Below the pieces are notes generated by a model, which had not been told where the DNA came from, searched no databases, and worked only from the letters and a program-made list of their open reading frames with translations. A DNA stretch of 46,888 bases from a virus. Made by a program: the position numbers and the translations under genes. Below, one piece after another: positions 1-46,888 of the stretch. Position 1 is the first letter of the stretch, and the number at the start of each line of letters is the position of its first letter. Where the stretch lies: positions 1 through 46,888 of the IMG/VR virus record IMGVR_UViG_3300032236_000974, one strand, 5' to 3'.

Positions 1-3000
1 ACCCAAGGGCTGCTTGGGGCTCAACAAGGTGGTGCTAATTATATCAGTGCTGCTACCAGCGCAGCTTTAGCCGGAGCTGCACCGGTCAACCCCGGCGGCT
101 TGAACGTCGGCGCATATATGAATCCCTATACGCAAGGGGTTGTCGGCGCTACTCAAGCGGCTTTGAATCAGCAATTTGGACAGCAACAAGCGCAGCAACA
201 GGCCGAGGCTATCCGGGCTGGCGCTTTTGGCGGGGATAGGGCAGGTCTTCAGCGTGCCCAACTTCAGGGTCAACAGGCCCTTGCTGAAGCACAAGCGATT
301 GCCCCTCTTTATCAGCAAAACTACAATCAGGCCCTTGCCGCAGCACAACAGCAACAAGGTGTTGGCTTAAGTGCAGCTCAAGCAAATCGCCAGGCCGTGC
401 AAGGTCTTGGAAGCCAGTTGGCCGGTCTTGGCCAACAAGGGTTTGCCATGGGGTCAAGCGCCGCGCAACAACTCGCTGGTCTTGGTACGGGGGCTCAAGG
501 TGCTGCGTTGCAGGGAGCGCAAGCTCAGTTGGCTGCGGGTCAAGTTGGCCAACAGACTCAACAGGCTCTGGATACGGCGCAGTATCAACAATATCTCCAA
601 CAACAGGGATACCCGTTCCAAGTTGCACAATTCTTGGCGGGTATTGCTGAAGGCACTGGCGCGTTGTCTGGATCTACCACGACGACCACCCAGCCTGCCG
701 GGTTCTTCTCTGACGAACGCCTTAAGGAAGACGTTAAGAAGATTGGTAAGACCAATGATGGTCAGCCAATCTATAGCTATAAGTATAAAGGCGACGACCG
801 CACTCAAATCGGTCTGATGGCCCAGGATGTTGAGAAAACGCATCCCGAGGCTGTAGGCCTCATGAGTGGGTATAAGACTGTTGATTATAAGAAGGCTACC
901 GAGGATTCTGAGCGCCCCGCCAAGTATGCGGGTGGTGGTTTGGTTCCGGATGGGTTTGACTATAGTTCCATGGGCGGAGCGGTCACCAGTGATGTGGCTG
1001 GAGAGCATTTCGCTAGGGGCGGATATGCTCTTGGCGGGGATCCGACTAATCCATATGGCGCGGCTGGTTATGTGCCAATTTCCATGCAGACTACTACGCC
1101 CCGTCAGTTGATGATTGCGCCTGCTTTGAGAGCACCGTCCCCATCTGGGTTGGCTCAAGCAGCGGATACCGGGAAAAACATTGCTGGGCTGTATAATTTT
1201 GGCAAATCTGGCCTCATGGGAACCGAGGCTACCAAGGACTCTGCCGCAACTAAAGGTTTGCTGGGGAATAAAGGTAGCTGGGGTGGCGGTTTGCTCTCTG
1301 ATGCGTCTAGTATGTTGGACGACAAGAAGGGCGCTGCAACTGGCGGCTTAATTGTGCCCCGGCATCATTACGCCCCTGGTGGGGACGTAAACCCATATGA
1401 TCTTAGCAGCGACCCTCTGAAAGACACGATTGAAGAGCAAAAGTCTAACCAATTGTCATTGCCTAAACCCGGCCAGCTCCCCAATCAGCAAAGCGGGCTG
1501 CAACAATTGGCTGGTTTGGGCTCAACTGCCATGGGTCTTAAAGGCCTGTATGATGTAGGTTCTGGGATTGCTGGTGGGATCCCTAAACTCTTGACCATGT
1601 TTGCCGCTGATGGCGGGGCTGTACATTCATATGCGGGTGGCGGTCTTGTCCCCCGTGATGGTTATGCGACTAGGGGCGGAACGGATCTTCCGTTAACTGA
1701 AGAGCAGGTAGCAGCGGCTCCTGGTTTGGTTCCGGTTGATGCGCCCGCACCAGATGAAACAGGCATCCCCGCAACAGCTAAAGGTTTGGCAGTTGATAGG
1801 CAGGATCTTATCAACAATGTGTTCTTGCCGCTCAATGAGCAGATTGAAAGCAGCGGCAAAGCAAATGCTCGCAACCCCAGAAGCACTGCGTCTGGCTTGT
1901 TCCAATTTACTCAACCTACATGGGATGGGTTGGTTGCAAAGTACCCCGAAAAGGGCTGGACTTCACGGGATATTATGAATCCCCAAGCGCAAAGAGAGAT
2001 GGCCCCTCTCCATGCTAATGACTTGTTGGATTCGTTCCAAAAATCCGGCATTGACCCTTCTGCTCAAGCGTTGCGTCTTGGTTGGGCATTTGGTGAAAGC
2101 GGTGGCCCCGCATTCATGAGGGCTGCATTGGCTAATCCTGATGCGCCGGGGACCAGTTTTGCGAGTAGCGGTGCTATTAAAGCTAATCCTAATTGGTTTT
2201 TTCATAAAGATGGTCCTAATGGAGCATACGGTTCGCAAAAAACTGCATCTGAAACCATGAACACGGTTCTGGGCCAATTTGGATCTGGTGAAGCCGGTGC
2301 GCCTCGCCCGCCGGGCCTTATGGGCAGAACTCCGACGCCGCGCACGGAAGGTGATGGATCTGGCCTGATCGACAAGGTGACATCAGCAAATTATCTTGTC
2401 CCGGCACTTGGGTTCTTGGGATCGATGCTGGCATCCCAGCGGCCTACTCTTGGTGGGGCACTTGGTGAAGGCTTGCTTGGCGGAACTAGTGCTTACATGG
2501 CGCAACAGAAGCAAGACGCTCAACTTCAAGCAATGCAGCCTGTTATTGCGCAACGCAATGTTGAAGCTCTTACTGCGTTGTCGTCCGGTCTCAAACAGTA
2601 CAATGCCATGAATGGCACCAATTTGACGTTGGAGCAATTCTCTAAGCTCAAGCCTGGTGAAATTGCTAAGTATGCCGGTCCCGCTGCCGCAGCGGCTGTT
2701 TCTGGCCAGCAAACAGGCGCAACACCTTATTCATACACGCCAGAAGAGATGGCAAAAACTGTCATTCATTATCCTAATGGCGTTGATATTCCGGCATCTG
2801 CTGACCCCAAATATCTTACAGACTACAAGGCTCATTATGCTTCTTGGGGGGACAACCCTTATGGCAAGAGCCAAATAGCTTTCGCTGATAAACAATTAGA
2901 AACGGCGAGGCAAAAAACAGTATCTGCATCTGGAGAAATGGTTCCCGCACCAGGTGCGATTTCAACAGAACAGCAGGCTCTTAGCGGTCAACAGAGAGTT

Positions 3001-3642
3001 GCTGCCTCGTCTGATTTCCAGAACAAGGGCAACGAATTTAGAACGCAATCGATAGACATTGAAAACCATTTGGACCAACTGTCGGATGCGCTTACTCGGT
3101 TCAAAACTGGCGCAGATGCGGCATCGCGGGCAAATCTTGATAAGGTTATGGAGGCAATTGATCCGCAACATAAATTTGCTTCTCTTCATGGAAATGATGG
3201 AGCGGATTATGATAAAATTATCAAGAGCGCCATGGCTATCCAAATTGCCCAACTTAAGGGTCTTTCAGCCCGTGCCCCGGCTGCTGAATTGAATGCCTTA
3301 AGCCAGCAGATACCCAACCCAAATTTGAGTTCTGATGCGGTTCGTCAAATTGTTACGAACCTCAAAGCTCACAATGAATATCAACGCAAAATGTATGATG
3401 AGTACGATCCCGAGGCTTATGGGTATAATGTTTCAAATTATCAAAAAGATTTTATGGGGAAAAACCCATATAAAAATTTTGTGAAAGAAGCTGCTGAATC
3501 CATGGCCCCCGGGGCGGGAACAAAAGAAGCTCGGTCTGCGGCCTCTTCTCAAGCACAATCATCTGCTGCATTGGATTGGGCTCGCGCCAACCCATCTGAT
3601 CCTAGATCAGCAAAAATTCTCCAAAAACTTGGAGTTCAATGA
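1..3642 (+). CDS. Large Gln-rich virion protein with internal S74 chaperone domain and lytic-transglycosylase-like domain (5' partial)
   Basis: The frame is open from base 1, so the start lies upstream; 1213 residues are visible. The first ~230 residues are Gln/Ala-rich and probably helical. Residues about 235-300 carry the peptidase S74 (chaperone of endosialidase) signature: SDERLKEDVKKIG, then IGLMAQDVE and PEAV. GG-rich linkers with repeated GGGLVP-type motifs follow. Residues about 600-760 resemble a soluble lytic transglycosylase: IESSG with candidate catalytic Glu616, then ASGLFQFTQPTW. The C-terminal ~400 residues are helical and unassigned. A muralytic domain in a giant late protein fits an internal or ejected virion protein that opens peptidoglycan during DNA entry. 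S74 domains normally end tail spikes, so the internal position is odd. The stop overlaps the next gene in ATGA. Confidence 0.8.
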   Translation, partial: TQGLLGAQQGGANYISAATSAALAGAAPVNPGGLNVGAYMNPYTQGVVGATQAALNQQFGQQQAQQQAEAIRAGAFGGDRAGLQRAQLQGQQALAEAQAIAPLYQQNYNQALAAAQQQQGVGLSAAQANRQAVQGLGSQLAGLGQQGFAMGSSAAQQLAGLGTGAQGAALQGAQAQLAAGQVGQQTQQALDTAQYQQYLQQQGYPFQVAQFLAGIAEGTGALSGSTTTTTQPAGFFSDERLKEDVKKIGKTNDGQPIYSYKYKGDDRTQIGLMAQDVEKTHPEAVGLMSGYKTVDYKKATEDSERPAKYAGGGLVPDGFDYSSMGGAVTSDVAGEHFARGGYALGGDPTNPYGAAGYVPISMQTTTPRQLMIAPALRAPSPSGLAQAADTGKNIAGLYNFGKSGLMGTEATKDSAATKGLLGNKGSWGGGLLSDASSMLDDKKGAATGGLIVPRHHYAPGGDVNPYDLSSDPLKDTIEEQKSNQLSLPKPGQLPNQQSGLQQLAGLGSTAMGLKGLYDVGSGIAGGIPKLLTMFAADGGAVHSYAGGGLVPRDGYATRGGTDLPLTEEQVAAAPGLVPVDAPAPDETGIPATAKGLAVDRQDLINNVFLPLNEQIESSGKANARNPRSTASGLFQFTQPTWDGLVAKYPEKGWTSRDIMNPQAQREMAPLHANDLLDSFQKSGIDPSAQALRLGWAFGESGGPAFMRAALANPDAPGTSFASSGAIKANPNWFFHKDGPNGAYGSQKTASETMNTVLGQFGSGEAGAPRPPGLMGRTPTPRTEGDGSGLIDKVTSANYLVPALGFLGSMLASQRPTLGGALGEGLLGGTSAYMAQQKQDAQLQAMQPVIAQRNVEALTALSSGLKQYNAMNGTNLTLEQFSKLKPGEIAKYAGPAAAAAVSGQQTGATPYSYTPEEMAKTVIHYPNGVDIPASADPKYLTDYKAHYASWGDNPYGKSQIAFADKQLETARQKTVSASGEMVPAPGAISTEQQALSGQQRVAASSDFQNKGNEFRTQSIDIENHLDQLSDALTRFKTGADAASRANLDKVMEAIDPQHKFASLHGNDGADYDKIIKSAMAIQIAQLKGLSARAPAAELNALSQQIPNPNLSSDAVRQIVTNLKAHNEYQRKMYDEYDPEAYGYNVSNYQKDFMGKNPYKNFVKEAAESMAPGAGTKEARSAASSQAQSSAALDWARANPSDPRSAKILQKLGVQ

Positions 3643-5921
3643 TGGCTGATAGTCCGTTTGACCCAGATAAGTGGCTTTCCGAGACTTCTAGCCCCACGGG
3701 CACAAGTTCATTTGACCCCGATAAGTGGTTAGCAAATGCGCCCGAAAAAAAAGAAGAAATCGGTGGGTTAGAATCATTTGGCCGGGGAGCCGCGCAAGCT
3801 TTTGCGCTTGGCTATTCTCCTCAAATGATTGCTGCTATCAAAACCGGCAATTTGCCATTTAGCGAAAACCCTGAATACGTTAAGGAACTTGCCAAGCAAA
3901 AAGCTGCTACAGAACAAGCTTGGGAGCAGCATCCTTGGCTGTATGGGTCTGGCATGGTTGCTTCCGCCGTACCAGCGGTGGCAAACGCTATTTTGGCTGG
4001 GCCGGAAGAGTTAGCGGCGGCTGGAACGATTGGTGGTCTTGGCGGTCTTGGTCTCCGCACGGTTGCTGGTAAGGGCGCTGGAGCAGCGCCGACAGCTCTC
4101 CGTGGAGCCGCAACTGCTGCCGAGAATCCTATAGTTCAAGGTGCTGTTTATGGTTCATCTGAAGGCGAAACATTAGGAGATAAGCTGAGCGGCGCGGCGG
4201 CAGGCGCTGTTGGCGCGAAAGTTGCGCCTATGGCTCTTGGTGCAGCAGGATCCGCTGTCAAGGCAGTGGGGGCCAAGATAGCGCCGGATATTGTTGACCC
4301 GATCTTCCATGTATTGACTGGTAACCCAGAAACAGCTCGGACTGCGGGAAACATTGCCAGCGATTTGGGAGTATCCCTACCAGGCGCGACTGTCTCCGAA
4401 AGCGCCGTCCAAGGTTTGGGGATGAAATCTGACTTTCTCAATCAAGTTCCAAAAGCGGCAAATAGAACTTTAGGCGAGATTGGAGACCTTGTCTCGGACT
4501 ATTCGAATAAGGCTGATGTGCGAGATTCTGGCGCAAAGATAAGAGCCGCTGTTCAAAATTGGGCTACTGATGCTACCAAGCCGACTGGGTTTGAAGCACA
4601 GATGAATGCTATTTATCAGCCAGTTAGGGTGCTTGAGCAATCTTCTGCGGTAGTTCCAATTAGAAGTCTACAATCAGAAATCATTAAACAGGCGCAAAGC
4701 AATATAGCCAAACTTGGGAATATAAACCCAACACTGGATATTGCAAACTCGGCCTTAACTTTGAATGCTCAAAATGGGGGGCTGACATTTTCAGAGATGC
4801 AGGCTCTAAAGAAAATTTTGTCAGATAAAATAACTTGGAACCAAGCACCCGGCGGGAGTAACATAGATAACAATATTCTCAAAAATTTAAGGGCCGCTCT
4901 TGATAGCGATATGCAAACATATGCCACCAAGATTGGCGGGAAAAATGTTGGCCAAACTTATGGGCAAATAAAATCTCAAGCTAAAGATCTTTACGATCAG
5001 CGTGACAGTATTTTTAAATTAACTGGCAACCCAGTTGTGGGTGGGCCTGGTGCAAAAGATGAAGGCGCGATTTATCGTAGCATCATAAGTGCTGCGGGGA
5101 AAAAGGGCGGTGGCAACCTTGCGGATCTTAAAAATCTTCAAGCTGCCGTTAGCAAATATGACCCTGCTGCTTGGGAATCTGTCGGTAGGTCATATGCCGC
5201 CGACATTGCCCCTAATGGGCAGTTTTCATTCAATAACTTCAACAAGCTCTATGATGGATATTTCCATCCGCAAGGGAAAGATTTAATTTTTGGCCCTAGC
5301 ACATCGAGCCCTATCCGGAAAACTTTTGACACTATTAAAGAACTTGGAAGCGTAGATGCTAAAAACATCCCACTTGGGGTCAAGTTGGATTCTCTTGCTG
5401 CAAGAGCTGCAAGAGAATACGCTCCTGTTCCTAGTGCGACAGGCGCTGGGACAGCTTTGCTTGAGCATGCGTTTCTAGGAGGGTTGCCTTTAAATACTAT
5501 GACTGCGGGTGCTTTGGGGGCTGCTTCTGGACGTTTTGGGGCACGTAATATTGCAACCCCCGAATCCACATATTTGCCGTCTAAAGCAGCGCAAATAGCT
5601 GGAGAAACAGTTAAGCAAGCTGCCCCCTTGGTTGGGGCACAGATGGCAACCGAAAGCCCCCTGCCAGGATTCGTCAAAGCTGGCGTTCCTTATGCCGTCA
5701 AAAAAATTACCGACCAGCTCCCAACATCTATTTGGAATGCCCCTGGGTCCAATAGTAGCGATGTTCGATATGGCCGCAAATCTGGCGGTCGCGTTTCAGA
5801 TAAGTTGGTTGCGGCTGCTGAACGTGCTAAAAAGAACATCAACAACAAGACTGAGAGCTTGCTCAACGTCCCTGACACTCATGTCGCTCACGCGCTTGAG
5901 CTTGCCAATAAGTTTCTGTGA
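3639..5921 (+). CDS. Large internal-virion / ejection-type protein
   Basis: 760 residues, coupled to the upstream gene by an ATGA overlap; a second ATG at 3642 is an equally possible start. The N-terminus holds a tandem repeat, SPFDPDKWL then SSFDPDKWL. Residues about 100-220 are Ala/Gly-rich and hydrophobic, with several possible membrane-associating helices, as in phage proteins ejected with the DNA. The middle is mixed alpha/beta with no recognised fold. The C-terminus carries RKSGGR followed about 35 residues later by HVAHALELANKFL, a Gly-Gly plus amphipathic-helix arrangement seen again at the C-termini of the genes at 33909 and 35763. Position between the lytic virion protein and the fibres supports a DNA-ejection role. 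This is inference; no enzymatic motif was seen. Confidence 0.7.
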   Translation: MMADSPFDPDKWLSETSSPTGTSSFDPDKWLANAPEKKEEIGGLESFGRGAAQAFALGYSPQMIAAIKTGNLPFSENPEYVKELAKQKAATEQAWEQHPWLYGSGMVASAVPAVANAILAGPEELAAAGTIGGLGGLGLRTVAGKGAGAAPTALRGAATAAENPIVQGAVYGSSEGETLGDKLSGAAAGAVGAKVAPMALGAAGSAVKAVGAKIAPDIVDPIFHVLTGNPETARTAGNIASDLGVSLPGATVSESAVQGLGMKSDFLNQVPKAANRTLGEIGDLVSDYSNKADVRDSGAKIRAAVQNWATDATKPTGFEAQMNAIYQPVRVLEQSSAVVPIRSLQSEIIKQAQSNIAKLGNINPTLDIANSALTLNAQNGGLTFSEMQALKKILSDKITWNQAPGGSNIDNNILKNLRAALDSDMQTYATKIGGKNVGQTYGQIKSQAKDLYDQRDSIFKLTGNPVVGGPGAKDEGAIYRSIISAAGKKGGGNLADLKNLQAAVSKYDPAAWESVGRSYAADIAPNGQFSFNNFNKLYDGYFHPQGKDLIFGPSTSSPIRKTFDTIKELGSVDAKNIPLGVKLDSLAARAAREYAPVPSATGAGTALLEHAFLGGLPLNTMTAGALGAASGRFGARNIATPESTYLPSKAAQIAGETVKQAAPLVGAQMATESPLPGFVKAGVPYAVKKITDQLPTSIWNAPGSNSSDVRYGRKSGGRVSDKLVAAAERAKKNINNKTESLLNVPDTHVAHALELANKFL

Positions 5922-5931
5922 GGACTGATCT

Positions 5932-6495
5932 ATGACCTCCACATATACCACCAACAAAAACCTAGAACTCCCCGGAAACGGGGATTACGTCAATACGTGG
6001 AATATCCCTGCTAATGGTGACTTCTCGGCGATTGATGCTGCCCTGGGCGGGGTAACCTCCCTAAACGCAACGTCTGGATCTGCGACACTTACGGTAACCC
6101 AATACCGTCCCCTCATTCTTAACGTAAGCGGGACAATATCTGCTGACGTAACTTACACAATCCCGTCCGGTGTTGGAGGTCAGTGGGTTGTCAACAACAA
6201 CACTACTGGCGGGTACAATGTCATCATCGCATCCGCTGGTGGGGGCACTACAGCTAAAGTTTTTACAAACTTTTCTGTTGCAGTGGTTTGTGACGGCACG
6301 AACTGCTATATCCCTACAGCGAGTACTGCACCTACTGGTGGGGGTAGCAACCTCGCATTTTATCTTAATGACATTGTCATCACGACGAACTATACTATTC
6401 CCACGGGCAAGAACGCTGGTACGTTTGGACCCGTGACGATCAATAGCGGAATCGTCGTAACTGTTTCTCCGGGCTCCTACTGGTCGGTGGTCTGA
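5932..6495 (+). CDS. Tail fibre-associated structural protein
   Basis: 187 residues, ATG preceded by GAGGA. The N-terminus (TTNKNLELPGNGDYVNTW) resembles an opening common in phage fibre proteins of this type, where a Leu-Pro-Gly-x-Gly-Asp-x-x-x-x-Trp segment precedes a beta-rich body. The rest is Ser/Thr/Gly-rich beta sequence without a catalytic motif. It opens the fibre cluster and ends one base before the ATG of the next fibre gene. Probably the first fibre or a fibre-attachment protein; the receptor is unknown. Confidence 0.65.
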   Translation: MTSTYTTNKNLELPGNGDYVNTWNIPANGDFSAIDAALGGVTSLNATSGSATLTVTQYRPLILNVSGTISADVTYTIPSGVGGQWVVNNNTTGGYNVIIASAGGGTTAKVFTNFSVAVVCDGTNCYIPTASTAPTGGGSNLAFYLNDIVITTNYTIPTGKNAGTFGPVTINSGIVVTVSPGSYWSVV

Positions 6496-6496
6496 T

Positions 6497-7348
6497 ATGC
6501 CTGTATCAATTAAAGGTTCTGGTGGCGGCTCTGTCACTCTCGATGCTGGAGCGGCGGCTGCTGACACGACTCTGACGCTGCCAAACACCAGCGGCACGAT
6601 CCTCCAGTCTGGTACGGCTGTCACAGTAGCGCAAGGCGGGACCGGTCTTACGACCCTGACTGCGGCTAACAATGCGCTGTACTCCACCTCATCGTCTGCG
6701 GTGACTGCTGGGACGTTGCCGGTGGCCGCTGGCGGAACTGGCGCGACCTCGTTAACCGCCAACAATGTGTTGCTCGGTAATGGCACAAGTGCGTTGCAGG
6801 TAGTAGCCCCGGGCACATCTGGCAACGTGTTGACGAGTAACGGAACGACTTGGACAAGTGCTACACCCGCATCAACTGGCATCACTCAAGGCACTGCGGT
6901 TGCAACGACCAGCGGCACGAGCGTCACGTTCACCGGCATCCCGTCAACTGCAAAGAGAATAACATTTATTCTCAATGGCGTTAGCCTCAGCGGAACGGCT
7001 TCTTTGCTCGTGCAAATTGGTACAAGCGGCGGGCTGGAAACGACAAGTTACACATCTTCCTCTTATTTGAATAATACAACTGGAAGAAATGGCGCTAGTT
7101 ATACAACCGGATATGGAATTTATTCGGACAACAACACTTTCACTTTTTCGGGTCAGTTGGTGGTATTGAATCTTTCTTCAAACACATGGATCAGTTCGCA
7201 CACTTGTGGGTCAACTGGTTTTACTGGGCAAGCAGTCTATGGTGGCGGGACCAAATCTCTTGGCGGTACGCTTACTCAAATTAGTCTTACATCTTCAAAC
7301 GGCACCGACACGTTCGACGCTGGCTCTGTCAACATCTTGTACGAATAA
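6497..7348 (+). CDS. Tail fibre protein, paralogue 1
   Basis: 283 residues. The N-terminal half has two phage-fibre Gly-Gly-Thr-Gly modules (VAQGGTGLTT and AAGGTGATS) followed by NNVLLGNG, a repeat typical of trimeric fibre shafts. From about residue 133 begins a C-terminal domain shared with the genes at 8771 and 9819: TAVATTSGTSVTFTGIPS, then a hydrophobic ITFILNGVS strand, ending in GTDTFDAGSVNILYE. This domain is probably the distal, receptor-contacting tip. A small partner gene follows 9 bases later, an order repeated at 9819-10616. Confidence 0.75.
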   Translation: MPVSIKGSGGGSVTLDAGAAAADTTLTLPNTSGTILQSGTAVTVAQGGTGLTTLTAANNALYSTSSSAVTAGTLPVAAGGTGATSLTANNVLLGNGTSALQVVAPGTSGNVLTSNGTTWTSATPASTGITQGTAVATTSGTSVTFTGIPSTAKRITFILNGVSLSGTASLLVQIGTSGGLETTSYTSSSYLNNTTGRNGASYTTGYGIYSDNNTFTFSGQLVVLNLSSNTWISSHTCGSTGFTGQAVYGGGTKSLGGTLTQISLTSSNGTDTFDAGSVNILYE

Positions 7349-7357
7349 GAGGCGACC

Positions 7358-7555
7358 ATGGAACGCACCGAAGTTAACGTTCAGACCGGCGAAGTCACTG
7401 TGATTCAGTTCACGGTTGAAGAGGAAGCTGCTGCATTAACTTACGCTGCTTCATTGCCCGCGCCAGCTTCCCCAGCCAAACCAACGCTTGCTGAGCTTCA
7501 AGCGGAGCTTGCAGTTATATCCGCACAGATTGCCGCCCTTGGAGCCGCATCATGA
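7358..7555 (+). CDS. Small fibre-partner protein, copy 1
   Basis: 65 residues, starting MERTEVNVQTGEVTVIQF, followed by an acidic EEEAAAL stretch, a Pro/Ala linker and a C-terminal amphipathic helix (LAELQAELAVISAQIAAL). It is a clear paralogue of the 63-residue product at 10425; both sit directly after a fibre gene with the same C-terminal domain. Size, position and helical tail suggest a fibre-assembly chaperone or fibre-associated peptide. That role is inferred from context only. Its stop overlaps the next start in ATGA. Confidence 0.65.
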   Translation: MERTEVNVQTGEVTVIQFTVEEEAAALTYAASLPAPASPAKPTLAELQAELAVISAQIAALGAAS

Positions 7556-8595
7556 GCACTCTTAAAGCTATCAACGTCCAGCATCCTTCCAGCTCGACGA
7601 CCAACATCGTCAACGATTCCAGCGGAAATGTGACAGTTGGCAACAACCTTACAGTCACGGGCACATCTACCATTGGCGGGAATGAGACGGTGACTGGCAC
7701 CGTTGCCATGGGTTCGTCCTTCAAGCGCAACCGCATCATCAATGGGAACGCACTTGTTTGGCAGCGCGGCACTAGCGGATTCACAAGCGGCTATTGCACA
7801 GACAGATGGTTTTTGAATGGTGCGAACGCAGCGTCTCAATCAACAGATGTCCCGTCTGGGTTCAAATACTCTTTGAGCTTCACTAATTCTGCCAGTACCT
7901 CTTGTGGCGTCTCTCAACGCATTGAAAGCGTCAACACAACCGATCTAGCTTCGCAAAACGTAACTGTCAGCTTTTGGTTTAAGCGGAGCGGTGCTGCGGG
8001 AAATTTGCAAGTCAATCTTGACTACCCGACCGCTACCGATAACTACACTTCAACAGGCAGCATTGGCGCTACGCAAGTATCTGCCTCTCCGGCGACATCT
8101 TGGACGTATTATACGGTCACGTTCACTTCGATAAGTGCCAACGTAGTTAATGGGCTACAAGTTTCCATTTTCTCCAACAACGGAACTAGCGCCTCTTTGG
8201 GCGGGCTTGTTACTGGCGTCCAACTAGAAGTTGGCACCAAAGCCACTCCCTATGAGATGCAGATATATAGCGACCAGTTGGCGCAGTGCCAGAGGTATTG
8301 CTACGTCACCAATGGCCTATCTATTGGAAGAGCCTATAGCACAACGGCATTTTCTTTTGCTCCTATATTGCCAGTTCCAATGAGAACAACGCCAAGCGCA
8401 TCTGCAACCGCCGCCTTATCTGTCATTGTCCCCGGCACCGCAACATATACTCAATCATCTGCCAATGTAGCAATTGATGGCAGTTACGGTATTTACGGAT
8501 TTCTTGTTAATCTTGGAAATTTTACCGGTGTAACTGCGGGCGCTATTGGATACATGTACACTTCAAATTTTGTCACGCTTAGCGCGGAGCTTTAG
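7552..8595 (+). CDS. Tail fibre protein with carbohydrate-binding-like domain
   Basis: 347 residues, translationally coupled to the upstream gene. The N-terminal ~60 residues are a beta repeat (VGNNLTVTGTSTIGGNETVTG). From RNRIINGNALVWQRG the protein follows the layout of phage fibre domains related to carbohydrate-binding modules: a predicted beta-sandwich with QRIESV, VSFWFKRS, a Trp-Tyr strand, then GVQLEVGTKATPYE and an LAQCQRY helix start. The last ~60 residues are a beta-rich tip. Probable role is binding cell-surface glycan. It has no S74 domain and no visible hydrolase motif. Confidence 0.75.
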   Translation: MSTLKAINVQHPSSSTTNIVNDSSGNVTVGNNLTVTGTSTIGGNETVTGTVAMGSSFKRNRIINGNALVWQRGTSGFTSGYCTDRWFLNGANAASQSTDVPSGFKYSLSFTNSASTSCGVSQRIESVNTTDLASQNVTVSFWFKRSGAAGNLQVNLDYPTATDNYTSTGSIGATQVSASPATSWTYYTVTFTSISANVVNGLQVSIFSNNGTSASLGGLVTGVQLEVGTKATPYEMQIYSDQLAQCQRYCYVTNGLSIGRAYSTTAFSFAPILPVPMRTTPSASATAALSVIVPGTATYTQSSANVAIDGSYGIYGFLVNLGNFTGVTAGAIGYMYTSNFVTLSAEL

Positions 8596-8597
8596 CC

Positions 8598-8771
8598 ATG
8601 TATGAAAATGCTCGATATGCCACTAGCTTTACTGGTCAGGTTTGCTGCATCATGGCTACTATCAATGGAGTAGAGTGGTCTGTGCCGATTGATCCAGCCA
8701 ACACTGACTATGCCGCGATTATGCGGCTCGTTGAAGCTGGCGAGCTTGTCATCGCACCCGCGAGTCCGTAA
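8598..8771 (+). CDS. Small fibre-cluster protein
   Basis: 57 residues, ATG 2 bases after the previous stop and TAATG overlap with the next gene. It contains NGVEWSVPIDPANTDYAAIM, matching a short protein type often found between phage fibre genes (an xWSVPxDPANxxYxxI core). Function unknown; an assembly accessory is plausible from position. Short, but both boundary couplings and the recognisable core support it. Confidence 0.6.
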   Translation: MYENARYATSFTGQVCCIMATINGVEWSVPIDPANTDYAAIMRLVEAGELVIAPASP

Positions 8772-9808
8772 TGAGCGTCATCATAAACGGCACTACTGGC
8801 ATCACGCAGCCCGCAGACAACCTGACGGGATCTGCATCTGGCACCGTGGTTGTTAAAGGTGCAGCAAACGCTGGCGCATGGACGATGACGCTCCCGACTA
8901 GTGGGGGCACTAGCGGCTATGTTCTTTCTACAGATGGTACTGGAATCACAAACTGGGTAGCCCAAACAGGCGGCGGTGGCGGTGGTAGCTATACCCGTAC
9001 CACGATTACAGCTACTGCGGGCCAGACAAGCTTCACAGCCTCATACACCGTCAACTATGTGCAAGTGTATGTGAACGGTGTCCTGCTCAATAGCGCCGAC
9101 TACACGGCCTCAACTGGTACGACTGTAGTGTTGGCTGCGGCGGCAGCGGCGGGCGACATCGTTGATGTGGTGGCATTTACTGTTGGTTCGATAACTGGCA
9201 GCGTGACAATTACGGGCACCCCTTCTAGCGGACAGTTGGCTGCGTGGACAGGCGCAACAAGCATTCAAGGCATTGCCGCGCCAACGACTGCTGGCAACGT
9301 AGTGTTCAGCACGGACGGATCAACATGGTCGTCCACTCAGAAGATTGTGCAAGGCACTTCTGTTGCGACAACTAGCGGCACGAGCGTTGATTTCACGGGC
9401 ATACCGAGCTGGGTCAAGCGCGTCACAATGATGTTCAATGGCGTCTCAACGAGTGGAACGTCATACTTTTTGCTCCAAATTGGCTCTGGTTCAGTCACTA
9501 ACACGGGCTATACTTCTCAAGCATCAAACTCCGCAACAACCAGCGGGGTTGTAACAACTGGCTTTATTCTTTTTAGTACCGTCAGTTTGTCAACACATAC
9601 AATTTCTGGTGCAGTTCAATTGTTTTCAATTGGCTCAAATGTTTGGATTTCAAATGGAACAGCAAGTTTTAACACCGTTACGAGTGCCAGTTGGTTGTTC
9701 GCCGGGAATAGCCCAGCGCTGTCGGGTGCGCTAGATAGAGTCCGCCTGACCACCTTCAACGGCACCGACACATTCGACGCTGGCTCCGTCAACATCCTAT
9801 ATGAATGA
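8771..9808 (+). CDS. Tail fibre protein, paralogue 2
   Basis: 345 residues. The N-terminal part has a fibre-shaft segment (WTMTLPTSGGTSGYVLSTDG), a Gly6 hinge near residue 75, then a beta-sandwich segment widespread in phage fibres (QTSFTASYTVNYVQVYVNGV, continuing to a GDIVDVVAF strand). The last ~150 residues repeat the domain of the 6497 gene (TSVATTSGTSVDFTGIPSW ... GTDTFDAGSVNILYE). It combines a second shaft architecture with the same tip family, which suggests mix-and-match evolution of receptor-binding parts. Confidence 0.75.
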   Translation: MSVIINGTTGITQPADNLTGSASGTVVVKGAANAGAWTMTLPTSGGTSGYVLSTDGTGITNWVAQTGGGGGGSYTRTTITATAGQTSFTASYTVNYVQVYVNGVLLNSADYTASTGTTVVLAAAAAAGDIVDVVAFTVGSITGSVTITGTPSSGQLAAWTGATSIQGIAAPTTAGNVVFSTDGSTWSSTQKIVQGTSVATTSGTSVDFTGIPSWVKRVTMMFNGVSTSGTSYFLLQIGSGSVTNTGYTSQASNSATTSGVVTTGFILFSTVSLSTHTISGAVQLFSIGSNVWISNGTASFNTVTSASWLFAGNSPALSGALDRVRLTTFNGTDTFDAGSVNILYE

Positions 9809-9818
9809 GGGATAACCC

Positions 9819-10415
9819 ATGACCATCTCTCGCAACCTATCCATTCTTGCAGAAGGCGCTGCTCCCACTGCTGTTGGAAACATACCGTTCACGACAGATG
9901 GCTCCACATGGTCATCGACGCAGAAGATTGTACGCGGAACATCGGTGGCGACTACTAGCGGTACAAGCATCTCTTTTACTGGCATTCCTTCTTGGGTAAA
10001 GCGCATCACTCTTATGCTTAATGAAGTAAGTATAAGTGGAACTTCTGGGGTTGCCGCGAGAATTGGTTCGGGCTCTTTTGTTACAAGTGGATATGTTGGG
10101 TTCGGTATGTTCGCTCCTGCTTCTGGCACAACTCCAGTTGGATATACCGCTGGAACGGCAACTCTTGATATTGCTGGCTACTCTGTCAGTACACAAAATG
10201 TTTCTGCGTATGCGGTTCTTAATAATATCACCGGGAATGTTTGGACTTTCAATTCTCTGGCAAGCCGCAACGCGGGCACATCAGGCCAAAATGGTCCGCA
10301 AAATAATAATTACATTCCGACTACATTGTCTGGGACATTGGACCGAATACAAATCGTTACTGGCAACGGCACCGACACATTTGATGCTGGTTCCGTCAAC
10401 ATCTTCTACGAATAG
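9819..10415 (+). CDS. Short tail fibre protein, paralogue 3
   Basis: 198 residues. It is almost only the shared tip domain: after ~20 residues comes FTTDGSTWSSTQKI, then TSVATTSGTSISFTGIPSW, and the same GTDTFDAGSVN ending. It lacks the shaft modules of its paralogues at 6497 and 8771, so it is either a genuine short fibre tip or the remainder of a duplicated fibre gene. The intact frame and the following small partner gene favour a working gene. Confidence 0.7.
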   Translation: MTISRNLSILAEGAAPTAVGNIPFTTDGSTWSSTQKIVRGTSVATTSGTSISFTGIPSWVKRITLMLNEVSISGTSGVAARIGSGSFVTSGYVGFGMFAPASGTTPVGYTAGTATLDIAGYSVSTQNVSAYAVLNNITGNVWTFNSLASRNAGTSGQNGPQNNNYIPTTLSGTLDRIQIVTGNGTDTFDAGSVNIFYE

Positions 10416-10424
10416 GAGTCTCAC

Positions 10425-10616
10425 ATGGAACGCATCGAAGTCAACGTCGAAACCGGCGAAGTGAAGGTCATCCAGTTCACGCCAGAGGAAGAGGCGGCTG
10501 CGCTGGCCTATGCTGCTACTGTACAGGAGCCTGTACAGCCAAAGCCGACGCTGGAAGAGCTACAGGCGCAGCTTGCGACGATTGCAGCGCAGATACAGGC
10601 GCTTGCGAATCCGTAA
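10425..10616 (+). CDS. Small fibre-partner protein, copy 2
   Basis: 63 residues, paralogue of the product at 7358 with the same layout: MERIEVNVETGEVKVIQF, an acidic Glu/Ala stretch, a Pro-rich linker, and a C-terminal heptad-like helix (LEELQAQLATIAAQIQAL). Last gene of the fibre cluster; a hairpin follows at once and transcription converges here with the minus-strand early operon. Confidence 0.65.
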   Translation: MERIEVNVETGEVKVIQFTPEEEAAALAYAATVQEPVQPKPTLEELQAQLATIAAQIQALANP

Positions 10617-10618
10617 TG

Positions 10619-10651
10619 AAAAAGCCCCAGTCCGACCGAACAGACTGGGGC
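10619..10651 (-). terminator. Intrinsic terminator between convergent operons
   Basis: GCCCCAGTC at 10624-10632 pairs with GACTGGGGC at 10643-10651 around a 10-base loop. On the minus strand the hairpin is followed by TTTTT (10619-10623), the classic form for terminating the minus-strand operon. On the plus strand no U-run follows, so termination of the fibre operon there is less certain. Confidence 0.7.
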
Positions 10652-10768
10652 AAGTAAGCGTTTCGACAATCCACGGGGCTGGGCCTGCAAGCGGCCTACG
10701 CAAAACTCGCGCCACATGTAAGCCAAGAACCATTTCTTGACCTGGTTATTATGCCACAAGTTAAGTCG

Positions 10769-10966
10769 TTATTGAATATCTCCCCGACCAAATGTGATGT
10801 TTTTTTCTGCTCGAATATCTTGATTCCGCCAGCACCAGATCTGGCCATTCTGTTGGAAGCAGACCCAGACTAGGTCATGATCGACGCCATAATCAATGAC
10901 GACATGCGCCAGGGCTTTCCCATTCGGGGTTTCAACAGGCAGTGCAGGATTAAGCTGTAGCATCAT
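10769..10966 (-). CDS. Conserved small phage protein of unknown function
   Basis: 65 residues. Core features are LNPALPVETPNGKALAHVVI, DYGVDHDLVWVCF and WCWRNQDIRAEKNITFGR; this short beta-rich protein is familiar from phages of Gram-negative hosts but has no assigned role. It is the last gene of the minus-strand early operon, its ATG overlapping the previous stop (ATGA). Two consecutive ATGs leave the start uncertain by one codon. Confidence 0.7.
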   Translation of the reverse strand: MMLQLNPALPVETPNGKALAHVVIDYGVDHDLVWVCFQQNGQIWCWRNQDIRAEKNITFGRGDIQ

Positions 10967-11463
10967 TTTGCGTATTCCTCATCTATTGGAAAGGGTTTCA
11001 AGACTGAGCTGGGGACGTACCAGCGTTCATCACCAGCACCATGTTTGGCGCGGTATTGTGGCAGCATGATATTCTTAGCGAGTTCCCAGCCCCAGACGCG
11101 ATATGAAGGGCCAACGCCGGTCACCAATACAAATATGTGGTTCGGGTTGTCATCATCATTCAAGCCAAGATCCCAATCGTGCCGGGTGCGTAACCTGACT
11201 TGGATCTTCCCGCCAATGTCCGCCTCTTTGAAGTTGTTCACTCGCGGGTCAAAGTAGCGGTCCATAAACTTTGCAACTACAAGTTCTCCGACAGCGCCTT
11301 GAATGTGCTTCACAAGCGGATCCAGCTTACCGTCTGTGAACTCATTGCCCATCTTGCGATTTTTCTCTTGGGCAGCGTAGTGCCTCACTGTGCCAGTATT
11401 TGCACAATGCAGCATCTCCAGCAGGTTTAGCCTCACCCAATAGGATGTTTGATTGTCTGTCAT
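10963..11463 (-). CDS. PD-(D/E)XK-like nuclease-fold protein (putative)
   Basis: 166 residues from the ATG at 11463, chosen because it overlaps the previous stop in ATGA; the frame extends upstream without support. A central GAVGELVVAKFMDRY helix with Glu60, then EADIGGKIQVR (Asp82, Gln88, Arg90), followed by strands IFVLVTG and YRVWGWE, gives the helix-strand order of PD-(D/E)XK nucleases. The canonical Lys is not obvious (Gln-Val-Arg instead), so activity is unproven. It lies downstream of GcrA in an early operon with recombination genes; a role in DNA processing is possible. Confidence 0.55.
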   Translation of the reverse strand: MTDNQTSYWVRLNLLEMLHCANTGTVRHYAAQEKNRKMGNEFTDGKLDPLVKHIQGAVGELVVAKFMDRYFDPRVNNFKEADIGGKIQVRLRTRHDWDLGLNDDDNPNHIFVLVTGVGPSYRVWGWELAKNIMLPQYRAKHGAGDERWYVPSSVLKPFPIDEEYAK

Positions 11464-11936
11464 GGGGATGTTCCTATCCGAACCAGGGGCGAGTAGCAGA
11501 TCCTCGCATGCTCTTCGCAATACGAGCCTTTCGCCTTTACCTTCCCGCAGAACAGATAGTCAGCAGCTTTGTCTCCGCTGACTACATAACGGCAGGATCT
11601 GGGAGTGAGCCTCTCCAGTCGGATAGGTCTGTCTGCGCCCTTGCCAGGATCTTTATTGGCGAACAGATCTATAATCTCGCATGCCTCTTGTGGTAGATGT
11701 GGGGGCGGAGAGGCAGGCAGCAGTAATGGCTCCGGCTTTGCAGTCTCACGGGGCGGACGCCGCTTTGAAACCTCATTGCGCCTAGACAGATATTCTAGCG
11801 GAACTTTGCCAGCTAAATTCATGCGGTGAAGCTTCCCGGCAATAGCGTTTTTGCTGACGCCGAGATGCATGGCTATTTGTTTGTCGCTGAGACCTTGAGC
11901 CCAAAGTTCCAGCATCGTTTCTGTATTTTCATCCAT
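11460..11936 (-). CDS. gcrA: GcrA-family cell cycle regulator
   Basis: 158 residues from the ATG at 11936. Residues 1-45 form the GcrA N-terminal helix-turn-helix (LWAQGLSDKQIAMHLG, then KNAIAGKLHRMNLAG). After a Pro-rich linker, residues about 114-150 show the family C-terminus: SCRYVV, FCG, YCEEHARICY. In Caulobacter GcrA binds sigma-70 RNA polymerase and activates promoters carrying CcrM-methylated GANTC sites. A phage copy could redirect host cell-cycle transcription or activate phage promoters. The family is essentially alphaproteobacterial, which supports the host assignment. Member of the minus-strand early operon. Confidence 0.85.
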   Translation of the reverse strand: MDENTETMLELWAQGLSDKQIAMHLGVSKNAIAGKLHRMNLAGKVPLEYLSRRNEVSKRRPPRETAKPEPLLLPASPPPHLPQEACEIIDLFANKDPGKGADRPIRLERLTPRSCRYVVSGDKAADYLFCGKVKAKGSYCEEHARICYSPLVRIGTSP

Positions 11937-11955
11937 GATAGTCTCTTGGTTGGGG

Positions 11956-12240
11956 TTACGGGTCAGATCCTTGGTTGGGCACAGGCTCCAAAAGCATTCC
12001 GGCAAACGCAAGATAATTGATGCCGTCTACATAATGATCCTTGTTTCCCCTATCGTCGTCAAGCCTAGCAAGCTTTACAGCGTGAAGGATCAAGGCAATC
12101 TCATGGGGTGTAATTTGTACGCCGCAGATCGTTGACGCAATTACCGCTGCCCGCTCCATGCAGGGGCGGATGTTCCCATATGTGTCATTGCGTTCGCCAG
12201 CTATGTTTAGCGCCTCATTCATTATTTCAGCGTAGTGCAT
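11956..12240 (-). CDS. DUF6378-like phage protein
   Basis: 94 residues. The ATG at 12240 is preferred because AAAGGG lies about 9 bases upstream; a TTG at 12246 overlapping the previous stop is the alternative. The sequence AGERNDTYGNIRPCMERAA, then an ILHAVKLARL helix and a DHYVDGINYLAF segment, matches the all-helical DUF6378 type found widely in phages. Those helices with conserved acidic residues recall all-alpha nucleotide hydrolases, but no activity is established. Operon position is between an unknown gene and gcrA. Confidence 0.7.
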   Translation of the reverse strand: MHYAEIMNEALNIAGERNDTYGNIRPCMERAAVIASTICGVQITPHEIALILHAVKLARLDDDRGNKDHYVDGINYLAFAGMLLEPVPNQGSDP

Positions 12241-12242
12241 AC

Positions 12243-12548
12243 TCAAACCCTTTTCGTGACAGTTGCATAGGAACGCCGGGGCGCATCTGTGTCATGGTCA
12301 GCTTCAGGATCCATGTACTCTTGAGCCTTGCCGATCCATGATGTGTTGATGATGATGTTGCCGCGATCTTGCCACCAAACTTCACCATCAAGATGCTTCC
12401 GGCGATAATAAATGCGGAAGATCATGAACTCTTGCTTGTTCAACAGAGAACACAATTCCTCTTGAGAGTTAACCGGATAGTCGAGCGTTAACTGATGAAT
12501 GTCCATGCCTTGTGCGCTGGGCATGTTCATGGTGACTAAGAATCGCAT
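12243..12548 (-). CDS. Hypothetical early protein
   Basis: 101 residues, start overlapping the HNH gene by 13 bases. Contains LTLDYPVNSQEELCSLLNKQ, a basic strand IFRIYYRRKHLDGEVWW and a hydrophilic C-terminus. Not recognised. The run of aromatic and basic residues suggests a small alpha/beta protein; no signal peptide or membrane segment. Tight packing in the operon supports expression. Confidence 0.6.
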   Translation of the reverse strand: MRFLVTMNMPSAQGMDIHQLTLDYPVNSQEELCSLLNKQEFMIFRIYYRRKHLDGEVWWQDRGNIIINTSWIGKAQEYMDPEADHDTDAPRRSYATVTKRV

Positions 12549-12904
12549 GCGCTTTCATCCTTGTTTCTCAAAACTACAGTACCATCCATGCGCTTTTTGA
12601 ATTTAGAGAAGCGCCCACCAGGAAGCGGTGACTTGGATCTTGATGCTCCAATATGCTTTTGATGCTTGCGTTTTACCCGAGCGATCATGGGCATATCAAC
12701 AGTGCTAGTATGAACCCTATGACACTTGCGATGAGCAACGAGCCAATTGCTTTCATCGTCCTTGCCACCAGCCTCAAGAGGAATCTCATGGCTTACGTCC
12801 CATTCTTGGCCGGGGAGCACTTTCATGCTGCACATATGGCAAACGCCACCATGCCGCATGAAAATGTCTGCCCTCATTTTGGCTGTAATGCGAACCCGCT
12901 TCAT
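12536..12904 (-). CDS. HNH endonuclease
   Basis: 122 residues. A compact HNH nuclease: zinc-binding CHMC at residues 22-25, catalytic-type DVSHEIPLEAGG (His39), Asn53 in ESNW, and AHRKCHRVH (His62, Cys61, His65). The C-terminus is Lys/Arg-rich and could bind DNA. Such short free-standing HNH proteins serve in packaging when beside the terminase, or as homing or degradation nucleases elsewhere. Here the gene is in the early recombination operon, so early DNA cleavage is more likely. Its ATG shares one base with the previous stop. Confidence 0.8.
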   Translation of the reverse strand: MKRVRITAKMRADIFMRHGGVCHMCSMKVLPGQEWDVSHEIPLEAGGKDDESNWLVAHRKCHRVHTSTVDMPMIARVKRKHQKHIGASRSKSPLPGGRFSKFKKRMDGTVVLRNKDESACDS

Positions 12905-13149
12905 CAGTGTACAGACTCTTCTTCATCATCCCCATGGTAGAACCCATGGATGCTGTTGAGCACATTGTGCATGAAGGTCGCCGCCATGGCTTTAGCAGCT
13001 ACAGGCCCAGGGTTGCTTTCCAAAATCATTTTCATAAACGTAAAGTTTATGACAGCTAAAGCGGTAGGCTGCTCAAGAACAGAAAGAGTCTTCTCCACTT
13101 TTTTTGAGACTTTCACTATTTTGTCGGCTTCTGTTTCAATATCAATCAT
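12904..13149 (-). CDS. Hypothetical early protein
   Basis: 81 residues: helical N-terminus (EADKIVKVSKKVEKTLSVL), a hydrophobic middle (LAVINFTFMKMIL) and an acidic tail with HGDDEEESVH. Not recognised. The hydrophobic stretch is too polar at its edges for a confident membrane helix. It overlaps the HNH start by one base and belongs to the same operon. Confidence 0.6.
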   Translation of the reverse strand: MIDIETEADKIVKVSKKVEKTLSVLEQPTALAVINFTFMKMILESNPGPVAAKAMAATFMHNVLNSIHGFYHGDDEEESVH

Positions 13150-13150
13150 G

Positions 13151-13468
13151 TCATAGCCTCATTTCTGCGCGTTTAGATGCTTCTATTGACTGCCATTCGC
13201 TAAACTTCATGCGGATGTATTCTAGTTTCACTTTCAGGAATGCTGCTTTTTCGCGAGCCTTTACCATGTTTACGATAAATTCTTCCCATTGATTGGAAGC
13301 TTTTATCTGCATCTCAGCCCGGCTCACCGGCATATCCCCGAGCGATACCATCATCCTTGATAGCACCGCGCTCTTTGTCTCCTCTAAAAGAGAGGCCGCA
13401 GAATCAGCATCCACATATGCTTTCGCAACGATACGGTACTGTTCTGAAAGCGGCAAATTGCTGTCCAC
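13151..13468 (-). CDS. Helical early protein
   Basis: 105 residues from GTG at 13468, chosen because GAGGAG (13476-13481) sits 7 bases upstream; a TTG 15 bases earlier overlaps the previous stop but lacks a ribosome site. Almost entirely predicted helix (LLEETKSAVLSRMM, WEEFIVNMVKAREKAAFLKV). This type of protein commonly neighbours the single-strand annealing and exonuclease genes of phages. Function unknown; a recombination accessory is inferred from position. Confidence 0.65.
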   Translation of the reverse strand: MDSNLPLSEQYRIVAKAYVDADSAASLLEETKSAVLSRMMVSLGDMPVSRAEMQIKASNQWEEFIVNMVKAREKAAFLKVKLEYIRMKFSEWQSIEASKRAEMRL

Positions 13469-13479
13469 GGCCTCACTCC

Positions 13480-13728
13480 TCAAAACGGGATAGAATCTTC
13501 TTCAAGATCCACAGAGTAGGAATCCTGACGCTTCTCAGCAGGCGGATTCTTGGGCGTTACCGAGAAGCTGATCCATTTCTCGCCATTCTTGTCAGTCTTG
13601 CTCCAGGCGCTCACCCAGTAGTCAATACCGCCAATCTTGGCCCCACCCGTCAAGGGAGGAGACTTGTCGTTCTTGGGGTTCTTATTCTTGAAGATCGAAC
13701 CCTGATTGTCACGCTGTTCAAATGCCAT
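13480..13728 (-). CDS. Small SSB-like protein with acidic IPF tip (putative)
   Basis: 82 residues: a low-complexity N-terminus, a beta-rich centre (IGGIDYWVSAWSKTDKNG then WISFSVTP), and a C-terminus ending LEEDSIPF. The Asp/Glu-rich tail closing in Ile-Pro-Phe closely resembles the tip with which bacterial single-strand DNA-binding proteins recruit partner enzymes. The core could be a small OB fold, but this cannot be settled by eye. Adjacent YqaJ and Erf genes support a recombination role. Confidence 0.5.
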   Translation of the reverse strand: MAFEQRDNQGSIFKNKNPKNDKSPPLTGGAKIGGIDYWVSAWSKTDKNGEKWISFSVTPKNPPAEKRQDSYSVDLEEDSIPF

Positions 13729-14335
13729 CTGTCTTCTCCTCTAATTGCTTGATCTTGCTTTCCAACTCTCCAATGAAGGACACGATCTCCATCTCAAGTT
13801 GGTTGATATATGCCTCATCGCGGGGCACCCGCTTGATGAAGATCTGCATCTTCTCCGGTACACGGGGATCGTATGATACAAAGTCGCACCACTTGCGACC
13901 CGTGCAGGCCATCTGCCACTGCATTTGGGTGGCGTATCTTCCTGGTACGGTGTCAGTAAGAATAGTGTCGAGATGGGTGGCCGTCAGAGGGCATTTGATC
14001 TCAACAAGGCCATCATCCCCAACCAGGCCATCAGGCGACGCCCCAGCCATTTCAATAGACTTGTGGGGGACGAACCCAACCTCAACAACAAGCGAGCCTG
14101 ATACCCCCTCATAGGCATCGCGGGCTGCTGGTTCTTGATCCGTCCCCCACTGCATTGCGGCGTTTGTAAAGGACGGACCCTGCATCCCCGTCAAACGCTC
14201 GCAAAGAAGTTCCGCCAGATAGTTGGCGCGTGAAGTGCTATAGCCAGTCTTGGTCTTGGCTACGATGTCGGCAACGCGAGATGCAGTTACCTTGCCCAAG
14301 CGGGCGGCGTACCATGCGGGAGTGCGCTGTTCCAT
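13718..14335 (-). CDS. YqaJ-type viral exonuclease
   Basis: 205 residues, usual length for the lambda-exonuclease/YqaJ family. Motifs in order: R-x-G-KVTAS at 12-19, Glu68 in TDQEPAAR, ASPDGLVGDDGLVEIKCP with Asp102, Glu112 and Lys114 forming the PD-(D/E)XK metal site, and QMQWQM at 137-142. It degrades one strand of a double-stranded end to give single-stranded DNA for the annealing protein. A heptad-like helix ends the protein (LEMEIVSFIGELESKIKQLE). Encoded two genes from the Erf protein, as usual for such pairs. Confidence 0.9.
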   Translation of the reverse strand: MEQRTPAWYAARLGKVTASRVADIVAKTKTGYSTSRANYLAELLCERLTGMQGPSFTNAAMQWGTDQEPAARDAYEGVSGSLVVEVGFVPHKSIEMAGASPDGLVGDDGLVEIKCPLTATHLDTILTDTVPGRYATQMQWQMACTGRKWCDFVSYDPRVPEKMQIFIKRVPRDEAYINQLEMEIVSFIGELESKIKQLEEKTDGI

Positions 14336-14535
14336 TATTTTCCCCTAGCGAGTTCAGCTTGTTTCAGAGCGTCTCTTGCAATCCATTGAATGCAGACTTC
14401 TCCATCTTCATCGCAGCAGTCTTCCTTGCACTGACATGCGATTTGGTAGAGTGCATCCTCATAGATCTGGGCGGACGTAGCCACATTTTTGAATATGCCC
14501 TGATAGTCGATATCAGCTTCTGACATTTTGCTCAT
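14335..14535 (-). CDS. Cys-rich hypothetical protein
   Basis: 66 residues with clustered cysteines (CQCKEDCCDEDGEVC), plausibly a small metal-binding site, between two helical segments. Not recognised. Its ATG overlaps the erf stop in ATGA and its stop overlaps the exonuclease start by one base, so it is translated as part of the recombination set. A second ATG three codons in is a less likely start. Confidence 0.6.
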   Translation of the reverse strand: MSKMSEADIDYQGIFKNVATSAQIYEDALYQIACQCKEDCCDEDGEVCIQWIARDALKQAELARGK

Positions 14536-15125
14536 TTGTCTTCATCCTTTTTTGAGGCATCGACAGCATTCGCGATTGCTTTGAGATCCTTTATGGCCTC
14601 TTGGGTAAAAAGTTTGCGCTCTTCGGCATCAAGGCCGCGCCACATGTCATTGAGAGCGGTCATGCCCTTTTCGGCCTCCTTCTTGGCGCGGATGGCAAGA
14701 TCCCGCACAACTTTAGGATCATGCTCCTTCACCGGCTTTGCAATCTGGGCGGCATTGCCATCATCATCATCAGCAGCAAGGTTCGCAATAGACATCAGCG
14801 CATACCGGCGAGCATATGATATGCCCGAACCAATAGGGTGGGGTTCGTGTTTTACCGGCATAAAGAGTGTCTCGGCCATGAACTCCCCCGATACATGGAG
14901 GAGCATGGTTTCGACCTCAACGCCGCCCTGGACGGTGCGGGGGAACTGGGCAACTGACAGGCCGTTGTCAGCGAATGGCTGGCGGATGGCGGCGCGGACT
15001 GACGACAGGTCAGCGTACTTGGACTTGTAGAAGTCGTTCTTGGTGTCCTTTACCGCATCTTCAATCTGGCCTTGTGCGATAGAGAGAGCGGCGGCGAGTT
15101 GGTTGATTGTGTCTGACATTTTCAT
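14532..15125 (-). CDS. erf: Erf-family single-strand annealing protein
   Basis: 197 residues. N-terminal ERF domain: SIAQGQIEDAVKD, FYKSKYADLSSVR, ADNGLSVAQFP, then GSGISYARRYALMSIANLA and DDDDGNAAQ, the order found in the P22 Erf superfamily. It binds single-stranded DNA, anneals homologous strands and circularises or recombines phage DNA with the YqaJ exonuclease downstream. GGAG lies 8 bases before the chosen ATG; an ATG two codons later is possible. The C-terminal third is a charged helix. Confidence 0.9.
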   Translation of the reverse strand: MKMSDTINQLAAALSIAQGQIEDAVKDTKNDFYKSKYADLSSVRAAIRQPFADNGLSVAQFPRTVQGGVEVETMLLHVSGEFMAETLFMPVKHEPHPIGSGISYARRYALMSIANLAADDDDGNAAQIAKPVKEHDPKVVRDLAIRAKKEAEKGMTALNDMWRGLDAEERKLFTQEAIKDLKAIANAVDASKKDEDK

Positions 15126-15137
15126 TGGTTGGGCTCC

Positions 15138-15434
15138 TTATTCTGACCACATGCCTTCACGGGCGCATTCATCGTAGATATCGTCCATCAGCTTCTGATC
15201 TTTATGGAGATCATTGCGGAGCATGACGGCATTGGGGTGGTTATCTGTGCGTCCAGAGTAAAACTCGCAACTCACAGTCTTGTCGGTTATGGCGTCATAT
15301 ACATCGAGCGTGAAGCTGTAGATGTATGGGTTACCATCAACATGGTCGATTTCGATATCCAGTTCGCCGGTAAGAAAAACGTGATCCGGTATCTCGTGTT
15401 CGTCAAGTTTGTATCCGATTGGTACTAGGCGCAT
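15138..15434 (-). CDS. Hypothetical protein, first gene of minus early operon
   Basis: 98 residues, acidic, beta-rich (VFLTGELDIEIDHVDGN, YIYSFTLDVYD) with a helical C-terminus. A GGGAG ribosome site precedes the ATG. Not recognised. It directly follows the conserved leader element at 15444-15459, so it should be among the first phage proteins made from this promoter. Confidence 0.65.
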   Translation of the reverse strand: MRLVPIGYKLDEHEIPDHVFLTGELDIEIDHVDGNPYIYSFTLDVYDAITDKTVSCEFYSGRTDNHPNAVMLRNDLHKDQKLMDDIYDECAREGMWSE

Positions 15435-15443
15435 TTCTCTATC

Positions 15444-15491
15444 TCCCGTATTAGGGTGTCTTTTTCTCGCATGCTACCTGATTCGTGTCAA
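15444..15491 (-). promoter_or_regulatory. Early minus-strand promoter and conserved leader element
   Basis: Read on the minus strand, TTGACA (15486-15491) is followed after 26 bases by ACACCCTAATACGGGA (15444-15459), then the ribosome site and ATG of the 15434 gene. The same 16-base element, 28 bases after a TTGACA, precedes the minus-strand gene starting at 25903. The -10 box here is weak (around 15463-15468). Confidence 0.55.
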
Positions 15492-15499
15492 CAAGTAAT

Positions 15500-15534
15500 T
15501 TGACTTTCCCAAAAAATCATCCATAATGCCCCCA
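15500..15534 (+). promoter_or_regulatory. Sigma-70-type promoter for a leaderless regulator transcript
   Basis: TTGACT (15500-15505), 16-base spacer, CATAAT (15522-15527). A start about 7 bases on falls on the A of the ATG at 15534, and no Shine-Dalgarno sequence is present, so the transcript is probably leaderless. GTCAA (15487-15491) and TTGAC (15500-15504) form an inverted repeat spanning both divergent -35 boxes, a likely operator. Confidence 0.6.
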
Positions 15535-15734
15535 TGAGACAGGATCGAAGCCAAGTTTTGAAGGATGTTTTCGCGCATTATGGGTCTATCACGGCCCTTG
15601 CGCGTGAGCTTGGCATTACCAAGGCTGCGGTCTCGTCCTGGAAGCAGGTGCCGATCAAGCATCTGTTTAAGATTTCTCGTGAGGCTGGGATTTTACGTGC
15701 TAAGTTGAGGCCTGATCTTTATGAGGAACCTTGA
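15534..15734 (+). CDS. Cro/YdaS-like HTH transcription regulator
   Basis: 66 residues. Helix-turn-helix GSITALARELGITKAAVSSW at about 17-36, then VPIKHLFKISREAGI and a LRPDLYEE ending typical of the YdaS/Cro group of small phage repressors. It is the first plus-strand gene of a divergent early region and probably binds the inverted repeat between the two promoters, as the lambda switch proteins do. Whether it keeps lysogeny or only tunes early transcription cannot be told; no integrase is present in the window. Confidence 0.75.
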   Translation: MRQDRSQVLKDVFAHYGSITALARELGITKAAVSSWKQVPIKHLFKISREAGILRAKLRPDLYEEP

Positions 15735-15736
15735 GC

Positions 15737-16606
15737 ATGGCTAGGTGGTCTCAAGAGCAGGTAGCATTTTTGACGGAAAATTATCCAAAATTTGGCCGTG
15801 AAAAATGTGCTGAACTTATGGGCATGACCGAATCAAAAATTCGAATGAAAGCGAGCAGGCTTGGCCTAACAGCTAGAGGTGTTAGCGATGCTTGGAAAAA
15901 GAAGCAGGAAGAACATGCAGAAAAATTGACCGGCAGAAAAAGGCCCGAGCAAGCATCGGTTATTAAAAAACTGCATGAAGAGGGCAAACTAATAAAAAAT
16001 GACGAGCAAAAACTTGCCATCAGTGTGCGAATGAAAAAACACATTGCCGAAAACGGGCACCCCAGAGGTTCTCTGGGGATGGTTCATACTGAAGAAACAA
16101 AAAAAATAATTGGTCAGAAAAGTTCTGAAAATTGGGCGTCTTATTCGGATGATAAAAAACAAGAAATTTTAGAAAAATCTTCAAGGACCCGTGCCACGAA
16201 TGGTAACTATGTTCAAGAGCGGCCTAATGCGTCATGGAAAGCGGCTTGGCATGAAATTGGCGGTGTGCGCAAATATTATCGTTCAAAATGGGAATCAAAT
16301 TATGCCTATTATCTTCAATGGTTGAAAGAAAAAGGCGAAATATTGGATTGGAAGCACGAGCCAAAAGTTTTTTGGTTTGAGGGAATTAAAAGGGGAACCG
16401 TAAGTTATCTACCAGACTTTCTTGTCATTGAAAAAAATGGCAAGGAAACTTATCATGAAGTCAAGGGATGGATGGATGACCGGAGTAAAACAAAAATCAG
16501 TCGAATGGCGAAATATCATCCCGATGTTACACTTATCGTGATAGATAGCAAAGCGTACCAATCGCTACGAAAATCGGTATCCAAAATCGTACCTGGTTGG
16601 GAGTAA
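15737..16606 (+). CDS. Homing-type endonuclease with NUMOD-like and PD-(D/E)XK domains
   Basis: 289 residues from ATG at 15737 (GAGGA upstream). Residues 1-45 are a DNA-binding helix-turn-helix (WSQEQVAFLTENYPKFG, KIRMKASRLGL). A basic linker holds a NUMOD3-like segment near 105-130 (GHPRGSLGMVHTEETKK). The C-terminal domain has Glu186 in YRSKWESNYA, PDF with Asp227, and YHEVKGW with Glu241 and Lys243, the metal site of Vsr/EDxHD-type and restriction-like homing enzymes. Codons are clearly more A/T-rich than in neighbouring genes, a sign of recent arrival. Free-standing and intron-less here; likely a selfish element behind the regulator gene. Confidence 0.75.
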   Translation: MARWSQEQVAFLTENYPKFGREKCAELMGMTESKIRMKASRLGLTARGVSDAWKKKQEEHAEKLTGRKRPEQASVIKKLHEEGKLIKNDEQKLAISVRMKKHIAENGHPRGSLGMVHTEETKKIIGQKSSENWASYSDDKKQEILEKSSRTRATNGNYVQERPNASWKAAWHEIGGVRKYYRSKWESNYAYYLQWLKEKGEILDWKHEPKVFWFEGIKRGTVSYLPDFLVIEKNGKETYHEVKGWMDDRSKTKISRMAKYHPDVTLIVIDSKAYQSLRKSVSKIVPGWE

Positions 16607-16649
16607 GCATCAATAGTCACAATCGAAACCATAACACTAGGTGATACAG

Positions 16650-17168
16650 ATGAACAAACAGGAACTAGCCCTCATCAAGATTGAGGAAGCGTTTGGCAAG
16701 ATCACTGGCACGTTTGATCAGCGGATGGCTAAAGTGGTCCGGGCGGAAAAGCGCCGCATTGAAACAAGGCTTGCAGACCGCAGAAAGAAACGCGCTGCCC
16801 AGCGAGCGGAGTTAATCGCGCAAGGCCTACCTATCCGCAAGAGCCTGTTAGATGCTGAGATTCGCAGCACAAAAGCCATCTTTGAGATTCCCGAGTTTGT
16901 GGTAGCTACCCAGGATAGATCCCACCTGTTGGCCTATGTCGCGGATCTCGACAATCTGAAGATTCATTTGGAAGAATACTGCAAGTTCCTGGCTGGGCTC
17001 AAGGAAAGCAATAACCTCATATTGTATGACACAGCCTATGAGCTACTACCTAAAGCACAGAAGCTTCTATCTCTGATGCATATCTACAAGGCCCATCCTG
17101 ATGACGCTATTAAGCGAGCACATAACATTGTGAACCCACCTGCCAGTCAGGAAGCTGAGAAGGTTTAA
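16650..17168 (+). CDS. Hypothetical helical early protein
   Basis: 172 residues; ATG at 16650 with AGGTGA 7 bases upstream. The N-terminal half is highly basic and helical (AKVVRAEKRRIETRLADRRK), the second half contains LLAYVADLDNLKIHLEEYC and further helices. Not recognised. Strong charge suggests nucleic-acid contact, but no fold is evident. First of a chain of small plus-strand early genes. Confidence 0.65.
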   Translation: MNKQELALIKIEEAFGKITGTFDQRMAKVVRAEKRRIETRLADRRKKRAAQRAELIAQGLPIRKSLLDAEIRSTKAIFEIPEFVVATQDRSHLLAYVADLDNLKIHLEEYCKFLAGLKESNNLILYDTAYELLPKAQKLLSLMHIYKAHPDDAIKRAHNIVNPPASQEAEKV

Positions 17169-17203
17169 GAGCCCCAACCACAAACAACTAATGGAGAAGA
17201 AAG

Positions 17204-17452
17204 ATGAAGTGTAAAGATTGCATGTTTTGGGAAGCACCAAAAGAATCGGATGATCTTCAAATTGGGTATTGCAATAAGGCTACTCAAATTTGGAACGCTA
17301 CAGAATGGAGAGACGTAAACGGAGAAACTACACTAGTAGAGATAGACCCAACCCTCTTGATGTATGTGCAAGACGGGTCTGACTACTATGCCGGTCTTCG
17401 CACAAAGCCAGATTTCTTTTGCGCTCATTATGAGGAGGATAAAGATGACTGA
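17204..17452 (+). CDS. Small Cys-containing early protein
   Basis: 82 residues starting MKCKDCMFWEAPKES, with further Cys at YCNKA and FFCAHYE. Four cysteines arranged as CxxC ... C ... C suggest a zinc site. GGAGAAG precedes the ATG. Short proteins of this form are frequent in phage early regions and lack an assigned function. The stop lies 8 bases inside the next gene. Confidence 0.65.
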   Translation: MKCKDCMFWEAPKESDDLQIGYCNKATQIWNATEWRDVNGETTLVEIDPTLLMYVQDGSDYYAGLRTKPDFFCAHYEEDKDD

Positions 17453-17669
17453 ATATGTCCGCGCTACTATCGTAAATGAAGATGGTTATCAACGGTTAGT
17501 TACTACTCCCATTCCCATGACTGAAACACTGACCCTGCGCGATCAGTTCGCAATGGCGGCGCTGACAGGGCTGTTGGCAAGTTGCAAAACGGATTGCATA
17601 GATACTTACGTGCGAGACGCCTATCGAATGGCCGATGCCATGCTTGAAGCGCGAAAGGAAAAGAAATGA
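17445..17669 (+). CDS. Hypothetical early protein
   Basis: 74 residues from the ATG at 17445, which has a strong GAGGAGG (17432-17438); the frame is open further upstream but without a ribosome site. Contains TLRDQFAMAALTGLLASC and a helical VRDAYRMADAMLEARKEKK ending. This resembles a small phage protein built around 'RDxFAxxAMxGLLA', common in phage early operons and of unknown function. Confidence 0.65.
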   Translation: MTEYVRATIVNEDGYQRLVTTPIPMTETLTLRDQFAMAALTGLLASCKTDCIDTYVRDAYRMADAMLEARKEKK

Positions 17670-17914
17670 CTGACTGGCAACCAATCGACACCGCGCCAAA
17701 GGATGGGACGTGGATTCTTGGCATAAATAACCGTGGCAATCAGTCGGTTATTATATGGAAAAATGAAGCATTGGATTGGTTTGACATATCGAGGTCTGGG
17801 TGGATTCACCCATTCTCAGATGGACGTCTTTCGACTTTTTGGAATGGTGGTTGTGGCTCAGTGGCTACTCATTGGATGCCTTTGCCTGCGCCGCCTAAGA
17901 AGGGGGATAAGTGA
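17666..17914 (+). CDS. DUF551-family protein, copy 1
   Basis: 82 residues, ATGA overlap with the previous gene. The domain runs from WQPIDTAPKDGTWILG to HWMPLPAPP, the signature ends of DUF551. The family is abundant in phages and has no known activity; its size and conserved Trp/Pro ends suggest a small binding domain. Two more copies lie at 22992 and 28749. Confidence 0.8.
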   Translation: MTDWQPIDTAPKDGTWILGINNRGNQSVIIWKNEALDWFDISRSGWIHPFSDGRLSTFWNGGCGSVATHWMPLPAPPKKGDK

Positions 17915-18183
17915 TGACTGATGATCTTGTGAAGCGACTGCTCCAAAAAGCATTTCGAACTGAGACGCATGAACTGTTAGACGAAGCCGCCGACCGCATC
18001 GAGAAGCTGGAGGCAAACATAAAACTACAGCTTGAATGGTATCTCTCAAACAAGAGAGTGCTTGCTGACCGCATCAAGCAGTTGGAGGCGGCGCTGCGGG
18101 AGATAGCCGACAATAGTTGCTGCGACACTTGCCGTGAGGCTGCGCTTGTCGCCCGCAAAGCACTGGAGGGGAAAGATGACTAA
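17911..18183 (+). CDS. Coiled-coil early protein, repeat family member 1
   Basis: 90 residues, predicted helix throughout: LLDEAADRIEKLEANIKLQ, then ADRIKQLEAALREIAD, then CCDTCREAALVARKALEG. It shares the A-D-R-I-x-x-L-E unit with the next two genes. CxxC near the end may bind metal. ATGs at 17911 and 17914 are both usable; the first overlaps the previous stop. Function unknown; a small oligomeric helical protein. Confidence 0.65.
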   Translation: MMTDDLVKRLLQKAFRTETHELLDEAADRIEKLEANIKLQLEWYLSNKRVLADRIKQLEAALREIADNSCCDTCREAALVARKALEGKDD

Positions 18184-18532
18184 AGCTCCTTGGAAGTCTA
18201 AAAATTTAATAACACGTTTGCGTTGGTGGGGTTTCAAGTTTTGTGGGAAGGGGGATTACGAAAATATTGCATCCGATGTTATGTGCGATGCTGCCGACCG
18301 CATTGAGAAGCTAGAGGAGGAGATTGGCGTTCTTTTTGCAGCCAATGTCCGGTTGAATAGCCGTGCTGATCTTGATGGCGATCATCATCGTGACCGCATC
18401 GAGCAGTTGGCGGCGGCGCTACATAATGTAATTACAGCTTGGGACTTTTGGCAAAAAACAAAAGACAGCAATAGTTTTACGGAACTTTTTGTTAGGATAT
18501 GTGAAGCAAAAGAAATGGAGGGCATACAATGA
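18176..18532 (+). CDS. Coiled-coil early protein, repeat family member 2
   Basis: 118 residues from ATG at 18176 (GGAGGGG upstream). A basic N-terminus (APWKSKNLITRLRWWGFKF) is followed by DAADRIEKLEEEIGVL and HRDRIEQLAAALHNVI, the family unit twice. Shares no catalytic motif with any family known to me. It sits between two relatives, consistent with tandem duplication and divergence. Confidence 0.65.
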   Translation: MTKAPWKSKNLITRLRWWGFKFCGKGDYENIASDVMCDAADRIEKLEEEIGVLFAANVRLNSRADLDGDHHRDRIEQLAAALHNVITAWDFWQKTKDSNSFTELFVRICEAKEMEGIQ

Positions 18533-18828
18533 CTGACAATTATGCGGCGTTGCTGCGTCAAACGGCTCGTGTTTACCGCGAAAGCTTAGCCGCCCCAGAT
18601 ACAGACGATATTTTTTCGCTGGCATATCAATGGCAAGACAAGAAACACCGCCACGTTCACGACTTGTGCAACGAGTTGGAGCAAACCGCCGACCGCATCG
18701 AGAAGTTGGAGGCGGCGCTGCGGGAGATTAGGGAAATGCACTATGAAGGCGGCGTAGACGATCTGGAAGAACGTGATGACAGAACTTATTGCATCGTTTG
18801 TGATGCGTTGGAGGGGGAAGATGAGTGA
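18529..18828 (+). CDS. Coiled-coil early protein, repeat family member 3
   Basis: 99 residues, ATGA overlap with the previous gene. After a unique N-terminal half comes TADRIEKLEAALREIREM and a closing CIVCDALEGEDE, matching the end of the 17911 product. The bases encoding the LEAALREI part (18705-18728) are identical over 24 bases to 18081-18104 in that gene, showing recent duplication or recombination. Confidence 0.65.
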   Translation: MTDNYAALLRQTARVYRESLAAPDTDDIFSLAYQWQDKKHRHVHDLCNELEQTADRIEKLEAALREIREMHYEGGVDDLEERDDRTYCIVCDALEGEDE

Positions 18829-18955
18829 TTATATACAAGTACTAATAAACATATGCTTTACCATGGTAACCGGCGTTGTGATCGTCGGTTGCCTGGGTGC
18901 GATTCTATTCTTCTGCCTGATGATTTGGCAGATGATCGACGACCACCTCTATTGA
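18821..18955 (+). CDS. Small single-pass membrane protein
   Basis: 44 residues from ATG at 18821, with GGAGGGGGA upstream and overlapping the previous gene by 8 bases. One long hydrophobic helix (TMVTGVVIVGCLGAILFFCL) with short polar ends. Could be a holin-like, superinfection-related or membrane-tethering peptide; nothing in the sequence decides this. No endolysin gene is adjacent. It ends by overlapping the stop of the convergent minus-strand gene. Confidence 0.6.
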   Translation: MSDYIQVLINICFTMVTGVVIVGCLGAILFFCLMIWQMIDDHLY

Positions 18956-19185
18956 GATTTGCCGCCTTCAATCACTTTCAAATCTGCGGTCGATGTGGAT
19001 TTGATTGACGCACACATCTTGCGCATCATCGTGTAGGTCAGCTCTTTAGCCGTCAGGTCATTGGCAACCTCAATATGACGCGCAAGATGCACAAATGCAT
19101 AAGCTCGTTGCGCCACTGGATCATCAACTATAGTGACATCACTATCATCGACCAGCTCGACAATGTCGTCGTCATTCCCGCTCAT
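18949..19185 (-). CDS. Hypothetical early protein
   Basis: 78 residues from ATG at 19185 with GGAG (19193-19196) 7 bases upstream. Acidic N-terminus (GNDDDIVELVDDSDVTIVDD) followed by a helical region AYAFVHLARHIEVAN and ELTYTMMRKMC. Not recognised. Last gene of the metallophosphoesterase operon; overlaps the stop of the plus-strand gene. Confidence 0.6.
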   Translation of the reverse strand: MSGNDDDIVELVDDSDVTIVDDPVAQRAYAFVHLARHIEVANDLTAKELTYTMMRKMCASIKSTSTADLKVIEGGKSQ

Positions 19186-19444
19186 GTGTAATCTCCACTG
19201 GAAACCAATCATGGTCGTCTATCGGTCTTGAATTGGTCTTCATGTAATGGATGCTGGGCTCGCGGTGAAAGGCCCGGTGACGATCTCGTTCAAGATCCCG
19301 GATCCGTTCCTCCATATGGGCGATCTTCAGATTGAGCGTGATCAACTCACGAGCCATCTCATTCTCGGTGTCCATGGGGCCATATTTTACCCGAAATTCC
19401 ATTCGCAGCTCCTCGGCGAATGAGTGCATGGCATCTAATCTCAT
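19172..19444 (-). CDS. Coiled-coil early protein
   Basis: 90 residues. The middle is a long charged helix (ITLNLKIAHMEERIRDLERD). The C-terminus has PIDDHDWFPVEITHE. Not recognised. ATGA overlap with the metallophosphoesterase gene ahead and overlap with the following gene indicate a three-gene coupled unit. Confidence 0.6.
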   Translation of the reverse strand: MRLDAMHSFAEELRMEFRVKYGPMDTENEMARELITLNLKIAHMEERIRDLERDRHRAFHREPSIHYMKTNSRPIDDHDWFPVEITHERE

Positions 19445-20436
19445 CCATACTTGTCCTGTAATGTCGCCATGTCGATGAAGCGATGTGAGATGATATGGCC
19501 TGATTGTATAGCTAGTTCATAGATTCCATACGACCAACCAGAAGTGGCTGTCCCCGCATATTTCGCGACATACCCGTCTGGCATGGCGCTGCCCAAGTTG
19601 AGAACCTCGATGCTATTATTGATTCCGATCTTGGGCGTCTTCCGAAAGGTGGAACGGTGAGTGTGGCCGAACACGATGCTGTGCGTTGCGTGATTGGCAA
19701 TCTGATTCTCACTGTTCTGTCCACCATACGGCTTCCCCATGATGTTTTTGGGCACATGAGTGAACCCCACCCCGTCAATGAACAGCCACTGCCCGTATGG
19801 GTGCAGCCGCCAGCGGTATCGGGCGCACAGATCCTCGAACTGTGTATACAATGTAGATACAGTCTCCGGGTTCTTGTTCTCGAACCGGCAGATCCGATCC
19901 TCATGGTTACCAGCCGTCAGCTCCATTGGGATATTAAGGTCTTTGATCTCTTTAAAAAAGAGGCACATGGCCTCTTCACAACTTTCCAGATCTGATTTGA
20001 ATGATGGCCGCAAGGCGTGGCTTACGCTGCCAGGCGCATCATGGGTAGATACCGAATCCCATGATGCAAAGTCGCCTATCTGGACGATCCTGTGGGGCAT
20101 GGCTTCTACGCAGTACCTGCCTATCCATTTGAATCTGTCTTTAGACATTCCTGGTTGGTCGTGGGTATCTCCGATAGCTACAACTCTGGTAGCTGCGTCC
20201 CGACCAGAAATGTATCGCGGTTTGAATGGGACGATGTTTGCGATCTTGCGCCGGAGCTGATCGACCTCATCCTGTAGTTCCTTGACTTGGAAAACGCTTT
20301 CTGCGACTCTCACTGGACGCCCAGTGCTTACTTTAGCCCGGAGCGTGGATTCTGCCACACCGAGTATCTTCGCGACTTTGTGGCCGGAGCCATGTTTCTC
20401 AATCAGGTCTTTGATCTGGTTCGGGCTCAAGTGCAT
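19441..20436 (-). CDS. Calcineurin-like metallophosphoesterase with N-terminal HTH
   Basis: 331 residues. Residues 1-40 form a helix-turn-helix (IEKHGSGHKVAKILGVAEST), followed by a short coiled coil, then the phosphoesterase: GDTHDQ at 89-94 (Asp90, His92), GDFASWD at 121-127 (Asp122), GNHEDR at 176-181 (Asn177, His178) and GHTH at 257-260. These bind two metal ions and hydrolyse phosphomono- or diesters. Phage members act on nucleic acid ends, nucleotides or proteins; the fused HTH suggests DNA. GAGG precedes the ATG. Divergent from the 20523 gene. Confidence 0.85.
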   Translation of the reverse strand: MHLSPNQIKDLIEKHGSGHKVAKILGVAESTLRAKVSTGRPVRVAESVFQVKELQDEVDQLRRKIANIVPFKPRYISGRDAATRVVAIGDTHDQPGMSKDRFKWIGRYCVEAMPHRIVQIGDFASWDSVSTHDAPGSVSHALRPSFKSDLESCEEAMCLFFKEIKDLNIPMELTAGNHEDRICRFENKNPETVSTLYTQFEDLCARYRWRLHPYGQWLFIDGVGFTHVPKNIMGKPYGGQNSENQIANHATHSIVFGHTHRSTFRKTPKIGINNSIEVLNLGSAMPDGYVAKYAGTATSGWSYGIYELAIQSGHIISHRFIDMATLQDKYG

Positions 20437-20522
20437 GGTGGAACCTCATGGACGAGGCTACATAGCACAAAAATGTGACTGTTAGAACAAGCACCTACAC
20501 ACCCTACTATAGGCGATGCAAC

Positions 20523-20750
20523 ATGAAGATCTCTATCGACGACCAGGTAACCGCGCTCCGTGAAGCGGTTGTAGCCCATCAGAGCTACATCAGGACCGTC
20601 AGACGCTTGGTCAGAGATGGTGAGCGCCCTGAAGAGATCCTGAAGGACACAGAGCAGCGCCTGCCCAAAATGGAAGCCGCGCTGAAAACACTTGAATGGG
20701 TTCAAGCAAATCGTGAAATAATTATCGAGGTATATCGCAAACCCACTTGA
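20523..20750 (+). CDS. Hypothetical helical early protein
   Basis: 75 residues from ATG at 20523, preceded by AGGCGA; upstream extension lacks support. Begins KISIDDQVTALREAV and continues VRRLVRDGERPEEI, PKMEAALKTLEWV, a layout familiar from small phage proteins beginning 'ISIDDQI' whose role is unknown. A weak promoter (TTAGAA, 17 bases, TACTAT) lies just upstream. It ends right at the operator region of the next gene. Confidence 0.65.
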   Translation: MKISIDDQVTALREAVVAHQSYIRTVRRLVRDGERPEEILKDTEQRLPKMEAALKTLEWVQANREIIIEVYRKPT

Positions 20751-20792
20751 TAAATGCATTTGGTGCATTTATAAATGCATCCGGTGCATTTA
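20747..20792 (+). promoter_or_regulatory. Promoter with two tandem palindromic operators
   Basis: TTGATA (20747-20752), 17-base spacer, TATAAA (20770-20775). Two perfect palindromes TAAATGCA-N5-TGCATTTA lie at 20751-20771 and 20772-20792, one filling the spacer and one just beyond the -10 box, with centres 21 bases apart (two helical turns). This is textbook repressor geometry, most simply autoregulation by the HTH gene at 20805. Confidence 0.75.
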
Positions 20793-20804
20793 ATGGAGAC
20801 AAAA

Positions 20805-20984
20805 ATGACGACAGACCACACAAAAGAATTTTGCCGCCTCATCAACAAAGCTGGAACGACGCGCCGTGACATAGCTGACTATCTCGGCATCAAGGAGCGG
20901 TTGTTCTACAAGTGGCAGGCAGGTGAAAGCCCCGTACCAAAAATGGCGTTGATTGCCTTGAAAGTTCTGGTGAAAGAGGTATAG
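20805..20984 (+). CDS. Small HTH regulator, probable autorepressor
   Basis: 59 residues from ATG at 20805 with GGAG 7 bases upstream. Helix-turn-helix: INKAGTTRRDIADYLGIKER then LFYKWQAGESPVPKMALIAL, the size and form of a minimal Cro-type protein. Two palindromic operators sit in its own promoter, and two further copies of the half-site pattern occupy promoters near 26.7 and 26.9 kb, suggesting it controls at least three transcription units. Target assignment is inference. Confidence 0.7.
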   Translation: MTTDHTKEFCRLINKAGTTRRDIADYLGIKERLFYKWQAGESPVPKMALIALKVLVKEV

Positions 20985-20994
20985 TGAAAAGATT

Positions 20995-21025
20995 GAGGCC
21001 CGCCAGCGGCAAACTGGCGAGCCTC
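20995..21025 (+). terminator. Strong hairpin after the HTH gene (attenuator-like)
   Basis: GAGGCCCGCCAG (20995-21006) pairs with CTGGCGAGCCTC (21014-21025): 11 pairs and one mismatch, 7-base loop. It starts 10 bases after the 20984 stop. No U-run follows, so it may pause transcription, need Rho, or protect the upstream message rather than terminate fully. Confidence 0.45.
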
Positions 21026-21061
21026 GTAGCCAAGCTGCGGTGTGGGGCCGCATTGGAACTT

Positions 21062-21076
21062 GAGATAATTTATCTC
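21062..21076. promoter_or_regulatory. Perfect palindrome, possible operator
   Basis: GAGATAA-T-TTATCTC, 7-base arms around one base, lies in the 140-base leader before the initiator-like gene. It is A/T-rich and unlike the ATGCA operators, so a different (host or phage) protein may bind. Could also be a small RNA stem. Confidence 0.4.
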
Positions 21077-21124
21077 GATTTGGTTCTATTTGCAATCCCA
21101 TGCCACAAAATGTGGGATGGTATT

Positions 21125-21451
21125 ATGTCATTTTCAGCCACCAAATGGGTGTGGAAGCAAGATCTCCCCCATGTCGAGAAGATCGTTCTGCTTTGCCTTG
21201 CAGACCGTGCTGACGAAAATCTGAAATGCTGGCCATCCATGGAAACTATCGCAAAAGATTGCGGTATGTGCAGGCGTAGTGTTGTACGGATTATCGAGAA
21301 ACTGAGAGAAAAGAATCTTATCTTCACGACTGGCGGCATGACTTTTCATGGCAAAAGCGTCTACACATACAACTTTGACTTGGCAATGAAACCGCGCAAA
21401 ACACCTTGTGACTTCCAGTCACATCCGGTTGTGACTCATAGTCACATCTAG
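21125..21451 (+). CDS. Replication-initiator-like winged-helix protein
   Basis: 108 residues from ATG at 21125; the frame runs to 20984 but the upstream part overlaps a hairpin and palindrome and lacks protein character. MSFSATKWVWKQDLPHVEKI, LCLADRADENLKCWPSMETI, AKDCGMCRRSVVRIIEKL match the winged-helix N-terminal domain of phage replication proteins (HTH_36 / lambda O-like). The usual C-terminal helicase-recruiting part is missing. The end of the gene carries the first of three iterons (21407-21470), as in lambda where O binds repeats inside its own gene. Helicase and primase genes follow. Confidence 0.65.
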   Translation: MSFSATKWVWKQDLPHVEKIVLLCLADRADENLKCWPSMETIAKDCGMCRRSVVRIIEKLREKNLIFTTGGMTFHGKSVYTYNFDLAMKPRKTPCDFQSHPVVTHSHI

Positions 21452-21470
21452 GTTGTGACTCACAGTCACA
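21407..21470. repeat. Three palindromic iterons, candidate replication origin
   Basis: TGTGACT-N3-AGTCACA occurs at 21407-21423, 21430-21446 and 21454-21470, all with perfect 7-base arms and start-to-start spacings of 23 and 24 bases. They straddle the end of the initiator-like gene and are followed by an A/T-rich stretch (21471-21500) before the helicase gene. Regular spacing and context match an iteron origin; a transcription operator array is the alternative. Confidence 0.65.
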
Positions 21471-21522
21471 TAGAATCTTACAATACAAATAGGTAACTAC
21501 ATCCCAACCAAGAGGTAAGGTA

Positions 21523-22995
21523 GTGGAACTAAGAGACTACCAACAACGTGCAATAGACGAGCTGCGGCAGGCGCTGGGCACTGGCAAGAGAAGGCCGGTG
21601 GTGCAGTCACCCACTGGTTCGGGCAAAACTATCATCGCCGCCGCCATCATCAACATGGCCCGCAACAAGGGCAAGCGGGTGATCTTCGCAGTGCCTGCCT
21701 TGTCCCTGATCGATCAGACGGTCGAGCGGTTCCGCCAGAACGGCATATTCGAGATTGGCGTGATGCAGGGCCAGCACGAGATGACGGACTACGAACAGCC
21801 TGTACAGGTCTGCTCGGTGCAGACGCTGGCCCGGCGTGAGATCCCGGCGGCTGATCTGGTCATCATTGACGAGTGCCATGTGATGTTCAAGCTGTATGAG
21901 GATTGGATGAACCGGCCTGAATGGAAGAAGGTTCCGTTCATTGGCCTGACGGCTACGCCCTGGGCGAAAGGTATGGGTGCTTCCGGGCGGTGGGACCATC
22001 TCATCATTGGATCCACCTTGCAGGAACTGATTGAGCTTGGGCACCTGTCAGGGTTCAGGGTGTTTGCGCCCGCCCACCCAGACCTGACCGGCGTGAAAAC
22101 AGTGGCAGGCGATTACGACTTAAAAGGGCTGGGCCATGCCATGGATAAGAAGGCTCTGGTGGCCGACATCGTCACGACATGGCTAGAGCGGGGCGAGAAC
22201 AGGCCCACGGTGTGCTTTGCGGTCAACCGGATCCATGCCAAGCATCTACAGGACCAGTTCATTTCTTCTGGTACGGTCGCTGAGTACATGGATGCGTACA
22301 CCAGCCTCGCAGACCGGAATGAGATCGTGCGCCGGTTTGAGGCGGGTGAGGTGAAGGTGATCTGCAATGTGGGCGTCCTGACCACGGGATTTGACGCCGA
22401 TGTTCGCTGCATCATTTTGGCAAGGCCGACCAAGTCTGAGATCCTGTATGTTCAGATGATTGGCCGGGGCTTGCGGACTGCGGACGGCAAGGCCGATTGC
22501 CTTGTACTTGACCACAGCGATACGACTCTGCGGTTGGGGTTTGTGACTGATATCGGGACTAGCAAGTTGCATGATGGAACTGCTAACAGGCAGACGACTG
22601 AGAAAACAGCGCCCCTGCCAAAAGAATGCCCGTCTTGTGCGTTCCTGAAGCCTGCCAAAATGCGCAAGTGCCCAGCTTGTGGGTTCGAGCCTGTTGCCAA
22701 GCCCGATGTTGAGAACCAAGATGGGGAACTGTACGAGTTGACGCCGGGCAAGCGGGTGAAGCTTGATACGTTTTCGATGTACCAGAAGCAGGCATGGTAT
22801 CGCGAATTGATCTTGCATGCTCATCTGCGGGGATACAAGCCTGGTTGGGCATATTGGGCTTACAAGGACAAGTTTGGCGTAAACCCGGATCATTCTCTTG
22901 ATGACCGGCCTGCTGAGTTTGTGAGTTACGACGTTCAGAACTGGATCACAGCGCGGAACATCCGCAAAGCTAAAGCACGGGAGAAAGCAGCATGA
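21523..22995 (+). CDS. SF2 DEAD/DEAH-type helicase with zinc ribbon
   Basis: 490 residues, GTG start with AAGAGGTAAGG upstream. Motif Q-like YQQRAID; Walker A SPTGSGKT at 29-36; DECH at 116-119; GLTATP at 141-146; TTGFD and a motif VI-like QMIGRGLR in the second RecA domain. Two CxxC pairs follow near 367-385 (CPSC, CPACG), then a C-terminal domain with KPGWAYWAYKDKFG, usual for phage helicases of this type. It unwinds DNA using ATP, probably at the adjacent iteron origin, with the primase encoded downstream. Confidence 0.9.
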   Translation: MELRDYQQRAIDELRQALGTGKRRPVVQSPTGSGKTIIAAAIINMARNKGKRVIFAVPALSLIDQTVERFRQNGIFEIGVMQGQHEMTDYEQPVQVCSVQTLARREIPAADLVIIDECHVMFKLYEDWMNRPEWKKVPFIGLTATPWAKGMGASGRWDHLIIGSTLQELIELGHLSGFRVFAPAHPDLTGVKTVAGDYDLKGLGHAMDKKALVADIVTTWLERGENRPTVCFAVNRIHAKHLQDQFISSGTVAEYMDAYTSLADRNEIVRRFEAGEVKVICNVGVLTTGFDADVRCIILARPTKSEILYVQMIGRGLRTADGKADCLVLDHSDTTLRLGFVTDIGTSKLHDGTANRQTTEKTAPLPKECPSCAFLKPAKMRKCPACGFEPVAKPDVENQDGELYELTPGKRVKLDTFSMYQKQAWYRELILHAHLRGYKPGWAYWAYKDKFGVNPDHSLDDRPAEFVSYDVQNWITARNIRKAKAREKAA

Positions 22996-23270
22996 CTAAT
23001 ACAAAACCCGCACGATGCCATTGTGGCGCAAGAAGCTGGAGCCGGGATATCCCCGCCGGGCGATACGTTTGCGTGAGTTGCTATAGGCCGTTGTGGCAAC
23101 CGATAGAGACCGCGCCGAAAGATGACACGGATGTTCTGGTGCATTGTGAAGATGGGGGCATTGTCATCGGGTGCTTCGCGGGCGGTAAGTGGTGGATTGA
23201 GCAAACATATTTTGAGGAACGTAAACCTAGCCATTGGATGCCATTAACGGAGCCGCCAAAATATGACTGA
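22992..23270 (+). CDS. Zinc-ribbon plus DUF551 protein, copy 2
   Basis: 92 residues, ATGA overlap with the helicase gene. Residues 1-32 are a small zinc ribbon (CHCGARSWS and CVSCY), followed by DUF551 from WQPIETAPKDDTDVLV to HWMPLTEPP. The fusion links the domain to a nucleic-acid-type metal knuckle. Encoded between helicase and primase and overlapping the latter by 8 bases, so probably made with the replication enzymes. Confidence 0.75.
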   Translation: MTNTKPARCHCGARSWSRDIPAGRYVCVSCYRPLWQPIETAPKDDTDVLVHCEDGGIVIGCFAGGKWWIEQTYFEERKPSHWMPLTEPPKYD

Positions 23271-24195
23271 CGCAAAAGATATCGCAAGAGGCCGTTGGCG
23301 CGATCTGCTACCCCGTCTTGGTGTGGATGCCAAGTACCTCCAGAACCGTCACGGTCCCTGCCCGATATGCCAGGGCAAGGATCGATTTCGGTTTGATGAC
23401 TACCGGCAAGAGGGCGGGTGGATCTGCAATCAATGCGGGGCAGGTGATGGATATGCGCTGGCCGGTCACATAACCGGTCAGTCGTTTGCAGAGCTTGCCA
23501 AACAGGTCGAGACGCTGCTTGGGCAAAGCAATAGCCATAATGGCCCGTCTCTGGTGGTCGAAGAGGTCCGTCAGCGGGAGAAGATGAAAAGCGTCTGGGA
23601 GGCCGCAGGAAGCCCAAAACTTGGTGGGGCTATAGCCAACTACCTAGAAGCCCGTGTTGGCTGTCTGTGGCCTTCCCAGGCGATCCGTGAGGGTGTTTGG
23701 GGCCATATGCCGGTCATGGTTTGCAAGATCGATGACCATGCGGGCGTCAGGGCCGTGAATCTTCACCTTACATTTTTGACTTTGACTGGAAGAAAAGCGG
23801 ACATCGACCCAGCCAAAAGGGTGATGCGCGGATCCTTGCCGGACGGGTGCGCCATACGTCTTGGTCCGGTGAAAGCAAGAATGGGCGTTGCAGAAGGAAT
23901 CGAGACCGCTATATCAGCCGCCATCATGTTCGATATGCCAGTATGGGCATGCGTGAATGGGAACCTATTGTCTAAGTGGATCCCGCCAGCACAAGCAGAG
24001 CAGATCACGGTATTTGGTGACAATGACGCTAATTTCACGGGGCAGGCGAAAGCTTTCCATCTGGCGAACAGGTTGGAAGTTCAGTTCAAGCGCCGTGTGA
24101 CCGTCATGATTCCGCCAGAGACCGGCTATGACTGGAATGACCACCATCATGAAACCTGGGGCAAGCCGACCAGCCATCTGCGGGTGGTGAAATAA
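23263..24195 (+). CDS. DNA primase (P4-type zinc ribbon plus Toprim)
   Basis: 310 residues. N-terminal primase zinc ribbon with Cys33, Cys36, Cys55, Cys58 (GPCPICQGKDRFRF, GGWICNQCGAGDG). The C-terminal half has VAEGIETAISA (Glu211) and ITVFGDNDAN (Asp253, Asp255), the Toprim metal-binding residues. It makes RNA primers; unlike P4 alpha it lacks a fused helicase, which is supplied by the separate SF2 gene upstream. Last gene of the replication operon. Confidence 0.9.
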   Translation: MTDAKDIARGRWRDLLPRLGVDAKYLQNRHGPCPICQGKDRFRFDDYRQEGGWICNQCGAGDGYALAGHITGQSFAELAKQVETLLGQSNSHNGPSLVVEEVRQREKMKSVWEAAGSPKLGGAIANYLEARVGCLWPSQAIREGVWGHMPVMVCKIDDHAGVRAVNLHLTFLTLTGRKADIDPAKRVMRGSLPDGCAIRLGPVKARMGVAEGIETAISAAIMFDMPVWACVNGNLLSKWIPPAQAEQITVFGDNDANFTGQAKAFHLANRLEVQFKRRVTVMIPPETGYDWNDHHHETWGKPTSHLRVVK

Positions 24196-24227
24196 AAAAC
24201 GGGGCCGGATGTTACTCCAGCCCCGTT
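24192..24227 (-). terminator. Intrinsic terminator, minus-strand direction
   Basis: AACGGGGC (24198-24205) pairs with GCCCCGTT (24220-24227). Read on the minus strand the hairpin is followed by TTTTTTATT, a standard intrinsic terminator for the minus-strand operon ending at 24268. It overlaps the primase stop codon, so it may also limit plus-strand read-through. A second inverted repeat (CAACAGTT 24229-24236, AACTGTTG 24255-24262) lies beside it. Confidence 0.75.
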
Positions 24228-24267
24228 CCAACAGTTACGACGCAAAACCAGTGAAACTGTTGCAACC

Positions 24268-24369
24268 CTAATGGCCGTGCTTGTGTTTAGGCGATGAGAA
24301 AAACGCTGACATCAATCCAAGCCCGACCAAGAACAGCAAATAGAAGACCAGACCAAAAAAGCGGATCAT
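24268..24369 (-). CDS. Tiny single-pass membrane protein (33 residues)
   Basis: ATG overlaps the previous stop as ATGA. Sequence begins MIRFFGLVFYLLFLVG and ends FFSSPKHKHGH: one membrane helix followed by a basic/His tail. Coupling and clean composition support a real gene. Function unknown. It is the last gene of the minus-strand set before a terminator. Confidence 0.6.
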   Translation of the reverse strand: MIRFFGLVFYLLFLVGLGLMSAFFSSPKHKHGH

Positions 24370-24635
24370 TCCTCTTCCTCTTCCTCTTCCTCGTCTTCAG
24401 CCTCTTCCTCTTCCTCATCGAGCAGTTCAGCCGCCATCTCAGCCGCGAACACCTCATACTTGAGCGAGTCAATGAGCTTGCTGAGAGCGCGGGTGTCGTC
24501 CTCGTTTAGGTAGATCGTGGTGACAGTGCCGTCCTCGTCAATGGTGATCGAAACGTCGAGCGGGCTGTCCGAATCAGCGGTAGCCGTCAGGGTCGAACCA
24601 TCAAAGTCGGTGATTTTCAGGGAATATTCACGCAT
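24366..24635 (-). CDS. Acidic protein with poly-Glu tail
   Basis: 89 residues from ATG at 24635, preceded by GAGGAG. Residues 1-65 form a small domain (EYSLKITDFDGSTLTATADS, LNEDDTRALSKLIDSL) that is paralogous to the product at 24911. The last ~18 residues are nearly all Glu/Asp, encoded by CCTCTT-type hexamer repeats on the plus strand. Extreme acidity is seen in DNA-mimic and histone-like-binding phage proteins; here that is only a possibility. Overlaps the gene before it by 8 bases. Confidence 0.65.
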   Translation of the reverse strand: MREYSLKITDFDGSTLTATADSDSPLDVSITIDEDGTVTTIYLNEDDTRALSKLIDSLKYEVFAAEMAAELLDEEEEEAEDEEEEEEEE

Positions 24636-24909
24636 GCTCTTCTCCTCTAGCTTTCGCGATGACCTGTTGGGCGGCTTCAATTAGCCCGTTTCCTGCGGCC
24701 AGGGCGGTTGGATCCCCGTGATAGACTGCGAATCCAAGCAGTCTCTCACACATCTCCAGCAGTTCTGGTGCAGCTAGCAACAGTGGCAGGTTATTGTGAC
24801 TTCGGTGTGTCGTAACTTTGGCGACAGACCTGTCCCCGGCCATGATGTAGATCGACAGGTTGGTCCATTTGACCGACCAGGGCGTGGGGGAATGGGGTTG
24901 TGGTTTCAT
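24628..24909 (-). CDS. Conserved small phage protein of unknown function
   Basis: 93 residues. The frame SPTPWSVKWTN, VAKVTTH, LLLAAPELLEMCERLLGF and IEAAQQVIAKARGE follows a protein type very common in phages ('HTPGPW ... AAPELL ... VIAKA'), with no established role. Start at 24909 follows the previous gene's stop by one base. Confidence 0.75.
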   Translation of the reverse strand: MKPQPHSPTPWSVKWTNLSIYIMAGDRSVAKVTTHRSHNNLPLLLAAPELLEMCERLLGFAVYHGDPTALAAGNGLIEAAQQVIAKARGEEHA

Positions 24910-24910
24910 G

Positions 24911-25135
24911 TTATTTCCTCTCGTTTTTCTGCCAATGTTCGATTTGGATCTGCTTTAGATGGCTGACCACGCCTGCTATATCGTCCAGTTCCAGCATGAC
25001 CGTTGCAATTGGTTCATGTAATGGATAGCCTTGCGGCCTGATCGAGATCATGACTTGACCGAGGCTGTCGGTGTCGCTGTCCAATATCAAAGTGTCGCCG
25101 TCTGCGTCTTCAATTTGCAAGATGTAGTGCCTCAT
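24911..25135 (-). CDS. Small protein paralogous to the acidic-tail protein
   Basis: 74 residues from ATG at 25135, with GAGGAG 9 bases upstream. RHYILQIEDADGDTLILDSD, then VMLELDDIAGVVSHLKQI, matches the domain of the 24366 product but lacks the poly-Glu tail. Probably an alpha/beta fold of about 70 residues. Function unknown. Confidence 0.65.
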   Translation of the reverse strand: MRHYILQIEDADGDTLILDSDTDSLGQVMISIRPQGYPLHEPIATVMLELDDIAGVVSHLKQIQIEHWQKNERK

Positions 25136-25148
25136 GACCGATGCTCCT

Positions 25149-25352
25149 CTAGTGATAGGTGTCCAGCAGCCACTGGCGGGCCGCATTCAGGGTGTGGAAG
25201 TGCTTGATGTAGTTGTGGATACTGACCGCTCGCCAGCAATGTTCGCCCCGTTTCCGGTTGCGAATAGGGGTGATATAGCCTGTGGGCTTTCCGAAATAGG
25301 TAAGCTGCCAGAGTCCGGGTTCAGGTTGCGTGAGTTGGATTGGGCTTGTCAT
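25149..25352 (-). CDS. Hypothetical early protein
   Basis: 67 residues from ATG at 25352, with GGGGGA 5 bases upstream and an ATGA overlap with the methyltransferase-like gene. EPGLWQLTYFGKPTGYITP, HCWRAVSIHN, FHTLNAARQWLL: a short beta strand set and C-terminal helix. Not recognised. Confidence 0.6.
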   Translation of the reverse strand: MTSPIQLTQPEPGLWQLTYFGKPTGYITPIRNRKRGEHCWRAVSIHNYIKHFHTLNAARQWLLDTYH

Positions 25353-25903
25353 ATTGTCCCCCACTGTTGGGCCATTGCTTGTGCTATGCCCTGGTAAGTA
25401 CGGCTTCGCTCTTTCCACCTGTTAGGTCCGGGTGGCATTTTGTGAACACGGGCAACGCGCCCGTCCACGATGTTTGTCGGTTTCAACAGCGGCAAACCTT
25501 TAAGCCAGAGGCATGTCGCCTTGGTTTCTCCGTGCCCAAATTGCCACGGTTGGATAATCTGGTCCGGTTTCCGAATCCGGCTGGATATGATCGAAATCGG
25601 ATTTTCCAGCGCGATTCGTGGTATGGGCGCGTCCAATAGGGTTTGGACAAAATCCAATGCCTCTTGTTGCTCCACTTGTTTGTCCTTGAACCAGCGCGCT
25701 CCGCTGACCGCCAGATGGGTGCAAGGCGGATGAGCGACCATCAGGTCCCAGCCCTGATTCAAGATAGGCAAAACGTCGCCCTGTATATGCCATGCAGGGT
25801 CTGCATCGCATGGTAACAGGTCGCATGACCAAGCGTCATGACCAAGGGCACGGAAAGCATCCCGCACCGTTGCCGAATATTCACAGGCAACTAGAACCCG
25901 CAT
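25349..25903 (-). CDS. DNA cytosine methyltransferase-like protein
   Basis: 184 residues. MRVLVACEYSATVRDAFRAL resembles the SAM-binding motif I region, SCDLLP a motif II-like acidic step, WDLMVAHPPCTHLAVSG the PC loop of motif IV, and ALENPISI the EN(P/V) of motif VI. The layout fits the short C5-methyltransferase-like family frequent in phages; the target-recognition domain is missing, so activity and specificity are uncertain. It could modify phage DNA against host restriction, or be a remnant SAM enzyme. It follows the shared leader element at 25916-25931. Confidence 0.65.
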   Translation of the reverse strand: MRVLVACEYSATVRDAFRALGHDAWSCDLLPCDADPAWHIQGDVLPILNQGWDLMVAHPPCTHLAVSGARWFKDKQVEQQEALDFVQTLLDAPIPRIALENPISIISSRIRKPDQIIQPWQFGHGETKATCLWLKGLPLLKPTNIVDGRVARVHKMPPGPNRWKERSRTYQGIAQAMAQQWGTI

Positions 25904-25915
25904 CGTATTGTCCTT

Positions 25916-25965
25916 TCCCGTATTAGGGTGTTAAGATATTACTTGACTATGATGTCCACTGTCAA
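25916..25965 (-). promoter_or_regulatory. Promoter and conserved leader of the methyltransferase operon
   Basis: On the minus strand: TTGACA (25960-25965), 18-base spacer, TAATAT (25936-25941), then ACACCCTAATACGGGA (25916-25931), then AAAGGA and ATG. The 16-base element is identical to that at 15444-15459. A divergent TTGACT (25943-25948) lies inside the same stretch and may serve the tiny gene at 25981. Confidence 0.65.
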
Positions 25966-25980
25966 CCCATAAGGTGACCT

Positions 25981-26085
25981 ATGACCGAGATGACCATATT
26001 CTACATTTCTGTTGCGTTGTTTTTCGTAGCGCCCGTTTCCATCATCTTGGTTGGGCTCATTGCATCCATTTGGTCCAACTGGTGA
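25981..26085 (+). CDS. Tiny single-pass membrane protein (34 residues)
   Basis: ATG preceded by AAGGTGA. After MTEMT comes a hydrophobic helix IFYISVALFFVAPVSIILVG ending WSNW. One membrane segment, short periplasmic or cytoplasmic ends. Divergent from the methyltransferase-like gene and possibly driven by TTGACT (25943-25948) with a weak -10. A hairpin (TCCGGA-TTTC-TCCGGA, 26092-26107) follows the stop. Function unknown. Confidence 0.55.
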   Translation: MTEMTIFYISVALFFVAPVSIILVGLIASIWSNW

Positions 26086-26167
26086 CCAATCCGGATTTCT
26101 CCGGACTGGCAATCTAACACTAGGTGCAATTGGCCTGATAGGCGTGACTCTCACTGGTCCGATTCCT

Positions 26168-26257
26168 TCACATTAGAAAGATCATGGCGGACAGTCCGCC
26201 GACGAACGACCAACAGCAGACTGCCAGCACTAGCTCTACAATGGTTTCTGTTTTCAT
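26168..26257 (-). CDS. Tiny single-pass membrane protein (29 residues)
   Basis: ATG at 26257 with GGAG about 8 bases upstream. MKTETIVELVLAVCCWSFVG followed by a short hydrophobic GGLSAMIFLM: one membrane helix filling the whole peptide. The proper ribosome site and hydrophobic pattern support it despite its size. No function known. Confidence 0.55.
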   Translation of the reverse strand: MKTETIVELVLAVCCWSFVGGLSAMIFLM

Positions 26258-26328
26258 TTGACCGACTCCGATTAAGCTTGCCACATTGGCGCTTACATAG
26301 GGGCGACGCCACGCGCCCCCGGTAACCG

Positions 26329-26598
26329 TCATATGACCGAATGGAAGTGTATCCCCATGGCCAAGCGCGCTGACCAGTCTATCTTATTGCCCTGTTTAAG
26401 TGGTCCTTTATAAACGTGACCAAACAAGCGCCCACGTTCATAATTCCAACGCTTATTAGTTGCGTCACGTTCACGTGGATCCTCATAGGCGAAATAGTCC
26501 AACGGTTGACCATTCTGGACTTCACGGAAGCCCCGCACGAATGGTGCGCTGGCCATGACGCGCAATATTGACCCGTTTACAGTTTCTAGTTGTCCCAT
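26329..26598 (-). CDS. Conserved small phage protein of unknown function
   Basis: 89 residues from ATG at 26598. Contains DYFAYEDPRERDATNKRWNY then ERGRLFGHVY, reminiscent of a short phage protein with a Tyr-x-Asp-Pro-x-x-Arg and Arg-Gly-Arg core. Not assigned. GGGG lies upstream and the previous tiny gene ends 2 bases before the ATG. Under the operator-controlled promoter at 26721-26749. Confidence 0.6.
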   Translation of the reverse strand: MGQLETVNGSILRVMASAPFVRGFREVQNGQPLDYFAYEDPRERDATNKRWNYERGRLFGHVYKGPLKQGNKIDWSARLAMGIHFHSVI

Positions 26599-26600
26599 GA

Positions 26601-26687
26601 TCAACCCCGTTTTTTTGAGATACAAAACGACAGGACAAGCTTGCCTATCTTTATGAAGCGGATGCCGCCGACTTTTCTGTATGTCAT
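26601..26687 (-). CDS. Tiny basic peptide (28 residues)
   Basis: MTYRKVGGIRFIKIGKLVLS followed by FCISKKRG: alternating basic and hydrophobic residues. Phages of this kind often carry short 'RxGRxxFSxx' peptides of unknown role. It lies directly between a promoter (start near 26714) and the 26598 gene, stop 2 bases before that ATG. No clear Shine-Dalgarno sequence, hence moderate confidence. Confidence 0.45.
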   Translation of the reverse strand: MTYRKVGGIRFIKIGKLVLSFCISKKRG

Positions 26688-26720
26688 GTTATGTGCCGTT
26701 GTTTGTGTTTCGATGTTTGG

Positions 26721-26749
26721 ATTATGCATTGTGTGCATATTGAATGCAA
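26721..26749 (-). promoter_or_regulatory. Minus-strand promoter with ATGCA-type operator
   Basis: On the minus strand TTGCAT (26744-26749), 17-base spacer, CATAAT (26721-26726). The palindrome TATGCA-N5-TGCATA (26723-26739) lies within it, the same N5-spaced ATGCA/TGCAT arrangement as the two operators at 20751-20792. Confidence 0.65.
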
Positions 26750-26864
26750 GCGGAAAAATACATTTTTCTAAAAATAATTTGCCCAGGGCGATATTAATAA
26801 AAATGTTACATTAGCCTGGGCTTGCCTGGGCGCGTATTTTTTTATGAATCGGCTCATTTTCCAC

Positions 26865-26893
26865 TTGTCTTATGCATAAGATGCATATATAAA
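26865..26893 (+). promoter_or_regulatory. Plus-strand promoter with ATGCA-type operator
   Basis: TTGTCT (26865-26870), 17-base spacer, TATAAA (26888-26893). TATGCA-N5-TGCATA (26871-26887) exactly fills the spacer, as at 20751-20771. It drives the gp88-like gene at 26931. Occupied operator would block RNA polymerase. Confidence 0.7.
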
Positions 26894-26930
26894 CAATTCA
26901 GCGCAACGCTAATACATCGGAGCCCATACC

Positions 26931-27641
26931 ATGAAAAACAGAATCTTCTCTTTCGAAAACCCCAAGGCGATTAAGGCTCTCGAGAGCGGATGGCTGAATG
27001 GGATTCACTACATGGCGCCTTATACACTTGCGGGCGTGGGGAATCTTTGCCCCGATGCGACAGACGGATGTAAGAATCTTTGCTTGGGCGTTGAATCAGG
27101 GGCGGCGGTTTACTACCCCACGGTAATGCAATCTCGCATTGTGAAAGCTCGGCGGTTTATGAAGAATCGCCAAGCTTACTTGCACGATATGGCTCATTCA
27201 ATTGAATTGGCATGGAACCGCGCTTTGCGCGATAATCTTAAGCTTTGCATTAGGCCAAATGGTTCAACTGATATCGCGTGGGAAGGAATCAAATTAAACG
27301 GTATCAGCCTCATTCAAGCTTTTCCGGAAATTCAGTTTACAGACTACACGAAAAGCTTTAAACGCGCCTTGGCCCACGCCCAAGGGAAACTACCTAAAAA
27401 CTATCATTTGACGTTCTCACATTCTGAAAAGAATGAGGCGCAATGCATTGAAATATTGCGGGCGGGCGGTAATGTCGCGGTCGTGTTTGCCAAACAACGC
27501 CCGACACATTGGAACGGTTTCCCCACAATAGACGGCGATCAGCACGACTTGCGTCATTTAGACGGGCGTGGCGTTGTGGTGGCGTTAACGCCCAAGGGAA
27601 ACAAGGCGAAGAAAGATATCAGCGGATTTGTTGTTCGCTAA
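26931..27641 (+). CDS. Gp88-like phage protein with Cys cluster
   Basis: 236 residues; CGGAG precedes the ATG. Begins with FENPKAIKALESGWLNGIHY, then LCPDATDGCKNLCLG (Cys40, Cys47, Cys51), then TVMQSRIVKARRF. This matches the phage 'gene product 88' type, in which an N-terminal Cys set is followed by an (beta/alpha)-like body (LCIRPNGSTDIAWEG, FPEIQFTDYTKS, HLTFSHSEKNE). The Cys pattern and barrel-like layout recall radical-SAM or Fe-S proteins, but the spacing differs from CxxxCxxC and activity is unknown. It is a single-gene unit between an operator promoter and a strong terminator. Confidence 0.7.
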   Translation: MKNRIFSFENPKAIKALESGWLNGIHYMAPYTLAGVGNLCPDATDGCKNLCLGVESGAAVYYPTVMQSRIVKARRFMKNRQAYLHDMAHSIELAWNRALRDNLKLCIRPNGSTDIAWEGIKLNGISLIQAFPEIQFTDYTKSFKRALAHAQGKLPKNYHLTFSHSEKNEAQCIEILRAGGNVAVVFAKQRPTHWNGFPTIDGDQHDLRHLDGRGVVVALTPKGNKAKKDISGFVVR

Positions 27642-27666
27642 TACAAGCTTAATCTAGGCTTCAAGG

Positions 27667-27695
27667 GCGCATCCTATATGGGTGCGCTTTTTTTT
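27667..27695 (+). terminator. Intrinsic terminator
   Basis: GCGCATCC (27667-27674) pairs with GGGTGCGC (27680-27687), including one G-T pair, loop of 5, followed by eight T (27688-27695). It ends the gp88-like unit and insulates the late operon. Confidence 0.9.
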
Positions 27696-27758
27696 GTTAT
27701 ATTGGAATTTCAAGAAATCGCGCACAGTTGTTGGTTCGGGCGCTGAAGGGGATATTCA

Positions 27759-28340
27759 ATGGCTAAAGGCGAAAAGAGATATTCAGGAAAAGAACATAGA
27801 GAACAGCTTCAGGCTATCCTACCTGAAGTAAAAGCCAACAGGGAAGCAAGGGAAAAGGAATACAAGCGGAAACCCTATAGCAGGGAAGCTTTCATGGCTA
27901 TCTGCGAGCGCATGGCGAGAGGCGAAACAACGTCGGATGCGTTGCAAGCGGAGAATCTTGCACCTTCTACATTTTATGGATGGATGGAGCGAGAGGGGGA
28001 AGAATCGGTTGAGTTGCGGAGCATATTCGCGCGCGCGCGTTACGCCCTGGCCGAATCAGCTTTCTCTGAAGCATTGTCTAGGTCTAGGTCATTAATGGAA
28101 GAAACTGATATTGATTCGGCGAGAGTCGGAGCGGCCAGGCTGTTAGTCGATACGCTGAAATGGTATGCGGAGCGCCTGAATCCGGGGCAATATGCGCCAC
28201 AGCGCGATATTCCAGCGCCTGCTACAGTCAATGTGACGAATAACAGTCTTACGATAGACGGGCGCTCGCTTGGTTCGGAACAAAGAGAGAACCTGCGTAC
28301 TATGCTCTTGCAGGCACGAGAACAGATAGAGAACAAATAG
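27759..28340 (+). CDS. Terminase small subunit
   Basis: 193 residues, AAGGGG upstream of ATG. N-terminal charged region, then a homeodomain-like helix-turn-helix: SREAFMAICERMARGETTSD, ALQAENLAPSTFYGWMERE. A helical oligomerisation segment follows (LAESAFSEALSRSRSLME, RLLVDTLKWYAERLNP). Layout and location ahead of the large subunit fit TerS, which recognises the packaging site and feeds DNA to the motor. It is separated from the large subunit by an unusual 1.27 kb segment. Confidence 0.85.
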   Translation: MAKGEKRYSGKEHREQLQAILPEVKANREAREKEYKRKPYSREAFMAICERMARGETTSDALQAENLAPSTFYGWMEREGEESVELRSIFARARYALAESAFSEALSRSRSLMEETDIDSARVGAARLLVDTLKWYAERLNPGQYAPQRDIPAPATVNVTNNSLTIDGRSLGSEQRENLRTMLLQAREQIENK

Positions 28341-28355
28341 AGACCGAACCAAGAA

Positions 28356-28371
28356 TGTTTCACGTGAAACA
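28356..28371. other. parS: parS-like partition site 1
   Basis: Exact TGTTTCACGTGAAACA, the bacterial chromosomal parS consensus bound by ParB; the palindrome extends to 20 bases (28354-28373). Lies 15 bases after the terminase small subunit stop. Confidence 0.8.
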
Positions 28372-28427
28372 TTAGCCACGTTCATGTTAGCGCGGAACAA
28401 ACCGTGAACAAACCAAGAACGACGCAG

Positions 28428-28443
28428 TGTTTCACGTGAAACA
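28428..28443. other. parS: parS-like partition site 2
   Basis: Second exact TGTTTCACGTGAAACA, 72 bases after site 1, in non-coding DNA. Confidence 0.8.
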
Positions 28444-28462
28444 TACTTGAGTCGTTCAACAA

Positions 28463-28478
28463 TGTTTCACGTGAAACA
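28463..28478. other. parS: parS-like partition site 3
   Basis: Third exact TGTTTCACGTGAAACA, 35 bases after site 2. The flanks of sites 1 and 3 are similar (a GCCACG-C/T-TC block follows each), hinting at local duplication. Confidence 0.8.
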
Positions 28479-28748
28479 TAGGCCACGCTCAAGGTACCCT
28501 GATCAGACCCCCGACTACCCACCTGTCCACAAAAGGCCCCCGGGGGTTTAGGTACCAAAGCCCACTCTCGCAATACGGGCTATACATGGCAGTTTATACC
28601 CCTCCCCCCATACAGGTACCCCTACCCCCCCGTGTCATAGGTACCGTCATGGGCATGGGTATGTGTTTACCTCCCCTTTATAGGTAGGTACTAAGTATGG
28701 GTAGTTGCTGCGTCCCGACCAAAGAACGTGTGCGGTTTTTTAAAAACC
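28479..28748. other. Non-coding GGTACC-rich segment
   Basis: No credible gene on either strand. GGTACC occurs at 28493, 28551, 28615 and 28640, and once more at 28786 inside the next gene. C-runs, short A/T stretches and a GGTTTTT-T-AAAAACC palindrome (28734-28748) fill the rest. Beside the terminase small subunit gene such a segment could hold the packaging site (cos/pac), but no direct evidence exists. Confidence 0.5.
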
Positions 28749-28946
28749 CTAACCGGTCACTTCTGGTTCGGGCTCCGGCCCTTCAGGTACCGGCATCCAG
28801 TGGCTAGGGTCTATGACCATGTTGTAGCCCAGCACATTCCAGGTCCCGTCTTCCGGTTCCCAATATGCCATCCAAACAAAGCCGTTATCCCAAACCAAGA
28901 TTTCGCTGTCTTCCTTGGGTGCGGTGTCAATAGGTTGCCAATTCAT
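28749..28946 (-). CDS. DUF551-family protein, copy 3
   Basis: 65 residues from ATG at 28946, with AGGAGA 6 bases upstream; a longer frame would run into the tRNA gene and is rejected. The domain runs from WQPIDTAPKEDSEILVW to HWMPVPEGP, with a Glu/Pro-rich tail. It is the only protein gene read against the late operon in this region and follows tRNA-Gln on the same strand, so the two may be cotranscribed. Confidence 0.75.
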   Translation of the reverse strand: MNWQPIDTAPKEDSEILVWDNGFVWMAYWEPEDGTWNVLGYNMVIDPSHWMPVPEGPEPEPEVTG

Positions 28947-28960
28947 GCCGGTCTCCTGTT

Positions 28961-29036
28961 TGGTTCGGGGTGATGGACTCGAACCACCAACCTGCGCAGT
29001 CAAAGTGCGTTATTCTACCAATTGAACTAACCCCGA
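28961..29036 (-). tRNA. tRNA-Gln (anticodon TTG)
   Basis: 76 bases with encoded CCA. Acceptor stem TCGGGGT / ACCCCGA is fully paired; D stem GTTC / GAAT; anticodon loop CTTTGAC gives TTG; T arm GGTGG-TTCGAGT-CCATC is intact. The anticodon stem has one A-C mismatch at its first pair. The discriminator base is A. It reads CAA and, by wobble, CAG, which are abundant in the Gln-rich virion genes. Confidence 0.9.
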
Positions 29037-29116
29037 TCAAAAACCTGAAGTCCGTTGCCCCTTTTGCAGAGCTTCGTGGCTAATCTCGGCACGGACAAAC
29101 ACCAAGCGAATAGGAA

Positions 29117-29132
29117 TGTTTCACGGGAAACA
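29117..29132. other. parS: parS-like partition site 4 (one mismatch)
   Basis: TGTTTCACGGGAAACA differs from the parS consensus at one base (T to G at position 10). Located between tRNA-Gln and the next plus-strand gene, about 650 bases from site 3. Confidence 0.65.
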
Positions 29133-29233
29133 TTAGATATCTAAGCTTTTAATATATTGGCCCCTGTTAATTCCCAAACAGACTAGCATATTAGTAAACA
29201 ATTTGCTATACTCTTTTTAAACAGGGGACCATT

Positions 29234-29398
29234 ATGCGCAAAAAAAACATCTCTAAACGCCGGTGGAAGGCCAGGCTTCTGCTAGGAAAATGGATACCCG
29301 GTATGGTCATCTACCATTACGGTTTTGACCAGATGTACGGGAATGCGCTGGTCAACCACCCTGAAATGGACTTTTACAAGATTGCACCCGAACTATGA
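29234..29398 (+). CDS. Small basic protein ahead of terminase
   Basis: 54 residues, ATG preceded by AGGGGACC. Basic N-terminus MRKKNISKRRWKARLLLGKW, then MVIYHYGFDQMYG and NHPEMDFYKIAPEL. Not recognised. ATGA overlap with the next gene and the ribosome site support it. A TATACT box at about 29204-29209 may mark a late promoter, though its -35 is poor. Confidence 0.6.
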   Translation: MRKKNISKRRWKARLLLGKWIPGMVIYHYGFDQMYGNALVNHPEMDFYKIAPEL

Positions 29399-29610
29399 CA
29401 AGTGGATTGTACTCACTCAAAGAACGATACGGCCTGGCTGGGGTCTACCTCCAATTAATGCCCGTGCTCCGTGCTCTCGAAAAAGAAAACGGTCAACAAG
29501 AAGAGAAAAAAGTTGCCGCCATGGAATCTGTGCGGTGGCTCATAGAGCAATTGATTAGTGAAAACAAACAGCTAAACGATCAACTTGAATCGTTGGATAA
29601 GGTAGAATGA
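29395..29610 (+). CDS. Helical protein ahead of terminase large subunit
   Basis: 71 residues, coupled at both ends by ATGA overlaps. Helical with a C-terminal heptad pattern (VRWLIEQLISENKQLNDQLE). Possibly an accessory of the packaging motor by position, but no family recognised. Confidence 0.65.
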   Translation: MTSGLYSLKERYGLAGVYLQLMPVLRALEKENGQQEEKKVAAMESVRWLIEQLISENKQLNDQLESLDKVE

Positions 29611-31328
29611 CAACCCTCAACCTTGATGGCCAGCAAATTGATATTGAAAAAGCTCTGCTTGAGTTAGACCGAGCCGATTGCGAGGAAAGCCTATACACGT
29701 TCCTCAAGCATGCATGGAAATACATCGATGCCTCGCCCTTCACAGAAGGTTGGCCTATTGAGGCAATTGCTGAACATCTACAAGCCGTGGCTGACGGCGA
29801 GATCCGCCGCCTGATCATCAACATCCCGCCCCGCATGGGTAAGTCGTCTATTACTTCGTGCGCGTTTCCCGCCTGGGTATGGGCGCAATCTCAAATTAGT
29901 CCTACTTCTGGTCCGGGGGTACAATTCCTCCACGCCTCATATGCCCAGCAGCTTTCATTGCGCGACTCAGTCAAGTGCCGCCGCCTCATTGAATCGCCAT
30001 GGTATCGTGAATTATGGGGTGACCGGTTTAAGCTGACATCCGACCAGAACACTAAAGGCAGGTTTGACAATGACAAAAATGGCTCGCGTCTCTCTACCTC
30101 GGTGGGATCTGCGCTTACCGGGGAGGGTGGTTCGATCATTGTCGTCGATGACCCTAATGCGGCGCAAGAAGCTTTCTCCGAAGCTACCATTGCCAGCACG
30201 ATTGAATGGTGGGACTCTGCGCTCTCAACCCGCCTTAACGACCCCAAAACCGGCGCATTCGTGGTCATTCAACAGAGGCTTTCAGAAGAAGACCTTACCG
30301 GGCACATTCTTTCAAAAGACCAGGGTGAATGGACGCATCTATGCTTGCCGATGAGATACGAGTGGCAACGCCACAGCGTTACGTCTATCGGGTGGAATGA
30401 TCCTCGTGGTTTGGATGCAGATGCCGAACCACTAGTTGAGGTAACCCGTTACGGGGAACGTATCCCTGTTAGCCCGGAAGCCCAAGTAGAACTGGAGGAC
30501 AGGGAAGGTCTGCTCCTCTGGCCAGATCGTTTTGGTGAGGAAGAAGTCAATATCCTAGAACGCCAATTAGGACCATGGGCAGCAGCCGGTCAGCTTCAAC
30601 AGCGTCCCGAACCAAAAGGTGGCGGCATCATCAAGCGCGAATGGTGGCAACCATGGGAGGCAACAAACTTCCCCGGGATGGATCTCATCATCGCTACACT
30701 GGATACCGCCTACACCACCAAAACAGAAAACGACCCGTCCGCCATGACAGTCTGGGGCGTGTTCTCTGACAACAGTATGGTGCAAGCGCCCCACCACGCC
30801 ATATCGCGAGATGGTGCCCGGTCTGAATACACCCGCCAGTATTCTGAAATTGCGCCTAAAGTAATGCTCATGTATGCCTGGCAGGGGCGCTATGAACTTC
30901 ATGACCTAGTATCTAAAGTATCCGAAACATGCCGCAAGTTAAAAGTAGACACATTGCTAATAGAAAACAAAGCCGCGGGCCACTCTGTAGCCCAAGAAAT
31001 ACGTAGAATGTATGGGCATGAAAAGTTTGGGGTGCATATGTTTGACCCTAAAAGCCAAGATAAACTTGCTAGATTGTATTCTGTACAACATTTATTTGCT
31101 GAAGGCATAGTATATGCGCCACTTAAACAGTGGGCAGAGATGGTTATTACTCAAGTTGCGCAATTTCCTAAAGCAAAACATGACGATTTGGTTGATACCG
31201 TCAGCATGGCTATGCGGCATTTGCGTGAAACTGGCGCTATCATGCGCGGTGAGGAGTTCCAATCTGACCTGACGGACAGCATGGCGTTCAAGGGTAACAA
31301 CCAGTGGCAAGCACTCTATCCAATTTAA
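29607..31328 (+). CDS. Terminase large subunit
   Basis: 573 residues. ATPase domain: Walker A-like IPPRMGKS at 73-80 and Walker B IIVVDDP with Asp181-Asp182. RNase H-like nuclease domain: LDTAYTTKTENDPSA around 368, LIENKAAGHSVAQEI, and KHDDLVDTVSMAMRHL near the end supplying acidic residues. It cuts concatemeric DNA and pumps it into the prohead through the portal encoded downstream. Coupled to the preceding small gene. Confidence 0.95.
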   Translation: MTTLNLDGQQIDIEKALLELDRADCEESLYTFLKHAWKYIDASPFTEGWPIEAIAEHLQAVADGEIRRLIINIPPRMGKSSITSCAFPAWVWAQSQISPTSGPGVQFLHASYAQQLSLRDSVKCRRLIESPWYRELWGDRFKLTSDQNTKGRFDNDKNGSRLSTSVGSALTGEGGSIIVVDDPNAAQEAFSEATIASTIEWWDSALSTRLNDPKTGAFVVIQQRLSEEDLTGHILSKDQGEWTHLCLPMRYEWQRHSVTSIGWNDPRGLDADAEPLVEVTRYGERIPVSPEAQVELEDREGLLLWPDRFGEEEVNILERQLGPWAAAGQLQQRPEPKGGGIIKREWWQPWEATNFPGMDLIIATLDTAYTTKTENDPSAMTVWGVFSDNSMVQAPHHAISRDGARSEYTRQYSEIAPKVMLMYAWQGRYELHDLVSKVSETCRKLKVDTLLIENKAAGHSVAQEIRRMYGHEKFGVHMFDPKSQDKLARLYSVQHLFAEGIVYAPLKQWAEMVITQVAQFPKAKHDDLVDTVSMAMRHLRETGAIMRGEEFQSDLTDSMAFKGNNQWQALYPI

Positions 31329-31369
31329 TAAAAAGCTAGTATACTTGCGGCCTTAAGCAGGGGGAAGTT

Positions 31370-31582
31370 ATGGCCCGAGTATTGGCAAGTGCAACTGTTG
31401 ACGTTATTAAGCCCAACACGCCCAAGACAATTGGGCATTTCCGGGTGGAAGTTTGGGGCCAGGCCCCATATGACTATGTCCGCCACTATGAAATCATGGC
31501 GCAATCCGATAATATAGCCGCACAACAAGGGATTCAGCGGTTTGTTGACGAGATGGAAGCCCTGACGCCCGAGCAAGGATAG
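31370..31582 (+). CDS. Small late protein between terminase and portal
   Basis: 70 residues with GGGGGAAG upstream. VLASATVDVIKPNTPKTIGH, YDYVRHYEIMAQSDNIAAQQ, then an acidic helix. This small protein type is common between terminase and portal in related phages; function unknown. Confidence 0.7.
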   Translation: MARVLASATVDVIKPNTPKTIGHFRVEVWGQAPYDYVRHYEIMAQSDNIAAQQGIQRFVDEMEALTPEQG

Positions 31583-31587
31583 TCCTT

Positions 31588-33912
31588 ATGCCCATGGTAC
31601 CCGGTTTGATGTCCAATATTCGGCTTCCCGGCCCTGAAGAAGAGGCTATCCCGGGCAACGATGTCATGATTGAGATCGTAGATGACGGGGAAGATAAGGA
31701 AAAACACGACAAAGACGGGGCTTTGCTTGAAATTGAGCATGCTGACGGGTCAATCACCATTTCCCTGGATGGGAAGCCAATCAATGATAACCGCGCCGAG
31801 CGGGATGAAACCGATTGGTTCCGCAATCTGGTAGATGATGTCGCTGAAGGGCACCTAAACAGCATCTCCCAAGAGCTTCTCCGTGGGATCCGGGACGATA
31901 TCCAGAGCCGAAACGACTGGATTGAGGACCGTGCGCAAGGAATTAAGCTGCTTGGCCTCAAAATCGAGATCCCCGGCTTGCAGGGTCCCGGTGATGGTGC
32001 CCCGATAGAGGGCATGAGCAAAGTACGCCACCCCCTTTTATTGGAAGCCGTGCTGCGTTTTCAGGCAAACGCCCGTTCAGAGCTGCTTCCGACTGATGGT
32101 CCGGTCAAAATCCGCAATGATAACAACAACGCTACGCTGGAAAACGATCAGCTAGCCAATGCGTTGGAGAATGACCTCAACCATTACCTGACATCGACCG
32201 CAACTGAGTACTATCCTGACACGGATCGCATGCTTTTGATGCTTGGGTTTGGTGGGACGGCGTTCAAGAAGGTCTATTTCTGCCCGCTCCGCAACAGGCC
32301 GGTGTCTGAGAGCGTCGATGCGAACGATTTGATCGTCAACAACTCGGCCACGGACTTGCGTAATGCAAAACGCATTACACACCGCTCCTATATGCGGCCC
32401 AGCACTGTCAAAAGGCTGCAAATTCTTGGTGTGTACGCAGATGTAGATCTTTCTACGCCAAAAGCACCAGATCTAGACAGCGTCCAGCGTGAAAAAAACG
32501 CACAACAAGGCATTAGCCCTGAATCCATGAACCCGGATGACCGGGATCGTGAGATTTATGAGGTTTATTGTGAATTAGACTTACCCGGCTTTGAGCATAA
32601 GCATAAGGGCAAAGAGTCTGGGCTAGAAATTCCGTACATCGTAACTATCGATGTGTCGTCACAACAAGTCCTATCAATTGTGAGAAACTACAGTGAAGAT
32701 GACCAAGAGCTTCCAACAGCTAAAAAGCGTTTTGTTAAGTATACTTTTGTGCCCGGTATGGGTTTTTATGATATTGGGCTTCTTCATATACTTGGCAATA
32801 CAACTAACGCTATCACTGCTGCGTGGCGTGAACTACTTGACGCTGGCATGTATAACAATTTTCCTGGTTTTCTTATGGCAGATACTGGGGCTAGGCAGAA
32901 TACTAACATATTCCGTGTACCTCCTGGTGGGGGCGCTTTAGTCAAAACTAACGGCATGCCTATCACACAGGCTATTATGCCCCTACCATATAAGGAACCT
33001 TCTGGCGCTCTGATGAATCTTGTGACGCAGATGTCTGACACTGGCATGCGTGTCGGTGGTACGTCTGAAGTCATGGTGACTGAAGGCAAGCCTGATGCCC
33101 CGGTTGGCACCACGCTGGCTATGATTGAGCAGGCCCAAAAAGTTTTGAACTCCGTCCACAAGCGCATGCATGCAGCGCAATCGGAAGAGTTTGAGATGTT
33201 GGTTGAGTGCTTCAAAGAGCATCCCGAGAGCTTTTGGCAAAAGCGCCGCCATTCGGCATATCCGTGGGATGAGAAGACATTTACGGACGCGCTGGATAAC
33301 TACTATTTTGTCCCGCAAGCGGATCCCAATACGTCCAGCCAGACGCAGCGCCTGATGAAGGTGCTGGCATTGAAGCAATTGGTGGCGACCAACCCTGCTC
33401 TGTATGATCCTATTGCGGTTGATACGGCGGCGTTACAGGCTCTTGGTTGGTCAAATCCGCAACAGTTCATGATCCCGCCGTCTGCGCAGGGTGCCCCGCC
33501 GCCTGAACTCATGCAGGCCATGGCTAAGATGCAAGTTGATAAGAGCAATGCGGATGCCCGCATGCTGGATAGCCAGACCCGCGCCAAGGAAGCGCAAGAT
33601 CGGCTGGAGCTTGATCATATGCGTCTCCAGATGGAAATGCAACGTGATCAGGGCGACCCTTCCAAGATGGCGCAAGTTCAAACGCAGCAGATGGAAATTC
33701 AACAACGTGGTCAGGACGCCATGTTGGACGCTGTAAACCGCAAGCGCGACCGCGAGAGCCGCGAACGCCTTGCTGCAATTAAGCTGGCTGAAGAGTTGAT
33801 GCGTAACCCTGGTGGGTTGGCCGCTGCTCAGACAATTGTAGACCCCCAGATGCTTTCCCGTCTTGAGGCCAATGAGCCTACCCTTGACGGTACCCAGACC
33901 GGAGAACTGTGA
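31588..33912 (+). CDS. Portal protein
   Basis: 774 residues, AAGGA 8 bases before ATG. After an acidic N-terminus the body follows the P22 gp1-type portal: RHPLLLEAVLRFQANARSEL, DRMLLMLGFGGTAFKKVYF, YRSYMRP-type strands, and a long helical region NTTNAITAAWRELLDAGMYN with GGTSEVMVTEG. The last ~150 residues are Gln/Met-rich coiled coil (LELDHMRLQMEMQRDQ), like the helical barrel of large portals. It forms the dodecameric DNA entry ring. ATGA overlap with the next gene. Confidence 0.9.
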   Translation: MPMVPGLMSNIRLPGPEEEAIPGNDVMIEIVDDGEDKEKHDKDGALLEIEHADGSITISLDGKPINDNRAERDETDWFRNLVDDVAEGHLNSISQELLRGIRDDIQSRNDWIEDRAQGIKLLGLKIEIPGLQGPGDGAPIEGMSKVRHPLLLEAVLRFQANARSELLPTDGPVKIRNDNNNATLENDQLANALENDLNHYLTSTATEYYPDTDRMLLMLGFGGTAFKKVYFCPLRNRPVSESVDANDLIVNNSATDLRNAKRITHRSYMRPSTVKRLQILGVYADVDLSTPKAPDLDSVQREKNAQQGISPESMNPDDRDREIYEVYCELDLPGFEHKHKGKESGLEIPYIVTIDVSSQQVLSIVRNYSEDDQELPTAKKRFVKYTFVPGMGFYDIGLLHILGNTTNAITAAWRELLDAGMYNNFPGFLMADTGARQNTNIFRVPPGGGALVKTNGMPITQAIMPLPYKEPSGALMNLVTQMSDTGMRVGGTSEVMVTEGKPDAPVGTTLAMIEQAQKVLNSVHKRMHAAQSEEFEMLVECFKEHPESFWQKRRHSAYPWDEKTFTDALDNYYFVPQADPNTSSQTQRLMKVLALKQLVATNPALYDPIAVDTAALQALGWSNPQQFMIPPSAQGAPPPELMQAMAKMQVDKSNADARMLDSQTRAKEAQDRLELDHMRLQMEMQRDQGDPSKMAQVQTQQMEIQQRGQDAMLDAVNRKRDRESRERLAAIKLAEELMRNPGGLAAAQTIVDPQMLSRLEANEPTLDGTQTGEL

Positions 33913-35753
33913 TGGCTGATCGGTATGACGAGCCAAGACAACCCGCTCGCCTTCCCAAACGGGACCGGGGGCAAGGAAATCGCGTCACGCAGGGCATGGT
34001 TGAGGGATTTGGCACCCAACCTCTTGCTGGTGTTTCTGAGCGAGACCGAGCTAACTACCCGGAGTTGTCTGGATATTTAGATCCTGTCGCTAAATCTCTT
34101 AATTTTGTTAGTCGGTTGCCCGGAGCCGTTGCGGGTGGTTTGGCCGGTACTGTTGGTGCGGGCACAGAATATCTGACTGGCGACAGAGGGTACGCCAATT
34201 ACAATGAGCGCCAAGCACGGGCAATGTTGGATTATCTGGGCACAAGGAGCATGGCGGAACCTGGCATGGTTCCCTCTGCAAGGATCCCTAGGAATGGCGA
34301 AGTTTTGCCCCCAACCCGGTCTACTCCTGCTCAATTAGGATATGTTGAACGCGCTCCGGTTGATGTTTACCGTGAGTTGCCGCCGGGATCCATCCGTGGC
34401 ACTAGCGCAGAGGGCGCACCTAGGTTGCCAGCGCCTAATCCGCTGGCCGAATATCGCCAAACTGCTGGTTTTGATTATGGTATCGGTCCCAAACGGCCAT
34501 CTGAAGCTTACCGTCCTGTAATTGATCAAACATATACGTTGCCTGAACAATTAAACCGCAGGCCAGAAGTAGTTACGGATCCATCTGGGATATCTAGGCT
34601 GGGTTCGGAAAGCCCCCAAGCTGACCAAGCATTGGCCATGGCCCAAAAGCGAGTGCGTGATGCTGAAGCACGGTTCTTGGCCGAACAACAGGCCCGCGCT
34701 ACCGGTGAAGGCATGCGTGAGCGTCCCGGCACCGATTTCAATCTGGTTGGGTCATCGTATGATCCTTCTGGTCGGGCGCTGCAACCTGTTTACACCGGCA
34801 GAAATGCTGTTGGCCCAGATACGCCCAGAAGCTTTCTACAGCCATCAAGCAACCTACCCGCAGTAGTAGATCGTGGCGCTGGGTTACCTTCTCCTGCCCA
34901 AGGCCGCGCTCTAGCATTGACTGAACAGCCTGCCGCCGCTGGTGCCGCTCCTCTTCAATTAGGCAATATTTGGGAAGGCCAGTTTACGGAAGTTCCGCAA
35001 ACTGGAGCTGTTCCTAGGGGAAATGTGCCGCTTTTGGCAAGGCCAGAAACGCCTTATTGGGAGCAACCAGGTTATCGTCATTCCCTTGACCCAGATGCTG
35101 TCTGGGCAGACATATATTCCTCCACCCACAGCGGCGTTCATTCACCGGCAACTGTATCTGACCCAGCAATAAGCACGGGAAGTCCTGTTGGCGGTGCCCC
35201 AACAGCAAGTTCGGGATATACGCCCCGAAATGCGGGGGCTCTTGCTGCTGGCGCTACTGCTCTTGCTGGCGGCGCTTTAATATCCGGAAGTTCAGGCGGT
35301 TCGCGCCAGCCACAGCAAACGGTTGTAGGCCCCGTTCAAGGGCCTCCTGAATTTCAAGGACCGCCTGAAATGCAAGGCCCGCCCGAAATGCAAGGGCCTC
35401 CCATGCCCCCGGCATCTCGACAAGCAGTTCAAACTGCTCGCGCTCGCGCCGCCGCTGCCCCCGAAACCGCCCGTGTGTCCCAACCATCTTCTGGTGGGAT
35501 ACTGTCAAATTTTTTTGGTAGCCCTGCTACTACCAAACAACTTTTTGAGCAGTCACGAGCTAACCCAGATGACGCTGGCGCTTGGATGAGGGCAGAACGT
35601 CAATATGCTGCAACGCATAAAGATGATCCTAATTTTAATGTTACCAAGTTAAACCCTGATACCGGCATGAAGCGTGGCGGCGCGGCTAATGCAAAGCCTG
35701 ATTCAGTTCATAAGGCTCTTGAGATCATTCATCATCTTCTCATGCGCCAATAA
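33909..35753 (+). CDS. Virion-associated protein with GPPEMQ repeats
   Basis: 614 residues. N-terminus basic and Arg-rich, then an Ala/Gly hydrophobic stretch (LPGAVAGGLAGTVGAGTEYL), a long Pro/Ser-rich disordered middle, and tandem GPPEFQ / GPPEMQ / GPPEMQ units near residues 475-495. The C-terminus has MKRGG followed by VHKALEIIHHLLMRQ, the Gly-Gly plus helix arrangement shared with the genes at 3639 and 35763. No enzyme motif. Position after the portal suggests a minor capsid or ejected protein. Confidence 0.65.
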   Translation: MMADRYDEPRQPARLPKRDRGQGNRVTQGMVEGFGTQPLAGVSERDRANYPELSGYLDPVAKSLNFVSRLPGAVAGGLAGTVGAGTEYLTGDRGYANYNERQARAMLDYLGTRSMAEPGMVPSARIPRNGEVLPPTRSTPAQLGYVERAPVDVYRELPPGSIRGTSAEGAPRLPAPNPLAEYRQTAGFDYGIGPKRPSEAYRPVIDQTYTLPEQLNRRPEVVTDPSGISRLGSESPQADQALAMAQKRVRDAEARFLAEQQARATGEGMRERPGTDFNLVGSSYDPSGRALQPVYTGRNAVGPDTPRSFLQPSSNLPAVVDRGAGLPSPAQGRALALTEQPAAAGAAPLQLGNIWEGQFTEVPQTGAVPRGNVPLLARPETPYWEQPGYRHSLDPDAVWADIYSSTHSGVHSPATVSDPAISTGSPVGGAPTASSGYTPRNAGALAAGATALAGGALISGSSGGSRQPQQTVVGPVQGPPEFQGPPEMQGPPEMQGPPMPPASRQAVQTARARAAAAPETARVSQPSSGGILSNFFGSPATTKQLFEQSRANPDDAGAWMRAERQYAATHKDDPNFNVTKLNPDTGMKRGGAANAKPDSVHKALEIIHHLLMRQ

Positions 35754-35762
35754 GAGGTCATC

Positions 35763-37808
35763 ATGGCAAAGCGCAACGCTATTGTTGAGGCTCTGCGTTT
35801 AGCCCGCAAACAGTATGCGGTTGGCGGTAGCCCGTTTTACCAACAGCCCATCTATGACCAAATGCAACGTGAAATTGATGCTTGGAAAAACAAAAAACTT
35901 CCAAATATTGAACCTTTACGTGTAGACAGAATTGCGCCCCCACCAGGCGGTTCTGCGCTGCAAAATGCAACTCCCCATGATTTAGGCGGATATGCGCCGG
36001 TAAATGTACCTGCTTCAACAACACCCATACTTGATGGGGGTGGTGGAGGAGACGGATTATCTGGGACAGATATTTCTAGTGCTACTTCTACTCCATCAAC
36101 GGCGATGTCATCTACGTCTACTGGACCATCTGCGCCCGCTGGCGCAACACCGTCTGGTCCGGGATTTTCATTTACGGGGGCGCCTATTGGTGCGGTAGAA
36201 GCTTACGATCTCCCGGCTCCGACAACTGCTGCCCCTGCCCCCGCCGCTCCAAATGCCGATGCTACATTTGCAGCAAATGACCCATTTTCCAATCTTGATC
36301 AAACGGGATTAACCACTGGACCAAATAATGCTGCTGCCAATCAGGCGGCGCTTGGTGCCCAAGTTGGAGCACAAGTCGGCCAAGCCCTTTCCGCACAACA
36401 AGCAGCAAATTTAGCGCAAACAAATTTTGGTGCACAAGTAGGAACACAGGTTGGCAAGGCGCTCAACACCATTGGCGCAAACCCGGCTACCACTGTCTCT
36501 GCAACGCCTGCTGCTGCTATTGCCTCAAGCGCAACGCCTTCCGCTAGTCAAGCACTGGCTGCGGCAATAGCGGCTCAACAAGGTCAATATGCCGCCAATC
36601 AAGCGCAATTTGATGTTATGGGCAACGTAACAGCGCCAGGAGTTGCGTCAAAGGTAAGTGTGCTTCCGTCTCCAACGCCGGGCAAGCAGGCTACAACACC
36701 CGGAGTTCAGCAGCCATCTTTTGTTGGCGCTCCTTTAGCTACCGCTGCACAATTGCAGGATAACCCTGACATTACAGGCCCCACTATGGCTGGGCTTTCT
36801 TATAGTCAGGCTGCGCAAGATCAAACAATTAGTGGAGAAACTGGGACATTTAATGCTGCTACCCCAGAAGCATCCAGCGCACCTGCTGCTGCGCCTTCTA
36901 GTGCGCCTGCTGCCGCTCCATCTGCTCCATCTGCGCCGTCCGCGCCCTCTGCTCCATCTGCGCCTGCGGCAGCGCCTACTACATCTACAAGCCCACTGGG
37001 GATTAGTGTTCAAGAAGCAGATCCTGCCAACGCAGACTTGGCAAATGCGTTAGCTGAAGCCCAAGCCCAGGCGGCTGCTGAAGCTGCTTCGGCAGTTGAT
37101 TCTTCTGCTACGGCAGATAATTCATCTTCCCCTGGAGATGCTGAAGGTGGTTCTTTTGGAGGAGATGGATCGTCTGCGGGCGGTGAAGGCGGCGGTGGGA
37201 TGGGCGGATCTGGTGATTCCGGCGGTGGTTCTAGTGGTGATGGATCGTCAGGCGGCGGATCTGGTGGAGACGGCGGCGGTGGCGGCGGCGGTGATGGTGG
37301 CGGTGGAGGCGGTGGAGACGGCGGCGGTGGCGGCGGCGGTGAAAAACGTGGCGGCTTTATCCGACCCAAACATCATTCCCACCAAATGGTTGATAAAGCT
37401 TTAAAACTTACAGAACGCAAAAAAGGCGGGAAGATATCTGCGTACCCGTTAAAACCTGACAATGAAAAAAGAAAACACGCTGGTTTTTCTGAAACTGGCG
37501 GTAAAATGAAATGGATGAATCCAGATGACTTTTTGGGCAAAGCTCAAAAAATGCAAATGGATAAAGAAGACAAAAAATCCATTAAAAAATTTAAAAAGAA
37601 AATCAAAAAAGGTAAAGATTTGAACCCGCTTGCGTTGTATCCAAGTGGTGGCCAAGACGGTCGCCACCGCGCAACTGCGGCTAAAGAACTGGGAATAGAC
37701 AAAGTTCCGGTCATTACTTGGCCCGGGAAGAATAACGGTGGGTCTATTACAGACCGCGCTCTTATGGTAATGTCTAAATCGGTTAATCACCAACGGGGAC
37801 GCCCGTAA
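35763..37808 (+). CDS. Low-complexity virion protein with ParB/Srx-like C-terminal domain
   Basis: 681 residues. Ala/Pro/Ser-rich through ~430, with a SAPSAPSAPSAP run near 385, then a Gly/Asp tract of repeating GGDGGGGGG near 500-530, then EKRGG. Residues about 575-655 look like a ParB N-terminal/sulfiredoxin-fold domain: MNPDDFLGKA, LNPLALYP, then GGQDGRHRATAAKELGIDKV and PVITW, which mirrors the ParB box II. No helix-turn-helix follows, so it should not read parS itself. Ends with NNGGSITDRALMVMSK. Likely virion-packaged; enzymatic (CTPase-like or phosphotransfer) activity is untested. Confidence 0.6.
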   Translation: MAKRNAIVEALRLARKQYAVGGSPFYQQPIYDQMQREIDAWKNKKLPNIEPLRVDRIAPPPGGSALQNATPHDLGGYAPVNVPASTTPILDGGGGGDGLSGTDISSATSTPSTAMSSTSTGPSAPAGATPSGPGFSFTGAPIGAVEAYDLPAPTTAAPAPAAPNADATFAANDPFSNLDQTGLTTGPNNAAANQAALGAQVGAQVGQALSAQQAANLAQTNFGAQVGTQVGKALNTIGANPATTVSATPAAAIASSATPSASQALAAAIAAQQGQYAANQAQFDVMGNVTAPGVASKVSVLPSPTPGKQATTPGVQQPSFVGAPLATAAQLQDNPDITGPTMAGLSYSQAAQDQTISGETGTFNAATPEASSAPAAAPSSAPAAAPSAPSAPSAPSAPSAPAAAPTTSTSPLGISVQEADPANADLANALAEAQAQAAAEAASAVDSSATADNSSSPGDAEGGSFGGDGSSAGGEGGGGMGGSGDSGGGSSGDGSSGGGSGGDGGGGGGGDGGGGGGGDGGGGGGGEKRGGFIRPKHHSHQMVDKALKLTERKKGGKISAYPLKPDNEKRKHAGFSETGGKMKWMNPDDFLGKAQKMQMDKEDKKSIKKFKKKIKKGKDLNPLALYPSGGQDGRHRATAAKELGIDKVPVITWPGKNNGGSITDRALMVMSKSVNHQRGRP

Positions 37809-37828
37809 TCCTGGTACTAGGAGTTATC

Positions 37829-39097
37829 ATGTCTGAGATGGCAAAAAAGGCCCGAGAGGCCATGAAGGACAAGGCTAAACGCCTTGCGTCCGATCGCCCC
37901 CTTGAAAAGGTGGATTCGTCTGATTTTACCCCGCCTGCTATGCTGAACGCTGAAGCCAAAACGGGCATGCGCCCCGTTTCGCCCCGTGCTTACAAGCGCG
38001 GCGGCAAGGTGGCTGGCGAGCATGCCAAGGCGAACATGGGTCAAAAGCCCCGCAAGTCTGGTGGGCAGGTCAAGGAATGGGTTAACGCCAAGGTTAACCG
38101 CAACGTCAAAGAAGCCAATGAGAAGCGTGACGGCGTCAAGCATGTCGGCGCTTTGAAGGATGGTGGCCGTGCCCAAAAGTATATGGGTGGTCCCATGGCT
38201 GGGGCGCAACAAATCCTTGCCAATAACCCCGCTGGCGTTTCGGGCAACTCTTTGTATGGTGCCGGTCGCACTCGCGTCATGGATGCCAAACTTGGCCCTG
38301 CCCGTGCGATTGGGTTGAAGAAGGGCGGCAAGGCAGAAGGCCATCCGGATGAGGCCGCTGACAAGGCCCTCATCAAGAAAATGGTGAAGCCGTCTGCCCG
38401 CACTGGCAAAGCTGATGGCGGCCCAAACATTGATGAAGATTATTATGCCCGTGCGGTGCAGCGGGGGGGGTATGATGATACTTCTCTTGGAAATGCTGCT
38501 GCCAAAGACGAAGCTATTCGCCGAAAAGCTTATGATGAGAAGTACGGAACTCAAGAGTTGAAAAAGGGTGGCCGTACAGGTCGTAAAACTGGCGGCGGCG
38601 TGTTCTCCGGCCCCGGCTATCCCGGAAAAGTTCCCGGCGCTGTTCCCGGTGGGCGCACTGCCCATGCCAAGGGCGGCAAAACAGGCAAGGGCAAGACTGA
38701 CATCAACATCATGATCAACCCGCACCACCCGGCGGATGCTGGCGGCATGGGCATGCCCCCGGCTGGCCCCATGGGTGGCCCTACTCGTCCTCCCGGCATG
38801 GGTGGCCCTACTCGTCCTCCCGGCATGGGTGGCCCTGCTGGTGGCGCTCCGCTCCCGGTTCCGATGCCGCCGCCCGGTGGAATGCCGCCCGCGATGCCGC
38901 CTGCTATGCCCCCCGGCATGCCTCCTGGTGGGATGCCTGCAATTCCTCCCGGCATGATGCCCCGCCCCCGTAAGTCTGGTGGCCGCGCTTATCATTCCTA
39001 TAAAGACATGGATGCCGGCGCTGGCTCTGGTGAGGGCCGCTTGGAAAAGGCTGAGATTGCGTCAAAGACGGCCAAGATCAGCAAGGGCAATTACTGA
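37829..39097 (+). CDS. KxGGK-repeat virion protein
   Basis: 422 residues, strongly basic. At least seven Gly-Gly motifs flanked by Lys/Arg: YKRGGKV, RKSGGQV, KDGGRA, KKGGKA, KKGGRT, RKTGGGVFS, RKSGGRA. A Pro/Gly/Met-rich stretch (~305-385) holds tandem MGGPTRPPG units from an imperfect 24-27-base DNA repeat at 38773-38835. The ending GAGSGEGRLEKAEI is recurrent in phage proteins of this group. Could bind DNA or the capsid interior by charge; no fold assigned. Confidence 0.65.
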   Translation: MSEMAKKAREAMKDKAKRLASDRPLEKVDSSDFTPPAMLNAEAKTGMRPVSPRAYKRGGKVAGEHAKANMGQKPRKSGGQVKEWVNAKVNRNVKEANEKRDGVKHVGALKDGGRAQKYMGGPMAGAQQILANNPAGVSGNSLYGAGRTRVMDAKLGPARAIGLKKGGKAEGHPDEAADKALIKKMVKPSARTGKADGGPNIDEDYYARAVQRGGYDDTSLGNAAAKDEAIRRKAYDEKYGTQELKKGGRTGRKTGGGVFSGPGYPGKVPGAVPGGRTAHAKGGKTGKGKTDINIMINPHHPADAGGMGMPPAGPMGGPTRPPGMGGPTRPPGMGGPAGGAPLPVPMPPPGGMPPAMPPAMPPGMPPGGMPAIPPGMMPRPRKSGGRAYHSYKDMDAGAGSGEGRLEKAEIASKTAKISKGNY

Positions 39098-39098
39098 A

Positions 39099-39164
39099 TT
39101 TGCGACTGTAATCGGTGCGGTCGCAAATTGGACGGAGACGTAACCCCCCTTTACGTCTCCGTCC
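39099..39164 (+). terminator. Two consecutive strong hairpins
   Basis: TTTGCGAC (39099-39106) pairs with GTCGCAAA (39120-39127), then a perfect 14-base stem: GGACGGAGACGTAA (39130-39143) with TTACGTCTCCGTCC (39151-39164) around a C-rich 7-base loop. No U-run follows. They lie in the only sizeable gap of this stretch of the late operon, and may attenuate transcription or protect RNA ends so that capsid genes are expressed at a different level. Confidence 0.55.
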
Positions 39165-39199
39165 TCCCAACCAGAAGGGGGACTGCTAGGGGGCAGTTT

Positions 39200-39415
39200 A
39201 TGGCGACAACATACCAAGCGTATTACCAATATGAGTTGAAGAAGCTTCTCAACTCCGAAATCGAGCGTATTAAAGAGATGCTCGTAAGCTCTTATCAAAT
39301 AGAGGGTTTTGACTTTTCAGCTTACCGACACCACGTTGGTAAGATTGAAGGACTTCGTATAGCTTTAGAGCTATGCGATGAGGCGGACGCCATTGTAAAT
39401 GGCAAGGAAAAGTAG
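39200..39415 (+). CDS. Small late protein
   Basis: 71 residues from ATG at 39200 with TAGGGGGC upstream; the longer frame overlaps the hairpin. YQAYYQYELKKLLNSEIERI, then HHVGKIEGLRIALELCDEAD: two helices. Resembles small helical proteins encoded before scaffold genes; role unknown. Confidence 0.65.
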   Translation: MATTYQAYYQYELKKLLNSEIERIKEMLVSSYQIEGFDFSAYRHHVGKIEGLRIALELCDEADAIVNGKEK

Positions 39416-39425
39416 GGGGATATAC

Positions 39426-39818
39426 ATGCCTTTTATGACGATGCAGCACGAAGTAGACCCAGCAGAAACTATTAAAACTGAGATGGGGGACATTTCTACT
39501 GTCGAAGTGTTCAATAATCAGTTGTTGGTGGCGGTTTATATTCGCCCCCAAAAAACTAAAAGCGGGATCATTTTGACCAGCCAGACCACGGACGAGGACA
39601 AGTTCCAATCAAAAGTCGGACTTGTCGTCAAGAAGGGCCCTCAAGCATTCAAGGATTCTACTGGCGAGTGGTTCAGTGGCTTGGAGATCAATGAAGGGGA
39701 TTGGATCGTGTTTCGCCCATCTGATGGGTGGAGCATTACGGTCAACAATGTGCTTTGCCGCATGATCGAAGATGTGAACATCAAGGGCCGAGTCGACCAG
39801 CCTGATCGTGTTTGGTAA
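39426..39818 (+). CDS. GroES-like co-chaperonin
   Basis: 130 residues from ATG at 39426 (GGGGGA upstream). From residue 28 the order matches Cpn10: NNQLLVAVYIRPQKTKSGII (core strand then a mobile-loop-like K-T-K-S-G-I-I-L), VGLVVKKGP, INEGDWIVF, ITVNNVLCRMIEDVNI. GroES uses this fold to cap GroEL; T4 gp31 is a phage example needed to fold its capsid protein. Location just ahead of scaffold and capsid genes fits that role. The N-terminal 25 residues are extra. Confidence 0.65.
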   Translation: MPFMTMQHEVDPAETIKTEMGDISTVEVFNNQLLVAVYIRPQKTKSGIILTSQTTDEDKFQSKVGLVVKKGPQAFKDSTGEWFSGLEINEGDWIVFRPSDGWSITVNNVLCRMIEDVNIKGRVDQPDRVW

Positions 39819-39832
39819 TAAGGAGAGACATA

Positions 39833-40747
39833 ATGTCTGGTGATGAAGAGCAAATTGAATTTAAAATTGACGATCTTCCCGCCGTTGAGCCCTCAAAAGA
39901 AGGTGAGACGGTTGTCGAGATTGTTGATGAGGCGGTCGAACCTGGTCCGGAAAAGAAGGACAAGGATGTCGATAAGGCCCTGAAGAAGCTCAATAAAAAG
40001 CTTGAAAGGGAACGCAAGGCCCGTGCGGAAGCCGAGGCGATAGCTAGGCAGGCGTCTGAACATGCCCGCATGGCGCATAATGAAGCCAGCGACAGCAATT
40101 TGCATCTTGTTAGCGGTGCAATTGAGTCGGTTAAGCGCGATCAGGAAATTTTGAAAGCCCAGCTTCGGGACGCCATGGCAATTGGCGATTTTGATAAAGC
40201 TGCGCAGCTTCAAGAAAACATGACCGCCAACATTCAGAATCTGCGCCAACTTGAGCGCGGGTTCGAGGAAATGAAGCAGCAGCCCCGGTTGCCGCCCGTT
40301 CCTCAACAGAATCCAAACGAACTGACGGTAGATACGCTCATCGACCGTGTGACGCCTAAGTCTGCGGAATGGTTGAAGAAAAACCGGGATCATCTCCCGG
40401 ATTCTCGGTCAATTCGTGTCATGGCAAGGGCTCATGAAGACGCGATTGATTACGGTATTGCTCCGGAATCGGATGCGTATTTCCAGTTTGTTGAAAACAG
40501 ATTGGGGATTAATTCCAATCGCCGATCAATCCCTGAAGTGGATAATGTGATGTCGAGTGCGTCGTCTTCTAAGCAGAAGCGGTCTTCCCCGCCGTCTGCC
40601 CCGGTCTCTCGCCAGCCGATTGATTCCCCGAACCGGCCCGGAACCATTCGTCTGACGGCTGCTGAAGTAGAAGCCGCCCGCATCAGTGGTGTTACTCCGC
40701 AAGAGTATTACCAGAACAAAATGCGCGATGCTAACCGTTTGAATTGA
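39833..40747 (+). CDS. Scaffolding protein
   Basis: 304 residues from ATG at 39833 with AAGGAGAG upstream. Acidic N-terminus, then a long charged coiled coil (KALKKLNKKLERERKARAEA) and a second helix (IESVKRDQEILKAQLRDAMA), then a Pro-rich linker and a C-terminal segment with TAAEVEAARISGVTPQEYYQ. Highly charged, helical, and just ahead of the capsid genes, as scaffolds of short-tailed phages are. No protease domain seen. Confidence 0.75.
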   Translation: MSGDEEQIEFKIDDLPAVEPSKEGETVVEIVDEAVEPGPEKKDKDVDKALKKLNKKLERERKARAEAEAIARQASEHARMAHNEASDSNLHLVSGAIESVKRDQEILKAQLRDAMAIGDFDKAAQLQENMTANIQNLRQLERGFEEMKQQPRLPPVPQQNPNELTVDTLIDRVTPKSAEWLKKNRDHLPDSRSIRVMARAHEDAIDYGIAPESDAYFQFVENRLGINSNRRSIPEVDNVMSSASSSKQKRSSPPSAPVSRQPIDSPNRPGTIRLTAAEVEAARISGVTPQEYYQNKMRDANRLN

Positions 40748-40757
40748 GGAGAGTTAA

Positions 40758-41372
40758 ATGTCCATGTCTACCGAAACTGCGGCAAAACGTCGCGGACGCC
40801 CGCCCAGAATTACAGTAACCCCTGACATTGAAGAGCAGGATTCTGTTATTGAGGCTGTAGCCATCAAGGAAACGGTTGTGGAGCGTCCTGCAATGCGCCC
40901 AACCATGCGTGAGGAAGACCCGCGAGTTGCTGCTGCCCGCCGTGCGGCTGAAATTCGCAACCATTCCGAGGCTGTAGATGAAGGCGCGGACGAATTTCGT
41001 GCCCCGACTGCGCCTGATGGGTGGGAATATGAGTGGAAACGTCGTCTTCTGGTTGGGCAAGAAGATCCTGCTTATCAGGTTCAGCTTGCTCGCATGGGTT
41101 GGGAACCTGTTTCTACTGCCCGCCACCCTGAAATGATGCCCATGAACGGTAATCATCCTGTAATTGAAAGAAAAGGGATGGTTTTGATGCAGCGTCCGGC
41201 AGTAATTTCAGATGAGGCGCGTTCTGGCGAGTTGCGCAAGGCTAAAGCCCAAGTTCGCATGAAAGAACAACAACTTAGTGCTGCCCCTGATGGCACACTG
41301 ACCCGCGATCATGCGAGTGTTAGGCCTCAAATTAATAAAGGATTTGAGCCAATTCCGGTGCCTAAAGATTAA
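40758..41372 (+). CDS. Late protein with AT-hook-like N-terminus
   Basis: 204 residues. Begins with AAKRRGRPPRITV, matching the AT-hook core R-G-R-P, which binds the minor groove of A/T-rich DNA. The middle has DGWEYEWKRRLLVGQEDPAY and QLARMGWEPV, ARHPEMMP, a conserved block in such phage proteins. C-terminus helical and charged. Possibly a minor head protein touching packaged DNA. A terminator follows. Confidence 0.65.
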   Translation: MSMSTETAAKRRGRPPRITVTPDIEEQDSVIEAVAIKETVVERPAMRPTMREEDPRVAAARRAAEIRNHSEAVDEGADEFRAPTAPDGWEYEWKRRLLVGQEDPAYQVQLARMGWEPVSTARHPEMMPMNGNHPVIERKGMVLMQRPAVISDEARSGELRKAKAQVRMKEQQLSAAPDGTLTRDHASVRPQINKGFEPIPVPKD

Positions 41373-41374
41373 AA

Positions 41375-41416
41375 ATGTAAAAAAATGGGGGCCACTAACA
41401 AGTGGCCCCTTTACAT
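41375..41416 (+). terminator. Terminator between scaffold-side and capsid genes
   Basis: GGGGCCACT (41388-41396), loop AACA, AGTGGCCCC (41401-41409), extended by ATGTAAA (41375-41381) with TTTACAT (41410-41416) and followed by A/T-rich sequence. Probably reduces read-through into the capsid unit, implying an independent promoter in 41417-41554. Confidence 0.75.
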
Positions 41417-41554
41417 TTATATTTAATCGTGTATTTTTCCATGTGAGACCTGAAAAGGTTATTCCCATCCCCCGGCGCGGATGGTTTCGACTTTCCCGGC
41501 TTCTAAATCTCCCCGGCGCGAGATGATGAGCCTCCTGAATAAGGAGATCCCGTC
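41417..41554 (+). promoter_or_regulatory. Leader region of the capsid unit
   Basis: 138 bases without a gene. The 10-mer CCCCGGCGCG is repeated at 41470-41479 and 41511-41520. A promoter is expected after the terminator, but I see no convincing -35/-10 pair. AAGGAG precedes the ATG at 41555. Confidence 0.35.
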
Positions 41555-42172
41555 ATGGCGAATACTTCTGCGCCTTTCGGTTTCCGTCAGTGGAGCGGCA
41601 CTGGTTCCGCCCCTACTTACGAGCAAGTTCCAGCGTTCATCGCGTATAACAACACGACGCCTATCTTCTTCGGCGATCCTGTAGTGCAGCTCAACACCGG
41701 CTACATCACGCAAGCTTCTTCTAACTCGGTTCAGATTGGCGGCATCTTTGTTGGTTGCCAGTATCTGTCGGTCAGCCAGAAGCGCACCGTGTGGTCGAAC
41801 TACTGGCCTGGTTCGGATGTTGCTTCCGGCAACACCGTGACGGCTTACATCATCAATGACCCGAATGCGCAGTTCATTGTGCAGTCTGGCAATGGTGGTC
41901 CCGTGACGTTTGCTTCTATCGGCAATAACATCGGCTTCGGCGTCGGTGGTACGAACGGCAACACCTCTAACGGTTTGTCTACGTATTATGCTGATTACAG
42001 CACGATCAACACGACCTCGACCCTTCCTTTCCGCATCGTTAACCTTGCCGGGTACTCCCCGGTCGGCGTCAGCCCCTTTTCTGGCCAGAACGGTTACGAC
42101 ACCACAACCGCCTACAATAGCTTGATTGTCGCGTTTAACAACGTGGCCACCAAGTCGTTGACCGGCATTTAA
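41555..42172 (+). CDS. Head decoration-type structural protein
   Basis: 205 residues, AAGGAG upstream. MANTSAPFGFRQWSG, then AYNNTTPIFFGDPVV, IGGIFVGCQYLSVSQKRTVW, NYWPGSDVASGNTV: a beta-rich protein commonly encoded just before the capsid gene of metagenomic short-tailed phages. Its strong ribosome site suggests abundant synthesis. Probably binds the capsid shell; not proven. Confidence 0.7.
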   Translation: MANTSAPFGFRQWSGTGSAPTYEQVPAFIAYNNTTPIFFGDPVVQLNTGYITQASSNSVQIGGIFVGCQYLSVSQKRTVWSNYWPGSDVASGNTVTAYIINDPNAQFIVQSGNGGPVTFASIGNNIGFGVGGTNGNTSNGLSTYYADYSTINTTSTLPFRIVNLAGYSPVGVSPFSGQNGYDTTTAYNSLIVAFNNVATKSLTGI

Positions 42173-42187
42173 TAAGGAGTAGGAACC

Positions 42188-43102
42188 ATGGCTGTTAATC
42201 TTTCTGCCATTAAGGACCTTCTGCTCCCCGGTCTCCGTGGGATTGAAGGCAAGTACGAGATGATCCCATCTCAGTACGACAAGATCTTCACCAAGCATGA
42301 GTCAAAGATGGCTCTGGAGCGCACCGCTGAGATGCGTTTCCTCGGTCTGGCTCAGTTGAAGACTGAAGGCGGTCAGACCGCTTTCGACAACTCTGCTGGT
42401 GAGCGTTTTGTCTACAACCAAGAGCACACTGAAATTGCTCTCGGTTATGCCATCACCCGCAAGGCGGTGGATGACAACCTCTACAAGACCCAGTTCATGC
42501 CCTCTAACCTCGGTCTGATCGAGTCCTTCCACCAGACCAAGGAAATTTACGGCGCGAACATCCTGAACACCGCTCAGACGTATAACTCGGCTGTTGGCGG
42601 TGACGGTCAGGCTCTTTGCTCTGCTTCTCATCCGATTGATGGTGGTACGATTGCAAACCAGCCTTCCACCCAGGTTGACCTGAACGAAGCTACGCTGCTG
42701 AACGCGATGATTGCGATCCGCACGAACTTCAAAGATCAGGCTGGTCTGAAGATCTTCGCCCGTGGCCGCAAGCTCATTGTTCCCCCGCAGCTTGAGCCGG
42801 TTGCTATCCGTCTGACGAAGACGGAACTGCGTCCGGGTACTGCGGACAATGATGTCAATGCCATTATGATGACTGCCGGTGGTCTGCCGGAAGGCTACAT
42901 GGTCAACGACTTCTTGACCTCTTCGTATGCCTGGTTCCTGCTGACCAACATTGACGGTCTGTCGTACATGGAGCGCGTGAAGTTCGAATCCGATATGCAG
43001 GTCGATTTTGTCACTGACAATCTTCTTGTTAAGGGTTACGAGCGCTATTCGTTCGGCTACTACAACTGGCGTTCGATTTACGGCAGCTTCCCCACCTCGT
43101 AA
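42188..43102 (+). CDS. Major capsid protein
   Basis: 304 residues with AAGGAG upstream. MAVNLSAIKDLLLPGLRGIE, then FDKIF-like YDKIFTKHESKMALERTAEM, ITRKAVDDNLYKTQ, SASHPIDGGTIANQPS, KLIVPPQLEPVAIRL and YFGYYNWRS-type end. This is the layout of HK97-fold capsid proteins of the Mu gpT-like group, including the Pro-Pro strand before the P-domain. No N-terminal delta domain, so a separate scaffold (39833) is expected. Codon use is rich in optimal C-ending codons, consistent with high expression. Confidence 0.85.
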   Translation: MAVNLSAIKDLLLPGLRGIEGKYEMIPSQYDKIFTKHESKMALERTAEMRFLGLAQLKTEGGQTAFDNSAGERFVYNQEHTEIALGYAITRKAVDDNLYKTQFMPSNLGLIESFHQTKEIYGANILNTAQTYNSAVGGDGQALCSASHPIDGGTIANQPSTQVDLNEATLLNAMIAIRTNFKDQAGLKIFARGRKLIVPPQLEPVAIRLTKTELRPGTADNDVNAIMMTAGGLPEGYMVNDFLTSSYAWFLLTNIDGLSYMERVKFESDMQVDFVTDNLLVKGYERYSFGYYNWRSIYGSFPTS

Positions 43103-43112
43103 GGAGTGAAAG

Positions 43113-43676
43113 ATGGCTACCGTTATCAACGATATCCAGCCGGGTCAGTACCCGAACCCTAATGGTAGCCCGGTTTTCCCGGCTACCACCTTCACCGGCC
43201 CCATCCTCGCTGGCAACGTCATTGCCAGTGATGGAACGGGCAACCTCGCCGGTCTTGGCAACACGGTTGGCACTCAGAACCTCGGTTATGTGGTTATGGG
43301 CCAATCTGCGGTTGTTACCCAAGCGAGCGGTGGAACCGACATCACACTTCCGGCCCAGAGCCAGATCCTCTCTATCGTTATGATGGTGACGACTGCCTGG
43401 ACCGGGGCGACCAAGACGTTCAGCGTCGGCGCGACTGCTGGAACGACTGCGGCTACTGCTTTCTCCGCTACCGGCGTGGATGGTTCTGCCATTGGTCGTT
43501 ACTCAGTAACCCCGACAACTGCTGCCCAGATTGCGAACTGGGACAACATCAGCAACTCGACCTTCCAAACGGGTGGTCCCACTGATGTGCAGTTGTTCGT
43601 CACTTCCGCAAACACTGGTTCTGGTGTGGGCACATTGCATGTGACCTATCTCCAGGGCATTAATCTCGCTTCCTAG
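43113..43676 (+). CDS. Beta-rich head protein, possible decoration protein
   Basis: 187 residues, AAGGAG upstream. Contains GPILAGNVIASDGTGNLAGL and QSQILSIVMMVTTAWTGATK, then Thr/Ser/Gly-rich strands to the end. It follows the capsid gene with similarly optimised codons, so it is probably abundant in the virion, as cement or fibre-like head protein. No named family recognised. Confidence 0.65.
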   Translation: MATVINDIQPGQYPNPNGSPVFPATTFTGPILAGNVIASDGTGNLAGLGNTVGTQNLGYVVMGQSAVVTQASGGTDITLPAQSQILSIVMMVTTAWTGATKTFSVGATAGTTAATAFSATGVDGSAIGRYSVTPTTAAQIANWDNISNSTFQTGGPTDVQLFVTSANTGSGVGTLHVTYLQGINLAS

Positions 43677-43688
43677 TAGGAGGACCCC

Positions 43689-44015
43689 ATGAAGGGTAAA
43701 TTTAAGGTTCAGTCTTCTAAGAACCCCGACCACGATCTTGGTGGTGACTTCTACGCTGGTGGCCAGTCGGAAGTTGCTAAAGAAGCCAAGAACAAGGCAG
43801 AGGGCTTCAAGCGCGGTGGCAAGGCCAAGCATCATGCCATGCACGAAGAGCATGAGATGCACAAGAAGCATGGCGGCAAGGCGAAGAAGCATGTCGGCCA
43901 TATGGACGGTGAGCATGCCAAGCACCACGCCGGGCGCAAGCCTCGCAAGTCTGGCGGCGGTGTGTTCTCCTCGGCGGAAGCCGGGTCGCCCCGCGCCAAG
44001 TCTTCTCACTACTAA
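43689..44015 (+). CDS. His/Lys-rich KRGGK protein
   Basis: 108 residues, very basic. FKRGGKAKHHAMHEEHEMHK, KHGGKAKKHVGH and RKPRKSGGGVFSSAEAG. The RKxGGGVFS part is nearly identical to one in the 422-residue product at 37829. The histidine density (about 15%) suggests metal or pH-dependent binding. Likely a small virion component. Confidence 0.65.
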   Translation: MKGKFKVQSSKNPDHDLGGDFYAGGQSEVAKEAKNKAEGFKRGGKAKHHAMHEEHEMHKKHGGKAKKHVGHMDGEHAKHHAGRKPRKSGGGVFSSAEAGSPRAKSSHY

Positions 44016-44043
44016 GATCACCTCTCGGATCTAGTGTGAGACC

Positions 44044-44067
44044 AACGGGGGCCGTGTGCCCCCGTTT
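44044..44067 (+). terminator. GC-rich hairpin, terminator-like
   Basis: AACGGGGGC (44044-44052), loop CGTGT, GCCCCCGTT (44058-44066), followed by only a short T-run. Located between the His-rich gene and the DUF6321-like gene; may lower expression of the head-completion genes relative to capsid. Confidence 0.55.
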
Positions 44068-44083
44068 ACATATGGAGATCAGC

Positions 44084-44323
44084 ATGTCTGGTGCATGGAC
44101 ACGCAAGGAAGGCAAGAACCCGGAAGGTGGCCTAAATGAAAAAGGCCGTGCGTCTTTGCGGGCGGAAGGACACGATATTAAGCGTCCCCAACCAGAAGGG
44201 GGGTCGCGCAAGGACAGTTTTTGCGCTAGAATGACGGGTATGAAGCGCAAAATGACCGGTTCGGCCAAGGCTGCTGATCCCAACAGCCGCATTAACAAGT
44301 CACTCAAAAAGTGGGATTGCTGA
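44084..44323 (+). CDS. DUF6321-like small phage protein
   Basis: 79 residues from ATG at 44084 with GGAGATC upstream. GAWTRKEGKNPEGGLNEKGR, then KDSFCARMTGMKRK and DPNSRINKSLKKWDC are the conserved blocks of this phage family. Very basic. Role unknown; regularly found beside capsid genes. Confidence 0.75.
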   Translation: MSGAWTRKEGKNPEGGLNEKGRASLRAEGHDIKRPQPEGGSRKDSFCARMTGMKRKMTGSAKAADPNSRINKSLKKWDC

Positions 44324-44324
44324 T

Positions 44325-44489
44325 ATGGACAAACCTTTCTGGGAAAAAGATGCGCCTAAAGATGCTAAACACAAGCATCTGAACCGCAAACAAGTTCAGT
44401 CAGCCAAGGCTGCTGCGAGAGCCGCCGGACGGCCTTATCCAAATTTAGTGGACAATGTAGCTGCCGCTCGCGCTGGCAAAAGGAGTTAA
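44325..44489 (+). CDS. Small basic protein with A-GRPYPNLVDN motif
   Basis: 54 residues, ATG one base after the previous stop. HLNRKQVQSAKAAARAAGRP followed by YPNLVDNVAAARAG is a conserved short phage protein often beside the DUF6321-type gene. Probably a minor structural or DNA-binding peptide. The next ATG lies 2 bases after its stop and uses its last codons (AGGAG) as ribosome site. Confidence 0.7.
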   Translation: MDKPFWEKDAPKDAKHKHLNRKQVQSAKAAARAAGRPYPNLVDNVAAARAGKRS

Positions 44490-44491
44490 AA

Positions 44492-45316
44492 ATGGGTACC
44501 TTGTCTCAATCTGGCGTCATCTGGGACTCTATTACCAAGAACGGCAGGCACGAACCTTTTGAGCTTCAAGTTGCTCGCGGTCAAATTACAAACCATCAGC
44601 CTGTTGAGATATTTGGTTACAGCACACAGATCGCGGGGACTGCCCTTGGCCCATTATGGGAAGGTTTGACGCAATCTGGCGGTGCCTACACCTATCCATC
44701 ATCCGCAGGTGTTATCGTTCTTTTAAGTGCCTCTGGGGCTACTGACGCCGGATTAATTATTCAAGTGAACGGTCTTGATGCTAATTTCAATTCTCTGTCG
44801 GAGCTTGTCACGCTTAATGGTTCTGGAACGGCAACTACGACTAATTCGTATCTTCGCATCAACGGGTTGTTTGTCACCAATGGCCTGAATGCAGGCAACA
44901 TTACTGCAAAAATTGCAACCGTTCTTTATGCTCAGATCAACGGTGGTGTTGGTCAGACGCAAATGTCGCTTTATACGGTTCCTAAAGGGTACACGTTCTA
45001 TCTGACATATGTTCAGGCAAACGCCAGCATCGGCTTTACTTCAAGCAACTATATGCTTTATGCTGAGTACAATAAGTTCAACCTTTCCAACAACATTCAG
45101 TCAAATGGTTATAATTTTACTGTGAATGGCAACACGACGTTGCTTTCCCAGTCTCCGTTCGTGCAGATCTTCAATATCCCGTACACGGTTGCTCCGGCAC
45201 ATCCTGCGGGCACTGACATTCAGTATCAGATGAAATCTAATACGAGCGGGCCATTTGTAGGGTCAATCTTTGCGGGTGGGTATTTGATTGCTGACGCTAC
45301 CACCACAAACTTCTAA
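44492..45316 (+). CDS. Structural protein, beta-rich
   Basis: 274 residues. SQSGVIWDSITKNGRHEPFE, ARGQITNHQPVEIFGYSTQI and long beta stretches such as QTQMSLYTVPKGYTFYLTYV. Resembles virion proteins found between capsid and head-completion genes in related metagenomic phages; exact location in the particle unknown. Confidence 0.6.
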   Translation: MGTLSQSGVIWDSITKNGRHEPFELQVARGQITNHQPVEIFGYSTQIAGTALGPLWEGLTQSGGAYTYPSSAGVIVLLSASGATDAGLIIQVNGLDANFNSLSELVTLNGSGTATTTNSYLRINGLFVTNGLNAGNITAKIATVLYAQINGGVGQTQMSLYTVPKGYTFYLTYVQANASIGFTSSNYMLYAEYNKFNLSNNIQSNGYNFTVNGNTTLLSQSPFVQIFNIPYTVAPAHPAGTDIQYQMKSNTSGPFVGSIFAGGYLIADATTTNF

Positions 45317-45327
45317 TAGGAGTGGCA

Positions 45328-46047
45328 ATGACTACCAGCGTCACGTACAATTTCAATCCTGGTTTGGGCGAATTAACCATATACGCCTACAACCTGATTG
45401 GAATTAGAGGGACAGCATTGCTTCAAGAGCATATGGAGGCCGCTCGTATGGCTTCCAATATGCTTTGCGCTCGCTGGTCAAACCAGGGTGTAAATTTGTG
45501 GGCGGTAGATTTAGTAACAACGCCGCTTGTCACCAACCAGGCTACATATTCGGTTGACGGTAATACCGTCATGATCTTGGATGCTTATGTTCAAGATCAA
45601 AACTCCGGGACCAACATTGACCGCATAATTCTGCCCATCAGCCGCACGGAATACGCCAGTTATCCAAACAAAGAGCAGCAAGGTTTCCCGACTGTTTATT
45701 GGTTTGACCGGTTGATTAGCTCTTCTAGGTCTACTGGTTCAGCTGGTCCGTCTATAACGCTTTGGCCCGTACCAAATACGGACAACGGTCCGCAGTATCT
45801 GAACTATTACCGTGTGCGCCAGATCCAAGATTCCAATCTTCAAGGCGGGCAAACGGTTGAGATCCCGTATCTCTGGTTGGAGGCTTTTGCCTATGGCTTG
45901 GCTGTCCGTCTGGCTCAGATCTGGAACCCCGCAGCAGTTGCGCTTTTAAAGCCCATGGCTGATGAATCATATGAGATTGCTGCCCAACAAAACGTAGAGC
46001 AGGCTCAGCAATATATCTCGCCAATGATTTCCGGATATTTCCGGTAA
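45328..46047 (+). CDS. Head-completion / tail-accessory protein (P22 gp4-like)
   Basis: 239 residues from ATG at 45328 with TAGGAGTGG upstream. GELTIYAYNLIGIRG then EHMEAARMASNMLCARWSNQ and GVNLWAVDLV give the helical N-terminus of gp4-type tail accessory factors, followed by beta strands (TYSVDGNTVMILDAYV, RIILPISRTEYASYPN) and a C-terminal helix (WLEAFAYGLAVRLAQIW). In P22 gp4 binds the portal and closes the head. Supports a short-tailed virion. Confidence 0.75.
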   Translation: MTTSVTYNFNPGLGELTIYAYNLIGIRGTALLQEHMEAARMASNMLCARWSNQGVNLWAVDLVTTPLVTNQATYSVDGNTVMILDAYVQDQNSGTNIDRIILPISRTEYASYPNKEQQGFPTVYWFDRLISSSRSTGSAGPSITLWPVPNTDNGPQYLNYYRVRQIQDSNLQGGQTVEIPYLWLEAFAYGLAVRLAQIWNPAAVALLKPMADESYEIAAQQNVEQAQQYISPMISGYFR

Positions 46048-46056
46048 GGGGGCAAC

Positions 46057-46888
46057 ATGGGTTACGCCTCCCGTTCAGGTAGAGCCAGAACAGACTCCCG
46101 CAACCCACGGGCTTTTGGCGTTTGTGATCGTTGCGCTCTTTGGTACAATCATTACGAATTACGCTGGCAATACGATTGGGCGGGCGCATCGCTCATTAAC
46201 AAGCGCATTTTGGTTTGCGAGACTTGCTATGACGAGCCTCAAAACCAGCTCCGTGCGATCATTATTCCGGCAGATCCGGTCCCGATCATCAATCCCCGTG
46301 TTGAGCCCTACCAATGGGACGAGATCGACCGCCGTCAATTGTCGGGTTACAACACAACCTCTCCAACGACTGGTATTCCGATTCAACAGGGTAACACTCG
46401 CGTTACTACTGTGCCCGGAGATACAATCGCTACTACATCAACATCTGGCAACGGGACGACTGCGACCGTTACTTTCTCTGCCTCAACCGTGTACCCGATT
46501 GGTTCGGCGGTCACTATTAGTGGTGTTGTCCCGGCGGGATACAATGGCACATATACCGTTACAACCTCGTCTGCGGGGTCTGTTTCTTTCTTGAGCAGCG
46601 CAACTGGTTCACAAACAGTGGCTGGTACGTTGCTTGTTGATGTCGCAACTGACAACACCCGTGTCACGCAACAGACTGGCGAGGCACCGTATGGCACCAA
46701 TCAGCTTCCTGGTACGGATCCAAATGCCGTTACATATCGCACGGTCACCAATGCTGCCAACAATGGCTCTGGCCTAATTCGCCTGACTTTGGCGACAACG
46801 AATGGTATGATTACTGGCCAGTTGGTGACAGTGCAGGAAGTTGGAGGGGTTACGGCGGCAAACGGAAACTGGTATATTACAGTCATCA
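46057..46888 (+). CDS. Zinc-ribbon virion protein with Ig-like repeats (3' partial)
   Basis: 277 codons visible; the frame is open at the window end. AAGGGGG precedes the ATG. Two CxxC pairs (CDRC near residue 24, CETC near residue 55) enclose YNHYELRWQYDWAGASLINK, a zinc ribbon usual at the start of such phage proteins. From about residue 115 the sequence becomes Thr/Gly-rich beta repeats (VTFSASTVYPIGSAVTISGV, GTYTVTTSSAGSVSFLS). Probably a neck or tail-base protein following the gp4-like gene. Confidence 0.65.
   Translation, partial: MGYASRSGRARTDSRNPRAFGVCDRCALWYNHYELRWQYDWAGASLINKRILVCETCYDEPQNQLRAIIIPADPVPIINPRVEPYQWDEIDRRQLSGYNTTSPTTGIPIQQGNTRVTTVPGDTIATTSTSGNGTTATVTFSASTVYPIGSAVTISGVVPAGYNGTYTVTTSSAGSVSFLSSATGSQTVAGTLLVDVATDNTRVTQQTGEAPYGTNQLPGTDPNAVTYRTVTNAANNGSGLIRLTLATTNGMITGQLVTVQEVGGVTAANGNWYITVI

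Follow-up and report, generated by a model that had tools for sequence, protein, structure and literature searches.

Why would a bacteriophage keep sequences of the kind at which bacterial chromosomes are partitioned, and which protein would read them? The question is raised by a locus between the two terminase genes of an environmental phage, represented by a 46,888-nucleotide stretch of DNA (IMG/VR virus record IMGVR_UViG_3300032236_000974) that was analysed at its full length and is hereafter called the window.

The sites and their surroundings

The gene for the terminase small subunit TerS, of the Sf6 type (27759..28340, + strand; PF20901, E 2.6e-15; phrog_1482), is separated by a 1.27 kb gap from that for the large subunit TerL (29607..31328, + strand; phrog_38, E 4.9e-87; PF17289), and all four parS sites of the window lie in this gap. 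Three are exact copies of the 16-bp palindrome TGTTTCACGTGAAACA, at 28356..28371 (starting 16 bp past the TerS stop), 28428..28443 and 28463..28478, and the fourth, parS-like site, at 29117..29132, is TGTTTCACGGGAAACA, a variant with one mismatch that recurs in relatives; none is assigned a strand. A scan of the window for TGTTTCACGTGAAACA with up to 3 mismatches recovers these four sites, the same as in the original prediction, and no others. In dinucleotide shuffles of the window, such matches number 0.24 on average and never reach four, in agreement with the earlier judgement that the cluster is unlikely to have arisen by chance. By sequence, these are sites of the chromosomal parS type, that is, the palindrome or a near variant of it. 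The consensus of the Noc-binding site (NBS) is TATTTCCCGGGAAATA; the exact copies differ from it at four positions and the variant at 29117 is only a partial hybrid, so that identity was rejected. Among the 12 one-mismatch sites in the corresponding gaps of the clade described below, 8 are TGTTTCACGGGAAACA and 2 more are its reverse complement (loci L005, L007, L017, L018 and L036); the variant recurs as though it were a retained, perhaps weaker, form of parS.

The sites had been placed in non-coding DNA, and all four indeed fall outside genes, but the gap as a whole is not gene-free: it holds a DUF551-like small ORF (28752..28946, - strand; translated, and matched to PF04448 in the scan of window ORFs) and a tRNA-Gln(TTG) gene (28961..29036, - strand), the only conserved RNA detected when the gap was searched. 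A second repeated cis motif, AGGTACC, is present in five copies (28492..28791, no strand) and is strongly over-represented in the gaps of the clade (49 copies where about 1 would be expected, in 15 of 35 loci), sharing the gap with C-runs and CTAACTAAAC repeats; all these repeats are possibly iterons of an origin or a pac site. AGGTACC repeats are found in a locus devoid of parS (L178) as well.

Conservation and seat of the sites

Relatives of the window phage, about 150 loci, were collected by TerL and portal searches of IMG/VR, and the virus family that carries the sites consists of freshwater bacterial viruses. A scripted scan recovered the 16-mer from almost all close relatives, and its position was invariably between TerS and TerL, the very place where the original prediction suggested looking for it; the prediction thus withstands the first of its own refutation criteria. 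On the TerL tree, the window belongs to a 33-row clade in which 29 rows have sites, none lacks them and 4 have upstream DNA that is too short, that is, the sites are present in 29/29 assessable members. Among close members, the first site lies 1-476 bp past the TerS stop. In the wider family, where this distance is 116-1504 bp, 44 rows have sites and 16 do not, with 10 label changes on the tree compared to a shuffled mean of 14.3. One close relative (G050; TerL 81% identical, 57.6-kb contig) has no parS site, which indicates that the trait is dispensable and can be lost. A cluster of this kind is lacking in the nearest named phages (the complete MW202675, CRP-901, GB2A, DSL-LC04 and others), and HTVC027P has one one-mismatch site.

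The manner in which the sites are conserved is telling. Across the members with TerL at least 79% identical, after removal of four duplicate loci, the 72.6 kb of gap DNA contains 94 exact and 12 one-mismatch parS sites, and none with 2, 3 or 4 mismatches. The 456 kb of non-gap DNA of the clade contains two exact sites, both in a single contig (L011) on which TerS was not found and the gap was cut off arbitrarily at 3.6 kb upstream of TerL. The flanks of the 88 distinct exact-site contexts are approximately random (median identity of 28% across 50 flanking bases), except that the palindrome tends mildly to be preceded by A and followed by T; TerS itself is often just 30-60% identical among the same phages, and the spacing between sites varies freely. 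Perfect sites, random flanks and shifting spacing together suggest a short protein-binding site that is subject to strong selection and positional turnover, and the latter two features rule out the explanation that the site is kept merely through conservation of the surrounding DNA. Judged from these sequence comparisons, it is their function that has preserved the parS sites, and not mere inheritance of the DNA.

These observations bear directly on the most conservative explanation, namely, that the sites were acquired from a host origin region, or arose by chance, and have no current role. The patchy distribution in the wider family is what could be expected of such relics. Relics would decay, though, and would leave behind the sites with 2-4 mismatches that are missing from the gaps, whereas the actual sites stay perfect despite the reshuffling of their spacing. 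Recurrence by chance was examined in IMG/VR as a whole: pairs of exact parS sites 15-45 bp apart occur in 38 stretches and pairs 46-76 bp apart in 26, against 0 pairs for two control palindromes of equal length in the same collection. Contradicted already by the conservation data, an idle relic is extremely improbable.

Outside the clade, 32/34 contigs with parS pairs lack ParB_N; the lineage counts in such comparisons are approximate, as the contigs include fragments and, in a few cases, possibly host DNA. Three unrelated IMG/VR contigs (L098, L112 and L118) carry five to eight parS or variant sites each, likewise without ParB_N, and in L104 the sites are in the neighbourhood of a phi29-type connector.

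The location of the sites invites a different interpretation, in which ParB clamps would mark, fold or shield the start of packaging, hold concatemers, or separate early from late transcription in the manner of a roadblock or insulator. The sites remain close to terS even when kilobases of genes intervene before terL (L186, L032 and L189), and parS is found within about 1 kb of TerL in two other terminase lineages (L100/L107/L285/L287 and L101/L108/L091). This fixed seat after terS, the similar seats in other lineages and the AGGTACC repeats, of a kind that could belong to a pac or origin region, are why we keep a packaging- or origin-linked role under consideration. In contrast, more distant relatives whose terminase is of the same type package without parS; the gap is a rare non-coding space, such that the location may be simply permissive; and in other phages (L088, L092 and L117) the sites adjoin endolysin genes. 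Furthermore, we know of no phage packaging system that uses ParB, and on balance we consider a role in packaging or the late region rather improbable.

Candidate readers and the probable host

The protein that reads the sites could, in principle, be encoded by the phage. No ParB_N (PF02195) and no ParA-type ATPase (PF13614) was detected in 13 family contigs, including those of 61 kb and 58 kb, and neither HTH_ParB (PF17762) nor tyrosine integrase (PF00589) in 10 of these 13; the same searches produce matches in control genomes. The family contigs are classed as linear in IMG/VR, so that the completeness of each is unproven, and the window itself is possibly incomplete, but the longer relatives are equally devoid of ParA and ParB. 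The prediction that the window encodes no ParB with a helix-turn-helix thus withstands searches with both PF02195 and PF17762, and the proposed look for parA and parB elsewhere revealed no par genes in any family genome tested. With PF02195, PF13614 and PF17762 all absent, a ParABS of the phage's own, as in a self-contained phage-plasmid, was rejected. The accompanying suggestion of a plasmid-like prophage has indirect support only, from the lack of a tyrosine integrase in 10 clade contigs; neither a plasmid Rep nor a maintenance module was recognised.

Two genes of the structural region deserve mention on their own account. One encodes a GroES-like co-chaperonin (39399-39818, + strand), and the other a 681-aa glycine/alanine-rich protein (35763-37808, + strand) with a weak ParB-like match to phrog_1033 that covers 59 residues (about 598-656) and includes a GRHR-type motif. 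This short match near the C-terminus comes with no Pfam match, and on these grounds the protein is not taken to be the reader of the sites.

A more general possibility is that the palindrome is recognised by some other DNA-binding protein of the phage, with the HTH_36 protein encoded at 20984-21451 as one candidate late regulator or origin-binding protein. HTH proteins (GcrA and HTH_36) are present throughout the clade, as this would require, but their identity from one member to another is only 26-47%, in contrast to an invariant site. In a comparison of seven relatives, just two of them site-less, no window protein was both common to all genomes with sites and absent from those without. A phage reader would also make the match to the parS consensus a coincidence, with a probability of about 4^-8 for a given 16-bp palindrome, and the same 16-mer is common to unrelated phages. 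Such a reader is therefore very unlikely. Because no phage ParA or ParB was found and no window protein was found to track the sites strictly, host ParB is most likely the protein that binds them. Given that the sites are present in a family of phages without a reader of their own, it is very probable that these phages either make use of the chromosome segregation machinery of the host or interfere with it.

Which host this might be is suggested by a GcrA-type cell-cycle regulator encoded in the window (11460..12011, - strand; PF07750, E 1.1e-25), which matches Caulobacter crescentus GcrA (7ye1, E 1.1e-18) across nearly its full length. GcrA is encoded also in six long family contigs (G001, G003, G047, G048, G050 and G053) and in Caulobacter phage GB2A; among the larger family contigs, the GcrA proteins are merely 26-35% identical. 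In 14 control genomes, PF07750 matched Caulobacter and, unexpectedly, Sulfolobus, but no others. Since GcrA is widely conserved across Alphaproteobacteria (PMC9437464), an alphaproteobacterium is the best inference for the host from this one gene family, and GcrA is possibly not only a clue to the host but also a functional partner. The Alphaproteobacteria use the same sequence on their chromosomes: the identical 16-mer is present in 58/76 genomes, mostly in 1-3 copies, compared to zero matches for a reversed-control 16-mer, and in one example it adjoins a gene matching solved ParA structures. Host assignment through metagenomic bins was rejected, the bins being mutually contradictory (betaproteobacterial for L135, Paceibacterota for L136 and Methylococcales for L137); these wider-family phage contigs were probably mis-binned into bacterial MAGs.

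A separate observation concerns the motif CCWGG, which occurs once each in G001 and G003 (about 155 and 136 expected). The window, by comparison, has 71 copies, with about 102 expected, and encodes a cytosine methyltransferase of phrog_757 (25349-25903, - strand). Restriction avoidance in G001 and G003, as opposed to self-methylation in the window, is a possible explanation.

Possible roles of host-type centromere sites on a phage, and known systems

If host ParB binds the sites, the partition or positioning of the phage chromosome appears to be the leading candidate for the benefit, given the precedents of phi29 and SGI1 discussed below. We tentatively favour a scenario, to which we attach a probability just short of even, in which the phage borrows the host centromere: the two to five parS copies directly downstream of terS would load the chromosomal ParB-CTP clamps of the host, and ParB would link the phage chromosome, which would not be integrated, to host ParA, polar anchors and SMC. 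During the delay of lysis, the phage DNA would thereby share the positioning and partition of the host origin. The waiting, extrachromosomal state that this scenario implies would be one of lytic deferment or a carrier state. Several points count against the borrowed centromere: a plasmid Rep or maintenance module was not identified, the close relative G050 does without the sites, partition does not require a position beside terS, and CtrA sites, the known deferment switch of such phages, are absent from the window (no TTAA-N7-TTAA operator). In a broader version, which we regard as somewhat unlikely, phages that lack par genes would have evolved centromere capture repeatedly and as a general strategy, frequently placing the sites at the terminase genes. 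In the clade of the window, the captured centromere would act jointly with GcrA to couple the phage chromosome tightly to the cell cycle of the host, and ParB-dependent packaging, or the loading of SMC in the lytic phase, may be part of this.

The main rival to partition is titration, whereby the hundreds of parS sites of a replicating phage would draw ParB off the few chromosomal sites and thus disturb segregation and division or free ParA and SMC to the advantage of the phage. Host chromosomes usually carry 1-3 exact copies, a number that a single phage genome already equals, and the parS mimics of SGI1 both stabilise this element and, depending on their dose, expel its helper (PMC10954446). 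A decoy could be placed anywhere in the genome, whereas the sites are confined to one locus after terS, and because ParB spreads and recycles from few sites, titration would be inefficient until late in infection; we judge it unlikely.

The borrowed centromere, if real, would provide a mechanism for the persistence and inheritance of unintegrated phage genomes in the absence of lysogeny, which the literature on lytic deferment and pseudolysogeny leaves unexplained, and would make ParB a phage target. More broadly, the data suggest that a clade of environmental phages, along with several unrelated lineages, exploits the host segregation machinery by means of DNA alone, a claim for whose direct test a short DNA fragment and ParB proteins that are already well studied would suffice.

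The underlying principle, namely, the exploitation of a resident ParB by an element that lacks parAB, is already known. In the literature searched, which covered few subscription papers, no phage other than phi29 was found to be described with a clade-wide, selectively kept cluster of chromosomal parS beside its terminase genes, and this use of host ParB apparently has not been reported for phages of this kind. Phage-plasmids of the P1, N15 and mycobacteriophage RedRock type share with the window phage a centromere on the phage genome, but encode their own ParABS, whereas no ParA or ParB was found in the family of the window phage.

A closer analogue is phi29, in which spore entrapment depends on host Spo0J (ParB) (Meijer 2005, cited in PMC9437464), with host ParB proposed, in the account given there, as the carrier of the phage genome. 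Like phi29, the window phage is of the virulent type, with no integrase, and has parS-type sites and no parB of its own. The four TGTTTCACGTGGAACA copies of phi29 (at 10445, 15903, 17243 and 18760) are, however, scattered over the genome and its host sporulates, whereas in the unrelated window phage the sites are clustered after terS and the host is, by inference, alphaproteobacterial.

SGI1, which also lacks parAB and carries parS copies, is stabilised by the ParABS of its helper, another replicon that is destabilised and expelled in the process (PMC10954446). Unlike the window phage with its chromosomal consensus, SGI1 is an integrative mobilizable element that mimics the parS of an IncC plasmid.

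Finally, for alphaproteobacterial phages, CtrA-dependent lytic deferment has been proposed, with the survival of the phage chromosome in the meantime left open (PMC9437464). These phages and the window phage appear to be similarly wired to the host cell-cycle machinery, the former through CtrA operators and the latter putatively through GcrA and parS, and it is this gap in the deferment account, the survival of the waiting phage chromosome, that a borrowed host centromere would fit.
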